Origin: Gracilibacillus ureilyticus
GTDB lineage: Bacteria > Bacillota > Bacilli > Bacillales > Amphibacillaceae
Reading direction: 5' to 3'
NCBI RefSeq assembly: GCF_900111195.1
Contig: NZ_FOGL01000004.1
Coordinates: 62,001 to 126,000 of the forward strand
Length of the DNA: 64,000 bases
In this document: piece after piece, positions 1-64,000 of the stretch
Position numbering within the stretch: position 1 is the first letter of the stretch
Layout: each line of letters begins with the position of its first letter
Notes under the pieces: model-generated
Seen by the model: only the letters and a program-made list of their open reading frames with translations
The model's database searches: none
Told to the model about the DNA's origin: nothing
Position numbers and translations under genes: made by a program

Positions 1-755
1 TAGCCCGAATTGTACCAGTCTGAACTTTCCGGTACATCCGTCTGATCTCCCCATATTTGCGGGGATGCCGGAGGCAAATCTGCATACCAGTCATAGAAAC
101 TTAGCATTGGACCACCTAGTAGTGACATAAACCGGCTTCCTGCTGCATGACTGACCATCGACATTGCAGGAATTGGTGAAAAGCCAATATTACGGTCTGA
201 CCCATATTTCATTGTTGTGTAGAGAACAGAGGCTGCTACTAGTTGTGTAACCTCCTGCCAATCAGAACGAACAAGGCCGCCTTTTCCTCTTGCTTGTTTA
301 TAGCTCCGTGCTTTTTCCGGATCTTCGACAATGCTTTTCCATGCTTCCATAGGATTTGAATAATGCTTTAATGCTTCACGCCACAGATACAGCAGTTTTT
401 TTCTTACATATGGGTACTTCACGCGGAGCGGGCTGTAGATATACCATGAAAAACTCGCACCTCTCGGACAGCCTCTCGGTTCAAAATCCGGCATATCCGG
501 GCCTGTAGAAGGATAGTCCAATGATTGACCTTCCCATGTTACTATTCCGTCCTTCACATATATATTCCAGCTGCATGAACCGGTACAGTTTACGCCATGT
601 GTAGAGCGGATTACCTTATCATGCTGCCACCTTCTTCTGTACACATTTTCCCAATCACGGTCCCCTTCCTGCAGCTGACTGTGATTGTTCGAATATTTTT
701 CTTTTGGTTTCAAGTAATTCATTCTTTGCCATAATGGAGATTTTTTCTTTGGCAT
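1..755 (-). CDS. narG: Respiratory nitrate reductase alpha subunit NarG, N-terminal part (cut by window edge)
   Basis: About 251 N-terminal residues are visible and the gene runs off the left edge. NarG is the molybdenum (Mo-bisMGD) subunit of the membrane-bound NarGHI complex that reduces nitrate to nitrite with electrons from menaquinol. The FS0 iron-sulfur ligand set is present: HGVNC, then GSCSW, then RGCPRG, i.e. one His and three Cys. The ATG at 753-755 is preceded by GGAGGG at 7-nt spacing; an out-of-frame ATG in that spacer is ignored. A promoter with a perfect Fnr box lies upstream. No Tat signal is expected, as NarG faces the cytoplasm. The family call is very secure; only the C-terminal part is unseen. 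Confidence 0.95.
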
Positions 756-795
756 GTGTCATCCCTCCATGTTCCCAATCTGATTTCTTATGTTC

Positions 796-838
796 ATTAA
801 ATCACGAACTGCAAAAGTTTGTTGTGAACTAAATCACA
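796..838 (-). promoter_or_regulatory. Fnr-activated promoter of narG
   Basis: TGTGAACTAAATCACA at 823-838 matches the B. subtilis Fnr consensus TGTGA-N6-TCACA in all ten defined positions. On the minus strand a -10-like TTTAAT (796-801) lies about 32 bp from the palindrome centre, the geometry of a class II activator site centred near -41. This implies induction of narG at low oxygen. Confidence 0.8.
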
Positions 839-884
839 CATACCATTACATGACTCCATCCAAAAATGAAACATAATATGCAAC

Positions 885-922
885 ATAAAAAAACCGCTAA
901 TCCATTGTATTGATTAGCGGTT
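885..922 (-). terminator. Rho-independent terminator of the MHYT-EAL gene
   Basis: Perfect 11-bp inverted repeat AACCGCTAATC/GATTAGCGGTT (892-902 and 912-922) with a 9-nt loop, followed in the minus direction by a run of T. The stop codon TAA (914-916) of the upstream gene lies inside the stem. Confidence 0.9.
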
Positions 923-3265
923 CTGATTTGATACATATTCGGTTAATTTCTTTGGTTCCAACGGTTTGGAATAATAATAACCCTGAATCAGATCACACTG
1001 ATTTTGTTCCAGCCACCCCAGCTGCTCTTCCTGTTCTACTCCCTCCATCAGTACTTTCATATTGAGGTTATGACCTAACTGAATAATAGAACGCAGAATT
1101 GCCTGCTGATTCGAATCACTTAATAAGTCATTAATAAAAGAACGGTCAATTTTCAGCTTATTAACAGGCAATTCTTTTAAATGCTCAAAAGAGGAATACC
1201 CTGTGCCGAAGTCATCCAAAGATAAACTGATTCCCATTTCAGACAATGTATCAAGTTTATCTTTAAGCGATTTATGATAATTTAGTGACGAAGATTCCGT
1301 TATTTCCAGTTCCAGATAATGTGCATTCATCTCTGTTTCGGAAAGTATCTTTTTAACTGTAGAAATAAAAAGGTCATGAGCTAATTGGACGGCAGAAACG
1401 TTGATAGCGATTCTTGTCAATGGTTGATCATTCTCTTTCCATTCTCCCCATTGCAGACATGCTTCTCGCACAACCCAAGCTCCCAGTTCATTGATAAAAC
1501 CAGTTTCCTCAGCAATCGGGATAAACTCTGCCGGGGAAATAAACCCATACTTCTTGCTATTCCAGCGTATTAATGTCTCAACACTGGCCACCTTGCCGGT
1601 TTGAACGCAAATAATTGGTTGATAAACCAGGTAAAATTCTTGATCTTTCATTGCTTGCATCATTGCATTTTCGAGCAGAATTTTTCGATTCGTATTTTCG
1701 AGCATCGATTTTTCGAAGATGGTATATTGATTTTTGCTTCTTTGACTAGATTCCAGCATCGCTAAGTTTGCAAAATAAACCAGTGTTCCCATCCTGTCTG
1801 TATGAACCGGATAGTTACTGATCCCTATATTTACGGCAAGACTAAAGGTTCCCTGCCTCATTTGAAAAGGTAAGGTTAGCCGATGCAGCAGACTTTCAGC
1901 TAGTTCGAGTATATCATTTTTTTTCGCATGAAGAACAAATACAAGAAAACTGCGATTTTCATAATGGATGATAGTGTTCTGTGCCGAACACTCCATCTTT
2001 ATTCTGTTTGCGATTAGGCGAATAAAGTTATCTCCCTCAAATGCACCCGAATCTCCTGCAGAAAACCGCAAACGGTGTGTATGCACATATAGGCAGGTAA
2101 TATTACTCTGCTGCTCGTTTTTCCATTGTTTCATTTGATCTTCCAGTATATTCCTGTTTGGCAGGTTCGTTATCTGATTATAATAAGCCATTTTATGTAT
2201 AAGCAGCTCTGCCTCTTTCTTTTCCGTATTATTCCGGAAATACCATAGATACTGTATTTCATCATCTAGTTGAACAAGCACTTTGCTTACCTCAATAAAA
2301 TACTTTTTATATTCAAATTCACGGACTTCAAAAGACTCCATCTGATCCAGCGGGAAAGGGAAGTTTTTATGCAGCTGTTTATTACTGACAGTCAATTGCA
2401 ATAAGTCAACTAACTTTTTAAAAGTCAGATTTGCCTTTATTATATTGTTATAAGGATCTGTTAAGACGATGCCGACAATGCTCGAATGAATCAAGGTTTC
2501 CTGTAGATTCAATGTCTTGCGGATAGCTTTCTGATAGAAGATAAAAACGAATACAATAAAGAATAGGATAAAGGTAAATATGATAACGAACCATTGAAAA
2601 ACATCAATGTTTACTAAACTATCATTATCCGTAAGTACATTAGAAGAGTCATAGTGAAAAGTTGCCGCTGCCATGCCAGTATAGTGCATACTTGTTATTG
2701 CCACTGCCATTAAAATGGAGAACCCCCATCGTCTCCTGTTGATGACAGTTGCTGACACGTCCGGTATAATAAAACCAGTCAATAATGCGAAGATCGAAGC
2801 AGTAATCGCAATAACTGCCGAAAAGCTCACAAAAAGCGGATCATAAGTGATATGAACTAATTTCAATGCCTCCATACCGATATAGTGCATCCCCGCAATT
2901 CCCGCACCCATCAGTATTCCAGCAGAAAACAGTGCTGCAATTCTTACCTTCATAAAAGTAATCAGATAAAAACCGGCTATACAGGAAGCAATGGCAATAA
3001 TAACTGAATAAAATACAATCCATGTATCGTAATATACTGGCTCTGCAAATTGATAGGAAATCATGGCAATAAAGTGCATGGACCAGATTCCAATACCTAA
3101 TACCGCCCCGCCCGTCAGTAACCAGACATGTTTGATAAAACCGGTTGTTGATTTAATCTGTTGTGCCAGATCAATAGAAGCAAAAGATGCTATAAATGCA
3201 ATAAGAAATGATAGAACAACAAAAAATATATTATGATCTGTATGAAAGAAATGAGCTATATTCAT
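914..3265 (-). CDS. MHYT-sensor / degenerate GGDEF / EAL cyclic-di-GMP phosphodiesterase (YkoW-like layout)
   Basis: 783 aa. The N-terminal half is a seven-helix MHYT sensor with motifs at about residues 63 (MHFIAM), 126 (MHYIGM) and 194 (MHYTGM), a proposed copper-binding sensor for O2, CO or NO. A short PAS-like linker and a GGDEF domain follow. The GGDEF domain is degenerate: the signature region reads YENRSF, so it should not make c-di-GMP. The C-terminal EAL domain has ETL in place of EAL (about residue 561) but keeps EITESS, DDFGTGYSS and KIDRSF, so phosphodiesterase activity is plausible. B. subtilis YkoW has a similar MHYT-PAS-GGDEF-EAL layout. First of several c-di-GMP genes on this strand, with its own terminator. 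Confidence 0.9.
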   Translation of the reverse strand: MNIAHFFHTDHNIFFVVLSFLIAFIASFASIDLAQQIKSTTGFIKHVWLLTGGAVLGIGIWSMHFIAMISYQFAEPVYYDTWIVFYSVIIAIASCIAGFYLITFMKVRIAALFSAGILMGAGIAGMHYIGMEALKLVHITYDPLFVSFSAVIAITASIFALLTGFIIPDVSATVINRRRWGFSILMAVAITSMHYTGMAAATFHYDSSNVLTDNDSLVNIDVFQWFVIIFTFILFFIVFVFIFYQKAIRKTLNLQETLIHSSIVGIVLTDPYNNIIKANLTFKKLVDLLQLTVSNKQLHKNFPFPLDQMESFEVREFEYKKYFIEVSKVLVQLDDEIQYLWYFRNNTEKKEAELLIHKMAYYNQITNLPNRNILEDQMKQWKNEQQSNITCLYVHTHRLRFSAGDSGAFEGDNFIRLIANRIKMECSAQNTIIHYENRSFLVFVLHAKKNDILELAESLLHRLTLPFQMRQGTFSLAVNIGISNYPVHTDRMGTLVYFANLAMLESSQRSKNQYTIFEKSMLENTNRKILLENAMMQAMKDQEFYLVYQPIICVQTGKVASVETLIRWNSKKYGFISPAEFIPIAEETGFINELGAWVVREACLQWGEWKENDQPLTRIAINVSAVQLAHDLFISTVKKILSETEMNAHYLELEITESSSLNYHKSLKDKLDTLSEMGISLSLDDFGTGYSSFEHLKELPVNKLKIDRSFINDLLSDSNQQAILRSIIQLGHNLNMKVLMEGVEQEEQLGWLEQNQCDLIQGYYYSKPLEPKKLTEYVSNQNR

Positions 3266-3307
3266 ACTCTCCCCACCTGTTAATTAATTTAAAAAGGTTA
3301 ATAGACC

Positions 3308-3368
3308 CGTAAATCCGGAATGCGGACTTTCTAATATATGTTAGACTTTAGCTCAGTGAGGATTTACG
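3308..3368 (-). other. Long inverted repeat in the leader of the MHYT-EAL gene
   Basis: CGTAAATCC (3308-3316) pairs perfectly with GGATTTACG (3360-3368). Adjoining copies of GGAAT/GCGG and ATTCCGC could form alternative pairings. It lies in the 263-bp gene-free stretch before the ATG, so it would be in the 5' leader. I do not recognise a known riboswitch class. Confidence 0.45.
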
Positions 3369-3490
3369 ATTCCGCAAAAAGCATTAGCGAAACTTATAAG
3401 AGATGAACATACCTGCTTTAGACAGGATCCAAAAGGGTCTTTTCTACTATATTACATAATTAATTTTTTGTCGAATTTGATAGAGAAATA

Positions 3491-3523
3491 GCAGACAGTC
3501 CCGATTTTTGATGAACTGTCTGC
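3491..3523 (-). terminator. Hairpin after the PEP-binding protein gene
   Basis: GCAGACAGT/ACTGTCTGC 9-bp stem with a 15-nt loop, directly after the stop codon of the upstream gene. There is no long T run, so it may be a weak terminator or a 3'-end stabiliser. Confidence 0.5.
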
Positions 3524-3528
3524 CAATG

Positions 3529-6087
3529 TTATTTACATAACAATCTTTGATTGACTATTTCTGATAATAATTCCATATCCGGCGTTTTACATATATGGAT
3601 CGTTTCACTCCAGTTTTCTGTGTTAACGGCAAAATTCCCCAATAAATTTTCGTTGTTCATAATATAATCAGGATGGAACCTGACATTTTTATCCCCATCA
3701 AATAATGCAGCATAGAATATATCAGACTCAACAATATCCTGAAAGAAGTGGCTGCCATAAGATAGCTCCGGCATGAACCCTTTTGCCTGGGAGGCTATTT
3801 CACAGATGGCACTAACATGCTGGATTTCCGAGAAGTGAACCGGAACACCTAATGAAGGAGTAGATGTTCCCCATCTGCCAGGTCCGACAAGGAAAATATT
3901 CTTATCTTTCAGCTGTCTTGTGACTTTACCAATTATTCTTGCAACACTATATTTATTCTTCTCGTTTAATGCTAAATATTGATCCATATCCACATAGATA
4001 ACATAATCAACTGGTAATCGAATGTTGCCACCCATAAAGTTTCCATTCGTTTGAATAAAACACGGTTCCTCTTTTGGCAGTATGGGAATATCCACTGATT
4101 TACCAAGACCCTTTGTTTGCAATGGACGGCATTGTACGATGTTAATCTTAAAATCATCCTTCGAGCGAAAATTAGCAGTAAATTCCACATCGACCGGATA
4201 ATCATACACTCTGGAAATTTCAGCAAGCATATCTTTCATCACTTTCGGAAAAGCAGTATGTTTCAATAAATTTTTAAAATCAAGAATATATGGTGTCGGC
4301 ATATTCCGGTAACCAAGCTCCTTTAATCGAAAGGCGGTTTCCGTATCAATTGACGCAAACAGATTTCGTTCAACGTCCCAAACATGCGAAATGGCTTCAT
4401 CAAGCTTTACACTTGTTAATTTGTTTGCAGAAATCGATAAAACATCCACTCCATGCTGGGAGAATTTTTTCTCATCTTCCATATGCATTAATGGCTTTCT
4501 TGTCGGCTGATCTAATGTAATGATTTTTGCATAATCATCCACTGTTCTGTCTACAGCTCTTGTACCTAACCCAAAAACTAAACGAATCATTCCAGCATCC
4601 ATATCCACATTTTTATCCCATACATACAAATTAGAAGAATTCCCCACACCTGCAACGTGTGGAAAGAAATTATCAGAATAATGGTCACCAGAAACCCGCT
4701 GAATTAATATTGCCATTTGCTCATCTTTCTCAAACAGTCCTCTGTTCATTCTGTATTCCAGTGCATCCTCATTCATTGTACTTGCATAAACCGTACGAAT
4801 GGCATTCTCCAATTGTTCATACCGCTCCTCAGGACTTCCCTGGTTGACACAAAAAACACTATCATACTTACCAGCAAATGCATTACCAAAGTTATCTTCT
4901 AACAAAGAACTCGACCTGACAATAATTGGCGATTGACCGAAATATTCCAATACCTGAATAAACTGTTCTTTAATATTGGCTGGAAATTTCCCTGTTAAAA
5001 TCTTTTCTTTTAATTCTTTTGCATACTGGTAATACCCTTCCTTAGTTTTTTGCTTCACCCGTAATTTCCACCAGCCATTTTGAACAATATATGTGTAGAA
5101 AATATCTGACCCTATATAAAAAGAATCGTGGGTCTCCATATACTTACTGAACCGGTTGCCTCTATCACAACTTAATATCTTTCTAGCTAGCAGCATTCCA
5201 ACACTTTTCCCACCGATAAAACCAGTTCCAACTTCCCTTGAGGCAATTCTTAGAATATCTTCCAAAGTAAAATACTGGTTACACAGGTCATACATTTTAG
5301 ATTTTTCGCCTATAAGAAGTGACATTAGTTTCTGTTTAATATCTTCCTGTTCTTCGATACTTTCGTTTAATGCATCTTTTGCTTTTGCAAAAATAACATC
5401 CCAATTGTCCATTCTTTCTTCTACAAGATTAACATTTGCAAAAAGGCTGGATGCTTCCGAACTGGCGGTTATACTCTTTACATTGCTACCTTCAATCAAA
5501 TGTGGAAAAAACATTGTCGGGGAATATCGCTGCCATACTTTTAATGGGTGAATATACCTTTTCCCTTCCACTTCATATAAATCAAGCAACACCTGTGTTG
5601 TTTCCCGAATTCCAGCAATGGTACTGTATGTATGAACATTGCGAGTAATAGCAAAATAGGCTACCGTGTCCAGCTCGAACAAATACGGACAGCAAACTTT
5701 GAAAAAGTTACCGATCATTAAATCTGAATTCCAACTTGATAAAAGATCTGTTAAGTTATCGAAAATATAGAATGTTTTATAACCTTCCTTTTCAATCAGA
5801 CGATGGATCTCAGTTGCAAAGCTTTCAAATCCCTTCTTTGCATCAACTTCGTAAACCTTAATATTGTTGTTAGTTTCGATGAGTTTTCTATGCTGCCCAA
5901 AACGGACATATATAATCTTCCGGTTGTCTTTTATTGCTTTATTTACGAATGGGGTAATAATTCCCTTGTAGGAATCCACATCTTCGACTTGCCACACGAC
6001 ATTATCACCTAAACGCAGTGAATCGATCGTTTCATCAAATCCGCTCATACCTGTCGAGACTTTCAGTTGCATCTCCATTTGAATCAC
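3529..6087 (-). CDS. PEP/pyruvate-binding (PPDK N-terminal domain) protein with RecA/KaiC-like N-terminus
   Basis: 852 aa. Residues about 10-215 resemble a RecA/KaiC fold (TGMSGFDETI start), but the usual Walker A loop is replaced by EDVDSYKG, so ATP binding there is doubtful. From about residue 285 to the end it is a pyruvate phosphate dikinase/PEP synthase N-terminal domain: GGKSVGMLLA, PIIVRSSSLLEDN, AGKYDSVF and IQRVSGD. The phosphohistidine swivel domain and the C-terminal PEP barrel of true PpsA/PpdK are absent, so full PEP synthase activity is unlikely. Such proteins are often annotated only as PEP/pyruvate-binding. It lies alone between c-di-GMP genes. Function unknown. Confidence 0.75.
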   Translation of the reverse strand: MIQMEMQLKVSTGMSGFDETIDSLRLGDNVVWQVEDVDSYKGIITPFVNKAIKDNRKIIYVRFGQHRKLIETNNNIKVYEVDAKKGFESFATEIHRLIEKEGYKTFYIFDNLTDLLSSWNSDLMIGNFFKVCCPYLFELDTVAYFAITRNVHTYSTIAGIRETTQVLLDLYEVEGKRYIHPLKVWQRYSPTMFFPHLIEGSNVKSITASSEASSLFANVNLVEERMDNWDVIFAKAKDALNESIEEQEDIKQKLMSLLIGEKSKMYDLCNQYFTLEDILRIASREVGTGFIGGKSVGMLLARKILSCDRGNRFSKYMETHDSFYIGSDIFYTYIVQNGWWKLRVKQKTKEGYYQYAKELKEKILTGKFPANIKEQFIQVLEYFGQSPIIVRSSSLLEDNFGNAFAGKYDSVFCVNQGSPEERYEQLENAIRTVYASTMNEDALEYRMNRGLFEKDEQMAILIQRVSGDHYSDNFFPHVAGVGNSSNLYVWDKNVDMDAGMIRLVFGLGTRAVDRTVDDYAKIITLDQPTRKPLMHMEDEKKFSQHGVDVLSISANKLTSVKLDEAISHVWDVERNLFASIDTETAFRLKELGYRNMPTPYILDFKNLLKHTAFPKVMKDMLAEISRVYDYPVDVEFTANFRSKDDFKINIVQCRPLQTKGLGKSVDIPILPKEEPCFIQTNGNFMGGNIRLPVDYVIYVDMDQYLALNEKNKYSVARIIGKVTRQLKDKNIFLVGPGRWGTSTPSLGVPVHFSEIQHVSAICEIASQAKGFMPELSYGSHFFQDIVESDIFYAALFDGDKNVRFHPDYIMNNENLLGNFAVNTENWSETIHICKTPDMELLSEIVNQRLLCK

Positions 6088-6177
6088 CAGCCTAAAGGAA
6101 TAGTATATATATAATTATAACATCATTTATTGATAAACCTATTCCATTTTGATATTGTTGTTATATTTCATTGACAT

Positions 6178-6211
6178 AAAAAACAGCACAACGGAAAATT
6201 CCGTCATGCTG
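6178..6211 (-). terminator. Terminator of the GGDEF-SBP operon
   Basis: Imperfect stem (CAGCATGACGGAA/TTCCGTTGTGCTG on the minus strand, 6184-6211), followed in the minus direction by a T run (6178-6183). It lies 10 bp after the stop of the solute-binding protein gene. Confidence 0.85.
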
Positions 6212-6220
6212 GTGATCTTC

Positions 6221-7495
6221 TTAATTATCAGCAATATAATTTTGTAATGCTTTTTGATCTTGCCTTATTTGTTCGATAACATTCTCATGAACAGATTGGA
6301 CGGAATAGTCAGTAATTTTCTCACCGTTTTGAAAATTTTTCAGTGCTAATTCCCATAATTGACGGATTTCCTGATCAATCATGCTTGGTTTACCCGGGAT
6401 TTCTTTTTCTACCTGATTCCATAATACTGGCTGTAAATCATCATTAGCAAAAAACGGATCATTTAATGGATACTGATACATGCCCAGCATATCATTTGAA
6501 ACCTGTTTTGCAAATTCCCACGCAATTTCTTTATTAGTACTGTATGAAGAAACAGCAATAGACATACTTGACTTACGATCAATACCGGTTAAATTAAATG
6601 GTAAAGCTGCTACAGCCCACTTTCCTTTTTGTTCAGGTACCCAATTTGCCAGCTGTTCACTTAAATAACTAGCATGATATATCATAACCAATTCATTATT
6701 TCGAAGTGCTTCTTTTCCACGCTCATCCCAAATATTTAAGTATGGACTTAAGTTTTCTTCAGAAATACTAACTGCTGCTGAAATAACATCATCAAAAGGC
6801 GGCTGTTCACCAATATAATTATATTCTTCGTTAACAAAATTAGATGTTCTTAAAGCAAGCTCAACCAGCATTGGATCAGATTCAGCAATATAATGTCCTT
6901 CATTTGCTAATGTTCTCGCCATTCTCAGCCAATGTTCAGGCTTTTTCATATAATTGCTTAATGACGCCGGTTCAGACGGATAGCCATGTTGACTCAATAT
7001 GTCACTACGGTAATAGGTTACATATGGAAAAAACAAAAGCGGTACTGCGTGCATTTTGTCCTCATGGATATATTCATTTATTAATCCTTCCGGCCTTTTC
7101 GAAAGAAAATCTTCATCGAAATAAGGCTCATCAAGTAAGTTCTCCAGACCGCCAATTCCCTGGAATGCTCCTAACTGGTCATCAGGTATCACGAACAAAT
7201 CGGGCGTTTTTTCAGCAATAAGGCTATCAAGATACATACTGACAGCTCGATTTTTATCAATAACCTCTATCTCAATCTCAATGTCTGGATATTTCTCCTG
7301 AAATGCTGGTAAAGAATTTTGAAAAATATCACTTACTGTCCATATGACTAATTGATCACTTGCTTTGCCCGGCTCCTCATTTATAACAGGTTCTTTATAT
7401 AAATCGGATTCATCTAACAACTGAATATCAGGAGAAGCGCAGCTTACCAGTAAAAATATGCTAATAAAGAGAGGTATATAATATATTTTTTTCAT
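6221..7495 (-). CDS. Extracellular solute-binding lipoprotein (sugar ABC type 1 fold), coupled to a diguanylate cyclase
   Basis: 424 aa. A type II signal peptide ends in LLVSC (Cys at about residue 19), so it is a lipoprotein anchored outside the membrane. The mature region looks like the maltose-type substrate-binding family: DQLVIWTVSD start, PDIEIEIEVID, and TPDLFVIPDDQ. No permease or ATPase is adjacent. Instead its ATG overlaps by 4 bp the end of the upstream membrane GGDEF gene, so the two are translationally coupled. This suggests the protein presents a ligand, perhaps a sugar, to the sensor rather than feeding a transporter. Family secure; the ligand and role are inferred. Confidence 0.85.
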   Translation of the reverse strand: MKKIYYIPLFISIFLLVSCASPDIQLLDESDLYKEPVINEEPGKASDQLVIWTVSDIFQNSLPAFQEKYPDIEIEIEVIDKNRAVSMYLDSLIAEKTPDLFVIPDDQLGAFQGIGGLENLLDEPYFDEDFLSKRPEGLINEYIHEDKMHAVPLLFFPYVTYYRSDILSQHGYPSEPASLSNYMKKPEHWLRMARTLANEGHYIAESDPMLVELALRTSNFVNEEYNYIGEQPPFDDVISAAVSISEENLSPYLNIWDERGKEALRNNELVMIYHASYLSEQLANWVPEQKGKWAVAALPFNLTGIDRKSSMSIAVSSYSTNKEIAWEFAKQVSNDMLGMYQYPLNDPFFANDDLQPVLWNQVEKEIPGKPSMIDQEIRQLWELALKNFQNGEKITDYSVQSVHENVIEQIRQDQKALQNYIADN

Positions 7496-9348
7496 TCTTT
7501 TTCCCCCTCATAGACAGTAGTACTTTGGCTCTGGTGGTGACTGCTTTTTTGATTATACATTAATGTATCTGCCTGATGGAGTAATGTATCAATCGTTTTC
7601 CCATCTTCCGGAAATACACTAACTCCCATACTTGCACTAAACTCTACCGTTTTATTCTGAATTTTGATTGGATAATTTATAACTTCCAGTAATTTCTGGC
7701 GTACATCATTAATCTCGTTACAGGATGCTAAGTCTACAATAGAGACAAACTCGTCACCAGCAAGCCGGAACATTTTTGCATAAGGATTTTCTATCTCGAA
7801 ATTACGTAAACGTTCGGCAAATGTACGAAGCAAATCGTCCCCGCCACTGTGACCAAATGTATCATTAATATGTTTGAAGTTATCCAGGTCCAGAAATATT
7901 ACAGCAAACTTAGTTGGTGTATTTACTCTTTTCTCTAACTGTTCTTCCATAGTCTTGTAGAAATAATGTCTGTTTGGTAAGTTAGTCAATACATCATAAT
8001 GTGCCAGATGAAATAATTTCGCTTCAGATTCCATTAACCTGTTTGTTCGCTCTATCAACAACTGATTTTGGACTTCTGTCTGATAGAACATGGAACGGAG
8101 CTTTTCCGCAACAATTCTCACATTACCGATCAATTGTGAGAATTCCATTATACTAGTATCTTTCCAATCAATGGTTTGTTCGTTTCCAACTTTATTTGGA
8201 ATATCGCTAGTAATATTTGTTAATGTACCTAATGCTCTTGATAATATCTGGTTTGTAACTAATCCGAAAAATAAAGAGACAAATAAAACTATCAGACAAA
8301 GGAACAAATAAATCTTTAGATTTGATACTACTTCTGCAATCCCTTCCTCTAACGGGATTACGAGGTAAACTTCTTTCTCAAGAAATTTTGTTTTCCCTAT
8401 ATAATTAGCATTCGTCCAGTCCAACAGAACCGGTTTTTCTGTGGGAAACCAGATATAGTCATTCTGTTCAATTTTCATGATAGAACCTGTGCTGAACCGT
8501 TTGATATCATGTGCTCCTGCTGATAAAGAACCTGCCTCAATCCAAAAACCAAGATCCTCATTAAGTACATAAATACCCGCATTCTCATTTTCTGTGAACC
8601 TGTCCAGCTCCACTTTTAATCTGGCTTTTTCAATTTCAGAATCTAATGCATAATTCTTCAATTCAATTGAATCCATTTCTTCCGCTTTCGTTTGAAGGGT
8701 TTCTTCCAATTGAACTGTTTTTTGTTCCCATTGTTGAAACAAATCTTCTTCCAATGTTCTTGCATGAAAGAAGATGATCACTAGTATGGGAAGGATCGCT
8801 GCGAATATGAGTAAATAGGAAATGATTTGCCCAAAATGCAGTGGTTTTCGTTCTGTTACAAAACGATTGATAAACGGGATATATGGATAATAATCGCAAA
8901 ACATATCCGCAACTAGTGCCGCAAATATAATGCTGATCATTCCGATAAATATATTAAGTACTAGAATCTTACCAGAGATTTCAGTAAACGATCCAAAAGA
9001 AATTGCAAGCAGCATAATAATTATTAATAAAAAGGAATAGACAAAACTCCATGTAAACAGGTCTTTGCCTTTCTTTTTATACAAGCTTCCAATAACTAAT
9101 ACTTCTAATACACTCAGGAACACCCACATATCATGCTGATAAAAGATATATGTCACAACAGACATAAAAACAGTCGCAAATAAAGATGCCCTCAGCCCAA
9201 ATAATCTTATCATTGCCAAATATAAAAATGGCGCAAGGCTAACTGTTATTCCGAAAACAATTGTAAGTGGATAGAATTCCAACATTGAGATTAATAAAAG
9301 AAAGATGATATAACACAGATATTTATATTTGCTGCTCGCTTTAACCAT
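7492..9348 (-). CDS. Membrane-bound diguanylate cyclase (multi-TM, extracytoplasmic sensor, HAMP-like, GGDEF)
   Basis: 618 aa. Five or six hydrophobic segments fill residues 8-195. A polar extracytoplasmic region with a predicted coiled start (about 200-335) follows, then another membrane segment (about 345-370), a HAMP-like linker and a GGDEF domain (about 440-610). The signature reads RLAGDEF, an accepted active variant. Substrate-site residues LDNFKHINDTFGH are intact. The RxxD inhibitory I-site is missing. The GTP-to-c-di-GMP reaction is therefore likely active and not product-inhibited in the usual way. ATG preceded by AGGTGGGGAG. A small palindrome (CGTACA-N4-TGTACG, 9365-9380) lies in its leader. 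Operon with the downstream binding lipoprotein. Confidence 0.9.
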   Translation of the reverse strand: MVKASSKYKYLCYIIFLLLISMLEFYPLTIVFGITVSLAPFLYLAMIRLFGLRASLFATVFMSVVTYIFYQHDMWVFLSVLEVLVIGSLYKKKGKDLFTWSFVYSFLLIIIMLLAISFGSFTEISGKILVLNIFIGMISIIFAALVADMFCDYYPYIPFINRFVTERKPLHFGQIISYLLIFAAILPILVIIFFHARTLEEDLFQQWEQKTVQLEETLQTKAEEMDSIELKNYALDSEIEKARLKVELDRFTENENAGIYVLNEDLGFWIEAGSLSAGAHDIKRFSTGSIMKIEQNDYIWFPTEKPVLLDWTNANYIGKTKFLEKEVYLVIPLEEGIAEVVSNLKIYLFLCLIVLFVSLFFGLVTNQILSRALGTLTNITSDIPNKVGNEQTIDWKDTSIMEFSQLIGNVRIVAEKLRSMFYQTEVQNQLLIERTNRLMESEAKLFHLAHYDVLTNLPNRHYFYKTMEEQLEKRVNTPTKFAVIFLDLDNFKHINDTFGHSGGDDLLRTFAERLRNFEIENPYAKMFRLAGDEFVSIVDLASCNEINDVRQKLLEVINYPIKIQNKTVEFSASMGVSVFPEDGKTIDTLLHQADTLMYNQKSSHHQSQSTTVYEGEKE

Positions 9349-9474
9349 GATCTCCCCACCTAATCGTACATGACTGTACGCTTATCATTTCTAGTTTTTT
9401 TATCTATATTTGTATAAGGAAAATTTTATCAATATTTAACTCAGGAAAAAAGTTACATTAAAGGATTTTTCCTG

Positions 9475-12255
9475 TCAGTTTGTCTCCGAAACCTCTAGCA
9501 GTTTGTATCGTATTGCGGGCAGAATCTGGTCAATGTCTTTCTTCTTTAATGGCTTGCTGAACCAGTATCCCTGATATACTGTACAGCCTAGAGCCTGTAA
9601 TAACTGGATTTGTTTTTTATTTTCCACGCCTTCCGCAATCACTTCTAATCCAAGCGCTCTGCTCATTTCCATTATCGCCTGGACGATTGCCAGCTCTTTT
9701 GAATCTTTATGAATATTTTGAACGAATGAGCGGTCAATCTTCAGAACGTCCAGAGGGAATTTCCGCAAATAAGAAAGGGAAGAATATCCTACACCGAAGT
9801 CATCTACCTCTATTTGTATTCCCAGCTCATGCAGCTGCTTCAATACACCGATCGATAAGTCAATATCCTCAACAAGCAGACTCTCAGTAATTTCAAAACT
9901 TAGCCTGTTTCCTGGGCAATTCGACTCATTCAATGCTTGCTTTATTTTTTTCACAAAATCAGCTTCCATTAATTGTTTATAAGATATATTTACCGCTACG
10001 TGAAAAGGAGAGCCCGTCCCTTCCCAATGAAGAACATCTTTAATTACCTGACCGATTACATACTCCCCGATCGGTATAATCCAGCCGGTTTCTTCAGCAA
10101 TAGGAATAAATTCTCCTGGGGGAACATTACCTAATTGATTGTTCTGCCAACGCACCAATGCTTCAAATCCAATTACTTTTTGATTTTTCGTGTCTACTTT
10201 TGGCTGATAGACTACCTCTAATTCATCACGATCCAGTGCCATAAACAGGTTCTTTCTAATTAGTGCATACCTGTCCAGTCTGCTGTCATTGTTAGTGTCC
10301 TGAAAAAATAAGAAATCTGCCCCCGAATGTCTTGCTTGCTGCAGCGCATCCTGTGCCTGTGCTATCATCCTGTCAGCTGTCTGTTTATTATGAGCAATGA
10401 TCCCAATACTAGGAGTGAGAATTAACTCCTGTTGCCCAAATTTCCAAGGCTTCTGCAGTTTGCGGAAAAATTGCTCCAATAATTCCTGTAAGGAGGCTTT
10501 AGTATCTGCCGCTGGTATAAAACAAAATTCATCCTCACCACTTCGAGAAAGGTAAACAGGTTCAAAAAGGTCTATTATCAATTTCTTCATCTTCAGAAGA
10601 CTGTTATCCCATATTTCCAATTCATATGACCGGCTAATTTTTTTCAAATGATCAAAATCAAGAATCACTAAATAAAATGACTGGTCTGACTGAACATATT
10701 CTTCCAGATCTTTTCTCAATTTATATCTGTTCGGTAATTGTGTTAATGAGTCGATATATAAAATATTATCAAGTGACTGCTGATATTGTTTCCTGGCAGT
10801 AATATCCCGTGCTACAATAAGAATATTGTCACGTCCGTCTTTATCATTTATTTTCTTCCCTTTTAAGTCCAGCCAGTGAATTTCGCCATTTGTATCCATC
10901 ACTTCAATTTCGGCGGTTTCCGCATCATCGACCTGTATTAAATAACTAATAAATCTAGTTATACGATTAATCATTTTCCTTGAAAGAATCTTATCCCATA
11001 CAAGATCCAGATCATTTTTCCCTATCAGCTGCTGGACTGCCGGTGAAATATATATGATTCTATTGTTTTCATCCAATAAACAAATAATATCAGTTACATT
11101 TTCTGCAATTAACCGGTAGCGCTGTTCACTTTCATGTAATTGTTTCTCATACTCAAGATTCTCCATTACTAAACTGATAATATAAGCATATGTTTCCAAT
11201 GTCTGAAGTTCACTTTTAGATGGGTGATATGGCAACTTTTTGTACATAGTCAACGCACCAAGGATTTTGCCATCTGCTGTAATAATCGGTGTAGACCAAA
11301 TGGACTGGATGTTAAAAGTATCCGCAATCCTCCTGAACTTCCCGCTTTGCAGCTTTTCTTTTACATTATCTATAATAATGGTTCTCCGTTTGAATATCGC
11401 TTCACCTGTAACACCTTCGTCAGGCTTTACGGGATAATCACTTATTTCATCAAGGAATGCCTGTGGTAAAGAAGCGGAAGCCAATGCAATTAAACGCTCT
11501 TTCTTCTGATCATATCTATAGATCAAACATTGATAGTCCATGTGATTTTCAATGATTTGGCAGATCTCCTTAAAAGCACTTTGCTGGTTTTTCATGGTTA
11601 ATAGTACTTTTACTATTTTAAACTGATTTTCTATCAGTATCGACTGTTTCTTCTCTTCAGTAATATCATGCTGAATGGCAATATAATGTGTCAGCCGGCC
11701 GATTTCATCCAATACCGGTGAAATCTTTAAACTGCTCCAGAAAAACTGCCCGTTCTTTTTATAATTTTCTGTCTCTATTCGTAAAGGTTCTTTCTTCTCT
11801 ATGGCATTTTTTATTTCCGCTATACTTATCTCATTTGCCGCTTCTTCCTGTAGAAAAAGGAGACTTCTTCCAGCAGCCTCTTCTCTTGAATATCCAGTCA
11901 GTTTCTCAAACCCTTTATTTACATAAATAATGGGGTTTTCTTTTTGTAGTGCATCTGAAATAACTAAACCTGAGTTAATATAATCAAGAAGTTCGCCAAA
12001 ACGCTTGTTTTCTTCTAATTTCTCTGTCACCTGTTCTTCTGTTTTTTTTCTTTTTAACAATTCTCTTTCATAACGATCTGTCAGTTTTTTCACCATGGAA
12101 AATAGAAGAATACCTGTTAGCAGCATATATATTAAACCTTTATATGTTTGAAAGAAACTATCCAGGTGCATATATTCTATTAACATATCAGAAAATATAA
12201 TCCAGACAATACCAAGAACGGTGTATAAGATAGATATCCGCAAAGCATATTTCAA
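9475..12255 (-). CDS. Membrane PAS-GAF-PAS-GGDEF-EAL cyclic-di-GMP enzyme (probable phosphodiesterase)
   Basis: 926 aa. Two N-terminal membrane helices (about 5-25 and 37-57), then PAS (85-205, with the SREEAAGRS motif), GAF (215-355), PAS (375-490), GGDEF (495-650) and EAL (670-915). The GGDEF signature is SGEDEF, with ILDFDHLKKIS nearby; activity is uncertain. The EAL domain is complete: EALVRW, NISYKQL, EITESL, DDFGVGYSS, KIDRSF and EGVE. Hydrolysis of c-di-GMP to pGpG is the likely main activity, with PAS/GAF ligands tuning it. The start is TTG with GGGGTGA upstream. Monocistronic spacing to both neighbours (over 100 bp). Confidence 0.9.
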   Translation of the reverse strand: MKYALRISILYTVLGIVWIIFSDMLIEYMHLDSFFQTYKGLIYMLLTGILLFSMVKKLTDRYERELLKRKKTEEQVTEKLEENKRFGELLDYINSGLVISDALQKENPIIYVNKGFEKLTGYSREEAAGRSLLFLQEEAANEISIAEIKNAIEKKEPLRIETENYKKNGQFFWSSLKISPVLDEIGRLTHYIAIQHDITEEKKQSILIENQFKIVKVLLTMKNQQSAFKEICQIIENHMDYQCLIYRYDQKKERLIALASASLPQAFLDEISDYPVKPDEGVTGEAIFKRRTIIIDNVKEKLQSGKFRRIADTFNIQSIWSTPIITADGKILGALTMYKKLPYHPSKSELQTLETYAYIISLVMENLEYEKQLHESEQRYRLIAENVTDIICLLDENNRIIYISPAVQQLIGKNDLDLVWDKILSRKMINRITRFISYLIQVDDAETAEIEVMDTNGEIHWLDLKGKKINDKDGRDNILIVARDITARKQYQQSLDNILYIDSLTQLPNRYKLRKDLEEYVQSDQSFYLVILDFDHLKKISRSYELEIWDNSLLKMKKLIIDLFEPVYLSRSGEDEFCFIPAADTKASLQELLEQFFRKLQKPWKFGQQELILTPSIGIIAHNKQTADRMIAQAQDALQQARHSGADFLFFQDTNNDSRLDRYALIRKNLFMALDRDELEVVYQPKVDTKNQKVIGFEALVRWQNNQLGNVPPGEFIPIAEETGWIIPIGEYVIGQVIKDVLHWEGTGSPFHVAVNISYKQLMEADFVKKIKQALNESNCPGNRLSFEITESLLVEDIDLSIGVLKQLHELGIQIEVDDFGVGYSSLSYLRKFPLDVLKIDRSFVQNIHKDSKELAIVQAIMEMSRALGLEVIAEGVENKKQIQLLQALGCTVYQGYWFSKPLKKKDIDQILPAIRYKLLEVSETN

Positions 12256-12357
12256 TCAATTCACCCCTAAGAAAAAAAAATAAGTATAGGACTTTTGACT
12301 ATCATACCATATTCTCATAAATAGTATAATGATAAGTTCACTTTCTTAGGTCCTTAA

Positions 12358-14013
12358 TTACACTGAATGGAAGATGCAAAATCCATCTTTCCCTTTCTTT
12401 TTTGCTTCGTATAAAGCTACATCTGCCTGTTTCATTAATTGCAACTCACTTTCCCGATTGTTTTCAACAAATGTTATTCCAATGCTTGTCGTCACATTAA
12501 GGTTCTCTGCAATAATGTCCCATTCATGATGCATCTGCTTCTTTATTTCTTCTGCGAGCTGTATTACTTCCTGTTCAGATCTGTTTACTATAAGTAAAAT
12601 AAATTCATCCCCGCCCATGCGTGCAACCGTATCTTTATCATTTAAGCTTGATTGTATTCTCATACCAAATTCCACGATCACTGCATCGCCAGCATCGTGG
12701 CCGTATGTGTCATTAATATGCTTGAAATTGTCGATATCAAGCATAAAAATAGCTAAATGATTATCACTATGGAGCACATCATTTAATTTGCTCCGAAGCA
12801 GTCTGCGATTCGGTAACCCTGTTAAATGATCATGCAGAGCATCATATTCCAGTTTCTCCTGCTGGCTTTTCTGTTCTGATATATCTCGGGAAAGCACTAC
12901 CATATGCTTCAACTGTTTATTTTTATCAAAAACAGGGGTTCCTTTGGATTCAAGCCAAATATACTCTCCGCTTTCTGTAAGATGCCTGTTCTCTATTGTA
13001 AAAGGTTTCCCGTCTTTAATAGATGTTGTTACAATTTCATTATAACTTTCCCTGTCATCTGGATGAATATGGTAAAGGAAGATTTTATTAACATAATCCT
13101 CTTCTGTAAACCCGACAATTCGTTTATAGGATGGGGAAGCATACAAAATTTTCCCCTGGTGGTTCAGCAATGTTATCAGGTCATTGGCATTCTCTGCAAT
13201 AACACGGAACCTTTCTTCACTCTCATATAACTTTCTTTCAGATTCTATCTGGTCAGTCAAATCATGAAAAATGACGTAAATGCCCTCTACTTCATGGTTC
13301 ATCATAATTGGACTTATTTTTACTGATACAGGAATAAAATAACCTTCCTTATGCTTTAATGATAAACGGGCAAATTTAGATGCTCCATGTAAAACCCATT
13401 CATAATTTTCACTGAAATTTTCCAGCGACTCTTCTTCAAACAGCTCGGATACCGGTCTCCCTTTTATCTCAACGGATGTATAACCAATCAACTCTGTCAC
13501 TTGAGGGTTGCAATTTAATATATAACCAGATAAGTCACATGACAACACCGCATCAGGGTTATCTCTAAATAGAGACTCGTACCTTTTCTTGTTTTTAAAT
13601 AATTCTGTCCATATTTGCTTCAGTTCCTGCTCTGCTTTTAACTGATCTGTTACATCCTTTACTGCAGCAACAATTAAATAAATACCATCTTTCTCATCAA
13701 ATAAAGGGGTTAGCGTTGTCTCAGAATGAAAAGTTTCCTTATTTTTCTCGTATGAATCTCTGTAGACAACCACTTTCTTTGTTGCAAGCACCTGGTTATA
13801 TTTTTCTGTTAGAAGTTCAGCGTGCTCCTGCGCAAGTGCCTCTTGAATGGTTTTCCCTATTACATCTTCTGTCAATTCTGTTTTTCTGCATGCTGCCTTA
13901 TTAAAGAAGACATAAACAAATTGACCTTCACCGATTGGACGGACTGCATAAACCTGATCTGATAAACCTTCTGTTAATATATCAAAGAATGAGCTCCCGA
14001 ACTCTTTAACCAA
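12358..14013 (-). CDS. Soluble triple-PAS diguanylate cyclase
   Basis: 551 aa with no membrane segment. Three PAS domains (about 15-125, 140-260 and 265-385) precede a GGDEF domain (390-550). The active signature RMGGDEF and the substrate motif DIDNFKHINDTYGHDAGD are intact. The RxxD I-site position reads NDKD, so product inhibition by the usual site is not expected. It should synthesise c-di-GMP in response to a cytoplasmic cue sensed by PAS. The start is TTG with AGAAGG upstream, so its translation may be modest. It is the distal member of the c-di-GMP gene block. Confidence 0.92.
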   Translation of the reverse strand: MVKEFGSSFFDILTEGLSDQVYAVRPIGEGQFVYVFFNKAACRKTELTEDVIGKTIQEALAQEHAELLTEKYNQVLATKKVVVYRDSYEKNKETFHSETTLTPLFDEKDGIYLIVAAVKDVTDQLKAEQELKQIWTELFKNKKRYESLFRDNPDAVLSCDLSGYILNCNPQVTELIGYTSVEIKGRPVSELFEEESLENFSENYEWVLHGASKFARLSLKHKEGYFIPVSVKISPIMMNHEVEGIYVIFHDLTDQIESERKLYESEERFRVIAENANDLITLLNHQGKILYASPSYKRIVGFTEEDYVNKIFLYHIHPDDRESYNEIVTTSIKDGKPFTIENRHLTESGEYIWLESKGTPVFDKNKQLKHMVVLSRDISEQKSQQEKLEYDALHDHLTGLPNRRLLRSKLNDVLHSDNHLAIFMLDIDNFKHINDTYGHDAGDAVIVEFGMRIQSSLNDKDTVARMGGDEFILLIVNRSEQEVIQLAEEIKKQMHHEWDIIAENLNVTTSIGITFVENNRESELQLMKQADVALYEAKKKGKDGFCIFHSV

Positions 14014-14223
14014 ATGATAACCTTCTTTCTAAAACAAGCTTCACTCTATGTTTAAAATATAATTTGTCGAAATAGATCGAATAATATCTAATTTAATTAT
14101 ATTATACAATAGTTTAGTGAGTTATTACATATAAATAAGTTGTTTTATTTACTAATTCTCTCCTCATTTTAAACTTTTCGATTTGCGTTTGTAAATGAGC
14201 GGGGGGATAATCAGATGAAGTAA

Positions 14224-14263
14224 TAAAAAAAAAAAAACGCCTGGTTATTCTTATCCAGACGTT
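14224..14263 (-). terminator. Terminator of the sulP-uspA operon
   Basis: Stem AACGTCTGG/CCAGGCGTT on the minus strand (14236-14263), followed by an unbroken T run (A run at 14224-14237 on the plus strand). It lies about 40 bp after the uspA stop. Confidence 0.93.
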
Positions 14264-14301
14264 TCATGCTTAATAACTATTCGATTAATTATCTTATAAC
14301 T

Positions 14302-14718
14302 TCACTTTACAATGAGTACAGGGCAAAAGACACGTTTTGCGATTTTGTGACTGACACTGCCGAGAATCATTGTCTGTACCTTATTCAATCCTCTGCTGCC
14401 AACAACCACACAATCATAATTATCATTATTGGCATATTCAACAATCGCAGGTCCAGGTTCCCCATGCAGAAATTTAGTCGTATAAGCTATATGCTTCTCT
14501 TCCAGCAAATCCACAATAGGTTTTAACTTTGTCTCTCGTTCTTTTTTGACTTCATATTTATCGATTCCATGGAGAACATCCTCTTTGGAGGTTTTTCCGT
14601 CTACTGCATACACCACATCAATCTGTCCATCATTCAATTTTGCCAGATTAATAGCATGTGATGCAGCTCTTATAGAGTGATCTGAACCATCAGCTGCAAG
14701 TAATATTTTTTTATACAT
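14302..14718 (-). CDS. Universal stress protein (UspA family)
   Basis: 138 aa from the chosen ATG. The family hallmarks are clear: KKILLAADGSDHS at the N-terminus, and the ATP-binding motif VVGSRGLNKVQTMILGSVSHKI near the C-terminus, of the G-2x-G-9x-G-(S/T) type, so nucleotide binding is likely. An in-frame GTG nine bases earlier is embedded in the Shine-Dalgarno AAGAGGTG, so the ATG at 14718 is preferred. The gene follows the SulP transporter by 18 bp and ends at a strong terminator, making a two-gene operon. UspA proteins often accompany SulP transporters, perhaps controlling them, but this is inference. Confidence 0.93.
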   Translation of the reverse strand: MYKKILLAADGSDHSIRAASHAINLAKLNDGQIDVVYAVDGKTSKEDVLHGIDKYEVKKERETKLKPIVDLLEEKHIAYTTKFLHGEPGPAIVEYANNDNYDCVVVGSRGLNKVQTMILGSVSHKIAKRVFCPVLIVK

Positions 14719-14736
14719 GCCTCTCACCTCTTCACA

Positions 14737-16197
14737 TTAATGACCCGATGCTTTCGATAAACCGCCAATCTTATCTTTTAAACTCTTACTATCTCGATTT
14801 AATCCTTTATATTTAACTGTAACATTATTTTGCTCAAATTTCATTTCTATTTTATCCAGCGCACCGATTGCCGAGTCATCCCAGAGATGGGCATTTGTAA
14901 GATCAATTTCTACTTCTTCAACATCCTCATTGAAAGTAAATTGGGAAACAAGATCACTGACTGATGCAAAGAAAATTTGTCCATCGACTTTATATATTTT
15001 TTTCTTCCCATTAACCGCTACTATTTGTGTTACTTTTACTTTCGAAATTTTTGCTGCAAAGAAAATCGCACTTAACAGTACACCTGCCAGAACACCGATA
15101 GATAAATTGTGTGTAACAACAACTGTGACCACTGTTGTTACCATTACTGCGGCATCAGTCCGCGGAATTTTATGCAAATTTTTTACTGAAGACCAATCAA
15201 ATGTACTAATCGATACCATAATCATGACACCAGCCAGAGCAGCCATTGGTATCTTTACAACTACACTTCCAAGTACGAAAATTAAAATCATTAAGAACCC
15301 GCCGGCAACAAGGGCAGATAACCTGCCTCGTCCGCCAGATTTCACATTAATAACAGATTGTCCGATCATCGCACATCCTGCCATCCCGCCGAAAAAGCCT
15401 GCAACGATATTTGCTATTCCTTGTCCACGGCTTTCTTTATTTTTGTCACTCTCAGTATCTGTCATATCATCCACAATGTTTGCTGTAAGAAGAGATTCCA
15501 GCAACCCTACTAAAGCAAGTGATAGGGAATAAGGAAAAATAATCGCCAATGTTTCAAAATTCAGAGGTATATCCGGAATTAAAAATACCGGCAGATCTGA
15601 ACTAAGATTGCCTAAGTCTCCTACAGCGCGAATGTCAAACCCGGCATACACAGCGATTGCTGTAACTACGATTATCGCAACTAATGTAGAAGGGACTGCT
15701 TTTGTGACCATCGGAAATAGATAAATAATGGCTAATGTTAAAGCAACCAAAGCGTACATAATCCAACCTTCACCTTCAAAATGCGGAAGCTGTGCCGTGA
15801 AAATTAGTATAGCCAATGCGTTAACGAAGCCGATCATAACCGAGCGTGGTACGAATTTCATCACCGATGCCAGTCTGAATACTCCAAACAGAATTTGCAG
15901 CACCCCTGTCAGAATAGTTGCTGCTAATAGATACTGCAGCCCATGATCTGCAACCAATGTAACCATTAATAATGCCATGGCTCCTGTTGCAGCAGATATC
16001 ATTCCAGGTCTGCCTCCAACAAATGCAATGACAACAGCAATACAAAAGGAAGCATAGAGCCCAACCATTGGATCTACCTGAGCAATGATAGAGAAAGCTA
16101 TTGCTTCCGGAATTAGTGCAAGTGCCACAACTATCCCCGCTAAAATATCCCCTTTGACATTACCAAACCATTCCTCTTTCATTTTTGTTACGTTCAT
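14737..16197 (-). CDS. SulP family anion transporter with STAS domain
   Basis: 486 aa from the chosen start. SulP proteins carry sulfate, bicarbonate or other anions, often with Na+ or H+. The membrane core (about residues 15-400) starts with the typical [21 protein letters not shown] and includes VGLYASF and [13 protein letters not shown]-terminal STAS domain (about 410-480) contains [13 protein letters not shown]. The longest frame begins 90 bases earlier, but the ATG at 16197 has AAAGAGGTG at a 4-nt spacing and gives the usual family N-terminus. Bicarbonate uptake is a common role for short-STAS bacterial members; the substrate cannot be told from sequence. Confidence 0.92.
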
Positions 16198-16267
16198 GAA
16201 GCACCTCTTTCCTATTATTTTTGCTCCTCTGATCCCCTCAGAGAAAATTCCGAACTGAACGGATAGC

Positions 16268-16296
16268 ATCATATCATATTTTGCCAAAACGGCAAA
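16268..16296 (-). promoter_or_regulatory. Promoter and operator-like palindrome before sulP
   Basis: On the minus strand TTGCCG (-35) and TATGAT (-10) are separated by 16 bp. The -35 lies within TTTGCC-N5-GGCAAA (16280-16296), a likely operator. The leader then holds a 6-bp hairpin (CTCTGA/TCAGAG) ahead of the ribosome binding site. The 302-bp gene-free stretch 16198-16499 otherwise contains only the endolysin terminator. Confidence 0.5.
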
Positions 16297-16402
16297 GTCT
16301 TATGAAAACGCAAACACTGCCTTTTTTCTTTCTATTACGCCATATTACTTTCAGTTAACGGCTTTTTTATAACTATAGAAATATACAATAATGTATAAAT
16401 GC

Positions 16403-16434
16403 AAAAAAGACTCATCACCATTTCATGTGACAAG
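16403..16434 (-). terminator. Terminator of the holin-endolysin pair
   Basis: An 8-bp stem with two wobble pairs (16411-16418 with 16427-16434), followed in the minus direction by TTTTTT (16403-16408). Confidence 0.6.
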
Positions 16435-16499
16435 CCTTATTCTTCAGATGGTATGTTTTTTAAAAGAACGACAAACAGAGCGGGATTCGCTTAAATCAG

Positions 16500-17381
16500 T
16501 TAAAACATTGCCCTCCAGGTTTTAGAGCCGACTATTCCATCTACTCCCAGACTGTTCCTCCGCTGAAATTGTTTTACCGCTTGTTCTGTTTGAGGACCGA
16601 AGATTCCATCAACATTAATTGCCAGTTTTCTTTGAATGATTTTGACTAACTCACCAGTGCTGCCTTTCTTAATGTATTTTCCTGGATACTTTGATATAAG
16701 ACGAATCGCTGCCAACCAGCTATTTCTTGTTCGAGGTCCTACTATCCCATCAACCCCTAAACCTTTATCTCTTTGAAATCTCTTTACAGCTGATACTGTC
16801 TCATCTCCATATATTCCATCTGCTCCATACTTGGTAAGAGAATAACCAAGTTTAATAAGATCCTGTTGCAGTCGTAATACTTCCTTTCCCCTTGATCCTC
16901 TTTTCAAAATGAGAGAATTTGAAACACTTTCTGTTGTATCAAACTGACTTAGATATGTGACAGGATTCAATGTAGAAGTTTGCTTGTTTGGGCGGTAACC
17001 ATAGGGAGCAGCAGTCTCCGAAAATTTCCGCACTTCATAATGGAGGTGTGAACCTGTAACATTTCCTGTGCTTCCCTGATAACCAATTATCTGATTCCTA
17101 CCAACTGACTGCCCCCTGCTAACTGCTACCCGATCAAGATGCGCGTATAATTGGCCGCGGTTATTCTTGTCTTTCATTAATACAACATTCCCATAGCCGC
17201 CTAAGCCTGTACCATTATTCCCGAAACCTGCATAAATGACTATCCCTGAAGTAAATGCATAAATTGGTGCCCTGTGCTGTTTTACTAAATCGATCCCGGC
17301 ATGGAATTCTCTTGTCCCCCGTATCGGGTGTGTCCTGAATCCATAAGAACTAGTTATACGGTATCCTTTAAAATCTGCCAC
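16500..17381 (-). CDS. Phage-type endolysin: M23 endopeptidase with two peptidoglycan-binding domains
   Basis: 293 aa with no signal peptide. Residues about 5-140 are an M23 (lysostaphin/LytM-type) zinc metallopeptidase with ligands in FHAGIDL and HLHYEVR. Two PG_binding_1 repeats follow (about 160-215 and 225-290), each with the VDGIVG or DGIFGPQT signature. It would cut peptidoglycan cross-bridges. The start is GTG with AGAGGAGG at 6-nt spacing, and the Shine-Dalgarno overlaps the stop codon of the holin gene. Lack of a signal peptide plus the adjacent holin match a phage or defective-phage lysis cassette. No other phage genes are seen nearby. Confidence 0.9.
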   Translation of the reverse strand: MADFKGYRITSSYGFRTHPIRGTREFHAGIDLVKQHRAPIYAFTSGIVIYAGFGNNGTGLGGYGNVVLMKDKNNRGQLYAHLDRVAVSRGQSVGRNQIIGYQGSTGNVTGSHLHYEVRKFSETAAPYGYRPNKQTSTLNPVTYLSQFDTTESVSNSLILKRGSRGKEVLRLQQDLIKLGYSLTKYGADGIYGDETVSAVKRFQRDKGLGVDGIVGPRTRNSWLAAIRLISKYPGKYIKKGSTGELVKIIQRKLAINVDGIFGPQTEQAVKQFQRRNSLGVDGIVGSKTWRAMF

Positions 17382-17393
17382 CTTTTACCTCCT

Positions 17394-17660
17394 CTATTTG
17401 CTTTCATCTTTGCACCATGTCTGCTTAACCATTTGATGACTTAACACAGATATCCCAACCGCAACCACACCATCAATTGCTGCACGAAAATTCCACCCAA
17501 AAATACTGCATGATGCGACTATCCCGAATCCCAACATGACCCAAACGATTAACCAATCAGGAATGTATGGTGTTCTTTTACAAGCGTATCCTACTATCCA
17601 GAGTGCCGGAACAATATAATAGAAGTCCTCGAGCATCACAGACTGTAATTCTTGTAACAT
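17394..17660 (-). CDS. Phage holin-like small membrane protein
   Basis: 88 aa from an ATG with AGAGGAGGTG at ideal spacing; a longer frame reaching 17840 lacks a ribosome binding site. Two or three hydrophobic segments with charged ends, starting LQSVMLEDFYYIVPALW and ending VKQTWCKDESK, resemble the phage holin superfamily V type (short membrane proteins next to lysins). Holins form lesions that release or activate the endolysin. It is 12 bp upstream of the lysin and probably translationally coupled. The family assignment is from pattern and context, so moderately sure. Confidence 0.78.
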   Translation of the reverse strand: MLQELQSVMLEDFYYIVPALWIVGYACKRTPYIPDWLIVWVMLGFGIVASCSIFGWNFRAAIDGVVAVGISVLSHQMVKQTWCKDESK

Positions 17661-17972
17661 AACGAACACCTCCTCTGATTTCATAAATTCCTTCAAATAA
17701 ATAAAAGGATTTACAATTAATTTATGCATTAAGGTGAAAAGTGTTTTGGCTATTGGATAGGAATCTTCATATCTATAATCAATTACGCTTATTAAAAAGT
17801 AGCTAACTGTTTGAAATTTTCTTTTCGTGGATTGATACAAGATAAATTTGGGAATAAATAAAAAGACTTCACTTATTAACTTGTAAACAAAGTGAAACTT
17901 TTATCAGCAGGACAAGAAAGTCCGTCAACGCAGTAATGAATTGAATGTACTGAAAGGGGGAACATCATTTTT

Positions 17973-19715
17973 ATGAAGAATAATAATGTAGGAAAAATTG
18001 GAATCGTTTTTATTGTTTCTACTATAACTGTTACTTTATTTGTTCTATGGGGTGCAATTTCTCCAAATAGTTTAAACGAAGCAGCAAGTGCGGGATTGTC
18101 ATGGATGATTACAAATTTCGGCTGGTTTTACATGTTAATTACCGCTTTGTTTGTAGCATTTGTCATTGTATTAGCATTAAGCCCTTATGGAAAGATACGA
18201 TTAGGAAAACCTGATGATAAGCCGGAATATTCCTGGTTTTCATGGATCGGCATGTTATTCGCTGCAGGTATCGGGGTTGGTTTTGTATTTTGGGGTGTAG
18301 CTGAACCTGTTCTCTACTATATGGATCCGCCTTTAGGCTATGAATCCGCTACCCGGGAATCTGCCTTAGCAGGTATACGTTACGGAGCTTATCACTGGGC
18401 ACTTCATCCCTGGGCAATATTTTCTATTGTTGGGATGACTCTAGCATATGTCCAATACAGAAAAGATCGACCTGCACTTATCAGTTCTGCTTTTTATCCA
18501 ATTTTAGGAGACCGTGTAAATGGGTGGGCAGGAAAAACAATTGATACATTAGCAGTTATTGCAACATGTACAGGGGTCGCAACAACGTTTGGGTTAAGTG
18601 CCATGCAAATAACTGGCGGACTTTCACATATTACTCCTATACCTAATACTCCATGGGTACAAATGATCATCATTGCAGTGGTAACTGTGCTTTTTATGTT
18701 TTCTGCTGTGAGAGGACTTGATCGCGGGATTAAGATACTAAGTAACATAAATTTAGTTGTCGCAGGACTTCTGTTAATATTTGTGCTGATTGTAGGTCCA
18801 ACTTTATTTATTGCCGAGAATTTTGTAACAACACTTGGCGGCTATGTTACTAATATCATTCCAATGGCATTGACATTAACACCTTTTTCTGAAAGTGAAT
18901 GGCTCGGAACTAATACGATTTTCTTTTGGGCATGGCATATTTCCTGGGCCCCTTTTATGGGGATATTTATTGCCCGTATATCAAAAGGCCGCACTATTAG
19001 GGAATTTATGGCAGGTGTTCTCATTGTTCCGTCGCTTTTAGCCATAATCTGGTTCACTACCTTTGGCGGGACAGGACTTCATATAGAAATGTATGGTGCT
19101 GGAGGATTAGCAGAATTAATTAATTCACAGGTAGAATTGGCGTTATTTGCAATGTTAGCTGAATTGCCACTAAGCTTTATTACTAATACACTTGCGATCA
19201 TTCTTATCCTGATCTTTTTTATTACTTCAGCGGATTCCGCTTCTTTTGTGTTAGGATCAATGACTTCAAATGGAGACCTGGAACCAGGTAATATGGTGAA
19301 AATAATATGGGGATTATTGATTGCCGGTGCTGCAAGTGTGCTGTTGTTTAGTGGCGGTGGTGGATTAGACGCATTACAAACAGCATCAATCATAGCAGCC
19401 CTTCCATTTGCCATTGTCATGATTTTAATGATTGTTTCTGTAATTATCACTTTAAGTAAAGACTGGAAAATTGACCGGAAGTTACACCGGAGAAAAAGGG
19501 TGAATCGTGTAAAAGGGGAATTTAAAGAGGAATTGACTGAAGATATTAAAGAAGATGTATATGAAGAAGTAAAAAATGACTTGTATGATGATATGAAAAC
19601 AGAATTGTATGATGAATTTAAAGACAAAATTTATGAGGAAATGAAAGAAGAAATGAAGGAAGAAATTATAGAGGATGTTTACGAAGAAGTGAATGATACA
19701 GACAAGAAAAAATGA
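17973..19715 (+). CDS. BCCT family betaine/carnitine/choline transporter with long charged C-terminal tail
   Basis: 580 aa with twelve predicted membrane helices. Hallmarks are WFSWIGMLFAAGIGVGFVFWG and the helix 8 region FFWAWHISWAPFMGIFIARIS. BCCT transporters import glycine betaine or related osmolytes with Na+ and protect against salt stress. After about residue 509 comes a hydrophilic tail of about 70 residues, made of imperfect repeats of an (E/D)-(D/E)-x-Y-(E/D)-E-(V/M/F)-K type and probably helical or coiled-coil. Tails in this family can sense osmotic state (known for BetP), so this one may do so too. An AAAGGGGG ribosome site lies 12 nt upstream of the ATG. The specific substrate is unknown. 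Confidence 0.93.
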   Translation: MKNNNVGKIGIVFIVSTITVTLFVLWGAISPNSLNEAASAGLSWMITNFGWFYMLITALFVAFVIVLALSPYGKIRLGKPDDKPEYSWFSWIGMLFAAGIGVGFVFWGVAEPVLYYMDPPLGYESATRESALAGIRYGAYHWALHPWAIFSIVGMTLAYVQYRKDRPALISSAFYPILGDRVNGWAGKTIDTLAVIATCTGVATTFGLSAMQITGGLSHITPIPNTPWVQMIIIAVVTVLFMFSAVRGLDRGIKILSNINLVVAGLLLIFVLIVGPTLFIAENFVTTLGGYVTNIIPMALTLTPFSESEWLGTNTIFFWAWHISWAPFMGIFIARISKGRTIREFMAGVLIVPSLLAIIWFTTFGGTGLHIEMYGAGGLAELINSQVELALFAMLAELPLSFITNTLAIILILIFFITSADSASFVLGSMTSNGDLEPGNMVKIIWGLLIAGAASVLLFSGGGGLDALQTASIIAALPFAIVMILMIVSVIITLSKDWKIDRKLHRRKRVNRVKGEFKEELTEDIKEDVYEEVKNDLYDDMKTELYDEFKDKIYEEMKEEMKEEIIEDVYEEVNDTDKKK

Positions 19716-19754
19716 CACTTCTCTTCCTGCCTCCATTTAAGCAGATTACTTTAT

Positions 19755-19782
19755 ACCTATTCTTATTTATGTAAGAATAGGT
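19755..19782. other. Perfect hairpin/palindrome before the DsbA-like gene
   Basis: ACCTATTCTTA-TTTATG-TAAGAATAGGT, an 11-bp perfect inverted repeat 24 bp before the chosen ATG (about 13 bp before the GAGGTG ribosome site). It lacks a T run, so it is more likely an operator or leader hairpin than a terminator of the BCCT gene. Confidence 0.6.
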
Positions 19783-19806
19783 GTAATCAATAAGTGAGGT
19801 GTGAAA

Positions 19807-20508
19807 ATGAAGATAGAGATATGGTCAGATTTTGTATGTCCATTTTGTTATATAGGGAAAAGGCGTTTAGAACAAGCCATTGAGAGATTTCCAGAAGAAA
19901 TTGAAGTAGAGCTTCATTACAAAAGTTTTCAATTAGATCCTAATGCCCCAACCTATAACGGTGAGAGTATTCATGCCGCATTAGCGAAAAAGTACAATAT
20001 GAGTGTGGAAAGAGCAAAACAGATGAATCAGCAAGTTGGCGACCAGGCGAAATCAGTTGGACTGGAATTTGTTTTTGATACGATGAAACCGACAAATACT
20101 TTTCATACCCATCGCTTAAGTAAGTTTGCTAAATCTGCCGGTAAAGAGTCCGAGTTTGTTGATGAAATGCTTTACCAGTATTTCACATTATCAGCTGACC
20201 TAAGCGATAGAGAAACGCTTATAACGATATGCGGAAAGTTGGGATTAGACAAGGAAAAAGTTAAGCAAGTGCTCGATGACGATAAAATGTTTGCAGACGA
20301 AGTGTACACTGATCAGGATGAAGCACAGAAATTAGGAATAACTGGTGTGCCATTTTTCGTATTTAACGGAAAATATGCGATATCTGGTGCACAGCCGATA
20401 GAAACATTTATGAATGCATTGGAGAAGATTGTCGAAGATATGAGAGAACCACTACAGGATATTTCGCATAAAAAAGGAAGTTTTTGTGACGGAGACAATT
20501 GCAACTGA
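19807..20508 (+). CDS. DsbA family oxidoreductase (FrnE-like)
   Basis: 233 aa. Thioredoxin-fold DSBA domain with an inserted helical part. The active-site motif CPFC follows DFV at about residue 14, and the cis-Pro loop GVPFFVF is at about residue 180. There is no signal peptide, so it is cytosolic. FrnE-type proteins are thiol-disulfide oxidoreductases or isomerases linked to oxidative stress in some bacteria. The C-terminus ends in a short Cys-containing tail (FCDGDNCN), which may take part in redox or metal binding. I chose ATG at 19807 (GAGGTG with 5-nt spacing) over the GTG two codons earlier. Monocistronic, with a hairpin before and a terminator after. Confidence 0.92.
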   Translation: MKIEIWSDFVCPFCYIGKRRLEQAIERFPEEIEVELHYKSFQLDPNAPTYNGESIHAALAKKYNMSVERAKQMNQQVGDQAKSVGLEFVFDTMKPTNTFHTHRLSKFAKSAGKESEFVDEMLYQYFTLSADLSDRETLITICGKLGLDKEKVKQVLDDDKMFADEVYTDQDEAQKLGITGVPFFVFNGKYAISGAQPIETFMNALEKIVEDMREPLQDISHKKGSFCDGDNCN

Positions 20509-20512
20509 TTAA

Positions 20513-20550
20513 GTGAGAGGTATTTATGACTAAATACCTCTCACTTTTTT
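20513..20550 (+). terminator. Terminator of the DsbA-like gene
   Basis: Perfect 14-bp stem GTGAGAGGTATTTA/TAAATACCTCTCAC with a 4-nt loop, followed by TTTTTT. Confidence 0.95.
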
Positions 20551-20739
20551 ATTTAAGAAAATTTTAAAATTACCTATCGTTATTTTGAATCAGTCATGTT
20601 ATAATTATTTTGAACTATAAATACAGACCATTTTTACTATTTCAGTTTATAAATTGATTTAGTCAAACGGAAAATATAATTCTATAGTTCTAATATTTTA
20701 TGAAAACCTTTTCAGAAAAAACATAAATGGAGGTCTATC

Positions 20740-22884
20740 ATGGCTAAGAAGTTTTTTAACAACAAAAAAAAGACAAAGATCAAACCGCCAAAGAAGAAGC
20801 TCAATTTCAAAGGAATTCAAAGTGCTATACATAATTTAAAGGCTGGAAAAAAGAAAGAAGACAAAACGGCCTATCAGTCTGCAGTTTCTAAAAAACATTC
20901 TATTAGTACAAGAATTCTGCTGAGTATTCTTTTCACTGTATTAGTAAGCGTCATCATTGTAGGTGTTCTGTCTTATACTATCTCAAATAATATTATTAAA
21001 AATAAAGTAACTGACGCTACTGAGCAAACAATTGTCCAATCAGGAGATAAATTAGACTACTTAATGCAGCAATATAGAGACCGGGTCACAGAAATCCTGA
21101 TGGCTCCTAATTTCAATAACACTATTATGGAACTGAATACTTTTGAAGAAACAAATAACTTTGATTATTTCACTCTCAAAAGTACGGTAGATGATGCCCT
21201 GACTCAAGTGACAATGATTGACGGGAATATTAACCTTTATTTAATTCATACAGAAAAAGAACGGATGATCTCTTCATCGCAAACCATTGCTGAAGAGAAA
21301 GTTTTCGAAAGTGAATGGTATCAGGCTGCACAGGAATCTAGTGATTCCACTTACTGGATTGGAGGTTTATCAGGCGGTATATCTACAACAAGTGAAGATC
21401 CTACAGTGAGTTTTGCACAAAAACTCAGAATTGGCGGTGACATGTATTTAATGTTAGTAGAACTTGAGCCGGCAGTTTTTGAAGAAGCATTACAAGATGT
21501 AACGATTGGGGAAGATGGTACAGCTTATATTGTGAATAAAGAAAATGAAATAGTATTCTCTTTCGATAAGGAAGAGATTACCGGAGCATATCCTTATGAT
21601 ATCGAAGCGGATTCTGAGAGCCGGTTAACAGAAGAAGATGGCCAGTTAATAATAAAAAATCCATCTGAAGTAACTGACTGGTTTATTGTCGGCTCAATGG
21701 CAGAGTCGGAATTGACAAAAGATACACGGATTATCTTTTTCGTTACAACTGCTGTTATTATACTTTCTCTAATTATTTCGGTCCTTATTGCAAACGGTAT
21801 CGTTAAAACGGTTGCTCGGCCGTTAGCAAAAGTATCCAGCTTAATGTCACAGGCGGAGGAAGGTAATTTAACTGTACGTTCTGCTGACATCCATAGAAAA
21901 GATGAAATTGGAGAACTTGCAAAAAGCTTTAATACAATGCTGGAGAATATTTCCGGAATGATGCAGCAGACAACCAATTCAGCAAACATGGTTCTTGATG
22001 CTGTAACAAAATTAACCGATATTTCCCAAACTCAGTCCCAGTCGGCAAAAGAAGTAGCAGCAGCTTCTGAGGAAATCGCAAGTGGTGCTACAGGTTTAAC
22101 CGATGAAGCAGAACGAGGGAACACACTCGCACTGACCATTCATGAAGAGGTAGAAAGAGTATTTGAAAATAATACGGAAATGGAAACACATGCAATAGGA
22201 GTACTGGAAAGAAGTCATGAAGGTTTAGAAAAAATGAATGAGCTCGTTCAAACAACTAAAGACGGCGAGCAGATGACTAATGCACTTGTTGAAAAGGTTG
22301 ATACATTAAAATCCAGTACGGAACAAATTACAGACGTTATGGTTATGCTGACAAATATTGTTCAGCAAACAAATTTATTATCATTAAATGCAGCAATTGA
22401 GGCTGCCAGAGCTGGGGAAGCAGGAAAAGGGTTTGCTGTGGTTGCTGATGAAATTAGAAAACTCTCTGAACAGTCGAAACAGTCTATTGACCGTGTTGAA
22501 GAAATTACAAACGGGATTGTCGGTGAAGTAAATGACACATTACTCGTTCTGGAAGAAGCTAATCCTAGGTTTCAAGCCCAAGTTTTACAGGCAGAAGAAA
22601 CACAAGGCCTGCTAAACGGTGTTGGAGAAAGTATGGGAACATTTACAGGCAAAATCCAGCAAGTTTCCGAGTCCATTCAGCAATTAAGAGATTCACAGGA
22701 AGTATTGACTTCCACTATTCACCAGGTAAGTGCAACTGCAGAACAGTCTTCTGCTATTAGTGAAGAAGTATCCGCTACGACAGTGGAACAGCTAAAAGTA
22801 AGTGAAACACTTGTCACAACTTCTGATGAATTGAAACAGCTTGCAGAAGAGCTACAGGAAATGATGAAAAAATTCCAAGTATAA
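20740..22884 (+). CDS. Methyl-accepting chemotaxis protein with dCache sensor
   Basis: 714 aa. The cytosolic N-terminus (1-52) has 18 lysines, unusual before the first membrane helix (about 58-80). A dCache-type extracellular sensor (about 85-325), a second helix (330-352), a HAMP domain (355-405) and the methyl-accepting signalling helices follow. The conserved hairpin tip is [18 protein letters not shown] (about 543-560), with [16 protein letters not shown] after it. It should report an extracellular ligand, such as an amino acid or organic acid, to CheA through CheW. Monogenic. A perfect hairpin follows the gene. Confidence 0.95.
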
Positions 22885-22894
22885 AAAGTGGAGA

Positions 22895-22919
22895 GTGGGA
22901 CATGACGATCATGTCCCAC
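22895..22919 (+). terminator. Hairpin after the chemotaxis receptor gene
   Basis: GTGGGACATGA-CGA-TCATGTCCCAC, a perfect 11-bp stem 11 bp after the stop codon. No strong T run follows. Confidence 0.7.
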
Positions 22920-22956
22920 ACAAAACACGAATAAAAGAAAAAAGTTAATGCACATT

Positions 22957-23192
22957 ATAGGGATACTGTGCATTAAACCTAAGAGAGTAACTTTGAAATA
23001 TTTAGAGTGAAATACCACCGCTTCGTCCGATTGCTTCGCTTTCACCCAAGGGCATAAGTGCGACATCTACTCAAGCAAAATGCGCTTTCGCAGTGTCTTC
23101 TTTACCATGGGGACGGCTTCAGCTAACTTGCTGAAGAAACCCACTTCATCAAGTGGATCTTCAGCTCGTCCTGTTCCCATAGGAGTCTCCGC
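22957..23192 (-). repeat. Dispersed repeat, copy A (left inverted arm)
   Basis: Begins with ATAGGGATACTGTGCA, the complement of which ends copies B and C. Positions 22957-23053 (97 bp) are identical to the reverse complement of 45236-45332. From about 23034 to 23192 it matches, in inverted orientation and with substitutions, the arm at 23401-23572. Its frames hold only short ORFs that differ between copies, so it is not coding. Confidence 0.85.
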
Positions 23193-23257
23193 AATCGGAC
23201 TACGCTGAAGTATTACTCTACAATTTTTATAGGAAGTTGTAATTATAGAAACATTAT

Positions 23258-23306
23258 AAAATTCCCATGAACATTCTATGCTTGAATTGTTCATGGGAAT
23301 TTTTAT
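23258..23306. terminator. Bidirectional terminator between the two repeat arms
   Basis: AAATTCCCATGAAC/GTTCATGGGAATTTT stem (arms 23258-23272 and 23289-23303) with T-rich sequence on the plus side and A-rich on the minus side. It separates the plus-strand chemotaxis gene from the minus-strand sugar island. Confidence 0.75.
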
Positions 23307-23400
23307 TTTAACGTATGTTCACTCAATACAGGATATCCAACATCTTCACTGGGTGATTCAAACAGTTTTTTTGTCACAAACATTGTGGAATAACACCAAA

Positions 23401-23726
23401 GCGGAGGTCGGCCACGCAAACTCCTGTGGGACAGCGAGATCTGAAGATCCACTTTGCAAAGTGTTCTTCTTTGCAAAGTTAGCTGAAGACGAGCCCCGCG
23501 GCAAAGAAAACACTACGAAAGTGATCTTTGCTTGAGTAGATGTTGCACTTGTGCCCTTGGGTGAAAGCGAAGTGGCCGGCTGTAGCGTAAGTATGGCACT
23601 CAGCATAAATACACCTTTACTGCACAGTATCCCTATTATGCGCAGTAAAATTGGAAGATATAGTTCTGAGGAATGAATTCTATATACAGAATTCACGTCA
23701 TCGTTCGGATTTTATTATAACTAATA
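23401..23726 (+). repeat. Dispersed repeat, copy B (right inverted arm and flank)
   Basis: Arm 23401-23572 is the inverted counterpart of copy A. Positions 23494-23572 (79 bp) are identical in direct orientation to 45177-45255, and 23574-23642 (69 bp) are identical in inverted orientation to 45110-45178. Similarity continues with substitutions to about 23726, matching 45025-45109 inverted. The 861-bp stretch 22885-23745 holds no gene, only these repeats and two hairpins. Confidence 0.85.
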
Positions 23727-23745
23727 TGTTATTTGTCCTTTACCG

Positions 23746-25014
23746 TTATTTCACATATTCTCCTCCGGGATACAGTGTAACGGAATAGGACCGCTTATCC
23801 TGTGGCAGTGCAGTTAGCTTATTCTGAGACAAATCAATAAATTCATTAGCATAAATATAGGCCGTTGTCTGATCATAAACGATCACTTGTTTTCTCCCGC
23901 TTCCAACTAGATCATCAAATGAAACATATCCATCAACCGGGAACGTTGCTACAACTTGTTGATAACCGTCATAGATAGTTGGCAGCACATTCCCTCCACG
24001 TCGATAGGCGAGAATATAATCTAAACCGCTGTCATCCCAATCACTAATCGTATCTATAATGGTAAGCCAGCCACCTGTCTCTCTATTCTCCTTCCATATC
24101 TCCTGTCCATCCGCATCAAGAAGGAAAATTCCGTCCCTTCCATCAGAATAGCTGGTGCCGCGTATGATGCGATCCAATCCAGCAATCTGAAGTCCAGGCA
24201 AATCACTTCTAAACTTACCTAAACAAACATGCTGGGATTCAATCGATCCATTGTAACGCCAAATTTCCTCTCCTTTCCAATCATAAAGGACGGTTACGCT
24301 GCCGCCAATAACAAGCTGGTTGTGTTCCGTTTGCTGCTGTACTTTCCCTACCCAGATACAATCAGCATGATCATCCAGTTCACTGCATGACCACAACAGT
24401 TGGCCATCAGCATTGAGGAAATCATAGCCTGCCATTACTTCGTCTCTACCATCCCCATTAAAATCAAATACCCATGGAAAATGACCAACATTTCCCTTAT
24501 GGGTCCACAACAATTCAAACTTATGATTTAATGCCCATAGCTGATGGTATCTATCTTTTAAAATAATATCCCGGGGATAGGAATTACCTGTCAGATTTGC
24601 TATAACAATACAGTCATGAGCAAATTCATTTGGCAGTTCGTATTGCTTTTTCACTTCTCCCGTTTTCCCATCAATGATAAAAAATGCCTTATCCATTACA
24701 CATAAAACTTCATTATAACCATCACCATCAATATCATATATTTGTACTGGATAGTCACTCCCCGGACCTCCTGGATCATCACTAGGAGTACCTGTTTGCC
24801 ATAAAAGATTCCCTTCTATATCAAATGCAGTCATTGCTTCTACTTGGTGAGGTATATATCGATCATCAATACCACCATCCGGCTGAACCAATAGTAAATC
24901 CTTTCTTCCATTGCCTGTTAAGTCCCCAAGGTACATTTTGCAATTTCTCCCGGCTTTAGATAAATCAATCTTTCCTAACAAAACTGGCTTAGTCTGTTCA
25001 GCAGTATCATTCAT
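23746..25014 (-). CDS. FG-GAP/VCBS-type beta-propeller protein of the pectin island
   Basis: 422 aa. Several blades carry Asp-rich calcium-type loops: DLTGNGRKD, DIDGDGYNEV, DFNGDGRDEV and DWDDSGLDY. Rhamnogalacturonan lyases of family PL11 (B. subtilis YesW/YesX) are also Ca-binding propellers. This protein is shorter than their roughly 600 residues and has no signal peptide, so a cytoplasmic oligosaccharide-acting or binding role is possible, but lyase activity is unproven. GAAGGAGGG precedes the ATG. It is the last gene of the island, 45 bp after the YesL-like gene and before the repeat element. Confidence 0.65.
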   Translation of the reverse strand: MNDTAEQTKPVLLGKIDLSKAGRNCKMYLGDLTGNGRKDLLLVQPDGGIDDRYIPHQVEAMTAFDIEGNLLWQTGTPSDDPGGPGSDYPVQIYDIDGDGYNEVLCVMDKAFFIIDGKTGEVKKQYELPNEFAHDCIVIANLTGNSYPRDIILKDRYHQLWALNHKFELLWTHKGNVGHFPWVFDFNGDGRDEVMAGYDFLNADGQLLWSCSELDDHADCIWVGKVQQQTEHNQLVIGGSVTVLYDWKGEEIWRYNGSIESQHVCLGKFRSDLPGLQIAGLDRIIRGTSYSDGRDGIFLLDADGQEIWKENRETGGWLTIIDTISDWDDSGLDYILAYRRGGNVLPTIYDGYQQVVATFPVDGYVSFDDLVGSGRKQVIVYDQTTAYIYANEFIDLSQNKLTALPQDKRSYSVTLYPGGEYVK

Positions 25015-25059
25015 TCCAAACCCTCCTTCTTCTCTATTTATGCACTTATCGAAAGTAGC

Positions 25060-25701
25060 TTACGCTTCTGTTTCCTGTAATTTTTCTTGTCTTATCTCTA
25101 AACGTTGGAAGGTGCGATACGCAATCCACATGATAACAAGACTCGACAAACTTGCTCCAAAGAAAAACAAAAATACTGGTAAAACAAAATATAAATAATA
25201 TAATGTCAGACAAGCTGCGATAAGATAAATAGTCCTAATCGGTGAATAAACTGCGACAAGTATAGCATTTTTGAAATATGCAAACATTTTATTATCATAA
25301 TGAACATACATCGGAAAAATGTATATAACCATAATTCCATATACTACCGCTGCAATAATAAGTAAAAACCTGCTTAGCTGCTGAAGCCAGTCAATTTCTG
25401 CCTGGAAAAAGTTAAAATTCATATAAAGCATGTAACCAAATAACATGAGGAAAAGTCCCAGGCCATTGGCACGCAGGAATTCCTTTTTATAGGTTTGCCA
25501 GAATATTTTAAAGGCAGGAAGGTCATCTTCCCCCATCGACCATTTTCTAAAAACAGTAAACATAGCAACAGTACTTGGACCGACCCCGAAAAAGATAAGA
25601 CCAGCTAATGTAAAACAAACCCACAACAAATTCACATATAATAATAGTATGACGGTTTCACCGAAGAAATAGAACTTACCTAAAAATCCATCACCTAACA
25701 T
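25060..25701 (-). CDS. YesL/YesV-like DUF624 membrane protein
   Basis: 213 aa with four to five membrane helices. The pattern matches the DUF624 family, small membrane proteins found in carbohydrate-utilisation clusters of Bacilli such as B. subtilis YesL and YesV. The N-terminus has FYFFGETVILLLYVNLLWV, then GPSTVAMFTVFRKW, a family hallmark. Biochemical role unknown; a link to ABC sugar import or surface polysaccharide handling is inferred from context. Clean GGAGGT ribosome site. Spaced 18 bp after the YesU-like gene and probably co-transcribed. Confidence 0.85.
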   Translation of the reverse strand: MLGDGFLGKFYFFGETVILLLYVNLLWVCFTLAGLIFFGVGPSTVAMFTVFRKWSMGEDDLPAFKIFWQTYKKEFLRANGLGLFLMLFGYMLYMNFNFFQAEIDWLQQLSRFLLIIAAVVYGIMVIYIFPMYVHYDNKMFAYFKNAILVAVYSPIRTIYLIAACLTLYYLYFVLPVFLFFFGASLSSLVIMWIAYRTFQRLEIRQEKLQETEA

Positions 25702-25719
25702 ATTGCTACCTCCATTTCG

Positions 25720-26412
25720 TTAACATAGTATGGCACGTTTGACAGAGAAATTGGCATATGCTGCAACCATTGGAGCCATCTGCCGAAATCCTATCTTTCC
25801 TCCTTGCAGTATCGGACCGTATTCCGTTCCATCATCTTCCCACTCAAGAATAGGCAAATCATTAATAGAAAATTGCACAAATTGTTTATATTTAATTAAT
25901 TTCATATGATATGGTGAAATGGCATCCTCTGCTGGCGGTAAAGGATCAGCAGCCTGTGTAACAAGGTGGAAACCGTAACTTTTACGCAGATTGCATGTTC
26001 GAAAAGCTCTCTCATTAGCATGTTTATGCCGGAAATAAGACAGATGTAATGCATTGATTGCACCTGAATGATAATCCGGATAATACCCTGTCCGTTCCGG
26101 TAAGGATGGATCAAATAAATCTTCTCCGTTCCGCCCTGTTGCTGCGAAGAATAACATGCAAAGGCCTGGCTCCTGTAATGGATAGAAGTCCCACTCTATT
26201 ATAATCTGATCAGGAAATTCCACAGGGCACCACAATAGCCAATGGGCATTATCCCCATACTGCTCGGGATCCAACTTGTTTTCCAGTAAAAGTTTATTTT
26301 TCCATATCCCGGTTTTCACTTCTCCTTCCGTTATCCAATCCTCAATGGATTCCAAGTTTGTGAGAGGATTTTCGTAAATAGTTTCACCTTGTTGAAAATT
26401 CATCTGTTTCAT
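25720..26412 (-). CDS. YesU-like DUF1961 protein (concanavalin-like fold)
   Basis: 230 aa, close to B. subtilis YesU (about 220 aa), which sits in the rhamnogalacturonan cluster. Features: WLLWCPVEFPDQIIIEWDFYP, GMLFFAATGRNG-like loops, LSYFRHKHANERAFRTCNLRKS and a C-terminal GKIGFRQMAP. DUF1961 proteins adopt a jelly-roll lectin/lyase-like fold, but no activity is established to my knowledge. It is soluble with no signal peptide, hence cytoplasmic. A hairpin separates it from the preceding permease gene, so it may belong to the same transcript at lower level. Confidence 0.82.
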   Translation of the reverse strand: MKQMNFQQGETIYENPLTNLESIEDWITEGEVKTGIWKNKLLLENKLDPEQYGDNAHWLLWCPVEFPDQIIIEWDFYPLQEPGLCMLFFAATGRNGEDLFDPSLPERTGYYPDYHSGAINALHLSYFRHKHANERAFRTCNLRKSYGFHLVTQAADPLPPAEDAISPYHMKLIKYKQFVQFSINDLPILEWEDDGTEYGPILQGGKIGFRQMAPMVAAYANFSVKRAILC

Positions 26413-26518
26413 ATTTTTTCATCCTCCATGTGAACAAAATTATGAATCATAGTCTAAAAAAGATTCAAACAAATAATTACCAATAAGAGATAATCATTTG
26501 TTTTTACCTTTTATCATC

Positions 26519-26561
26519 TTAGGCAGAAGATTTTTCATGCTTTACATTTTCTTCTGCCTAA
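26519..26561. other. Intercistronic hairpin between permease and YesU-like genes
   Basis: TTAGGCAGAAGA/TCTTCTGCCTAA, a 12-bp perfect stem with a 19-nt loop and no T run on either side. Possible mRNA processing or stabilising hairpin. Confidence 0.55.
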
Positions 26562-26582
26562 GAACATATCTGTCCATATTTT

Positions 26583-27461
26583 CTACCCTTTCACGGAACC
26601 TAACATGACACCTTTGGCAAAGTGCTTTTGCAGAAACGGATAGAACAACAGGATTGGAACTGTTGCAATCACGATAACTGCTAATTTAACTGATTCTTCC
26701 GGCGGCTCATATAATTGTGCCTCCTGTAAATCTCCTATACCTGAATTGGCAACCATCACTAACTGTTGCAGCAACAATTGAATGGGCCATTTTGTTGTAT
26801 CTGTCAGGTATAACAATGCCTGGAAAAAGTCGTTCCAGTAGAAAACGGCATAAAATAACGTAAATGTAGCTATTACAGGTTTTGACAATGGCAGCATTAC
26901 TCTCCAGAACGTCTGAAATTCTGTACAGCCATCTATTTTAGAAGCATCTTCTAATTCTTTCGGTAACTGCTGGAAAAATGTTTTGACGATAATTAAATTA
27001 AATGGATTAATCGCCATTGGTAATATTAACGCCCAAATTGAATCTAACAGTCCCAAACTTTTTACAAGCAAGTATGTCGGAATCATTCCGCCGCCAAAAA
27101 GCATAGAGAAAAGGATTAAATTCAAAATAAAGTTTCTGCCGACCATACTGGATCTTGAAAGTGGATAAGCCATAGTAAGAGTTAATATCATACTGACAAT
27201 GGTACCTAATACTGTTACAAGAATCGAAACACCAAGACTTCGAATTACAGCATTAGTAGAGAATATATAATCATAAGCAGTTGTAGTAAAATCATTCGGT
27301 ATTAGAAAAAAGGATCTTGTAGCTAACTCTGTATCTGACGCGAATGAACCAGCTATCACGTATAAAAACGGGATAACAGTGATCAATCCGACAGCCGTTA
27401 AAAAAACATGATTAAAAACATCAAATACTCGACCAGGTCCAGTATTATGCATGCGATGCAT
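26583..27461 (-). CDS. Carbohydrate ABC transporter permease (LplC/YtcP type)
   Basis: 292 aa, six membrane helices. It has the binding-protein-dependent permease EAA loop, here ELEDASKIDGCTEFQTFWRVMLP, which docks the ATPase. N- and C-termini (VIAGSFASDTEL; FAKGVMLGSVKG) are typical of the LplC/YtcP subgroup that takes up plant cell-wall oligosaccharides. Together with the gene upstream it forms the heterodimeric membrane channel. No ATPase is encoded here, as is usual in Bacilli where a shared MsmX-type ATPase serves several importers. AAGGAGG precedes the ATG. Confidence 0.92.
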   Translation of the reverse strand: MHRMHNTGPGRVFDVFNHVFLTAVGLITVIPFLYVIAGSFASDTELATRSFFLIPNDFTTTAYDYIFSTNAVIRSLGVSILVTVLGTIVSMILTLTMAYPLSRSSMVGRNFILNLILFSMLFGGGMIPTYLLVKSLGLLDSIWALILPMAINPFNLIIVKTFFQQLPKELEDASKIDGCTEFQTFWRVMLPLSKPVIATFTLFYAVFYWNDFFQALLYLTDTTKWPIQLLLQQLVMVANSGIGDLQEAQLYEPPEESVKLAVIVIATVPILLFYPFLQKHFAKGVMLGSVKG

Positions 27462-27498
27462 TTGAAAAACCTCCTTTTGTGCTGACCATCTTAACAGA

Positions 27499-28452
27499 TT
27501 AGAATAATCCGCCCTGACCTAATTTTTTGGCTAACCTGTCTGCACCGACAATTAATACAATACCAACAATTGACTTAAATAAACCGACAGCTGTACTGTA
27601 ACTGAACGCCCCTTCGGTTATACCGACAAAGTATACATACGTATCAAATACGTCTGCGACGCTACGGTTCAGTGAATTAGACATTAAATAAATTTGCTGG
27701 AAGCCTGTATCAAGAAAATTACCTAATCTTAGGATTAATAGAATGACTATTGTGCTGCGAAGTGCCGGTAAAGTAACGTGCCATAATCTGCGGAATCGGC
27801 CTGCCCCATCCACTATTGCAGCTTCATACTGTTCCTGGTCAACACTTGCAAGTGCCGCAAGGAAAATAACCGTACCCCAACCAGTCTCTTTCCACATAAT
27901 TTGTCCAATAATCATCGGTCTGAACCAATCAGGACTTGATAAAAAGTTAATCTCTTGTCCTATTAATTTAGCTAATAATTCGTTCACAACCCCACCGCTT
28001 GTTGTTAAGAATACATAACTGATACTCGCAATGATTACCCATGACATAAAGTGCGGTACATATACTAAAGTCTGGAGTGTACGTTTATAGAAACTTAGCC
28101 TGATTTCATTTAGCATTAGGGAAAGAATAATTGGTGCCGGAAAGAAAAACACCAGATCGTATAAAGCTAAAATGAAGGTGTTCCTTAATAAACGTAAAAA
28201 GTCAGGATTGGTAAAAAAGTAGTGAAAGTGTTCAAACCCCACCCAATCGCTTCGAAAAACTCCCAAAAATGGTGAATAGTCCTGAAATGCGATCACAATG
28301 CCCCACATAGGAATATACTTAAAGATAATAAAATATGCTAAACCTGGTAAAACCATAAAGTATAGCCATTTTTCTTTTAATATCTGATTCCATTTACTCT
28401 TCTTTTTCTTATTAACTGCATTTTTCAGTCTGCCTTCATGTACATTTTCCAT
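27499..28452 (-). CDS. Carbohydrate ABC transporter permease (LplB/YteP type)
   Basis: 317 aa, six membrane helices. The EAA loop is VDQEQYEAAIVDGAGRFRRL followed by WHVTLPAL. The N-terminal sequence WLYFMVLPGLAYFIIFKYIPMWG and the C-terminal AVGLFKSIVGIVLI are typical of LplB/YteP proteins, partners of LplC/YtcP. It is 37 bp upstream of the second permease. A strong hairpin separates it from the binding protein, fitting the usual excess of binding protein over permease. Confidence 0.92.
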   Translation of the reverse strand: MENVHEGRLKNAVNKKKKSKWNQILKEKWLYFMVLPGLAYFIIFKYIPMWGIVIAFQDYSPFLGVFRSDWVGFEHFHYFFTNPDFLRLLRNTFILALYDLVFFFPAPIILSLMLNEIRLSFYKRTLQTLVYVPHFMSWVIIASISYVFLTTSGGVVNELLAKLIGQEINFLSSPDWFRPMIIGQIMWKETGWGTVIFLAALASVDQEQYEAAIVDGAGRFRRLWHVTLPALRSTIVILLILRLGNFLDTGFQQIYLMSNSLNRSVADVFDTYVYFVGITEGAFSYSTAVGLFKSIVGIVLIVGADRLAKKLGQGGLF

Positions 28453-28578
28453 CGAATCCCCTCTTAACTTAAATGATGTGAATCCTTCTCAAAAAAATCA
28501 GCAACCATATTTAACGGAAAAGAATTACTGTTACTCTGATTCTTTCTGCCGTAATCTAACGGGAATAGGTTTTGGTAG

Positions 28579-28606
28579 TAAAAAGCAGGTTTGAACCTGC
28601 TTTTTA
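28579..28606. terminator. Attenuating terminator between binding protein and permeases
   Basis: AAAAAGCAGGTT-TG-AACCTGCTTTTT, a near-perfect symmetrical stem with T/A runs on both sides, 9 bp after the binding-protein stop. Likely partial readthrough to the permease genes. Confidence 0.88.
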
Positions 28607-28614
28607 CTAATTTA

Positions 28615-30150
28615 TTATTGTGCTTCCTGATGTAACTGATTGATCTCTTCAATATAATCTGTACCACCAGATTGCTTCCAAAGTTCTACAGCTTCTTCCA
28701 GTCCCGCTTCATCAATTTGTCCAACAATGTATTTAATTCGGGCATCGATAATAATGTTGTCTAATTGCTGACCTTTTTTCGAGTAAATTTCAGAAATATA
28801 CGACTCAGCTGGATTCGCTACAACGATTTCTTCATTCTCTACTTTTAATTTTTCCTCTAATTGACGTAAAGGTGAAGAAGTTGCTGATAATGATTTTGCT
28901 TCAGGGATATACATTAACATTTGATTAAATCCTGCTATTTCGGACTTAAGTGCTGCATCATCTTCTAATTTAGATTGATATTCCCCATCGACGATCTCAT
29001 AATGTGTACCTTCGAAACCATTTTCTGCTGTAATCTGCATTTCTTCATCATTCATTTTGTCAAGGAAATCCAGTGCGCGCTTCAATTCTTCTTCCGATTT
29101 AACGGATGTTTTGGAAACTGCAAGCATACCTGAATAACCTGATGTCGGTAAATTGTGTAATCCTGTTGGACCTTCAACCGCTTTAATAACCGTAATAGGA
29201 TCTGCATTTTCTGGTTCTGCATCTATTATTTTTTCCTGGATTCTGTGACCTTCATCCAATACGTTTACCTGTACACCAGCTTCACCATTAATTACAGGCT
29301 CTGACCATTTTGCTGGGTCCATTACTGCGAAGTCCTCGTTTACAAGACCTTCGTCATACAACTTCTTAAAGAAATTTAGTGCTTCTAAATAATTGTCATC
29401 CATGAAGTATGGATATAATTCACCGTTTTCATCTTCGCCCCACTTATTCGGTACACCAAACCATGTTTGCATTACATCCCATGGACCTTCATATTTTGAT
29501 ACAACAATTCCGTAAGTATCGTCTTGTCCATTTCCATCAGGATCTTGTTCTTTAAATGCTTTTAACATGTTATAAAACTCATCAATGGTTGTTGGTTCTT
29601 CCATCCCTAAATTCTCCAGCCAGTCTTTACGGATAATCACACCGTTTCGCCCAAGATCACGTGAACGGTAAACTCCATAAATTTCTCCATTGATAGAACT
29701 GTTATTTAAAATAATTTCGTTTGCCTGGCTTAAGTTCGGGTAATCTTTTAAATAAGGGCCCACTTCCCAGAATGCCCCATCTTCCACTGCACTAATAAAA
29801 CTTGGAGATTTACTTGGAACATACATGATATGAGGCAAGTCACCTGATGATAAAGTAATGTTAAATTTATCTTCCAGGTTACTATTTGGAGCCCACTCCA
29901 TTGTGATGTCTGTGTTTGTATAATCTTCGATCGCTTTTAAGACAGGGCTGTCATCTGTTGGCGGCTCAGTTTCAAATGTTGGTACAAAAACACGCAATTC
30001 CATTCTGTCTTCTGAATCACCTGAATCTCCCCCAGATTCACCATCACTTTCATTACTAGCCGAATCACTATCACTACTACAACCAGCAACTGCAATTATA
30101 CCTATTACCAATAATGCCATTAATAAATAACGAAGAAATTTTGTTTTCAT
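28615..30150 (-). CDS. Oligosaccharide-binding lipoprotein (LplA/YtcQ type)
   Basis: 511 aa from ATG 30150, preceded by AAGGAGGG. A lipoprotein signal ends in AVAGC, then a Ser/Asp/Gly-rich linker. The mature domain begins LRVFVPTFETEPPTDDSPV and carries GVYRSRDLGRNGVIIRKDWL. It is a large solute-binding protein for complex oligosaccharides feeding the two downstream permeases. The B. subtilis relatives LplA/YtcQ belong to rhamnogalacturonan and pectin import systems. The longer frame to 30207 lacks a ribosome site and would bury the signal peptide. Confidence 0.92.
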   Translation of the reverse strand: MKTKFLRYLLMALLVIGIIAVAGCSSDSDSASNESDGESGGDSGDSEDRMELRVFVPTFETEPPTDDSPVLKAIEDYTNTDITMEWAPNSNLEDKFNITLSSGDLPHIMYVPSKSPSFISAVEDGAFWEVGPYLKDYPNLSQANEIILNNSSINGEIYGVYRSRDLGRNGVIIRKDWLENLGMEEPTTIDEFYNMLKAFKEQDPDGNGQDDTYGIVVSKYEGPWDVMQTWFGVPNKWGEDENGELYPYFMDDNYLEALNFFKKLYDEGLVNEDFAVMDPAKWSEPVINGEAGVQVNVLDEGHRIQEKIIDAEPENADPITVIKAVEGPTGLHNLPTSGYSGMLAVSKTSVKSEEELKRALDFLDKMNDEEMQITAENGFEGTHYEIVDGEYQSKLEDDAALKSEIAGFNQMLMYIPEAKSLSATSSPLRQLEEKLKVENEEIVVANPAESYISEIYSKKGQQLDNIIIDARIKYIVGQIDEAGLEEAVELWKQSGGTDYIEEINQLHQEAQ

Positions 30151-30294
30151 CTTGACCCTCCTTAAAATATCTTTCAATAAAATGACAAACACTTGCTCCT
30201 TTTCCAAAAGGTATAGTCTTTAATTATCTGCCTCCTTCTATTCCATCTTTCAAGCTATCTGAAAAGTCACCATCGTGCTGTCGGTAAATCAAAT

Positions 30295-30308
30295 ATAAAA
30301 CGCTTACA
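30295..30308 (-). promoter_or_regulatory. Possible CcpA (cre) site upstream of the importer
   Basis: On the minus strand TGTAAGCGTTTTAT fits 12 of 14 positions of TGWAANCGNTNWCA, 145 bp before the binding-protein ATG. Weak but sensible for a sugar island. Confidence 0.4.
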
Positions 30309-30391
30309 TTTTTCCTTCAATATTCAATTTTTGTTGCCTTACCAATCATTCGCTTACATGCATACCCGTAAAGGTTTTTTCTCCTTATTTA

Positions 30392-32962
30392 TCATTTTAT
30401 TATCTTACTAATACTTTTTTGCAAAACCTGTCCTGCCGGTAAATCCTTTAATAATTCCAGGCATACTATCACATTTAGTGACCATTGCGAAATAGTGTTA
30501 GTTGTGATCCACGGAATTTCATTTAACACCTTCCAACTTGTCACTGTTTGTTCTTCTATTGGAAGAGGTGTGTAACTGAATGTTGGATCAAGTAACAAAT
30601 TCCATGCTTTTTCTGCCAGCTCTTGATCATTTTTCTTCATTGCTGCATATGCTACCATCCCTGCAGAGAACATTGGCCAGTTAAACATGCGATCATTTAG
30701 TTTTCCATTGGTTCTTCTACGTTTTTCCTGATCAGATAAAGTATAAAATTCGCCAAATTCGGCAATCATCTCTTCCCACTCTTTATCATTTATTAATTCA
30801 GCAAGTTCCATCCATACCTGGGGTGCACCAAAAGCGATAATCATATGATAACCACCACTATTTCCATCCCCCATGTGATAAAGATGAGAAGTTTGCGGAT
30901 CATATCCATAAGTTGGACCAGACAATAAACGGTACGGCATTTTTTTCAGGTCATTTACTCCTGTCAATATCTTTTCTAAATATTGGCTATTTTCTGTTCG
31001 TTCCCAGTTACATAACCAATTCGAACTGAATGCAGCCCAATCTGGACCAACTCTTGTATGGGTAGGATATTCATCTTTCGGATAGAATTCCCGCATTGGA
31101 TCAAGATTTACCGTTGATTGATCAGCATCTTTAAAGTTACTGAGAATTTCTCCCGTTCGCTCATCAGCCGTCAAATAATAATAGATCTTGTAAAGGTTGG
31201 CCATACTTATCCGCACTTCTTTACATCCACAACCCCAATGGGAAACATTATGTCTCGAGCCTAATCCTTTGTATTCTCCTTCATGATAACAATCCACTTC
31301 ACTTGTATGTCTTGTCATTGCTTCTGCCATTTCAAAAACCTTGCTGTTCCCTGACCGAAGAAAGGCATACCAAAACCATATGTTTGGTACTAATTCAGTA
31401 TTTTGCCACGCAAAGCCACCCATATCATAGCGCCATTGATGGCGGACCGGGTCGTATGTATGCATAACATCCCCGTAATTCCAGAAACCGTACCAGCTTC
31501 TTTGATCGATTTCCATCTGATAAAATTGGAGAGCTTTTCCCAGCTGGTCCTCCAGAAAACTGGTTAACTTATTAGATCTGTCTGGTAAGCTCCACATTCC
31601 GGCAGCTCGAGTGGAATGATAGTAAGCAGGATTACAGATTAGTAAATTAGTATTTTGCCAATCCTCAGCTTTTTTGAATAAATCATCAGCAGTTGGGGCG
31701 GATTGATAAAAAGATAGAAATAATTCATTCGTGTTGCCAATACCTACTGGGGTTGCCCGCATTTCCTCAAACCCTTCATAAGCACTTGGCACATGTGTAT
31801 CATCACTGTAATGGCGAAGATCCATTGCTTCACAGTCAGGTGACCAGAGCCATACGGTTAATGAAGAAGACTCCTCATTTAATCCTTCTACTTCCAGAGA
31901 ACTCGGGAACTTTTGCCAAAATTTCTTTTGCCCAATTGCTACACCTCCATCTGCTCCTCCAGCATAAAGAAGGCCATTCGCTCGTTTACCATGTAACACC
32001 TCTATCCATGCATTATTTCTTCCCCTTCGTTTCACTACTTTGTAATGATCAGCACTATCCTGAATAATTTTAAAGTCATTCCATGTCGCATTTCCTTGTA
32101 CCTGTTTTTTGAATTCTGGCATATCGTCCAAATTTATGTTTTTGTTCTCTATTTGGTCATTATATAATCCATCTGCATTCCGATATCTCCTTGTCAAAAT
32201 TAATTGGCCTGGTTCACTGTATACTCCTTTGTCGCCGGCAATTTGAACATGTCTGTTCCAAGCTTCTCCTCTGTAGCTTGTTTTTAACTTTAAACCCATC
32301 CCTTTTATGAAATACTGATCTGGAGGAGTATCATTAATCATTGTATGGACTATTTTCACATCAGATATCTGATCATAGAAATAAATTCTTAAAATAAATG
32401 GCAAAAATCGCTGGCCATCCTGATTATAGTGTGCGCCTTCCAGTCTGACAACTGCACGGATATCTCCTTTACTTTCAATCACTGCATTTTCAACTTTTCC
32501 TGTTGCAGCAATTTGGGTAAAAACTCTTTTGTCATTAATTTCTACTCTTTCCTCCATAATGGTCTCTAAAGTGGCATCGTATATTTGGTTCTCTTTTTTA
32601 AAATTAAATATGTTCTCTCCATGTTTTTGAATGGTACACTCTATTGTTTCATTATTAATCTTAATCTTGTCTTTTCTTTCTTCAATAACTAGCTTCCCTT
32701 GATTTTCGGAGAGATCTTGCTCGTCATTAGAGATAAATAAGTCTTGTTCTTCACATAAGTTAGCGGAATGTGCTGTCCATTTCACACTCCCGTCAGGCCA
32801 GTATGCAAGAGGCCAGGTTTGAACGGGGATGGACTGATTTTCCGCATTCCATAATGAAACATCACTTCGCCGATCTAATTCCCCTTTTTTCCAAGGTATT
32901 CCCCATGTAATATTCGTCAGATAATTCGGCTTTGATGTTAACCAATTAAGGTCTATTTTCAT
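30392..32962 (-). CDS. yetA: YetA-like protein of the rhamnogalacturonan cluster
   Basis: 856 aa from ATG 32962, essentially the length of B. subtilis YetA (about 857 aa), whose gene lies next to lplABC just as here. No signal peptide, so cytoplasmic. The N-terminal half looks beta-rich (VEGLNEESSSLTVWLWSPDC). The C-terminal half resembles an (alpha/alpha) barrel of carbohydrate-active enzymes: GMWSLPDRSN, SWYGFWNYGDVMHTYD, HNVSHWGCGCKEVR and GDGNSGGYHMI. It probably acts on imported pectic oligosaccharides. The exact reaction is not known to me. Confidence 0.75.
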   Translation of the reverse strand: MKIDLNWLTSKPNYLTNITWGIPWKKGELDRRSDVSLWNAENQSIPVQTWPLAYWPDGSVKWTAHSANLCEEQDLFISNDEQDLSENQGKLVIEERKDKIKINNETIECTIQKHGENIFNFKKENQIYDATLETIMEERVEINDKRVFTQIAATGKVENAVIESKGDIRAVVRLEGAHYNQDGQRFLPFILRIYFYDQISDVKIVHTMINDTPPDQYFIKGMGLKLKTSYRGEAWNRHVQIAGDKGVYSEPGQLILTRRYRNADGLYNDQIENKNINLDDMPEFKKQVQGNATWNDFKIIQDSADHYKVVKRRGRNNAWIEVLHGKRANGLLYAGGADGGVAIGQKKFWQKFPSSLEVEGLNEESSSLTVWLWSPDCEAMDLRHYSDDTHVPSAYEGFEEMRATPVGIGNTNELFLSFYQSAPTADDLFKKAEDWQNTNLLICNPAYYHSTRAAGMWSLPDRSNKLTSFLEDQLGKALQFYQMEIDQRSWYGFWNYGDVMHTYDPVRHQWRYDMGGFAWQNTELVPNIWFWYAFLRSGNSKVFEMAEAMTRHTSEVDCYHEGEYKGLGSRHNVSHWGCGCKEVRISMANLYKIYYYLTADERTGEILSNFKDADQSTVNLDPMREFYPKDEYPTHTRVGPDWAAFSSNWLCNWERTENSQYLEKILTGVNDLKKMPYRLLSGPTYGYDPQTSHLYHMGDGNSGGYHMIIAFGAPQVWMELAELINDKEWEEMIAEFGEFYTLSDQEKRRRTNGKLNDRMFNWPMFSAGMVAYAAMKKNDQELAEKAWNLLLDPTFSYTPLPIEEQTVTSWKVLNEIPWITTNTISQWSLNVIVCLELLKDLPAGQVLQKSISKIIK

Positions 32963-32988
32963 TTCCTTCACCCTTTCTGTATGTATAG

Positions 32989-33024
32989 AAAACTCCCCAT
33001 ACGACAGAATGTATGGGGAGTTTT
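32989..33024 (-). terminator. Terminator after the esterase gene
   Basis: AAAACTCCCCATAC/GTATGGGGAGTTTT stem, perfect, with an 8-nt loop, 39 bp after the esterase stop and before the YetA gene. It divides the island into at least two transcripts. Confidence 0.9.
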
Positions 33025-33062
33025 CTGATTTCCCGGCATAACGTAAAAAATTTGATAAGTCA

Positions 33063-33683
33063 TTATTTCACAATTCTTTTTAAAGGTTCGGCTAACAGTT
33101 TTGCCATTTGCTTTGCACCTGTTTCAGTAAAATGGGTATGATCTTTTCCGTTCACATCAACCATATAATAAGTAGTGGCTTCTTTAATCCCTACATTCGT
33201 TAAATGTATGATGGACAGTGTCATGAAGTCAATTACAGGACAATTCTCTTCTTCACCAACCTCTTTCATTGCATTACAATAGTCACCAAAGTCTGCCAGA
33301 AATTCACCAGAAACATAATGCAGACGTGCAACAGGTGTAACTAATATGGGATTGGCTTGTTTTTCCCTCGCTGTCATTACATACTGTTTCAAAAACTGTT
33401 TATAATCATTATACGGTTCGGTATACCTTTCAGGTTTTTCTTTCGTCGAATCATTATGACCCATTTGAACTAAAAGGTAATCACCTTCTTCTAATAATAT
33501 TTCGATTTCCTTTAATCTGCCTTCTTCGATAAATGATTTTGAACTTCTTCCACCTATTGCATGGTTAAAAATCTTACAGTCTTTCATAAAGTTCTGGATA
33601 AATTGCCCCCATCCCGCCTGTGGTGCATTATCATTCTCATATCTCTGACATGTAGAATCACTTGCTAAAAATATTCTTGTCAT
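33063..33683 (-). CDS. Rhamnogalacturonan acetylesterase-like SGNH hydrolase (RhgT/YesT type)
   Basis: 206 aa. SGNH/GDSL hydrolase blocks: ASDSTC (nucleophile Ser), NHAIGGRSSKSF (Gly), MGHNDS (Asn) and DHTHFTETGA (catalytic Asp-His). No signal peptide, so it likely removes acetyl groups from imported rhamnogalacturonan fragments inside the cell. B. subtilis RhgT/YesT/YesY are close in size and context. The ATG is 15 bp after the glycoside hydrolase gene, so one operon. Subfamily assignment is strong from context; exact substrate inferred. Confidence 0.88.
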   Translation of the reverse strand: MTRIFLASDSTCQRYENDNAPQAGWGQFIQNFMKDCKIFNHAIGGRSSKSFIEEGRLKEIEILLEEGDYLLVQMGHNDSTKEKPERYTEPYNDYKQFLKQYVMTAREKQANPILVTPVARLHYVSGEFLADFGDYCNAMKEVGEEENCPVIDFMTLSIIHLTNVGIKEATTYYMVDVNGKDHTHFTETGAKQMAKLLAEPLKRIVK

Positions 33684-33698
33684 TCTCTCATTCCTTTA

Positions 33699-36218
33699 CT
33701 AATTGGAGTGAACCGATCCGATCACCTTAACTGGACCAATTAATCCAGAAGGCAGCGACTGTTTATCCATCTGATTTGCACTGTTATTCGTTATCCTTAC
33801 TGTGAGAGCGTTCTCCCCTTCAATTAATTTTTCACCAGGAAATTGGAGCATGTACGGTGACCACATTTTCACTTCTGATTCTCCCTGGTTAAGCGAAACT
33901 TCAGCAATTTCATAAACGTCACCTAAATCTACCATCACTTCATCTACCTTTTCTCCATGATAGTTAAAAGAAAAATGGTAGGTTATAGTACCGGAATAGT
34001 ACTGATACTCCTCACACATACTCCAATCAACAAGAGAATCACGGCTCCATTCATGCTTGGATAAATTCGACGGTTGCAATATTGGGTCTATTTCTATGAG
34101 TTTGGCAGAACCCGGACGATCGTCATTCTTCAAATTTTCACTTGCTTCCACTGACCAGATAATTGATTCACGATAAGGTAAATGCAAGAAGTATTGTCCA
34201 TTATCGTTCTGTACCAGCCTTTTACGGGAGCCTGCCCACGGATTCCATTCCTCTGAAGGCATATCATTAAAAAATTTCACTGTTCCTTTATAATTTGTTT
34301 CGCCTTCATTTGTGAAGAAATAATATATTTTCCCGGATTTTTTAAGTTTTGTTAAACGAATATTACTACTTTCCCCGGTTAATTCGGCATAACGAGATGC
34401 TAAAAAATGTTTCTTAAATGAAGACATATCATCTGGCGGAAGATACGTCACACCTTCTAATTCTTCCATTTCTCTGTTCGATGAAATAATATATACTTTA
34501 CCATCATTTTTAATAAATTCAGTTAACAGCTGTTTCACCACTTGGTCGAATTCAGATATTTCTATTTCATCAATTACCAGGATACGATATGATTGATCTC
34601 CCGCAATGATACAGTTATCTTTAAGTTGCAGCTGACCGTCAACGAACAGCGCCTCATGTAAATAATTGAATTCTATCTGATTTTGATAAAAATATTTAGC
34701 TGTTTTCCACGGCAAGTAGTTATTTAGGGCCAATACTCCGATTTCCGCCTGATTAATGCTATCTGTCATTAACCAGCTCAATCTCTTAATATAAGTACTA
34801 AAATGGTTATAATGTGGCCACCATACATTATTTGGCCCAACATCTGGCGGACGTTCATGGCTTCTCACCTTACCATTAACAGAATAATAGAATGCGTGTG
34901 GGCAAAACAGATTGACACCCCTTACAGCAAGCCAATCAGTATACCACTTCATATCTGAAGCAGATAAATTCCAGCTATTATCAATGCCACAGACGCCTAA
35001 ATATTCATTTAAATTCCGTTGCCGCTGGTAATGCCTTGCAGCATCTGCTCCGCATTTTCCTGCAGTCGAGTGTTCCCCTGTCACTCCTTTTTCATCTTCC
35101 GGTGCTACCCATCTCCAGACAACATCCTGGCCAGGTAAAGTAAAAGGTTCAAGCAAGCCGATATCATCGCTTTTTGCCGGGTGTCCTGTTAAATAAAGCT
35201 GATTAGCTTGACACCATTCCGCAATTGGTATGTAATATGTCTCCCGCATTCGCTTGTTAATTACTTTTTGATAGGTTTGGCGAATATGTGCAGTTTTCTC
35301 ACCAATATGAAAGAAGAGTCCAGGAAGATCTTCAACATGCAAACCTGCCTGATAAATAAATCGTTCAAAATGACCGGTCCATGCTATACAGCCCGGATCA
35401 GCGTTTCGTCCGGTTATGTCAGGTTCATCTGTGAACATGGCAAATATAGTATTGCCGAAATATTGGCCAACCACTTCCCTGTACCTTTCATGTGTCAGTT
35501 CTATAAAAGTTCGGACCGCTTCAGGGTTCAGCAAATCCGCAGAACGCGGTGCATTTTTCTCTCCATCATCCTGTTCCGCATGTACCCCTCTAATCGTTCC
35601 ATTTGTGTAACTTTCCTTTAAAATAATACAGCAGTATTCTTCCTTCTGGCGATCTTTCACTTCGAAGAAACGATCAATCTCTTCTTGAAGAATAGATGCT
35701 TTTTTATCTGTCATCCGGATAATTTGAGCATTTAATGGAAAAATACAACTTATCCTTTCTGCATTAACAGTATTATTTTCTTTGCCCTTTTCTGCCAGAT
35801 AAACAGCAACTAAGCGATCATCTTCATCATTAAATGGTATTTCTATCACATCCGGTAGTTCGTCTATCTTAGTGGCAAATAAACCTCTGCTGGCAAACTT
35901 CGGATTTTTTTTTACTACTTTTCCATTTGCAGCTCCAGAGGGATACATCGCTTCATCATATAAGATGACATGCATCTTTCGTTGATGAGCTTCTTCCACC
36001 GCGAATTTTACAAAATCCATAAATTTATCAGATAAATATTCTGTTTCTTTCGGGATACCCATTCTTGGGTGTAATACAAAACCCTCTACCCCTTTTTCCT
36101 GAAAATCTTCTATTTGGGCTCTTAATATTTTTTTATCAAGTCTGTCATTCCAAAACCAGAACGGCATTGGTGAAAATTCAGATCCAGGATTAAGAAACTT
36201 CTCATAGACAGCCTCCAC
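33699..36218 (-). CDS. GH106-like glycoside hydrolase, putative alpha-L-rhamnosidase
   Basis: 839 aa, no signal peptide. It begins with PMPFWFWNDRLDKKILRAQI and GFVLHPRMGIP, the start of a TIM-like barrel seen in GH106-type proteins. FTDEPDI and HPAKSDDIG carry likely acid residues. A C-terminal beta-sandwich (about 700-835: DWSMCEEYQYYSGTITYHF, VDLGDVYEIAEVSLN) resembles the galactose-binding domain common in GH2/GH106 proteins. Probable role: removing rhamnose from pectic oligosaccharides. The start is GTG with GGAGG 10 nt upstream, 15 bp after the regulator gene. The family call rests on remembered motifs. Confidence 0.65.
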   Translation of the reverse strand: MEAVYEKFLNPGSEFSPMPFWFWNDRLDKKILRAQIEDFQEKGVEGFVLHPRMGIPKETEYLSDKFMDFVKFAVEEAHQRKMHVILYDEAMYPSGAANGKVVKKNPKFASRGLFATKIDELPDVIEIPFNDEDDRLVAVYLAEKGKENNTVNAERISCIFPLNAQIIRMTDKKASILQEEIDRFFEVKDRQKEEYCCIILKESYTNGTIRGVHAEQDDGEKNAPRSADLLNPEAVRTFIELTHERYREVVGQYFGNTIFAMFTDEPDITGRNADPGCIAWTGHFERFIYQAGLHVEDLPGLFFHIGEKTAHIRQTYQKVINKRMRETYYIPIAEWCQANQLYLTGHPAKSDDIGLLEPFTLPGQDVVWRWVAPEDEKGVTGEHSTAGKCGADAARHYQRQRNLNEYLGVCGIDNSWNLSASDMKWYTDWLAVRGVNLFCPHAFYYSVNGKVRSHERPPDVGPNNVWWPHYNHFSTYIKRLSWLMTDSINQAEIGVLALNNYLPWKTAKYFYQNQIEFNYLHEALFVDGQLQLKDNCIIAGDQSYRILVIDEIEISEFDQVVKQLLTEFIKNDGKVYIISSNREMEELEGVTYLPPDDMSSFKKHFLASRYAELTGESSNIRLTKLKKSGKIYYFFTNEGETNYKGTVKFFNDMPSEEWNPWAGSRKRLVQNDNGQYFLHLPYRESIIWSVEASENLKNDDRPGSAKLIEIDPILQPSNLSKHEWSRDSLVDWSMCEEYQYYSGTITYHFSFNYHGEKVDEVMVDLGDVYEIAEVSLNQGESEVKMWSPYMLQFPGEKLIEGENALTVRITNNSANQMDKQSLPSGLIGPVKVIGSVHSN

Positions 36219-36233
36219 TTTTTACATTCCTCC

Positions 36234-38579
36234 TTAAGAACTGCTTGCTCTCATTTTTCGATACTGACTAGGAGGCAGACCTACATGCTTTTTAAAAATT
36301 CGATTGAAATAGCTATGTCTGTAGCCAACCTGTTCTGAGATTTCATTAATTTTCATATTTGTTTGTAATAATAATTCTTTTGCCTTATCCATTCGAATCG
36401 TTGTTAAATAGTCGATGAAGTTTATGCCATGAATCTTCTTAAACGCTTTACTTAAGGTATATGGCGTAATATCAACAAATTCCGCACAACTTTCCAGTGA
36501 AATATCCTCCATATAATGTTCCTCAATATACGAGACCACTTTATCTACTGCCAATTTCATCTCCATATTCATATTTTCTTCCAGGAATTTAATATATGGT
36601 TCTATTACTTGGGAAATTAACCATTTGACTACCCACTCAATTTCCCGCAATTGTGATAACTCTTCATACATATTGCGGCCATTATACAATACTACGGGGT
36701 CAACCCCTGACAACAGAATCTCATGCTGAATAGTGCTGTATAACTGCATCATCCCGGCATGAACACTAACTTCTTTTGTACTGTCAGTAAGCAATTCGTC
36801 AAAGAACTGCCGTAACAACTCCTCAGATTCATTCATTCTGCCTCTTCTAATACTCTGAACAATCTCCTTCTCTGTCTCAAAAGGATAGAAGAGTTTCTGT
36901 CCGGTTACCTCTGTCTTTACTTCATTTAACATAAGTACCTGATTTTGATTGTTAAAATCCCTGTATCTCTTCGCTCTGCCTATTTCTTCAAAAAGACTGT
37001 ATATATCCTTGATTTTAGGCGTATTAGAACTAATGGTTATCGTCACATAGCTTGATAATATACGGTTAATCGCTGTCGTAATATCCTCTGCTAATTGATT
37101 CAGGAGATTTGCCAAATCACCAATCTCTTTTGGTACAATTAGAAAAATACTTGCCGTCATGTCATATTGATTGAGAACAGTATATTGATCGAGGTATTTT
37201 TTTGTTACATCCTCTGCAATATTCGCCATCGCGAATGCGACCAAACTGTCGTCCTCATACGTTCTTTCACTGTTATTTACACCACCAGTTAATTGAATAT
37301 CCAAAAGCACAAAGGAATGGTCATTTACTTTCCACCTGTAATTCTCCATCCTTCGTTTTAATGCCTGTTCGTCAAAGTCATATAAATAACCCTTTGTTAA
37401 CTGGATGAGAAAGTTCTGTCTAAGCTGCGGTATCTGGTTGCTTATCCGTTTCTCTAATTGTTCTCTTTCAAAAGTTAATGAATCGAGCTGATCACGAATT
37501 TGCTTAAATTCATCAGTGGTCCCTTTTGTCGGTGCACTGTCTGCAGGAATAAAACTGCTCGCAAGATTTTTCACAGGCTTATATAAACGGTTCGACGCAA
37601 ACCACGTCAATAAAAATGCCAAGCCTAATACAAGCAAACTAGCAATTAATATTACTTTAGAAATGGTAAGAATCGGTGTGGTTATTGCCGATATTGGCGC
37701 TGCTGATACATATGTCCATTTAGATCCCACCCTGTCAAAAGAACCATAGGAAACAGAGTATGTTTTATCATCCCAATCCATTTGAAATGACCTCTCTGCC
37801 TTATTATTATTTGAAAAGACTGACAATAATTCTTTCGTAAATTCCCTATCTTTGTTGTTTTCTGTTGAAAGAAGCAATTCATTATTCTCATCCAACAGTA
37901 AAGTGACACCATTACTGTACGGTGTTAATGTTTCAAGTGTACTACCGAGACTATCCTGGTCAATTGTTACAACAATCGCTCCAAAGGGATTATTAATAAC
38001 ACCGGGTATTTGATGACTAAGAATTAAATTACTGGAAAAGTTCGTATTATTATGGAACTCATCCGAATGATCCCAGGAAATATGCTTCGGATTTTCAATT
38101 AAAGTGTGAAACCCTGCCTGTTCATTTTCATCATTTATATATTCCAGGTATGGGGAAAACAATATCGGACCATTTTGTGTTTCTACATATAAGTCAACTC
38201 CTTTGATAAGCGGCTGACTTCCTTCAAGAATTAATAATTTTTGCATAATATCCCTGGTTTTTGTAAATTCATAGACAAAATCAGTTGAAATCAGCTGATA
38301 ATTAAATGTGGGTTCATACGCCCAATAAGTCAGTGACTCCTCCAGGTAACTAAATTGCACGTCAATATTATGAGCGCGGTCATCAATCTCTTCGATATGA
38401 ACTTTATGCAGTTCATTTTCTGTAGAACTTAATCCAATCGTATAAATAGCAATACCTGATATGATACCGGGAATAGATGTTATAAATAGGATTAATAAGA
38501 AACTTTTTCTAAAATAATTACTCTGCCAACGAAAAGAAAACCAATTCTTTATAGTGGTAATTATTTGCTTAGTTTTCAT
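36234..38579 (-). CDS. YesS-like membrane AraC-family transcriptional regulator
   Basis: 781 aa. Membrane helix at about 28-50, extracytoplasmic Cache-like sensor (about 50-300), second helix (about 305-330), a cytoplasmic middle region, and a C-terminal AraC HTH pair (about 680-780): ESCAEFVDITPYTLSKAFKK and ISEQVGYRHSYFNRIFKK. B. subtilis YesS has the same length and layout and sits in the rhamnogalacturonan cluster. It probably activates the island in response to an external pectin-derived signal. ATG 38579 has GGGGGGTG at 6-nt spacing; the GTG three codons earlier overlaps that site. A cre-like site lies just upstream. Confidence 0.88.
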   Translation of the reverse strand: MKTKQIITTIKNWFSFRWQSNYFRKSFLLILFITSIPGIISGIAIYTIGLSSTENELHKVHIEEIDDRAHNIDVQFSYLEESLTYWAYEPTFNYQLISTDFVYEFTKTRDIMQKLLILEGSQPLIKGVDLYVETQNGPILFSPYLEYINDENEQAGFHTLIENPKHISWDHSDEFHNNTNFSSNLILSHQIPGVINNPFGAIVVTIDQDSLGSTLETLTPYSNGVTLLLDENNELLLSTENNKDREFTKELLSVFSNNNKAERSFQMDWDDKTYSVSYGSFDRVGSKWTYVSAAPISAITTPILTISKVILIASLLVLGLAFLLTWFASNRLYKPVKNLASSFIPADSAPTKGTTDEFKQIRDQLDSLTFEREQLEKRISNQIPQLRQNFLIQLTKGYLYDFDEQALKRRMENYRWKVNDHSFVLLDIQLTGGVNNSERTYEDDSLVAFAMANIAEDVTKKYLDQYTVLNQYDMTASIFLIVPKEIGDLANLLNQLAEDITTAINRILSSYVTITISSNTPKIKDIYSLFEEIGRAKRYRDFNNQNQVLMLNEVKTEVTGQKLFYPFETEKEIVQSIRRGRMNESEELLRQFFDELLTDSTKEVSVHAGMMQLYSTIQHEILLSGVDPVVLYNGRNMYEELSQLREIEWVVKWLISQVIEPYIKFLEENMNMEMKLAVDKVVSYIEEHYMEDISLESCAEFVDITPYTLSKAFKKIHGINFIDYLTTIRMDKAKELLLQTNMKINEISEQVGYRHSYFNRIFKKHVGLPPSQYRKMRASSS

Positions 38580-38613
38580 ATTCTTCACCCCCCAAGAACC
38601 ATTTTACCACAAA

Positions 38614-38627
38614 TGTAAGCACTTTCA
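38614..38627 (-). promoter_or_regulatory. cre-like CcpA site upstream of the YesS-like regulator
   Basis: TGTAAGCACTTTCA matches TGWAANCGNTNWCA at 13 of 14 positions (central G is A). It is about 35 bp upstream of the ATG, placing carbon catabolite repression directly on the activator gene. Confidence 0.6.
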
Positions 38628-38828
38628 CAATTTGCGAGGAAAAGAATTGAAAAGCTAAAAGATGCTTAATCACCTCCAGACTATACTGGTACTATATATT
38701 CTGTGAACCTTTCCTGCAATTATAAATTTTTGTATTTACTTTTTTCTTAATTTTCTTGATCACGTACTTTTATGCACACTTAATACTTTTTTGCATACTG
38801 AGGAATACATAATTCCCCTAAGGATAAT

Positions 38829-38874
38829 AAAGCCCAGAACAGTCATCAGTGAAGGAATGACTGTCCTGAGCTTT
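38829..38874 (-). terminator. Terminator of the dehydrogenase-isomerase operon
   Basis: AAAGCTCAGGACAGTCAT/ATGACTGTTCTGGGCTTT, an 18-bp stem with two G-T pairs, 10 bp after the dehydrogenase stop. The 304-bp stretch 38580-38883 also holds the YesS promoter region. Confidence 0.88.
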
Positions 38875-38883
38875 TATCCAGAT

Positions 38884-40047
38884 TTAATGAGAATTTTCTA
38901 CATTAAGTGTCACATTGGCAGCTTCTTTTTTTTGAAAAGTTGATTGATCAATTTTCTCTTGTAATTTTTGATAATATAATTCTGCATCTATTGGTAGTTC
39001 CACTGTCTGATCCAGCCATGCAGATAAATAAATAGCATTGGAAATCTCCAGTCCTTTTATCCCTTCAGTCCCTGGTGCTAGTAGTGGTGACCCATTTAAA
39101 ATAGCATTTATCCAGTTCTGCAGTACACCTAAATGCCCGGTATAATCCCCTTTAACCGGAATTTCAATTTCCCAGCATTCCGGACGTCCAAAACCTGTGG
39201 TAGAGGTTGCATTAAATTCCCGCTCTGACTCTGTCAAACGGTAGAAAACCAGTTTATTATTCTCTACAACGATTTTGCCTCTGTCTCCTGTAATTTCAAA
39301 TCGGTTCGTTCCTGGCGCTTCACCTGTTGATGTAATAAACACTCCTGTTGCACCATTTTCGTATTCAACATATGCCGTAACATCGTCTTCGACTTCAATA
39401 TCGTGATATTTTCCATAGCTAATAAAAGCACGTACTTTTTTAGGCATTAAGCCTGTGGTCCACTGCCATAAATCCAATTGATGGGGTGCCTGATTTAACA
39501 ACACACCACCCCCTTCCCCTTTCCAGGTTGCTCTCCATTCACTGGAATCATAGTAACTTTGTGAACGATACCAGTCAGTTATAATCCAATTAGTTCGTTT
39601 AATTTCACCTAGTTCCCCCGAAAGAATCATATCACGTAATTTTTGATATAGCGGATTTGTACGCTGATTATACATCATACTAAAAATAAGGCCGCTTTTT
39701 TCTGCTGCTTCATTCATTTCCTGAACATTTTTAGTATAAGTTCCTGCTGGTTTCTCCAGCATGACATGAAGTCCTTTTTCAAAAGCTTTCATAGCCGTTG
39801 GCGGATGGAAATAATGTGGAGTAGCAATGACAATCGCATCAATATCCGCATTATTTAGAAAATCATCCTCATCTTGAAAAAGCTGAATTTCTTCCGGTAA
39901 ATTAGTTCGAATCCAGTCAAGCTTCTCCACAGAGGCGTCACAAACTGCTGTTAATACAGCTCCATTTACTTCACCATTGCTTAACTTATGCGCATGAGAG
40001 CGCCCCATATTGCCAACACCAATTATGCCGATTTTTACTTTTTCCAT
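38884..40047 (-). CDS. Gfo/Idh/MocA family NAD(P)-dependent dehydrogenase
   Basis: 387 aa. The Rossmann nucleotide fold starts at residue 5 with IGIIGVGNMGRSHAHKL. The family motif EKPAGTYTKNVQEM carries the catalytic Lys, and GGGVLLNQAPHQLDLWQW holds the active-site His. It should oxidise or reduce a sugar or inositol derivative with NAD(P). Paired with the isomerase 19 bp upstream, it likely processes a sugar acid or ketosugar from the pectin island. The substrate cannot be deduced. AAGAGGTG precedes the ATG. Confidence 0.92.
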   Translation of the reverse strand: MEKVKIGIIGVGNMGRSHAHKLSNGEVNGAVLTAVCDASVEKLDWIRTNLPEEIQLFQDEDDFLNNADIDAIVIATPHYFHPPTAMKAFEKGLHVMLEKPAGTYTKNVQEMNEAAEKSGLIFSMMYNQRTNPLYQKLRDMILSGELGEIKRTNWIITDWYRSQSYYDSSEWRATWKGEGGGVLLNQAPHQLDLWQWTTGLMPKKVRAFISYGKYHDIEVEDDVTAYVEYENGATGVFITSTGEAPGTNRFEITGDRGKIVVENNKLVFYRLTESEREFNATSTTGFGRPECWEIEIPVKGDYTGHLGVLQNWINAILNGSPLLAPGTEGIKGLEISNAIYLSAWLDQTVELPIDAELYYQKLQEKIDQSTFQKKEAANVTLNVENSH

Positions 40048-40066
40048 TTAAGGTCACCTCTTCCTT

Positions 40067-40852
40067 TTATTTTCCGGCTTCACTTTTGTGATGACTCATT
40101 TGTTTTGCTAATCTCTTTAAATTATTTAAACTTGTTTGTAAGCAGTCGAAAGGGCTTCGCTCACAAACATCCTGCTCTACTGCATACCATTCTATCCCAT
40201 TAGCTTCTCCCCATTTTAAAATGGATAGAAAGTCAATCACACCTTCTCCAACTTCTGCAAAAGTTTGACGGTCATCCTTTGTCATATCTTTTAAATGGAT
40301 GATTGGCATGCGATCGGAGTATGGAGAAATAAATTCAACAGGATCGTAACCTCCCTTTTTCACCCAGAAGACATCTATTTCAGCTAAAATTTTGTTATCG
40401 TTTTGAGGATTAAGTATAAAGCTTAGAGCATCCTGCCCGTCAATTTCGCTATTAAATTCGAAGTCATGGTTATGATAACTGATTCGGTAACCTTGTGCTT
40501 GTTTAGCCACATTATTTAAAGTTTCCTTAACCTCTCGATAGCCAGTTTCATTTCGTAACTCATCAGATAAAAAAGGGCAGATAATATCTTTCGTTCCATA
40601 TAAATTGGCTTCTTTTAACACACTATTCAAATCTTCCTGTAGGCGTTTTAATCCGATATGCATCCCTGCCGCTTTTAAATTATTTTCTTCCAGTGCAAGC
40701 GCCACTTCTTCAGGATCATAATCTTTTGGTAATGCAGAGATTTGCACACCCGTCCAGCCCATTTCCTTCAATTTTTTAAATACCGGTCGTATTCCCTCTT
40801 CTTTTAACTCATTACGTAAGGTGTAAAGTTGTGCAGCAAACTTCTTTTCCAT
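40067..40852 (-). CDS. Sugar phosphate isomerase/epimerase (xylose isomerase-like TIM barrel)
   Basis: 261 aa. AP_endonuc_2 superfamily: FAAQLYTLRNELKEEG start, ISYHNHDFEFN and EIDVFWVKKGGYDP, IHLKDMTKD and WYAVEQDVCE with typical metal-binding His, Glu and Asp residues. These enzymes isomerise, epimerise or dehydrate keto-sugars and inositols with a divalent metal. It is commonly paired with Gfo/Idh dehydrogenases, as here. Soluble and cytoplasmic. First gene of a two-gene operon downstream of the AraC gene. Confidence 0.9.
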   Translation of the reverse strand: MEKKFAAQLYTLRNELKEEGIRPVFKKLKEMGWTGVQISALPKDYDPEEVALALEENNLKAAGMHIGLKRLQEDLNSVLKEANLYGTKDIICPFLSDELRNETGYREVKETLNNVAKQAQGYRISYHNHDFEFNSEIDGQDALSFILNPQNDNKILAEIDVFWVKKGGYDPVEFISPYSDRMPIIHLKDMTKDDRQTFAEVGEGVIDFLSILKWGEANGIEWYAVEQDVCERSPFDCLQTSLNNLKRLAKQMSHHKSEAGK

Positions 40853-40915
40853 AAAAATCTCTCCTTTTTAAAAGACACACAGATAAATCATTGCCTACTG
40901 CGTTTGCATTATTCT

Positions 40916-40960
40916 GCCACACCCGTTTTAATAAGTAACCGATTTCAAAACAGGTGTGGC
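40916..40960. other. Inverted repeat between araC-type and isomerase genes
   Basis: GCCACACCcGTTTT pairs with AAAACaGGTGTGGC with one mismatch and a 17-nt loop. It lies in the 223-bp gap, 64 bp before the isomerase ATG. No T run; could be an operator pair for the AraC regulator or a weak terminator. Confidence 0.5.
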
Positions 40961-41075
40961 TAATCTGAAGTTAATTCAATTATATTAGGAATTTGAATAA
41001 AAATCATTGCATGACATTATGGAGTTTAATCAGTAAATTATCTGAGAGTGCTTTTGGGCTTTGTGGTTTATTTCT

Positions 41076-41939
41076 CTATTTATTGTTTAACCTGATTTGA
41101 CGATACTGCTTTGCTGTTACCCCAACCTTTTCCCGGAAATACCGGCTAAAGTGCGAAACGCTTTCAAAACCGCACTCATATGCTATGTCCTTTAAAGCTT
41201 TTTCAGGTTCCATTTCCAATAAATATTTAACTTGAGTCAGACGGCAGCCCATCACATACTCCATGACAGTAAATCCTGTCATTTCTTTAAATACATGTGA
41301 AACATATGACTTACTTAAGTTAAGTGCTTTTGCGATTCCATTTAATGATAACTTGTACATATACATATTCTGTATGTATTCAGCAATTTTTTCTGAGTGC
41401 TCGAGCTTATCACTTTTTTGCTGTGGCAATTTAATAGAATCGATTTGACCAAGGTGATACACACTCAATAAAACTTGCATTAGGAGGATTTTTAATTCTG
41501 CTTCCGTAACATCTTCCTGGTTATTTGCTTTTATTTTTCTCTTATAAAGCCGATGAATAACCTCTTCTAAATATTTTGATTCATCACTTTCCCTTGTGCG
41601 AATCAAGCAATGACGCAATTTTTCAAATACTTCTAATAGATGCATGCAATCTATTTCATTTAGAACATTTTTAATCCATTGTGGAGAAAAATGAATCACA
41701 CTCCGAATGTATTCTTTGTTTGGATTTACATTCGGCTTGTGCAGAGTCATACCGTCCATAAGTAATAGATCGCCTGGTTCTAAATCAAATATTTGATTAT
41801 GAATTAAGTAACGGCAAGACCCTGAATGAAAAAAATAAATTTCATAATGATCCGGATGGGAATGATAGTCAAACTCACCAAATTCACTTGTCCTGTATCC
41901 AACTCGCAAATGTTCATTCAATTGACCCAATCCTTTCAC
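41076..41939 (-). CDS. AraC family transcriptional regulator with N-terminal cupin
   Basis: 287 aa. Cupin ligand-binding domain in residues 15-100 (YHSHPDHYEIYFFHSGSC, LEPGDLLLMDG). Two helix-turn-helix motifs at about 190-285: LNGIAKALNLSKSYVSHVFKE and LKDIAYECGFESVSHFSRYFRE, typical of AraC/XylS. It probably activates the following isomerase and dehydrogenase genes on binding a sugar. The start is uncertain: GTG at 41939 has no clear ribosome site, while TTG at 41921 has AAAGGA 9 nt upstream. An IS element is inserted 51 bp upstream of the GTG. Confidence 0.88.
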   Translation of the reverse strand: MKGLGQLNEHLRVGYRTSEFGEFDYHSHPDHYEIYFFHSGSCRYLIHNQIFDLEPGDLLLMDGMTLHKPNVNPNKEYIRSVIHFSPQWIKNVLNEIDCMHLLEVFEKLRHCLIRTRESDESKYLEEVIHRLYKRKIKANNQEDVTEAELKILLMQVLLSVYHLGQIDSIKLPQQKSDKLEHSEKIAEYIQNMYMYKLSLNGIAKALNLSKSYVSHVFKEMTGFTVMEYVMGCRLTQVKYLLEMEPEKALKDIAYECGFESVSHFSRYFREKVGVTAKQYRQIRLNNK

Positions 41940-41990
41940 TGTTTTACTAATAGTATAGCTAGTTAGAAAATGAAATGCATTTGTTTTATT

Positions 41991-42016
41991 GGGTCTTCGG
42001 AATATATAGTGGAAAA
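41991..42016 (+). repeat. Left terminal inverted repeat of the IS
   Basis: 26 bp, starts GGGTCTTCGG and ends GTGGAAAA; perfect match to the right end. Confidence 0.95.
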
Positions 42017-42124
42017 CCCAGTTTAATAGTTTAACAACAATTTAATCATAAATCGGATTATTTAGTGGAATATCATTATCCTTTATTGGTATAATTAATC
42101 TATCAAATGATAGGAGTGATGGTA

Positions 42125-42274
42125 ATGAGAGAGTTTAAGTTTCGTGCTTGGATAAATTTGTACTCACATTGGCATATGACAAATGAAGTACAATATGTGG
42201 ATGATAAGACACTTGAATGCAATTTAAAAATTATTGGTAATATCTATCAAAATCCAGAGTTGGTTCAGGTGTAA
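42125..42274 (+). CDS. Mini YopX-like protein inside the IS
   Basis: 49 aa, preceded by AGGAG at 8-nt spacing. The start MREFKFRAW and the end IIGNIYQNPELV are the two terminal signatures of the phage-associated YopX family (normally about 120-140 aa). The central YopX part is missing, so this is an internally shortened derivative. Its TAA lies one base before the transposase ATG, so it may serve mainly to couple translation of the transposase. Function unknown. Confidence 0.65.
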   Translation: MREFKFRAWINLYSHWHMTNEVQYVDDKTLECNLKIIGNIYQNPELVQV

Positions 42275-42275
42275 T

Positions 42276-43589
42276 ATGAACGACTTATTATTCCTCCCAG
42301 ATCTTACAGCAATCGAACCACCACAAGAGAATGAAACCGATATGATGTTTAAAGTGGAAGCAATCTATCCTCCAGAACGTTGTCCAGAATGTGGTTTTGA
42401 CAAGTTATATAAGCACAGCTCACGAAAACAATTGATTATGGATTTGCCCATTCGTTTAAAGCGAGTTGGCTTACAATTGAACCGTAGACGTTATAAGTGT
42501 CGTGAGTGTGACTCGACCTTTTGGGAACGTCTTATATCCATTGACGAAAAGCGTAGTATGACCAGAAGGCTGTTAGAATCCATTGAAGAGCAATCAATGT
42601 CTAAGACCTTTGTAGAAGTCGCAGAAAGCGTTGGTGTTGACGAGAAGACCGTTAGGAACGTCTTTAAGGACTATGCGGCATTTAAAGAAAGAGAATACCA
42701 ATTTGAGACTCCTAAATGGCTTGGGATAGATGAAATACACATCATTCGTAAACCTCGTCTGGTACTTACCAACGTCGAACGGAGAACTATCTATGACATC
42801 AAAAAGGATCGTAACAAGGATACAGTCATTAAACGCCTTTTAGAGATTGAAGATAGGTCTTATATCGAATACGTCACAATGGATATGTGGAAACCTTACA
42901 AAGATGCAGTGAATATCGTCCTTCCACACGCTAAAGTGGTGGTAGATAAGTTTCATGTAGTCCGTATGGCAAATCAAGCCTTGGATAGTGTTAGGAAATC
43001 TTTAAGAACTAATATGACACCAAAAGGAAGAAGAACACTTATGCGTGATAGGTTTATACTTCTCAAACGCAGGCACGATCTAATCGACCGTGAATTGCTA
43101 CTTTTAGAAACTTGGCTTGGAAATATTCCTGATTTGAAGGAAGCCTATGAACTCAAAGAAGAATTCTATAAGATATGGGATACGCCAAGTTCACAAGAAG
43201 GTGAAAAACGATATATAAATTGGCGTCAGCGTTGTGTATCCAGTAATGTTAAAGATGCTTATAAAGACCTTGTTAGAGCCGTAGACAATTGGAATGAAGA
43301 AATATTCAATCACTTTGATAAAAGACTTACTAACGCATATACAGAGTCTATAAATAGCATTATACGTCATATTGAACGACTGGGAAAAGGATATTCTTTC
43401 GATTCTTTAAGGGCAAAAATTTTATTCAACGAAAAGCTTCATAAAAAGCGGAAACCTCGTTTTAATAAAAATGCTTTTTACGATGCTTTACCAAATATGT
43501 TTGACCACGTTACAGATCACAACGTTTCAGATAACTTTGGTATCGACTTCACCACATTTATTAAGGAGTTGGAAAAGGGAGAGCTATAA
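42276..43589 (+). CDS. ISL3 family transposase
   Basis: 437 aa from ATG 42276. N-terminal zinc finger with CPECGF and CRECDS pairs (about residues 31-90), an HTH region (SMSKTFVEVAESVGVDEKTVRNVF) and the DDE catalytic domain: WLGIDEIHI (first Asp), VVDKFHVVRMAN (second Asp) and AYTESINSIIRHIER (Glu). It cuts and rejoins the element ends. A TTG 14 codons earlier in frame has no ribosome site. The start overlaps the mini-YopX stop by near-adjacency (TAATATG), implying coupling. Intact, so likely active. Confidence 0.97.
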   Translation: MNDLLFLPDLTAIEPPQENETDMMFKVEAIYPPERCPECGFDKLYKHSSRKQLIMDLPIRLKRVGLQLNRRRYKCRECDSTFWERLISIDEKRSMTRRLLESIEEQSMSKTFVEVAESVGVDEKTVRNVFKDYAAFKEREYQFETPKWLGIDEIHIIRKPRLVLTNVERRTIYDIKKDRNKDTVIKRLLEIEDRSYIEYVTMDMWKPYKDAVNIVLPHAKVVVDKFHVVRMANQALDSVRKSLRTNMTPKGRRTLMRDRFILLKRRHDLIDRELLLLETWLGNIPDLKEAYELKEEFYKIWDTPSSQEGEKRYINWRQRCVSSNVKDAYKDLVRAVDNWNEEIFNHFDKRLTNAYTESINSIIRHIERLGKGYSFDSLRAKILFNEKLHKKRKPRFNKNAFYDALPNMFDHVTDHNVSDNFGIDFTTFIKELEKGEL

Positions 43590-43593
43590 GTTC

Positions 43594-43618
43594 CGTTCCA
43601 CCATAAATCCGAAAATCC
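43594..43618 (+). repeat. Degenerate internal copy of the IS right end
   Basis: Five bases after the transposase stop: TTCCAC and CCGAAAATCC align with TTCCAC and CCGAAGACCC of the true right end, with the middle shortened by one base. It may be the original right end, bypassed when the element captured the passenger segment. Confidence 0.5.
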
Positions 43619-43620
43619 AA

Positions 43621-43653
43621 GAAAAAAGCACCCTATATAAATTTCAGGGTGCT
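43621..43653 (-). terminator. Terminator of the IS passenger gene
   Basis: AGCACCCT/AGGGTGCT stem (43627-43634 and 43646-43653), followed in the minus direction by TTTTTTC. It may also stop the transposase transcript from the other side. Confidence 0.88.
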
Positions 43654-43675
43654 AGAAATATTATGTTACTGAACA

Positions 43676-44401
43676 TTATTTATTAATAATTTGTACTTGC
43701 TCATGTTTATGGACATAATCTTCTGGTAAAGGAAGTTGACCATTCTCGTCCATTTTGTACTCTTTACCTTGAATTATAAATATAGTATTTTCATCATGTC
43801 CAAACTTTCTCCAGTCCTTCTCTTTCATTCCTCTACTCTCAAGATCAACTTCATGAATAACACCAGAAGGATCGATCCTATATCTTGTCGGTTTATTATT
43901 TATAGTGAAAGGCTCTTCGGTATTGATTCCCAATCTATTAAATCCTTCTAGTACTTCACTAGCTTCTCTTGCAGTATACATAATATTAATTCTTCCAGTC
44001 TCTGCAAACGTCTGTAAATGAGTTAAAAATTGCCTGTTTTTCTCTAGATGGACACGTTTCTCATCACTAATTTGATTATCGTAATGCAGTGTTTGAACGT
44101 AACTTGAATTTGAATCATTATTAAATTGATAGTTTATCAATCCATAATCTGTATCCACACTGTATACTTTGTTTTCTTCAATAGTTAAATTGTAATTTCT
44201 GTCAACCTGTAACCGTGGTGAAATAGATTTATCATTGTATTTCACTTTATTAGTTTTGGGATTATATATTTCTACATTCTTATTAGAATGAACACCATCA
44301 GTTCTCTCTATTGATTGTGAAACTGTGTTACGGAAATTTTGTTGTTGGACATTACTTTTATCAAAATAATTATTTAGTAATCTTTGAATACTAGAGACCA
44401 T
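43676..44401 (-). CDS. IS passenger gene, unrecognised protein
   Basis: 241 aa. I do not recognise the family. No signal peptide, membrane segment or catalytic motif is obvious. The N-terminal third is Asn/Ser/Gln-rich; the middle is hydrophilic with DYGLINYQFNND; the C-terminal part is more compact (FNRLGINTEEPFTINNKPTRYRID, TIFIIQGKEYKMDENGQLPLPEDY). AAGGAGGG lies 13 nt upstream of the ATG, a long spacing. It has its own terminator and faces the transposase. Its DNA is more AT-rich than the flanking sugar genes, consistent with separate origin. Cargo rather than transposition machinery is likely. Confidence 0.7.
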   Translation of the reverse strand: MVSSIQRLLNNYFDKSNVQQQNFRNTVSQSIERTDGVHSNKNVEIYNPKTNKVKYNDKSISPRLQVDRNYNLTIEENKVYSVDTDYGLINYQFNNDSNSSYVQTLHYDNQISDEKRVHLEKNRQFLTHLQTFAETGRINIMYTAREASEVLEGFNRLGINTEEPFTINNKPTRYRIDPSGVIHEVDLESRGMKEKDWRKFGHDENTIFIIQGKEYKMDENGQLPLPEDYVHKHEQVQIINK

Positions 44402-44781
44402 AAGTAAGTAATATCCCTCCTTAAAAAGATATTATTTTTAATATCGGAAAAAATCCCATTAATTTAATAGATATAATGTACTATTTTTTATTTATTTTTT
44501 ATTCAAATTTTCAATTTATATTTAGATTCGCAGTAATTATACATTGCATTAGGTATTGCAACAGAACGCTTTTGAACTAAAACTTTACTATAACTATATG
44601 GGTAGATGAATAGAAAAGTAAATTAAATGCTTTTTTTATAGTTTTTTAACTTCTAAAGTATATTGGATATTTTTTTCATAATTCATCTATAACGAAAGAG
44701 CATCTTTATGGAATTTAGTTAACTTTGGTATTCGTTTTTCCATATTTCTAAAGAAATTGAAGAAGGGTGAATTATAAGCCC

Positions 44782-44807
44782 TTTTCCACTATATATTCCG
44801 AAGACCC
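44782..44807 (-). repeat. Right terminal inverted repeat of the IS
   Basis: Perfect 26-bp complement of the left end, ending CCGAAGACCC; followed by the duplicated target GTTTTATT. Confidence 0.95.
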
Positions 44808-44877
44808 GTTTTATTTAATGAAAATAACAAAATAAGATGAATGGATTAATAAATGAGGAATAGCAAAAAGCCTGCAG

Positions 44878-45012
44878 GTGAAATTAGAGAAGCATCATCT
44901 AACTTCATTTATAAATCAGGCAGAAGCACAGTCTGGAAAACATATTGACAGGGAATAGCACGAGTTCTTATCCCATAAGCAAAAGCATTGGAAAACGACT
45001 AAGAAAGCATAA
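44878..45012 (+). pseudogene. Degraded coding remnant between IS and repeat C
   Basis: A frame from GTG 44878 reads KLEKHHLTSFINQAEAQSG, meets TAG at 44956-44958 and continues as HEFLSHKQKHWKTTKKA to TAA at 45012. It looks like an eroded gene, but I cannot name it. The 944-bp stretch 44402-45346 otherwise holds only the IS right end and repeat C. Confidence 0.3.
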
Positions 45013-45024
45013 AGGGCCAAAAAA

Positions 45025-45340
45025 ATATTAGTTATACTAAAATCCGAGCGGTGAAGTGAATTCGTTATAGAATTCGTCACTCAGAACTCTATTTTCCAAT
45101 TTCTTAATACGCATAATAGGGATACTGTGCAGTAAAGGTGTATTTATGCTGAGTGCCATACTTACGCTACAGCCGGCCCCGCGGCAAAGAAAACACTACG
45201 AAAGTGATCTTTGCTTGAGTAGATGTTGCACTTGTGCCCTTGGGTGAAAGCGAAGCAATCGGACGAAGCGGTGGTATTTCACTCTAAATATTTCAAAGTT
45301 ACTCTCTTAGGTTTAATGCACAGTATCCCTATACTGTGCA
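45025..45340. repeat. Dispersed repeat, copy C (short mosaic form)
   Basis: Composed of exact blocks also present near 23 kb: 45110-45178 = reverse complement of 23574-23642; 45177-45255 = direct copy of 23494-23572; 45236-45332 = reverse complement of 22957-23053. It is bounded by ATAGGGATACTGTGCA at 45116-45131 and its complement at 45317-45332, with weaker similarity out to 45025. A MITE-like non-coding element. Confidence 0.85.
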
Positions 45341-45346
45341 AGTTCC

Positions 45347-46564
45347 TCACCATAGAAGGTACGGGTTATCATCCATATACATTTGCGAAATATCCATAAA
45401 TAAATATAAATCAGCTGCCATTGGATAGGAAAATGTTCGAATCATTTCACCTGTCTCAATATCACTGTATAAATCGGATAAAATTCCGACTTTCTCTTCA
45501 TTCATTCGAATCACATTTTCGATGAAATAAGGTCTCCAGCTCCAATTCTTACTTTTTACAGATTGGTCTGCCACCCAATTACTTTCTTTATATTCGATAT
45601 TCACAGTTTTCTGGAAACCTTCTCCATCTGTCACGTACATTCTAAAACAGATCGCCTGAAACTCTTCTGCTATTAATTCTAACCGGCTGTCCAGCTCCTT
45701 AACTCTTTTCGTCTGAATTAATACATCATGGAATTGTTGATTTAATTGAGCTGTCAACTGATATTTTGCCGTTAAGTTTGACCTTTCAATAGCAATAAAT
45801 TGCCCGATATCCTGTTTGAATTTATCCTTCCAAACCGTATTTTCTACAAAATGACTTTTTGCGCCACTGAAAAATTCACCTTGGTAGTACCTTCCGTTTC
45901 TTCTCCAGGCATAATGAAACTGGTAACTGGAATGAATTCCGTCAAACAATAATTCTGCTCCAACCTTACGTGCTAACAGAGATAAGGAGTATATAATATT
46001 CTGGTAATTGTCTATGAATGACTGACTCTGTAATGAAGCTAAATTTATCTTGATAATATCAGGCTCTAATGTACTTATCCTGTCTAAATTATTCGCCCCT
46101 TTCAAAGCGTCATTTATTGCAAATTTCACCCCGAAGGTTTTTAAATATTTTACCGAGTTTGCCAGCACACTAACTTTCTTAATATCATCCTGTTCCACAA
46201 TTTCAATCACAACCTGTGAAAGGTCCAGTCCTCTTTCTTCATATGACAGGATTTCCTGAATAAAGTCATCCTCTTCGCTGCTCATTAAATAATCCTGATG
46301 AACAATTAAATAAATTGATGTTTTTAAATCTGCTTCAATAAATTGTTCCAAAGCTTGCTTATGTAAATGACGATCCATTTCAATTTTAAAATCTTCCGGC
46401 ACATTGTCGTCCTGGAAAAACTCACTCAAACTTTTATTTCCAGTTTCCGTTTCTATGTACCCCAACACTTGATAACCAGTAACTTCATGACTATCCGCAC
46501 TGAAAATCGCCTGATAATATGGCTTGGCTTTTTCTAAATCCAGCATAATTTCCAAAGGATCCAT
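45347..46564 (-). CDS. ykuI: YkuI-like EAL-domain c-di-GMP receptor/phosphodiesterase homologue
   Basis: 405 aa, matching B. subtilis YkuI in length and layout: an EAL domain (about 10-250) and a C-terminal PAS-like YkuI_C domain (265-405) with NWSWRPYFIENVIRM and LYSDIETGEMIRTFSYPM. The EAL signature reads QVL (GYQVLG): the metal-binding Glu is Gln. The DDFG loop reads INDALKG. Catalysis is therefore unlikely, and a c-di-GMP-sensing role is favoured; B. subtilis YkuI binds c-di-GMP with little or no turnover. I chose ATG 46564 (GAGGTG, 6-nt spacing) over the GTG three codons earlier. Confidence 0.9.
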   Translation of the reverse strand: MDPLEIMLDLEKAKPYYQAIFSADSHEVTGYQVLGYIETETGNKSLSEFFQDDNVPEDFKIEMDRHLHKQALEQFIEADLKTSIYLIVHQDYLMSSEEDDFIQEILSYEERGLDLSQVVIEIVEQDDIKKVSVLANSVKYLKTFGVKFAINDALKGANNLDRISTLEPDIIKINLASLQSQSFIDNYQNIIYSLSLLARKVGAELLFDGIHSSYQFHYAWRRNGRYYQGEFFSGAKSHFVENTVWKDKFKQDIGQFIAIERSNLTAKYQLTAQLNQQFHDVLIQTKRVKELDSRLELIAEEFQAICFRMYVTDGEGFQKTVNIEYKESNWVADQSVKSKNWSWRPYFIENVIRMNEEKVGILSDLYSDIETGEMIRTFSYPMAADLYLFMDISQMYMDDNPYLLW

Positions 46565-46656
46565 CTCTTGCACCTCACTTATTAGCCCGGTTATCTATTA
46601 TTATATCGAAAATCAATCGGAAAGCGAATGTTATTTCTCATGTGAACTATGAAGGA

Positions 46657-46686
46657 AAGCCTGAATTCTCGACCGAATTCAGGCTT
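46657..46686 (-). terminator. Terminator of glnA
   Basis: Perfect 12-bp stem AAGCCTGAATTC/GAATTCAGGCTT with a 6-nt loop, 15 bp after the glnA stop; T-rich sequence follows. Confidence 0.85.
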
Positions 46687-46701
46687 GACAGTTGTTATCT
46701 A

Positions 46702-48072
46702 TTAGAATTTTGCTTGATATTTTTCTAATTCCCAACCCGTTACAGCAATCCTATAGCTGTTCCATTCATCTTGTTTTAAAGATACATATTCTTTTAATGC
46801 ATATTCCCCTAAAACTTTTTTACCAATCTCACCATTTTTTAATGCATCAATAGATTCACCAAGTGTTGTTGGAAGGTTTTGAATTCCTCTCTCTTCACGT
46901 TCTTCATCAGACATGCTAAAAATGTCATCAACTGTTTCCACAGGTACTTCTAAACCTTTCTCTACCCCATCAATTCCTGCCTGTGCAATTGCTGCAAATG
47001 CATAATAAGGATTAGCTGATGGATCCGGGCAGCGGATTTCCACACGAGTTCCCGCACCGCGAGTTGCAGGAATACGAACTAAAGCAGAACGATTTGATGC
47101 AGACCATGCAATGTAACATGGTGCCTCATATCCAGGAACTAGCCTTTTATATGAATTTACTAAAGGATTAGTTAATGCAGCGAATGACGATACGTGAGTT
47201 AACAATCCTGCGATAAATTGGTAGGCAGTCTCAGATAATTGGCGGGAATCAGACTCATCAAAGAAGGCATTTTTCCCTGCAGTTTCATCATACAAAGACA
47301 TATTTACGTGCATCCCATTCCCGTTTTCTCCAAAAATAGGTTTTGGCATAAATGTTGCACGCAGTCCGAATTGTTGGGCTACCGTTTTTACTACCCATTT
47401 AAATGTCGTTGCATTATCGGCTGTTGTTAAAGCGTCACCAAACTTAAAATTAATTTCATGCTGTCCAACTGCTACTTCGTGGTGAGAAGCTTCAATGGTA
47501 AATCCCATCTTTTTTAATGTCCGGTAAATTTCCAAACGTACTCTTTCTCCAAGGTCATATGGAGCTGGTTCAAAATATCCGCCCTGGTCTGCTACCTGGT
47601 TAGTCGGTTCTCCTTTCTCATCCGTTTCAAATAAAAAGAACTCTAATTCTGGTCCCACATTGATTGAGTATCCTTTTTCCTTTGCCTGATCCACTGTATT
47701 TTTCAATATATTACGCGGATCTCCATTAAATAACGTACCATCAGGATTTGTTACACTACACAGGAACCTTGCTTCTGAATATCCTTCTTCTTCTGTCCAA
47801 GGCAATACAGCAAATGTATTTAAATCAGGTAACAAGTATAAGTCAGATTTATTAATTGGGGTGAATCCAGTGATTGAAGATCCATCAAACATCGTTTTAC
47901 CCTCTACAACATCCGTTAGCTGCTCAGTTGTCACTGTTACTTGCTTTAATGACCCCTCAATGTCTACAAATTGCAAATGTAACAATTCTACACATTTTTT
48001 CTTGATTTCTTCTTGAATCATCTCTAAAGTTAATTGAGTGCCCACTGTTTTTTCAGGTGCTAAAGTTGCCAT
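46702..48072 (-). CDS. glnA: Type I glutamine synthetase
   Basis: 456 aa. Makes glutamine from glutamate, ammonia and ATP. Conserved blocks: MFDGSSITGF (latch), GPELEFFLF (metal Glu), NGNGMHVNMSL (ATP/glutamate loop), NRSALVRIPATR, and RCPDPSANPYYAFAA. It lacks a nearby adenylylation system, as usual for Firmicutes, where feedback inhibition and GlnR/TnrA contact control activity. The N-terminal ~20 residues are longer than in B. subtilis GlnA (444 aa). No glnR gene precedes it, so it may be a second, separately regulated copy. AAGGGG precedes the ATG. Two GlnR/TnrA boxes lie upstream. Confidence 0.95.
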   Translation of the reverse strand: MATLAPEKTVGTQLTLEMIQEEIKKKCVELLHLQFVDIEGSLKQVTVTTEQLTDVVEGKTMFDGSSITGFTPINKSDLYLLPDLNTFAVLPWTEEEGYSEARFLCSVTNPDGTLFNGDPRNILKNTVDQAKEKGYSINVGPELEFFLFETDEKGEPTNQVADQGGYFEPAPYDLGERVRLEIYRTLKKMGFTIEASHHEVAVGQHEINFKFGDALTTADNATTFKWVVKTVAQQFGLRATFMPKPIFGENGNGMHVNMSLYDETAGKNAFFDESDSRQLSETAYQFIAGLLTHVSSFAALTNPLVNSYKRLVPGYEAPCYIAWSASNRSALVRIPATRGAGTRVEIRCPDPSANPYYAFAAIAQAGIDGVEKGLEVPVETVDDIFSMSDEEREERGIQNLPTTLGESIDALKNGEIGKKVLGEYALKEYVSLKQDEWNSYRIAVTGWELEKYQAKF

Positions 48073-48100
48073 AAATCATATCCCCTTTTTCCCTTTATTG

Positions 48101-48117
48101 TGTTAATTTATTTAACA
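48101..48117 (-). promoter_or_regulatory. GlnR/TnrA box 1 upstream of glnA
   Basis: TGTTAATTTATTTAACA fits TGTNA-N7-TNACA with perfect half-site symmetry, 29 bp upstream of the ATG. Confidence 0.8.
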
Positions 48118-48169
48118 TGTTTTGTTATAAACAATCCTACTATCTTTTTGTTAACATCGTCATGAGTTT

Positions 48170-48186
48170 TGTCAGATTATCTGACA
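48170..48186 (-). promoter_or_regulatory. GlnR/TnrA box 2 upstream of glnA
   Basis: TGTCAGATTATCTGACA again fits TGTNA-N7-TNACA exactly and is a near-perfect palindrome. Centre-to-centre distance from box 1 is 69 bp. Confidence 0.78.
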
Positions 48187-48261
48187 AACTTTTTCATCTT
48201 TATTTTCAATTAAAAAAGCTCAGAAAACTGCGGTTAAGCAGATTTCCAAGCTATCACTCTG

Positions 48262-48477
48262 TTAATTATTTAAAAAGAATTTTTTTAGTGTTTGCCATTC
48301 TTCTAGAGTCAGTGTAACACCCTTCCCCATTTTTTCATGATCTGGTGACCAGTCTCTAATATCGTATTTAGGTTCACGGTCGTTCCAGCTAACAAGATTA
48401 ACTTCTTTCTTCCAGCCTTTTTCAGACTCAGACAATGTGGCGATGTGTTCCACAATCTCATATTTAATTCCTGCCAT
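48262..48477 (-). CDS. YdbC family PC4-like single-stranded-DNA-binding protein
   Basis: 71 aa. Contains the PC4/YdbC core: EKGWKKEVNLVSWNDREPKYD followed by IRDWSPDHEKMGKGVTLT. PC4-type proteins are small dimers that bind single-stranded or melted DNA and may act as transcription co-activators or repair helpers. Good AGGTG ribosome site. Monogenic on the minus strand, upstream of glnA with its stop 75 bp from the second GlnR box. Confidence 0.92.
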   Translation of the reverse strand: MAGIKYEIVEHIATLSESEKGWKKEVNLVSWNDREPKYDIRDWSPDHEKMGKGVTLTLEEWQTLKKFFLNN

Positions 48478-48645
48478 AATATCACCTCTATGAATTGATT
48501 TATCCTTAATTGTAGCGGATCATAAAGGCAGTTACAAAGATAAAAATTGTGAAAGTTATACTTTAAAAGTAACTGTATATGTTGGACAAAGGCAGTAACT
48601 AAATTTCCTGTTTTTTGTTTTCTTTACCATATTCCAAATTCCGAG

Positions 48646-50106
48646 CTATTTTAATCTTGTTTTTATATAGCCAAGAAATTCTTCTGCTTTCTCTGCCGGA
48701 GCTTTAGTTAATAGGCTAATAATAATAAACAATAAGCTTGATACAATGATCCCCCATATACCGGACTTTAATCCAAAAGGTAATATCTTGAAGAATTCAA
48801 GTATTATTACAAGTATACTGCTAACTGCCACACTAACTATTACCCCGGCAGCAGTTCCTCTTTTCCAGAAAAAGGTGCCAATAATTGCGGGGACAACCAC
48901 GATTAGACCTGCGGATGAAGCCACGGAAAGTACAGCTATTAAATCAAGTTGCAGCTGTGCAAATAAGAAAGCAAGGGTGGCAATGACTGGAATAACAATT
49001 TTACCAATTTTCAGCTGTTTTTTATCATCTGTTTGCTGTTTAAAATTACCGTAAACATCCCGGGAAAATAAGGAGGAAAGTGTTAACAAAATGGAATCAA
49101 TTGTTGAGATCGCTGCTGCCATGATTCCTACCATAACAATGACTCCTAACACTGGCGGTACTAAATCGGATGATAATAACATCGGTGTTGCCAAATCGGC
49201 ATTTTCTAAATCAGGAAATAAGATCGACGCAGAAAATCCCCACACTACAGATACTATTGTATAAATTAGTCCAAAAACTAAAAAGCCCATTAACATATGA
49301 CGTAAACTTTTTAAAGAAGCTGGCATAAATAAACGCTGACTAACCTGTGGATTAGATATACTGAAAAAGAACCACGGAATTGTCAGTCCTAAAAAAGTCC
49401 AAAAACTAAAGTAGCCGTTCCCTGGGACAGTTAAGTCCTCGGCCTGATTTGTTTCAAGAGTTTCAAAGAAGCCCGTTATCCCACCTAATCCATTAATGAT
49501 TAGTATAACAACAATTGTAGACGTGATAATCATCATTAAAGCTTGTAAAGAATCCGTCCATGCAACTGATCTGATACCTGCAATATAAGAAAAAATTAAT
49601 GCTAACGCAGTAGCAATGATTACACCGGTCGTATAAGGAATAGCATTGTTCGTTACACCTTGAAGCAAGTATCCAATCCCTGTAAGCTGAACAGCACTAT
49701 AAGGAATTAAAAAAAGACAGCTCGAAATTGCTGTTACAATGGCTACCCATTTGTTCTGGTATCTGTCACCAAGCATCTCAGATGGCGTGACATAACCATA
49801 TTTTTTCCCAACAACCCAGAACCGCGGCCCAAAAATTGCTACCAATGAGACACCCATAAAATAGATGATTTCAAATCCATATGCTCCGATTCCACCATTA
49901 TATGTAAGACCGGCTAATCCGACTAGCATAAAAGCACTATAAGTCGTGGCACTGTAACTTAATGCAGAGACAAATCCATTTAATTTACGATCACCCAGAA
50001 AATAACCCGCCATACTGTCCTGTTTCCCGTTACGAGAAAGATATGCAATAGCAAGTGCAAGAACTACATAGATCGCTATCATCACCCAGACGAGTGTAGT
50101 ACTCAT
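48646..50106 (-). CDS. Sodium:solute symporter (SSS family, PanF/PutP-like)
   Basis: 486 aa with about 13 membrane helices. SSS features: GYFLGDRKLNGFVSALSYSATTYSAFMLVGLAGL (SSS signature region), YGYVTPSEMLGDRY, and helix 8 MAAAISTIDSILLTLSSLFSRD with the Na+-binding Ser pair. It imports an organic solute with Na+. Its start overlaps by 4 bp the stop of a small membrane-protein gene, an arrangement seen for YhdT-PanF pairs, so pantothenate is one candidate substrate; others are possible. Confidence 0.9.
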   Translation of the reverse strand: MSTTLVWVMIAIYVVLALAIAYLSRNGKQDSMAGYFLGDRKLNGFVSALSYSATTYSAFMLVGLAGLTYNGGIGAYGFEIIYFMGVSLVAIFGPRFWVVGKKYGYVTPSEMLGDRYQNKWVAIVTAISSCLFLIPYSAVQLTGIGYLLQGVTNNAIPYTTGVIIATALALIFSYIAGIRSVAWTDSLQALMMIITSTIVVILIINGLGGITGFFETLETNQAEDLTVPGNGYFSFWTFLGLTIPWFFFSISNPQVSQRLFMPASLKSLRHMLMGFLVFGLIYTIVSVVWGFSASILFPDLENADLATPMLLSSDLVPPVLGVIVMVGIMAAAISTIDSILLTLSSLFSRDVYGNFKQQTDDKKQLKIGKIVIPVIATLAFLFAQLQLDLIAVLSVASSAGLIVVVPAIIGTFFWKRGTAAGVIVSVAVSSILVIILEFFKILPFGLKSGIWGIIVSSLLFIIISLLTKAPAEKAEEFLGYIKTRLK

Positions 50107-50300
50107 TCCTCCTCACTCCAATCTTTCGTTAAGAAGTAATTTGCCAAAATGATAAGCACTGCCAGTATAGTCCATAGTAAAAAGCTTCCATACCATTTGG
50201 TAACATTACTCAGTATAGTATAAGGAAGAAGGTATCCAAGAAATACTAATACAAAGATAATAAGTCCCCATAATTTCTCTTTTCTATTCACTTTTTCCAC
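50103..50300 (-). CDS. Small membrane protein coupled to the SSS symporter (YhdT/DUF997-like)
   Basis: 65 aa with two membrane helices (about 10-30 and 38-58) and charged ends (MEKVNRKEKLWG; KDWSEEE). Small two-helix proteins overlapping SSS genes are known as putative accessory subunits. GTG start with AAAGGA just upstream. Assignment rests on size, topology and the 4-bp overlap. Confidence 0.72.
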   Translation of the reverse strand: MEKVNRKEKLWGLIIFVLVFLGYLLPYTILSNVTKWYGSFLLWTILAVLIILANYFLTKDWSEEE

Positions 50301-50449
50301 CTATCCTTTCTTTTCATGAATACTATTATACACAATTAAACACACCTGTAAAGACACCCGGCGAAAACTTACGATAACTTTATCAGAGAAATTATTACTG
50401 ACTACACTGGAATATTTAATTTTTGCGGCTGGTTTTGATTCTGGTCATA

Positions 50450-50468
50450 AAAAAAGAAGCACTGCTTC
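50450..50468 (-). terminator. Short terminator after the small membrane-protein gene
   Basis: On the minus strand GAAGC-AGT-GCTTC followed by a T run (A run at 50449-50455). Short stem, moderate confidence. Confidence 0.6.
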
Positions 50469-50494
50469 CAGGCTCCTTAGAACGTTAAATATTA

Positions 50495-50674
50495 TTAATC
50501 TTTCTTCCTGTGATGATTTGCCGCATTTTTTCTAATATAGATATTATACGCGAGCAAAGCAAACGCTATAATAAAGATTACAATCGGTGGTACATAAATA
50601 ACACCACTTAAATCCAAAATCATCATAGTTACAATTATTATTAGTAAAGGTATCCGTATTTTGTTATAGTACAT
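50495..50674 (-). CDS. Small two-helix membrane protein, unknown
   Basis: 59 aa from ATG 50674, which has AGAGGGGG at 6-nt spacing. Two hydrophobic segments (about 5-24 and 28-45) and a basic, His-rich end (RKNAANHHRKKD). I do not recognise the family. A cre-like TTGAAAGCGTTTAA overlaps the leader (about 50689-50702), hinting at carbon control. Own short terminator. Confidence 0.6.
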   Translation of the reverse strand: MYYNKIRIPLLIIIVTMMILDLSGVIYVPPIVIFIIAFALLAYNIYIRKNAANHHRKKD

Positions 50675-50897
50675 AGAAATCCCCCTCTTAAACGCTTTCA
50701 ATATATACTTATCGTACCATAATGTAATTAAATAGACTAGAATAACTTATACGTTACTCGTGTTTCGATCAATTATTCCATAAAATGTCAAAAAGTAAAT
50801 ATTACCTGGGAAATAATACGAAATTTCCATTCAATAAGTAAGAATTGTAAACATGTTAAATCGGTCTATTTTCCACACTTTAAGATATTTTGTTCAG

Positions 50898-51920
50898 CTA
50901 TTTATTAATCTGTGGCTTTACCTTCGTTGCCAGCAATTCTATCGTTTTCTTTACTGATTCAGCGCTTTGCCCACCAAAATCCACTTGGCCATTAAAACGA
51001 TGATGGCCAAATAACTCATACTGATACATGATTTTTTCAATTATTTGTTTTGGAGTTCCAACGAAGAGAGTTGATTCCTTTGATGTTAAATATTCTAAAT
51101 CAGACCTTGCTGCACCCATTGATCCACCAATACCTTGTCTTGTTAAATGTTTCCAGTAATTAGAATAATACTGGTAAAACTCTTCTTCTAATTCTTTTTC
51201 TGTTTCACGAATAAACGCGTGTCCTGAAATAGCAATAAATGGTTGTGAACCTGTATAACTATTTTTATACGCCTGTACAAGAGACTGGTATTTCTTTGCA
51301 ACCCCACCTATCATTACAACTGTCAGATCACAATTGTATTTCCCCGCACGGATAGCACTTTCTATTGTACCGCCAACACCAATCGATACAGGCAATTTCT
51401 TTTGAAATGGCCTTGGAGCGATCTCGGCATTTTCCAATCCAGGTCGAAATGTTCCATTCCAGCTGACCGTTTCTGAGTGATTCAGTTGAATAAATAACTG
51501 TAAATGTTCTTCAAATAATTCATCATAATAGTGTTCATTATAGCCAAACAGCGGGAATGACTCTACAAAGGCTCCTCTTCCTGCTGTGAATTCAATTCTT
51601 CCTTTTGATAGCAAATCAAGTGTGGAGAAATCTTCGAATAATCGAACAGGATCGGAAGTATTCAATAAAGACGTCAGTGCAGTTAAGCGGATGTTCTCTG
51701 TTTTTTGGGCTATTGCTGATAACACTACTTGGGGAGATGATACCGCATAATCTAAACGATGGTGCTCACCAACACCAAATAAGTCAAGTCCAAGCTTGTC
51801 TGCATATGCTGCCATTTCCACAATCTGATCAAGTCTCTCACCTGGCGAAACTGTTTTCTTCCCGATCGGATCTTCCATTAATTCTGATAAAGTATAAATA
51901 CCAAATTCAAGATTTTTCAT
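50898..51920 (-). CDS. LLM class flavin-dependent oxidoreductase (luciferase-like)
   Basis: 340 aa from ATG 51920 (AAGGAAG upstream); the longer frame adds 25 residues without a ribosome site. Bacterial-luciferase-like barrel: FGIYTLSELMEDP start, FGVGEHHRLDYAVSSP, FEDFSTLDLLSKGRIEFTAGRGAF and IGVGGTIESAIRAGKY, all typical of the YceB/MsuD-like LLM group using FMN. It oxidises or monooxygenates an unknown substrate. Stand-alone gene, transcribed away from its copper-protein neighbour's terminator. Confidence 0.9.
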   Translation of the reverse strand: MKNLEFGIYTLSELMEDPIGKKTVSPGERLDQIVEMAAYADKLGLDLFGVGEHHRLDYAVSSPQVVLSAIAQKTENIRLTALTSLLNTSDPVRLFEDFSTLDLLSKGRIEFTAGRGAFVESFPLFGYNEHYYDELFEEHLQLFIQLNHSETVSWNGTFRPGLENAEIAPRPFQKKLPVSIGVGGTIESAIRAGKYNCDLTVVMIGGVAKKYQSLVQAYKNSYTGSQPFIAISGHAFIRETEKELEEEFYQYYSNYWKHLTRQGIGGSMGAARSDLEYLTSKESTLFVGTPKQIIEKIMYQYELFGHHRFNGQVDFGGQSAESVKKTIELLATKVKPQINK

Positions 51921-52003
51921 TTCATACTTCCTTTTTTCATAATTTTCTCTATCATAACAAATAAATGATAGTATTTGTTCACTTTTACCATTCAAAATAG
52001 AAA

Positions 52004-52034
52004 AGAAGACTTCCTGCTAAATAGGAAGTCTTCT
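52004..52034 (-). terminator. Terminator of the CuA lipoprotein gene
   Basis: AGAAGACTTCCT/AGGAAGTCTTCT perfect 12-bp stem with a 7-nt loop, followed in the minus direction by TTTTCTATTTT; 7 bp after the stop. Confidence 0.92.
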
Positions 52035-52040
52035 GACTAT

Positions 52041-52436
52041 TTATTGAACAATTAATGTTGCTACCATTTCATTATGGCCTGTTCCGCAAGGGATATTACA
52101 ACGGATAGTGTATTCTCCTGGTTCTAATGTTGCTGTAGCACTGCCATCTGATTCAATCTCAATATCTGTGTTTTCTACTTCTATTCCATGGTACCCTTCT
52201 TCACTTGACAGATTTACTGTCACTTCACCAGCCGGGGCAGTATATTCTTCCTGATCAAATTCCCAGTTCGTTGCAGTAATGTTAACAGTGGAATCGTCAT
52301 TCCCTGCTTCTTCTGCTGTATTATTCGCCGATTCTTCTGAATCCTCACCAGTGCTTTCATTATCTCCGCTACCGCCACAAGCCGCAAGCAATACAAGTAA
52401 TGAAACTGCCAATAATGTTACTAACCATTTTTTCAT
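52041..52436 (-). CDS. Free-standing CuA-type cupredoxin lipoprotein
   Basis: 131 aa. Lipoprotein signal ends in LLAAC (Cys about 20), then an acidic linker. The C-terminal cupredoxin domain (about 50-131) carries a full CuA ligand set: His in EGYHGIEV, then CNIPCGTGHNEM, which matches C-x3-C-x3-H-x2-M. It resembles cytochrome oxidase subunit II without any membrane hairpin. It is divergent from the heme-copper enzyme operon, sharing a 248-bp promoter region. Likely an external electron shuttle or copper relay to that enzyme. AAAGGAG precedes the ATG. Fold and motif clear; function inferred. Confidence 0.82.
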   Translation of the reverse strand: MKKWLVTLLAVSLLVLLAACGGSGDNESTGEDSEESANNTAEEAGNDDSTVNITATNWEFDQEEYTAPAGEVTVNLSSEEGYHGIEVENTDIEIESDGSATATLEPGEYTIRCNIPCGTGHNEMVATLIVQ

Positions 52437-52587
52437 TTGTAAATTACTCCTTTCAATATTAGAAAAACCGACTTCTCGTCAGTTAGTTCTCTCAATGATG
52501 TCCTCTTATACTATAAAAATTATATCCATTCTTATAGTATTTAAAACTATTTCTTTATTAATCATAACCTTTTCGCAACAATTTAGC

Positions 52588-52603
52588 ATTGATTTAAATC
52601 ACA
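52588..52603. promoter_or_regulatory. Fnr-like box in the CuA/heme-copper divergent promoter region
   Basis: ATTGATTTAAATCACA matches TGTGA-N6-TCACA at 8 of 10 positions and contains TTGAT-N4-ATCAC, 9 of 10 for the FNR/DNR-type TTGAT-N4-ATCAA. It is 82 bp upstream of the operon's first ATG. Confidence 0.55.
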
Positions 52604-52625
52604 TCAAACTCGTGATGAAACTCAC

Positions 52626-52650
52626 TTACCTTAAATCGCAATTAAGGTAA
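52626..52650. promoter_or_regulatory. Perfect palindrome before the heme-copper operon
   Basis: TTACCTTAA-N7-TTAAGGTAA, with 9-bp perfect arms, between the Fnr-like box and the ribosome site. Could be an operator or a leader hairpin. Confidence 0.6.
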
Positions 52651-52684
52651 AGTGTAAGAAACATACAATAAAGGAGGATTAATA

Positions 52685-52795
52685 ATGGATAAAAATACAA
52701 CCCTCTCTGGTACGATTGCTTCTGTAATACTTGTCGCTCTCATCATTATTATCATGTGGGCGGGCGTATTCGCTCTCTATATGTCCCGGGTTTGA
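52685..52795 (+). CDS. Small single-helix subunit (subunit IIa, CbaD-like) of the heme-copper enzyme
   Basis: 36 aa, one membrane helix (about 10-32: TIASVILVALIIIIMWAG) and a short end MSRV. AAAGGAGG lies 7 nt upstream. Thermus ba3 oxidase has a comparable 34-residue subunit IIa encoded beside subunit II. Easy to miss because of its size; position and ribosome site support it. Confidence 0.8.
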   Translation: MDKNTTLSGTIASVILVALIIIIMWAGVFALYMSRV

Positions 52796-52892
52796 TAACT
52801 ATGTTTTCATTATAACGAGAAGTGTGTTTTCTTTTCTAGCAAAAGCAATCTTCTTCACAAAAATTTCACAAAGCATTAAGGGAGGCAGTTCT

Positions 52893-53354
52893 ATGGGGAA
52901 AGTAGAAGAAATATGGATGATTGCAAGTGTTAGCTTTCTTATTATCTTTATGGTTATAGTAGGCTATCAAACATTCGCACTGAGTATGGGACCACCGAGT
53001 AATAAAGAGATAATAGATCCACAGAAAGTAGATCAGACTGAACCATTTAAAGACCCTGGTCTGGTCGATTTAGGTAACAACAAATTCGAAGTTGTCATGA
53101 CCTTAGAAACATTTAATTTTAATCCTGGTGATATAGAAGTGCCAGTTGGTTCAGAGGTGGAATTTATCATGACATCCAAAGACGTATCACACGGTATTCA
53201 AATTCCTGGAACCAATGTAAATGCAATGGTACTGCCTGGTCATATCCAAAAGATCAGCCAAACATTCAATGAATCAGGGGAGTATTTGATTCTATGCAAT
53301 GAGTATTGTGGTATTGGCCACCAGGCAATGTATACGACCATTACTGTTAAGTAA
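52893..53354 (+). CDS. CuA-containing subunit II of a ba3-like heme-copper enzyme
   Basis: 153 aa from ATG 52893 (GGGAGGC upstream); the longer frame has no ribosome site. One N-terminal membrane helix (about 7-30), then a cupredoxin domain with the complete CuA site: SHGIQIPG (His) and LCNEYCGIGHQAM (Cys, Cys, His, Met). The short single-helix form is the B-family (ba3) type rather than the two-helix A-family type. It accepts electrons from an external donor and passes them to subunit I. Fits CuA-NOR as well as oxidase. 12 bp before the subunit I gene. Confidence 0.93.
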   Translation: MGKVEEIWMIASVSFLIIFMVIVGYQTFALSMGPPSNKEIIDPQKVDQTEPFKDPGLVDLGNNKFEVVMTLETFNFNPGDIEVPVGSEVEFIMTSKDVSHGIQIPGTNVNAMVLPGHIQKISQTFNESGEYLILCNEYCGIGHQAMYTTITVK

Positions 53355-53366
53355 GGAGGGGAAATT

Positions 53367-55046
53367 ATGGAACAAGTACAAAATATAATGAAAAAGCCAA
53401 AAAGTCTAATAAGTCTGGGAGTTAATACACAAGATGCCAGAATATCTCTCACTTACTTCACGACCTCATTTGCTACCTTATTAATCGGTGGAATTTTAGG
53501 ATTGATTCAAGGATTGGAACGTGCAGGATTATATCAATTACCACAAGGCTTCAATTACTATCAGGTATTATCAGCACACGGACTTCTTCTATTGGTAGTT
53601 TTTACAGCAACATTTACGATTGGTTATCAGTTAGCTAACTTATCATATGCATTCGGCGGACTGCTCCCTGGAGTGAGAAAAATGGTCTGGACTGGTATAT
53701 TCCTTAAACTGGCAGGTGTCATTCTCACTGTAACGATGATTGCCTTAAATGAAGCATCGGTACTATATACGTTCTATCCCCCACTTGCCGCTCATCCACT
53801 CTTTTATGTTGGATTGGTTATTTTGGTTCTTGGCATCTGGTCTGTTTGTTTGGCAGTATTCATAAATTATCGACATTGGCGAAAGGAACATCCCGGCCAA
53901 ACAACACCTATCCTTTCATTTTTTGCGATGGGAGTTTTCATCTTATGGTTCTTCGCTAGTCTTGGCGTAACGATAGAAGTATTCATGATAATTCCATGGG
54001 TATTAGGCATCACAGAAACAATTAATGTAATGGTAACCCGTACACTTTTCTGGTGGTTCGGCCACACACTTGTGAATATTTGGTACATAGTTGCGATTTC
54101 CGCATGGTATATCATTGTACCAAAGATTATTGGCGGCAGACATTTTAACGAAAAATTAATTAGACTTGTGGTTATATTACTCGTTATTTTAAATATTCCG
54201 GGTGGGTTTCATCATCAAATTGTAGATCCCGGCATTTCATTAACAATTAAGTTTTTACATGTATTTATGAGTTTGTCAATTGCTGTTCCTTCTCTCATGA
54301 CCGCATTTGCCATGTTTTATGTCATGGAGAAAGCAGGGAGAAAAAAAGGTGGTCAAGGATTATTCGGGTGGTTCCGGAAACTGCCTTGGGGTGATGTTAG
54401 ATTTCTTGCACCGATGATTGCAATGATTGCTTTTATTCCAGGGGGCGCAGGCGGTATCGTTAATACAAGTAACCAAATGAATCAAGTCATCCATAATACA
54501 ATGTGGGTAGTGGGCCATTTTCATTTAACTGTAGGAGTTTCTGTTGTATTGACATTCTTCGGTATTTGCTATTGGCTGATCCCGCATTTGTCCAAACGTC
54601 AATTGACACAAAGGATGAACAAAATCGGAATTATTCAAACATGGATTTGGACAGCTGGTATGGCAATCATGGCTGGATCAATGCATATTGCAGGACTTAT
54701 TGGTGACCCGAGAAGAACATCCGATACCACGTACGGCGGCTCGGATATAGCGCTTAGCTGGTTATCTTATGAGTATATTTTTGCAATTGGTGCTGCGTTA
54801 TTATTTGCTGGTGTTATTATTCAAGTATTTGCCGTATTCCATATGATGTTTTTCGCACCAAAGGGTCATACTGAATACCCTGTGGCACTGCCGGAAGAAG
54901 ATCAACCAGCTGTACCGATGTGGACAGAACGTTGGGGATTATGGTCTATCCTGCTAATCGCTGTTGTAGCCATGGCATATGTTATTCCCATCGTTGATAT
55001 GATTGTAAACGCACCTCCTGGCTCACCTCCATTCCGTACATGGTAA
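53367..55046 (+). CDS. ba3-like heme-copper subunit I lacking the cross-linked tyrosine; probable CuA-type nitric oxide reductase
   Basis: 559 aa, about 13 membrane helices. Metal ligands are intact: heme b His71 (SAHGLL), CuB/FeB site His233 (WWFGHTLVN), His282-His283 (GFHHQIVDPG), and His384/His386 (VVGHFHL). The residue four after His233 is Asn237; in oxygen reductases of this family it is the tyrosine cross-linked to that His (Tyr237 in Thermus ba3, same number as I recall it). Of the K-path residues, Tyr244 is Ile, while Tyr248, Ser309 and Thr312 are kept. NO reductases characteristically lack that tyrosine, and a CuA-NOR is known from Bacillus azotoformans. NO + NO to N2O is therefore the favoured reaction. 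AAGGAGGGG precedes the ATG. Confidence 0.85.
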   Translation: MEQVQNIMKKPKSLISLGVNTQDARISLTYFTTSFATLLIGGILGLIQGLERAGLYQLPQGFNYYQVLSAHGLLLLVVFTATFTIGYQLANLSYAFGGLLPGVRKMVWTGIFLKLAGVILTVTMIALNEASVLYTFYPPLAAHPLFYVGLVILVLGIWSVCLAVFINYRHWRKEHPGQTTPILSFFAMGVFILWFFASLGVTIEVFMIIPWVLGITETINVMVTRTLFWWFGHTLVNIWYIVAISAWYIIVPKIIGGRHFNEKLIRLVVILLVILNIPGGFHHQIVDPGISLTIKFLHVFMSLSIAVPSLMTAFAMFYVMEKAGRKKGGQGLFGWFRKLPWGDVRFLAPMIAMIAFIPGGAGGIVNTSNQMNQVIHNTMWVVGHFHLTVGVSVVLTFFGICYWLIPHLSKRQLTQRMNKIGIIQTWIWTAGMAIMAGSMHIAGLIGDPRRTSDTTYGGSDIALSWLSYEYIFAIGAALLFAGVIIQVFAVFHMMFFAPKGHTEYPVALPEEDQPAVPMWTERWGLWSILLIAVVAMAYVIPIVDMIVNAPPGSPPFRTW

Positions 55047-55090
55047 GCAAGAGTTTATTGAAAGGATAAGTTGAAATTGGGGGTTAGAGG

Positions 55091-55720
55091 ATGCAGAGAA
55101 AATATCATGATATAATTGCCAGTCTACTCGTCGTTTGTTTCGGAATGGTTGTTTTGGCTATAGGAACAGATGGATTCCAGGCGTTTACTTCTGAACAGGC
55201 GAGAACAAATCAACTTATTTCAGAACAGCCGGTTATCCCTAATATAATGATAGAAGATAGTAAAGCGCGCCTTTATCCAATTGACGAGTTCCAGGAGAAT
55301 ACTTTTCTATTTGTTACTTTTATGTATACAAATTGTGGTACCGTCTGTCCACAGTTAGAAAGAAATATGCAAAAAGTGTATGAAATACTGCCTGAAAAAT
55401 ATATTAATGAAAAGGTGCGTTTTCTTAGCATTAGCTTCGACACTGATACGGACGACCCAGAAACATTAGCAACATATCAATCCTACTTCGATAGTGATGG
55501 AGAAACATGGCGAATGGCGAGAATTCCAAGTGAGATTGAATTACAGCAACTGCTCGATCAATTGGGGGTTATTGTAATTCCAGATGATTATGGTAATTTT
55601 CAGCACAACTCCGCTTTCTATTTATTAAATGAATACAGGCAATTAGTAGATGTGATGGACTACACGAAGGTCGAACAAGCAGCAAAAACCATAACACAAC
55701 ATATTGAGGAGAAATTCTGA
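55091..55720 (+). CDS. Sco1/SenC-like copper chaperone
   Basis: 209 aa. N-terminal membrane anchor (about 8-27) and an extracytoplasmic thioredoxin fold with the Sco copper motif CGTVC (about residue 97; TNCGTVCPQ) and the third ligand His in FQHNSAFYLL. It probably loads or maintains CuA in subunit II and perhaps in the divergent lipoprotein. GGGGTTAGAGG upstream of the ATG. Stop and the next start share one base (TGATG), so the two are translationally coupled. Confidence 0.92.
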   Translation: MQRKYHDIIASLLVVCFGMVVLAIGTDGFQAFTSEQARTNQLISEQPVIPNIMIEDSKARLYPIDEFQENTFLFVTFMYTNCGTVCPQLERNMQKVYEILPEKYINEKVRFLSISFDTDTDDPETLATYQSYFDSDGETWRMARIPSEIELQQLLDQLGVIVIPDDYGNFQHNSAFYLLNEYRQLVDVMDYTKVEQAAKTITQHIEEKF

Positions 55721-56274
55721 TGAAACAAGCAGGATATGGACTTACGCTTTATATAATTCTTATATTACCACCTGTAAGCGAGCTGCTTGAATCGATGATG
55801 GTTTTTCACATGCATACACAAATGCCTTTGTTTGTATTCTCTGGTTTTTTAATTGCACCATTTCTGCAAAGAAAATTTCCAAACTTTTTTAATAAATGGA
55901 ATCGAACCGGGATTCCCGGATTATTGCTCGTTGTACTTATATGGACTTACTGGCAACTGCCAAGAGCGATGGATGATGCTTTATTACTTACAATGGTGGA
56001 ATTGTTTAAATTTATCAGTTTACCCTTTTTGGTAGGTGTACCGCTTCATGACAGCTGGAAGAAAGTGAACGCAAAAGTTCAATATAGTTTTTTAATCTAT
56101 ATATTTCTTTCATTAATTATTACCGGCTTTTTGTACATTTGGCTGGATGAACAAATTTGCAACAATTATCTTGTCATCGAACAACAAACCTTAGGCTGGT
56201 CCTCACTTGCGATGGGATTTTGTCTATTATTATATTTATCAATGAAACTATTTGGAAAAGAAAATACAATGTGA
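55720..56274 (+). CDS. Membrane protein of the heme-copper operon, CtaG-like in part
   Basis: 184 aa with five membrane helices. The segment ESMMVFHMHTQMPLFVFSGF places two His and several Met in one helix, recalling the HMxxHxxL segment of CtaG-type copper assembly factors, but the protein is shorter. Overlap by one base with the Sco gene and the shared transcript suggest a role in copper insertion or assembly. I cannot assign a named family with confidence. Confidence 0.6.
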   Translation: MKQAGYGLTLYIILILPPVSELLESMMVFHMHTQMPLFVFSGFLIAPFLQRKFPNFFNKWNRTGIPGLLLVVLIWTYWQLPRAMDDALLLTMVELFKFISLPFLVGVPLHDSWKKVNAKVQYSFLIYIFLSLIITGFLYIWLDEQICNNYLVIEQQTLGWSSLAMGFCLLLYLSMKLFGKENTM

Positions 56275-56289
56275 CAATGTAAAGCTTTT

Positions 56290-56321
56290 GATCAGTGGGC
56301 GACTTTGTTCTCCCATTGATC
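56290..56321 (+). terminator. Terminator after the heme-copper operon
   Basis: GATCAGTGGG/CCCATTGATC stem (one G-T pair) with a 12-nt loop, 15 bp after the last stop; it may also serve the converging DUF218 gene. Confidence 0.65.
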
Positions 56322-56343
56322 ATAGTGATACATATCAAAATGT

Positions 56344-56919
56344 TCAGCGCTGCAACAAATACTTATAATAAGCAGGAATTTCTCTTATAGTGGAATAAAT
56401 ATCACGCCATTCCCAATAGTCAGCGTGCGCACCAAAAACGGTTTCGAAGCCCTCCTGCTTAAAAGCTAATTTCGTCCTGGAAATATGGTAAAACTGACTG
56501 ATAACAAAAACCTGATCAATCTTAAGGTTTTCTTCCTTGATAATTTGTGCAGCATTTTCTGCTGTTATCCTTGTATTATACCCGTTATTATCTTCTATGA
56601 TATCTTCTGCTTTCATACCTTCCTGTTCCAGATAATCACTCATTACAGCAGCTTCATCATATCCTTCTTTACCAATACCTCCACTAACAATCACTTTCTC
56701 GACGAGCCCATTCTCATATAATTCCAATGCTTTATCAAGTCTTGCTTGAAGCCTGGCAGACGGGGTCCCATCCTCATTTACTTTGTTGCCAAGTACCACT
56801 CCAATTTGTGCAGATTTATTTTCATCTGTCAGACCATCTGTCACTGTCCATATTAAATGTATGGTCAAAAAGGCAACCATACAGCTGATCACAATTAATA
56901 GTAATTTTAACTTTTTCAT
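56344..56919 (-). CDS. DUF218 (SanA/YdcF-like) membrane-anchored protein
   Basis: 191 aa. N-terminal membrane helix (about 5-27), then the DUF218 domain: IGVVLGNKVNEDGTPSARLQARLD, VIVSGGIGKEGYDEAAVM, and VISQFYHISRT. SanA/ElyC-type proteins influence cell-envelope synthesis, with unknown chemistry. Good GGAGGAGG ribosome site. Converges on the heme-copper operon. Confidence 0.92.
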   Translation of the reverse strand: MKKLKLLLIVISCMVAFLTIHLIWTVTDGLTDENKSAQIGVVLGNKVNEDGTPSARLQARLDKALELYENGLVEKVIVSGGIGKEGYDEAAVMSDYLEQEGMKAEDIIEDNNGYNTRITAENAAQIIKEENLKIDQVFVISQFYHISRTKLAFKQEGFETVFGAHADYWEWRDIYSTIREIPAYYKYLLQR

Positions 56920-57029
56920 ACGCCCTCCTCCTTATTCTTACTATATCGCAACAAATTCAGCTTTAAAAGTGATCAATCATATAGTAAACTGATTAATAGT
57001 TTTCTTTTTAACAACAGGAGGAATAACAG

Positions 57030-57767
57030 ATGGATTGGAAGAAATGGTTATACTCAACTCTTTTTATAATTATTGTTCTGTCAGGATGCGGGACAGCTTC
57101 CTCAGTTCAAGATAACAATACTGGTAATGACGCTGCAGCTAATAAAGATACATCAAGCATTGAACAACCGACTAATGAATTCATTACAGCAGAAGTTATC
57201 CGGGTAGTTGACGGGGACACGGTGAATGTAAAATATAGCGGGAAGGAAGAATCTATTAGACTGTTATTAGTTGATACCCCTGAAACGAAACATCCCGATT
57301 TACCTGTCCAGCCTTTTGGACCAGAGGCCACTAAATTTGCTGAAGAAACCCTCGCAGGTGAAGAGATTCAATTAGAATTTGACGGGCCTGAAAGGGATAA
57401 GTATGACCGGGTACTTGTATACATTTGGATAAATGGTGAAAACTTTAACCAATTGCTAATTGAAAATGGCTTAGCCCGATATGCATATGTTTATGATCCA
57501 CCATATACACACCAAGCGGAAATGAAAGCAGCGGAAGATCAGGCTAGATCGGACAGCCGCGGTATATGGAGTATACCTGGATATGTAACAGAAGATGGGT
57601 TTGATCACAAACAAGAGTCGAAAAATAATCACACAGTTCCGTCTGATGAAGTATATTTTCAAAACTGCACCGAAGCACATGAAGCAGGTGTAACACCATT
57701 GCATGAAGGCGATCCAGGTTATCGTCAGCAAATGGATGGTGATAAAGATGGCATTGCATGTGAATAA
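57030..57767 (+). CDS. Thermonuclease (SNase) lipoprotein with Excalibur domain
   Basis: 245 aa. Lipoprotein signal ending VLSGC, a polar linker, then a staphylococcal-nuclease domain (about 50-185). Calcium and catalytic residues are present: VVDGDTVNV, IRLLLVDTPET (Arg and Asp/Glu) and KYDRVLVYIW (Arg). A C-terminal Excalibur calcium-binding domain has DGDKDGIACE. It cleaves extracellular DNA/RNA at the cell surface. AGGAGGAA precedes the ATG. Confidence 0.95.
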   Translation: MDWKKWLYSTLFIIIVLSGCGTASSVQDNNTGNDAAANKDTSSIEQPTNEFITAEVIRVVDGDTVNVKYSGKEESIRLLLVDTPETKHPDLPVQPFGPEATKFAEETLAGEEIQLEFDGPERDKYDRVLVYIWINGENFNQLLIENGLARYAYVYDPPYTHQAEMKAAEDQARSDSRGIWSIPGYVTEDGFDHKQESKNNHTVPSDEVYFQNCTEAHEAGVTPLHEGDPGYRQQMDGDKDGIACE

Positions 57768-57819
57768 GGTGAGAATGTTGTTCAGTTGCGATATTACGTT
57801 TAGCGCTGTGAAAACAAAT

Positions 57820-57852
57820 GAGGCAACCACCGTTTTACGTGGTGATTGCCTT
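57820..57852. terminator. Bidirectional terminator between nuclease and TatD genes
   Basis: AGGCAACCACC/GGTGATTGCCT stem with a short loop and T/A-rich sequence on both sides; serves convergent transcripts. Confidence 0.85.
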
Positions 57853-58618
57853 ATTTTATATGATAAAAAGACTTTGTGTTTGTTTCCATCTGTTCTTCAG
57901 CCTCTTCCAATGATATACCTTTTACTGATGCAATCTTCTTGACGGATTCCAACATCATATCCGGGTGTGTCATCTGACCGCTGAATGGGCCTTCAAACTG
58001 CCATGGACCATCTGTTTCCACCATAATCAACTCTAATGGGTACTGTTCTACTAGCTGAAGAATTTCCTCTTCATATAAACAATCCGGTGTAACAGAAATC
58101 ATGTATCCACTACGGATCATCCGATTAACCGTCTGTTCCGCTCCTTTAAACCAATGAAAATGTGCTTTTTCCACCTGATGCTCTTCCAGTAAATCACAGA
58201 CAATCTCCGCATCCTCATAAATAGCATGTAATACGATTGGCAAGTCGAGCTCTTTTGCTAAGCGGATAAACCGTTCCAAAACAGCTACATACGGCTTCAC
58301 ATCTAGAGAACGCTTTTCTCTTTTCAAATAATACGGCAGACCGACTTCCCCGATTGCAACAATTGCATCATGGTGACGGCGAATCATCCTCTCGATTGAA
58401 TCAAGTTCCGCTTCACTTGGCAGCGGTTGCTCCGGATGCCAGCCGAACGACGGATGCACGTACGGGCACTTTTTGTGTAACTTCCATACGTTTTTACATG
58501 AAATTAAATCACTCGATACCGCAACAACGCCGTCGATCGTACCTTTTTCCAAATCTTCAAGAATAATTTCCTGCTCCTCAAGCTTATACCAGTCGAGATG
58601 GATATGAGCATCAATCAT
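57851..58618 (-). CDS. TatD family metal-dependent hydrolase in the thiamine-precursor operon
   Basis: 255 aa. TatD/amidohydrolase metal ligands: DAHIHLDW (two His), IGEVGLPYY (Glu), VLHAIYED (His), HFHWFKG (His) and MVETDGPW (Asp). It could be a TatD DNase-like enzyme or a small-molecule amidohydrolase. Its start overlaps the ABC ATPase gene by 8 bp, so it is the last member of the TPP-riboswitch operon. That context raises the idea of a salvage deformylase or deaminase for thiamine precursors in place of the usual enzyme, which is speculation. Confidence 0.88.
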   Translation of the reverse strand: MIDAHIHLDWYKLEEQEIILEDLEKGTIDGVVAVSSDLISCKNVWKLHKKCPYVHPSFGWHPEQPLPSEAELDSIERMIRRHHDAIVAIGEVGLPYYLKREKRSLDVKPYVAVLERFIRLAKELDLPIVLHAIYEDAEIVCDLLEEHQVEKAHFHWFKGAEQTVNRMIRSGYMISVTPDCLYEEEILQLVEQYPLELIMVETDGPWQFEGPFSGQMTHPDMMLESVKKIASVKGISLEEAEEQMETNTKSFYHIK

Positions 58619-59354
58619 TGTCGATCCCTCGCAGTGTTTGAAAAATGCTTTTCTTTATTTGTAAAAAGTCTGGTGTTAAAGTCAGGGACTCTGTGCGCGG
58701 TCTTTCAAACGGAATGGTTATTTCCTGAATGACGCTCGCTGGTCTTACTCCTAGGATAAGGACCCTGTCCGATAAGTAGATGGCTTCTTCGATGTTATGG
58801 GTAACGAATAATACAGATGGCCTTTCCTCTTCCCATATCGATAATAGCCATTTCTGCATATCCAGTCTTGTAAATTCGTCCAATGCTGAGAATGGCTCAT
58901 CCAGACATATCATTGATTGGGGGCTGAGCAGACTGCGGACAAATGCGGCTCTCTGGCGCATTCCGCCAGATAATTGGGCAGGGTATCTATTGATATATTC
59001 TCCTAATCCTGCTCGTTCCAGCATCTTGATTGCCTTTTGTTTATCAGGCTTTTCGAACAGTTCCTGGGCTAACACAACATTCTCCAGTACGGTACGCCAG
59101 GGAAATAACGATGGAGACTGCGGCATATAGCTGATGGAGCCTTTTTGTCCGGTAATGTCCTTTTCATTTAACGTGATTTTCCCATTATCAGGTGTATACA
59201 ATCCGCCAATCAAATGGAATATGGTGCTTTTCCCGCTTCCTGATGGACCAAGCAATGAAACAAATTCTCCTTCATTTACCTTGAGATTAAGCTGATCGAG
59301 AATGATGTCACTATTAAAGCTTTTAGACAGCTGGCTGATTTGTAATGTGCTCAT
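58611..59354 (-). CDS. ABC transporter ATPase, thiamine-precursor type (ThiZ-like)
   Basis: 247 aa. Walker A GPSGSGKST, signature LSGGMRQRAAFVRS, Walker B MICLDEPFSAL, and the switch His in FVTHN. It belongs to the nitrate/sulfonate/taurine (SsuB-like) branch used by hydroxymethyl-pyrimidine importers. It overlaps the permease gene by 4 bp. Under the TPP riboswitch. Confidence 0.93.
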   Translation of the reverse strand: MSTLQISQLSKSFNSDIILDQLNLKVNEGEFVSLLGPSGSGKSTIFHLIGGLYTPDNGKITLNEKDITGQKGSISYMPQSPSLFPWRTVLENVVLAQELFEKPDKQKAIKMLERAGLGEYINRYPAQLSGGMRQRAAFVRSLLSPQSMICLDEPFSALDEFTRLDMQKWLLSIWEEERPSVLFVTHNIEEAIYLSDRVLILGVRPASVIQEITIPFERPRTESLTLTPDFLQIKKSIFQTLRGIDND

Positions 59355-60103
59355 TCATTCCCATCCTTTCTCCATTTAATTAACATTTTTTCTAAACCGA
59401 TAATAATCCCGAAAAATAACAGGCACAGGATCATTATAAACAGAATGGCAACAAACACTCTGTCTGTACGAAATGAGGAGGATGCAAGTGTCATGTAAAC
59501 ACCTATCCCCTGATTTGCACCAAGCCATTCTGAGATTACTGCTCCCATTACACTATAAGTTGCAGAAATTTTCAGTCCCGAAAATATCGAAGGTAATGCA
59601 TGAGGCAATTCCAGCTTTATGAAGATTTGTTTCTTTGTTGCTCCTGCCATCTTCATATAATGAATAAGCTCTGGGTTTGTCTGTTTTAATCCGTCGATGG
59701 TGGCGACAGCAATTGGAAAAAAACATACGAGTATAATAATTAATAATTTCGGTGTGATGCCAAATCCGAACCAGATTACAAGGAGTGGTGCTAACACAAT
59801 GATCGGGATATTTTGTGACATAATTAATAACGGATATAATGCTTCTCTTAATCTCGGTATTAAGTGAAGGGTAATGGCAATAATTAATCCGATCATTAAA
59901 CCTAACACAAACCCATATATTGTCAAATGAATCGTTGCAAAAATATGATGCTGATAATTGGGCCAACTACTAACAGCCTCAGCAAAAATAACGGTCGGTG
60001 CCGGTAAAATCCAATCAGGAATAGCGAAAAACGTGGCAGAGAGCTCCCATATCAATATTATGATAAGTATTACTGAAATGGGAAGCCAGAATTTTGTGAT
60101 CAT
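59351..60103 (-). CDS. ABC transporter permease, thiamine-precursor type (ThiX-like)
   Basis: 250 aa with six membrane helices. EAA loop: HYMKMAGATKKQIFIKLELPHALPSIFSG. The family is the same as SsuC/TauC. It pairs with the ATPase and the NMT1-type binding protein to import a pyrimidine precursor of thiamine. AAAGGAGGT precedes the ATG. Confidence 0.93.
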   Translation of the reverse strand: MITKFWLPISVILIIILIWELSATFFAIPDWILPAPTVIFAEAVSSWPNYQHHIFATIHLTIYGFVLGLMIGLIIAITLHLIPRLREALYPLLIMSQNIPIIVLAPLLVIWFGFGITPKLLIIILVCFFPIAVATIDGLKQTNPELIHYMKMAGATKKQIFIKLELPHALPSIFSGLKISATYSVMGAVISEWLGANQGIGVYMTLASSSFRTDRVFVAILFIMILCLLFFGIIIGLEKMLIKWRKDGNE

Positions 60104-60161
60104 TGGTGCTGCACCTCCTTTCCATTTCTACCATAGTCCGTTTTAATCAGTTTACCGTTTT

Positions 60162-60464
60162 TTAATGATAACCATCATATTTTGCTGTCAAGTCAGACAT
60201 TGACGCTTCGTCATCTGCTCTCGAATATATCTTCACTTGCGAAATATTGCTTGGGCAACCTAGTTCAAACATACGTTGATTCATTTTAGCCACTACAAGT
60301 AGCAACTCATGTATATCACCTTCCATTGTTGTTTCCAGTGGGCCAACTTTGTATTTCACACCAGCTGACTGAATGACTTCGATTGCTGCATCCACAAACG
60401 GGATAACATCCTCCCCATTAGGTGTTTTCGGGATTATTTGAATACTTACTAAAGTATTTGCCAT
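60162..60464 (-). CDS. MTH1187/YkoF-like thiamine-binding protein
   Basis: 100 aa. DUF77/MTH1187 family: VSIQIIPKTPNGEDVIPFVDAAI, then SAGVKYKVGPLETTMEG. These small ferredoxin-fold proteins bind thiamine or its precursors and are common in thiamine operons. Start codon 2 bp after the binding-protein stop; AGAGGAG overlaps that gene's end, so translation is coupled. Confidence 0.9.
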   Translation of the reverse strand: MANTLVSIQIIPKTPNGEDVIPFVDAAIEVIQSAGVKYKVGPLETTMEGDIHELLLVVAKMNQRMFELGCPSNISQVKIYSRADDEASMSDLTAKYDGYH

Positions 60465-60466
60465 TT

Positions 60467-61471
60467 TTAATTCTCCTCTGGTAAAAATTCGTTGGTAAAT
60501 GTCGATTCGACGTCTAATTCTTCTTCTAACAAGTTATTTTCAAACATCCAGTCAGCATAATTTTTCCAAACATCTGCTTGCTGTTCTCCCCAACGTGCTG
60601 CGTCATCCTTGTATTTCGGTGATAACCATTCCTGACTTGCTTTAACTAGCTCTGGATCTAAATCAGGCACTGCTTCGATTAAAATATCCGCTGCTTCACT
60701 TGGGTTATCGATCGCAAATTGATAACCTTTTGTCACAGCTGCTAATAATGCATGAACAGTGTCGGGCTCACTATCGATCATCTCTTCATTTGTTGTAATT
60801 ACCGGAGTATAGTAATCTAGCTTTTCCGAATAATCAGTTAAATAAAGCATCTCAAGTTCTACATCTCTTAACTCTGCCTCCACACCTGTCCATCCATAAT
60901 AAATCCAGGCAAAGTCTACATCACGCTCAACCGCTGTGAAAAAGTCTGAATTACCCATATTGATAATCTCCACATCTTCAACAGAAGCGCCTTCCTGTTT
61001 CATCAGGGAATCAATTACTGCTGCTTCTACCGGTGCACCCCAGCCACCATATGTTTTACCCGCAAAATCTGCTGGTGATGAAATCCCTTTATCAACAGGA
61101 GCTGCGAACCCCGACGTGTTATGTTGAATAACAGCAGCTATCGACACGATAGGAATATCCTGAACGCGCGCTTCAGTGACAGCCTCCTGTGCACTTATCC
61201 CAAAATCAGCCTGACCTGATGCAACTGTTTGGTCAGCTCCTGCTTCACCAGGTAAAATGATTTCAACATTTAAACCTTCCTCTTCAAAATATCCTTTTTC
61301 TTTCGCAACATATAATCCGGTATGGTTAGTGTTTGGTGTCCAATCAAGTACGAATGTAATATCTTTTAACTCTTCAGATGCATTTTCTTCCGTCTTTTCA
61401 TTATTGGTGTCTTCCCCGCCACATGCAGATAATAGTAAGATCATGCTGATTACAAATAATAGTTTTTTCAT
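60467..61471 (-). CDS. NMT1/THI5-like substrate-binding lipoprotein (ThiY-like)
   Basis: 334 aa from ATG 61471, preceded by AGGGGGAAG. Lipoprotein signal ends LLLSAC. The NMT1/THI5 motif is present: FVLDWTPNTNHTGLYVAKEKG (N-terminal signature of pyrimidine-binding proteins), then EEGLNVEIILPGEAG and ASGQADFGISAQE. It probably captures formylaminopyrimidine or hydroxymethylpyrimidine for thiamine synthesis. The longer frame reaching 61561 runs into the terminator hairpin of the riboswitch and is rejected. Confidence 0.93.
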   Translation of the reverse strand: MKKLLFVISMILLLSACGGEDTNNEKTEENASEELKDITFVLDWTPNTNHTGLYVAKEKGYFEEEGLNVEIILPGEAGADQTVASGQADFGISAQEAVTEARVQDIPIVSIAAVIQHNTSGFAAPVDKGISSPADFAGKTYGGWGAPVEAAVIDSLMKQEGASVEDVEIINMGNSDFFTAVERDVDFAWIYYGWTGVEAELRDVELEMLYLTDYSEKLDYYTPVITTNEEMIDSEPDTVHALLAAVTKGYQFAIDNPSEAADILIEAVPDLDPELVKASQEWLSPKYKDDAARWGEQQADVWKNYADWMFENNLLEEELDVESTFTNEFLPEEN

Positions 61472-61510
61472 TTCTACTTCCCCCTGTAATTTATTTATAG
61501 AGGAACATAC

Positions 61511-61542
61511 AGAAAAGCGCCCTAGACATAAGCCTAGAGCGC
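61511..61542 (-). terminator. Expression-platform terminator of the TPP riboswitch
   Basis: On the minus strand GCGCTCTAGGC/(T)CTAGGGCGC stem followed by TTTTC, between the aptamer and the binding-protein gene. Expected to form when TPP is bound. Confidence 0.88.
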
Positions 61543-61561
61543 ATATAGATTCAGATCCCAT

Positions 61562-61651
61562 ATGTTCCCTACGCTGGTTCTAACCAGATCAGGTTCTAAG
61601 GGTCAGTATCTTATGGATACAATCTCAACTGGCAACACCAGTCCCCCTACA
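61562..61651 (-). promoter_or_regulatory. TPP riboswitch (THI element)
   Basis: On the minus strand the aptamer carries the conserved boxes: GGGGG...CTGGT, TTGAGA, ACTGACCCTTAGAACCTGAT and GGTTAGAACCAGCGTAGGGA. These are the TPP-binding pyrimidine and pyrophosphate helices. It controls the whole importer-TatD operon by attenuation. Confidence 0.96.
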
Positions 61652-61855
61652 TTTTCCTATCATAATTCATACTTTATTACTTTGACATAAAACAACGAAT
61701 AGTTCAAGTTTTTTAACAGGGAAAGCAATTATCTTGCACAAATTATTTATAGTTTGTTATCATGGCAAATGTCTTGAAATTGAGATAGTGCATATTTCTC
61801 TTTCAAAAAGACAATATATACTATCAAGATTTAAAAAGAAGGGAAGTTTGAATAA

Positions 61856-62452
61856 ATGGTTAAAGTAGCAGTAATTTATTACAGCTCGACAGGAACAAAC
61901 TATCAGCTTGCTAATTGGGCTGCAGAAGCAGCTAAAGAATCAGGAGCAGAGGTAAAGGTAGTTCGTACAGAAGAATTAGCCCCAGAAGCTGCAATTAACT
62001 CGAATGAAGCATGGAAAAAACATGTAGAAGAAACGAAGGATGTGCCCGTAGCAACTTCAGATGACATTGAATGGGCAGATGCCATTATTTTCAGTATGCC
62101 GACAAGATTTGGCAGTGTACCATCCCAGATGAAACAGTTCATTGATTCACAAGGTGGCTTGTGGGCGACAGGAAAAACAGCCAATAAAGTTGTCACTGCA
62201 ATGTCTTCTGCATCTAACTCACACGGTGGCCAGGAAGCAACATTATTAAATTTCTATACTACAATGATGCATTGGGGTACAATTATCGTAGCACCTGGAT
62301 ATACCGATGATAGTGCATATGCGGCTGGCGGAAACCCTTACGGAACAAGTGTGACACAGGGTCAGGATGGATCCATGGTTGAAAATGTTGAGAATGCAGT
62401 TAAACACCAGGCAAGACGTGTTGTTGAAGTAGCAACCAAAATTCATGGTTAA
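61856..62452 (+). CDS. wrbA: WrbA-type NAD(P)H:quinone oxidoreductase
   Basis: 198 aa. Flavodoxin-like FMN fold: VIYYSSTGTNYQLANW (phosphate loop), FSMPTRFGSVPSQMKQF, and SSASNSHGGQEATLLNFYTTMMHWG, the WrbA-specific block. It carries out two-electron reduction of quinones, protecting against redox cycling. Own ribosome site (AAGGGAAG) and a strong terminator. Monogenic. Confidence 0.95.
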   Translation: MVKVAVIYYSSTGTNYQLANWAAEAAKESGAEVKVVRTEELAPEAAINSNEAWKKHVEETKDVPVATSDDIEWADAIIFSMPTRFGSVPSQMKQFIDSQGGLWATGKTANKVVTAMSSASNSHGGQEATLLNFYTTMMHWGTIIVAPGYTDDSAYAAGGNPYGTSVTQGQDGSMVENVENAVKHQARRVVEVATKIHG

Positions 62453-62506
62453 TAAATAATCCGAAATCAACATAAGACTGGAACATAACCAGCTAAAATA
62501 GTAAAG

Positions 62507-62546
62507 ATGGATTCAGGCAAAAACATTCGCCCGGATCCATTTTTTG
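62507..62546 (+). terminator. Terminator of wrbA
   Basis: ATGGATTCAGGC/GCCCGGATCCAT stem followed by TTTTTTG. Confidence 0.9.
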
Positions 62547-62650
62547 TTGATTAATTTCTACTATCTGTAACTTATTAAAGAGACTTAGCAGTCCGGAATC
62601 CTCTAAATGCCTTGATTTCAAATCGCGATGTTCCCGAAGCAGTCTGTATC

Positions 62651-63631
62651 CTAGAAGGATAACTCTGTCTCAAGGTAACTGTTCAATCTAACAAAGTTAC
62701 CAGGCGGATAAAAATCAAATGTTATATCCGCCAGTTCACCTGACAGAACAAGTTTTCCATCTGGTTGCATTAAAGTCATCGCAGCAATTGATTGTCCGTC
62801 ACCCTTTTTAATCGCATCAATAACTTTTGAAATTTCTTTACTGTCTTTCGTGTCTAATAATATATTATTTCCAACTGATATCTGAACGCTGGAGTATTGT
62901 TGGAAAGGTATAATAATTTCCGATAATTTTATTTCTGCTACTTGGAACGATGTTGTATCTTCTCCATTATCACAACCAACTAAATCAAAGGATATGGTTT
63001 GCTGATCTTTTAGATAGTATTCAAATTGATCACAAGTGAACTGGGTTATTCGATTATCTTTAGAACCATATTGATCCTCAGATGCATCAACTAATACATT
63101 TATTTGATCATTTTTATAGGAATAGGTATAAAATATCGGATCACCTTCAACCGTGTACTGAACCATTCTCATTTGCTGGTCTTCTTCCGTTTGAATTGCC
63201 TGAAGTAACAATTCAAGCTGAATTGCGTTTTCTATTCCATCATGTTGAATAATAACGTCATATGTGTCATCAACTACTCTTTTTATATCTAATGCAGTGC
63301 TTTGTCCAGGATAAGATTCTTGCACAGTGCCATGAGTAACTTCCACTTTTTCGCCAATATGAAAATTCGTCGCTGAACTAATTGATTCTAAGTGGAAATT
63401 AATAGCATTACCTGCTTTTTCATTCGCTTCTTCAATAGGTATAGATGAAAATGGCTGATATATTTTTTTCTCGACTACCATTACTTGTTCTTCGTTCACT
63501 TCTGCTATATAACCCGTCATCGTGCTGGTTCTAGTATGTTCATCTGATTGTCCAGATTGCCCGTCTTCATTCTGATTACTCGTTCCACATGCAACAAGAA
63601 ATAAAAACATGATACTATACAGATATTTCAT
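62651..63631 (-). CDS. Lipoprotein of unknown function
   Basis: 326 aa from ATG 63631. Lipoprotein signal FLFLVAC with Cys at about 15, then a Gln/Asp/Ser-rich linker. The mature part is acidic, with two similar halves: a first region TGYIAEVNEEQVMVVEK resembling small beta domains, and a C-terminal region ADITFDFYPPGNFVRLNSYLE. I do not recognise the family. Faces away from wrbA; no operon partner is visible. Confidence 0.75.
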   Translation of the reverse strand: MKYLYSIMFLFLVACGTSNQNEDGQSGQSDEHTRTSTMTGYIAEVNEEQVMVVEKKIYQPFSSIPIEEANEKAGNAINFHLESISSATNFHIGEKVEVTHGTVQESYPGQSTALDIKRVVDDTYDVIIQHDGIENAIQLELLLQAIQTEEDQQMRMVQYTVEGDPIFYTYSYKNDQINVLVDASEDQYGSKDNRITQFTCDQFEYYLKDQQTISFDLVGCDNGEDTTSFQVAEIKLSEIIIPFQQYSSVQISVGNNILLDTKDSKEISKVIDAIKKGDGQSIAAMTLMQPDGKLVLSGELADITFDFYPPGNFVRLNSYLETELSF

Positions 63632-63749
63632 ACAATCACCCGACCTTTTTATCTTTATAGTCGAACTCAAAATAAAAAAGTTACAAGGAATTCCCTTACT
63701 TGGGTGCTACTAAAAGTTCATTCACAAAAATTCTCATAAACAAAATGAA

Positions 63750-63777
63750 AACCACTAGTCTATCTCGACTAATGGTT
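63750..63777 (-). terminator. Terminator of the zinc-binding protein gene
   Basis: On the minus strand AACCATTAGTC/GACTAGTGGTT (one G-T pair) with a 6-nt loop, then TTTTC; 7 bp after the stop. Confidence 0.75.
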
Positions 63778-63784
63778 TCTCCAA

Positions 63785-64000
63785 TTAATATTCCAATGCC
63801 TTTTCTAATACTTCCAAGTTTCGCTCCATTAATGTAAAGTATGTTTCGCCATTATCTATATCTTTTTCAGTTAAGATAGACAAATTATGCAATTCCAGAG
63901 ATTCGACATCCGCTTCATCCTGAATTACCTGCGCAACCTTTGGCTCGACATTCTGCTCAAAAAGCAAATATTGAATACCACTTGTTCCAACATGTTCAAT
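63785..64000 (-). CDS. C-terminal end of a ZnuA/AdcA-type metal-binding lipoprotein (cut by window edge)
   Basis: The last 71 codons are visible, reading through the edge in frame: GTSGIQYLLFEQNVEPKVAQ, VIQDEADVESLELHNL, and TYFTLMERNLEVLEKAL. This is the conserved C-terminal part of zinc (or manganese) ABC transporter substrate-binding proteins of the ZnuA family. The metal-binding His residues lie beyond the window. Which metal is bound cannot be told here. Confidence 0.85.
   Translation of the reverse strand: MEHVGTSGIQYLLFEQNVEPKVAQVIQDEADVESLELHNLSILTEKDIDNGETYFTLMERNLEVLEKALEY

Follow-up and report, generated by a model that had tools for sequence, protein, structure and literature searches.

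A CuA-dependent nitric oxide reductase (CuANOR) has been purified from Bacillus azotoformans, and a report of 2012 describes, for that enzyme and for B. (Neobacillus) bataviensis, the same gene cluster and Tyr-to-Asn change as in the operon analyzed here (PMC3475470). According to the same report, the B. azotoformans cluster is ordered cbaC-cbaB-cbaA-senC-cbaD, and the enzyme is an NO reductase with two b hemes and cytochrome c551 or menaquinol as donor; the type I cluster is labelled "qCuANOR, sNOR", and in the type II cluster, subunit II has two helices and a third protein has 4-5 (PMC3475470). In other reports, the family was later named bNOR (PMC11388526), CuANOR was described as electrogenic and suggested to have an analogue of the K-path (PMC5826923), and oxygen reductases such as ba3 were described as reducing NO slowly as well (PMC8780969).

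We analyzed a 64,000-nucleotide stretch of the Gracilibacillus ureilyticus genome (the window), in which positions 52685-56274 hold five genes in the order IIa, II (CuA), I, SCO and membrane protein (table 1), the order of the type I bNOR/CuANOR cluster. The single-helix IIa of 36 aa that the sequence-only reading had placed ahead of subunit II was recovered by its Pfam model (CoxIIa, 23.3 bits), and the 184-aa membrane protein gave no Pfam match above that family's own cut-off. We concluded that the operon very probably encodes a B-family heme-copper enzyme of the bNOR type (also called CuANOR or qCuANOR type I), which converts 2 NO to N2O. To our knowledge, no activity is known for any Gracilibacillus enzyme.

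Table 1.— Features of the bNOR operon and its upstream region (window coordinates).
Feature	Position	Strand	Evidence
Divergent stand-alone CuA-type cupredoxin lipoprotein (CxxxCxxxHxxM)	52041..52436	-	
Fnr-like box, 2 mismatches to TGTGA-N6-TCACA	52588..52603	.	
Second Fnr-like box, 2 mismatches to TGTGA-N6-TCACA	52611..52626	.	
Subunit IIa (CbaC), 36 aa, single helix	52685..52795	+	PF08113 CoxIIa, 23.3 bits (cut-off 20.7)
Subunit II (CbaB), 153 aa, CuA site	52893..53354	+	COX2, 41.7 bits (cut-off 22)
Subunit I (CbaA), probable bNOR catalytic subunit, 559 aa, Asn237/Tyr240/Ile244	53367..55046	+	COX1, 266.6 bits (cut-off 34.8)
Helix VI active-site stretch: His233 (CuB ligand), Asn237, Tyr240, Ile244, Tyr248	54063..54110	+	1EHK alignment, residue counts
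SCO/SenC-type copper chaperone	55091..55720	+	PF02630 SCO1-SenC, 50.2 bits (cut-off 22.8)
CbaD-like membrane protein, 184 aa	55720..56274	+	tblastn; position of cbaD1 of B. azotoformans

The window operon shares with the CuANOR systems of B. azotoformans and B. bataviensis the gene order, a short IIa, a CuA-bearing subunit II, SCO, CbaD and the Asn. It differs from them in its shorter IIa (46 aa in both Bacillus species; PMC3475470), in the lack of the linked ctaB described for B. bataviensis (PMC3475470), and in the divergent CuA-type lipoprotein gene that adjoins it. The family, the gene cluster and the Asn substitution are thus already published, and the window adds a good example, not a new kind. 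Decay or loss of function of the operon, which its patchy occurrence in the genus might suggest (8 of 17 genomes, in 7 at the same place as in the window), is very improbable: its five reading frames are intact, ribosome-binding sites precede IIa (aggagg, immediately 5' of the gene) and II, and all metal ligands are retained in relatives of 59-87% identity.

Two samples of relatives were compared. From 245 relatives, 80 named loci were kept; these had been recruited by the patterns GGFHHQI[VI] and QV[IV]HN[TS][LM]W, so that Gly279 was partly selected for among them, a bias from which the loci of a whole-protein search are free. The latter search gave 59 bNOR-type matches (>700 bits, window included) and 82 oxygen-reductase-type matches, of which 52 and 18, respectively, were fetched and the rest were sorted by score alone. 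Copies of the window (L003, L005, L007 and L078) and the duplicate of the B. bataviensis gene (L178) were left uncounted, and the resulting 127 bNOR-type rows, in which some genes appeared twice, were reduced to 106 distinct rows by identical core. Among the 80 named loci, the SCO gene was present in 78 and the CbaD-like protein was matched by tblastn in 77.

Subunit I of the window was aligned with the Thermus ba3 oxidase (1EHK), and the stretch GHTLVNIWYIVAISAWY fell on GHPIVYFWLLPAYAIIY. His233 and Tyr248 were kept, the cross-linked Tyr237 was replaced by Asn, Leu240 by Tyr and Tyr244 by Ile; neither the Tyr four residues after the CuB His nor the Tyr244 of B-family oxygen reductases was therefore present. 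Every residue that the sequence-only reading had named in this subunit was borne out: the six heme/CuB histidines (71, 233, 282, 283, 384 and 386), Ser309 and Thr312 were present in the window and invariant across the 106 distinct bNOR-type rows, and Asn237 occurred in 106/106 (window counted), which rules out a sequencing slip. Tyr240 was found in 105 of the 106, the single exception having Phe, and in 0/20 oxygen reductases, whereas Tyr244 was found in none of the 106 and in 20/20. On helix VII, near the CuB ligands, Ser276 and Val279 were changed to Asn276 and Gly279 in the bNORs. All 20 oxygen reductases compared had Tyr237, Leu240, Tyr244, Ser276 and Val279, unlike the window and its relatives, and at none of these five positions did the 106 and the 20 rows have a residue in common; position 309 was S in 17 of the 20 and T in 3. 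In subunit II, the full CuA site that had been claimed was confirmed, with His100, Cys135, Cys139, His143 and Met146 each in 80/80 named relatives. Glu5 of the same subunit was likewise in 80/80; from an alignment by eye, we take it to correspond to the Glu at the entrance of the K-path in subunit II of Thermus. The window enzyme also resembles the ba3 oxygen reductases (1EHK and those of Bacillaceae) in its metal ligands, in the lower K-path residues of subunit I and in fold, the AlphaFold model (mean pLDDT 83.0) being superimposable on 1EHK with Z 44.4 over 532 residues at 2.4 A; a CuA motif was also present in the oxygen-reductase subunit II of 7/7 loci looked at in full.

Of three B. bataviensis proteins compared with the window subunit I, the type I protein had 62% identity, the Tyr-bearing oxidase 49% and the type II enzyme 27% (over residues 212-480 only). 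We built a careful tree without type II and A-family sequences, rooted on Thermus, a single long branch; its bNOR rows were the window protein and 27 loci from the named set of 80. The 28 bNOR rows formed one clade (support 100/100), with the B. bataviensis locus L127 inside it and distinct from the Tyr237 oxygen reductases; the clade was nested among the oxygen reductases, with 99/99 at the main fork. A tree computed by a quick method, with type II and A-family sequences as outgroups, had very long type II and Thermus branches; in it, the oxygen reductases instead made up one side of a branch (support 75). The two trees conflict, and the nesting of bNOR among oxygen reductases is therefore a hint only. 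Gene order, residues, the 62% identity and the clade shared with B. bataviensis support membership in the CuANOR/bNOR type, as the sequence-only reading had proposed. The link from the window to a purified enzyme runs through B. bataviensis and the published account of 2012 (PMC3475470), B. azotoformans lying outside the 80 kept loci.

The identity values also bear on a reading that we consider very improbable, in which the operon product is a type II (sNOR) enzyme or one of the other NORs derived from the B family (eNOR, gNOR or nNOR). The type II enzyme of B. bataviensis (L180) likewise has an Asn four residues after the CuB His (it reads GHIFAN), and the label given to the type I cluster in 2012 includes "sNOR" (PMC3475470). 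High subunit I identity to the type II NOR (BABA_18502 type) was nevertheless not found, the 27% covering only part of the protein; L180 is shorter (501 residues stop to stop) and lies in another cluster, and the type II cluster as published differs in its two-helix subunit II and third protein (PMC3475470). Of these NOR groups, the comparison covered the type II enzyme.

A further alternative is that Tyr240 stands in for Tyr237 and that the enzyme is a B-family oxygen reductase of an unusual type. This would fit the near-invariance of Tyr240 in bNORs and its absence from the 20 oxygen reductases, the helical-wheel arithmetic, by which Tyr240, His233 and Tyr248 share one face of the helix, and the nesting in the Thermus-rooted tree; we nevertheless regard it as very improbable. 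The rise of an ideal helix from His233 is 10.5 A at i+7 compared with 6 A at i+4, values from helix arithmetic and not distances in the AlphaFold model, which makes a covalent Tyr240-His233 link unlikely. In addition, the purified CuANOR carries the same Asn pattern (PMC3475470), and Gly279 and Asn276 alter helix VII near the CuB ligands. The sequence-only reading had named a position inside the oxygen reducers together with a compensating tyrosine as evidence against itself; what emerged was a distinct clade, nested in one of two trees, and a tyrosine for which the cross-link is unlikely. As oxygen reductases such as ba3 also reduce NO slowly (PMC8780969), the window bNOR may in turn have residual O2 activity.

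Fnr-type boxes with at most one mismatch were found 5' of 60 of 77 bNORs, compared with 35 of 1539 background windows, which were mostly coding. In 1100-bp regions, 61 of the 77 bNORs had such boxes, compared with 4 of 20 oxygen-reductase genes (20 of the 82 matches), and 20 rounds of dinucleotide shuffling of these 77 regions yielded a mean of 4.15 and a maximum of 8; the 77 are those of the 80 loci that remained when three too near a contig end were set aside. The 17 loci left over from the first count (60 of 77), B. bataviensis included, had no box with at most one mismatch. The two boxes of the window lie 23 bp apart, with the same spacing in L080, L082, L083 and L093. They are weaker, with two mismatches each, and we counted this and the 17 loci lacking a box against the bNOR reading.

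The adjoining lipoprotein was considered as a bNOR-specific partner and rejected: it was found in 17/17 genomes of the genus, compared with 8 for bNOR, and it remains in place where the operon is missing. A non-specific partnership is possible. The lipoprotein lay within 10 kb of at least 22 of the 59 bNOR-type matches compared with at least 4 of the 82 oxygen-reductase-type matches; the genome counts are lower bounds, with at most 26 candidates scored per genome, and the proximity count omits three subunit I fragments below 100 bits and 14 rows below 42 bits, 13 of which, beside subunit I, were subunit II, the other (G138) matching only in the leader half. At least 19 of the 80 named loci contained it, the true number being possibly higher because the sequence of each locus stops about 5 kb away from the gene; the best-match count of 80/80 is misleading, most loci having matched subunit II. 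In two of these 19 loci (L090 and L101), the lipoprotein was present and SCO and CbaD matches were absent.

The narG gene that had been cited for a denitrification-type lifestyle is real and stands by a perfect Fnr-type box (823-838); the window holds only its first 251 codons (3-755, minus strand), cut by the window edge, and the gene is complete in the genome. Two narG genes were found in the host genome, and nirK, nirS, a full nosZ, NO synthase and any further COX1-family gene able to be another NOR were not found in this 99.99%-complete assembly; "denitrifier" is therefore too strong a label for the host, and the lifestyle claim held for nitrate reduction only. Set aside in these searches were a fourth COX1 match (L004; 25.2 bits, below the cut-off, with an internal stop) and two NosZ-model matches below the cut-off, one of which was the window subunit II. 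The absence of the NO-producing enzymes searched for was also counted against the bNOR reading. Most likely, the window bNOR, under Fnr-type control, serves to remove NO while nitrate is respired and is not part of a full denitrification chain.

In such an enzyme, electrons would enter through CuA of subunit II, from a membrane c-type cytochrome (e.g., c551) or menaquinol, and would reach the heme/CuB site by way of the low-spin heme; two NO would be joined there. The tyrosyl radical would be dispensable, because four-electron O-O bond scission would not take place. Protons would come from the cytoplasm through a remodelled K-path that keeps the entrance Glu5 of subunit II, Tyr248, Thr312 and Ser309, with Tyr237 changed to Asn, Tyr244 to an aliphatic residue or Thr, and Tyr240 between them. 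Tentatively, we proposed that the proton path was rewired: the Tyr237/Tyr244 pair would have given way to one near-invariant Tyr240 half-way between, from which protons would finally be handed on to bound NO, and Val279-to-Gly would open the pocket beside the CuB ligands, with Asn237 and Asn276 alongside. Some members of the family would in addition receive electrons or copper from the linked CuA-type lipoprotein. If true, the Tyr240 relay would account for an electrogenic NOR. Our literature search on the active-site change of bNOR found no paper.

These results lead to a testable scheme for the rebuilding of a proton path as an oxidase scaffold turned to NO, and to a short signature (Asn237, Tyr240, Asn276 and Gly279) by which the 106 bNORs were told apart from the 20 B-family oxygen reductases. 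The operon had rightly been called easy to mis-annotate as a cytochrome oxidase, a point already in print, KEGG annotating bNOR as coxA (PMC11388526). NOR content taken from standard annotation misses bNOR-type enzymes. In this nitrate-reducing host, no NOR other than the window bNOR was found, and that one would be read as an oxidase, so that N2O output would be under-predicted.

We recovered all five reading frames of the heme-copper operon intact. The gene order is identical to that of the cluster cbaC1-cbaB1-cbaA1-senC1-cbaD1, to which the purified CuANOR of Bacillus azotoformans was assigned in passages of Heylen and Keltjens 2012 (PMC3475470); these also describe an Asn in place of the cross-linked Tyr in its subunit I, and report further instances of the cluster, among them one in B. 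bataviensis. We found the latter (locus L127) on contig02 at the published position, and its type I subunit I was 62% identical to that of the window; the Tyr-bearing oxidase and the type II enzyme of that species showed 49% and 27% identity, and the nearest named relatives, from Gracilibacillus, 85-87%. Tblastn over 80 named loci of the family, later called bNOR (excerpt of PMC11388526), detected subunit II in 80, SCO in 78 and CbaD in 77, and the tiny IIa in just 33, where the 36-residue query may limit matching. Against the NCBIfam oxidase models, subunit I scored far under the cut-offs (best CtaD_CoxA, 83.2 bits vs 670.75). The sequence-only reading had proposed a CuA-dependent NO reductase; the cluster order, Asn237, the identity to L127 and a shared clade (100/100) support this, and the operon is a well-supported further member of an already known family. 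Its warning of easy mis-annotation as a cytochrome oxidase also held, KEGG giving coxA for bNOR in the same excerpt (PMC11388526).

Heme-copper operon and adjoining lipoprotein gene of the window
Feature	Position	Strand	Remarks
IIa	52685-52795		intact frame; Pfam CoxIIa above cut-off
II	52893-53354		intact frame; Pfam COX2 above cut-off
I	53367-55046		intact frame; Pfam COX1 above cut-off
SCO	55091-55720		intact frame; Pfam SCO1-SenC above cut-off
Membrane protein, 184 aa	55720-56274		intact frame; no match above cut-off in Pfam search
Stand-alone lipoprotein	52041-52436	-	full CuA-type motif; possible electron carrier or copper donor

The residues and genes first read from the sequence were correct. 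Aligned to Thermus ba3 (1EHK), window subunit I retained the six heme/CuB ligands His71, 233, 282, 283, 384 and 386, together with Tyr248, Ser309 and Thr312, and carried Asn for Tyr237, Ile for Tyr244 and Tyr for Leu240; its predicted structure matched 1EHK with Z 44.4 and rmsd 2.4 over 532 residues. Among 106 bNOR-type sequences of distinct core, Asn237 was present in all and Tyr240 in 105 (Phe in L117), position 244 was V, I, T, L or A, and Asn276 and Gly279 were invariant, whereas Tyr237, Leu240, Tyr244, Ser276 and Val279 each occurred in 20/20 oxygen-reductase-type rows (a sample of 18 from 82 matches, plus B. bataviensis and Thermus with one each). Subunit II has the full CuA site, and both its ligands and Glu5 were found in 80/80 named relatives; by eye, Glu5 aligns with the Glu at the mouth of the K-path in Thermus subunit II.

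Placement inside the O2 reducers with a compensating tyrosine in the active site had been named as evidence against an NO reductase. Scanning for tyrosines shared by 95% or more of bNORs but by no more than 30% of oxygen reductases yielded only Tyr87 and Tyr240. By ideal-helix arithmetic, Tyr240 lies on the His233 face 10.5 A along the axis, vs 6 A for position 237, which makes a covalent cross-link to His233 unlikely; Tyr240 could relay protons between the positions at which Tyr237 and Tyr244 have been lost. In a careful tree of 44 rows, the 28 bNOR rows formed a single clade (100/100) that included B. bataviensis and in which the window sat next to Gracilibacillus. This clade was distinct, but under the Thermus root it was nested among oxygen reductases, which were paraphyletic to it (main fork 99/99). 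The paraphyly suggests that bNOR descended from an oxygen reductase, and is taken as a hint, since the root lies on a single very long branch, that of Thermus, and since in a quick tree built with different outgroups a branch with support 75 set the oxygen reductases apart.

Of the 159 genomes searched in the taxonomic family, 59 had a bNOR-type match (above 700 bits); for the genus the count was 8 of 17 genomes, and in seven of these eight the operon lies beside the divergent lipoprotein gene. In four genus genomes without bNOR (L161, L162, L164 and L168), the flanking LLM, lipoprotein, ElyC and nuclease genes were present without the operon, as they were, except ElyC, in a fifth (L165). Thus, the operon is a presence/absence cassette at that place, a pattern compatible with gain or loss. 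The bNOR of G. dipsosauri (L107) grouped with Lentibacillus, apart from other Gracilibacillus, in the careful tree, which suggests horizontal transfer. By eye, an open frame at 42234-43589 (+) is a candidate transposase. A CuA-type lipoprotein lay within 10 kb of 22/59 bNOR-type vs 4/82 oxygen-reductase-type matches in the family, and is also retained in genus genomes without bNOR. In two bNOR loci, those of Halobacillus andaensis (L090) and Thalassobacillus pellis (L101), such a lipoprotein is present but neither SCO nor CbaD was matched in the vicinity.

Of 77 named bNOR loci, 60 had an Fnr-type box (TGTGA-N6-TCACA with one mismatch or none) in the 500 bp upstream of the subunit II gene, vs 35/1539 for windows of 500 bp elsewhere in these loci; 17/77, including B. 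bataviensis, had no such box there. In 1100-bp regions before subunit I, boxes were found in 61/77 bNOR loci and 4/20 oxygen reductases, with shuffles averaging 4.15/77. The window has two Fnr-like boxes of two mismatches each, in register with a pair in four other loci (L080, L082, L083 and L093); at least two such sites arose in 0.4% of shuffles. The motif points to a Crp/Fnr-family regulator, whichever member binds. This promoter pattern and the residue signature of bNORs may be new. The four oxygen-reductase operons with a box are L190, L195, L197 and L200, so Fnr control may extend to some B-family oxidases. At the window edge, the start of narG (3-755, -) has a perfect Fnr-type box upstream (823-838).

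Electrons would pass from CuA to the low-spin heme and then the heme/CuB site, the route established for the superfamily, with 2 NO reduced to N2O. Proton supply through the conserved lower K-path and Tyr240 would fit an electrogenic CuANOR, as reported, with a suggested K-path analogue, in part of PMC5826923. For the B. azotoformans enzyme, cytochrome c551 is given as specific donor, menaquinol being also accepted (passage in PMC3475470); a c551 model gave 11 matches in the host genome, none above cut-off (best 76.8 bits of 118). That genome (4.07 Mb, 99.99% complete) has only three COX1 genes above cut-off, the window gene and two others of apparent A-family type (L001 and L002). Given the scope of the COX1 Pfam family, this also speaks against a qNOR. 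The proposed denitrification-type lifestyle is favoured by two narG copies, one at the window edge and one elsewhere, but not by the rest of the pathway: the genome search found no match to the Cu-oxidase_3 domain expected of NirK, no NirS domain and no full NosZ. NO synthase was likewise not found, so the NO removed by the window enzyme would come from a side reaction of nitrate/nitrite metabolism or from neighbours.
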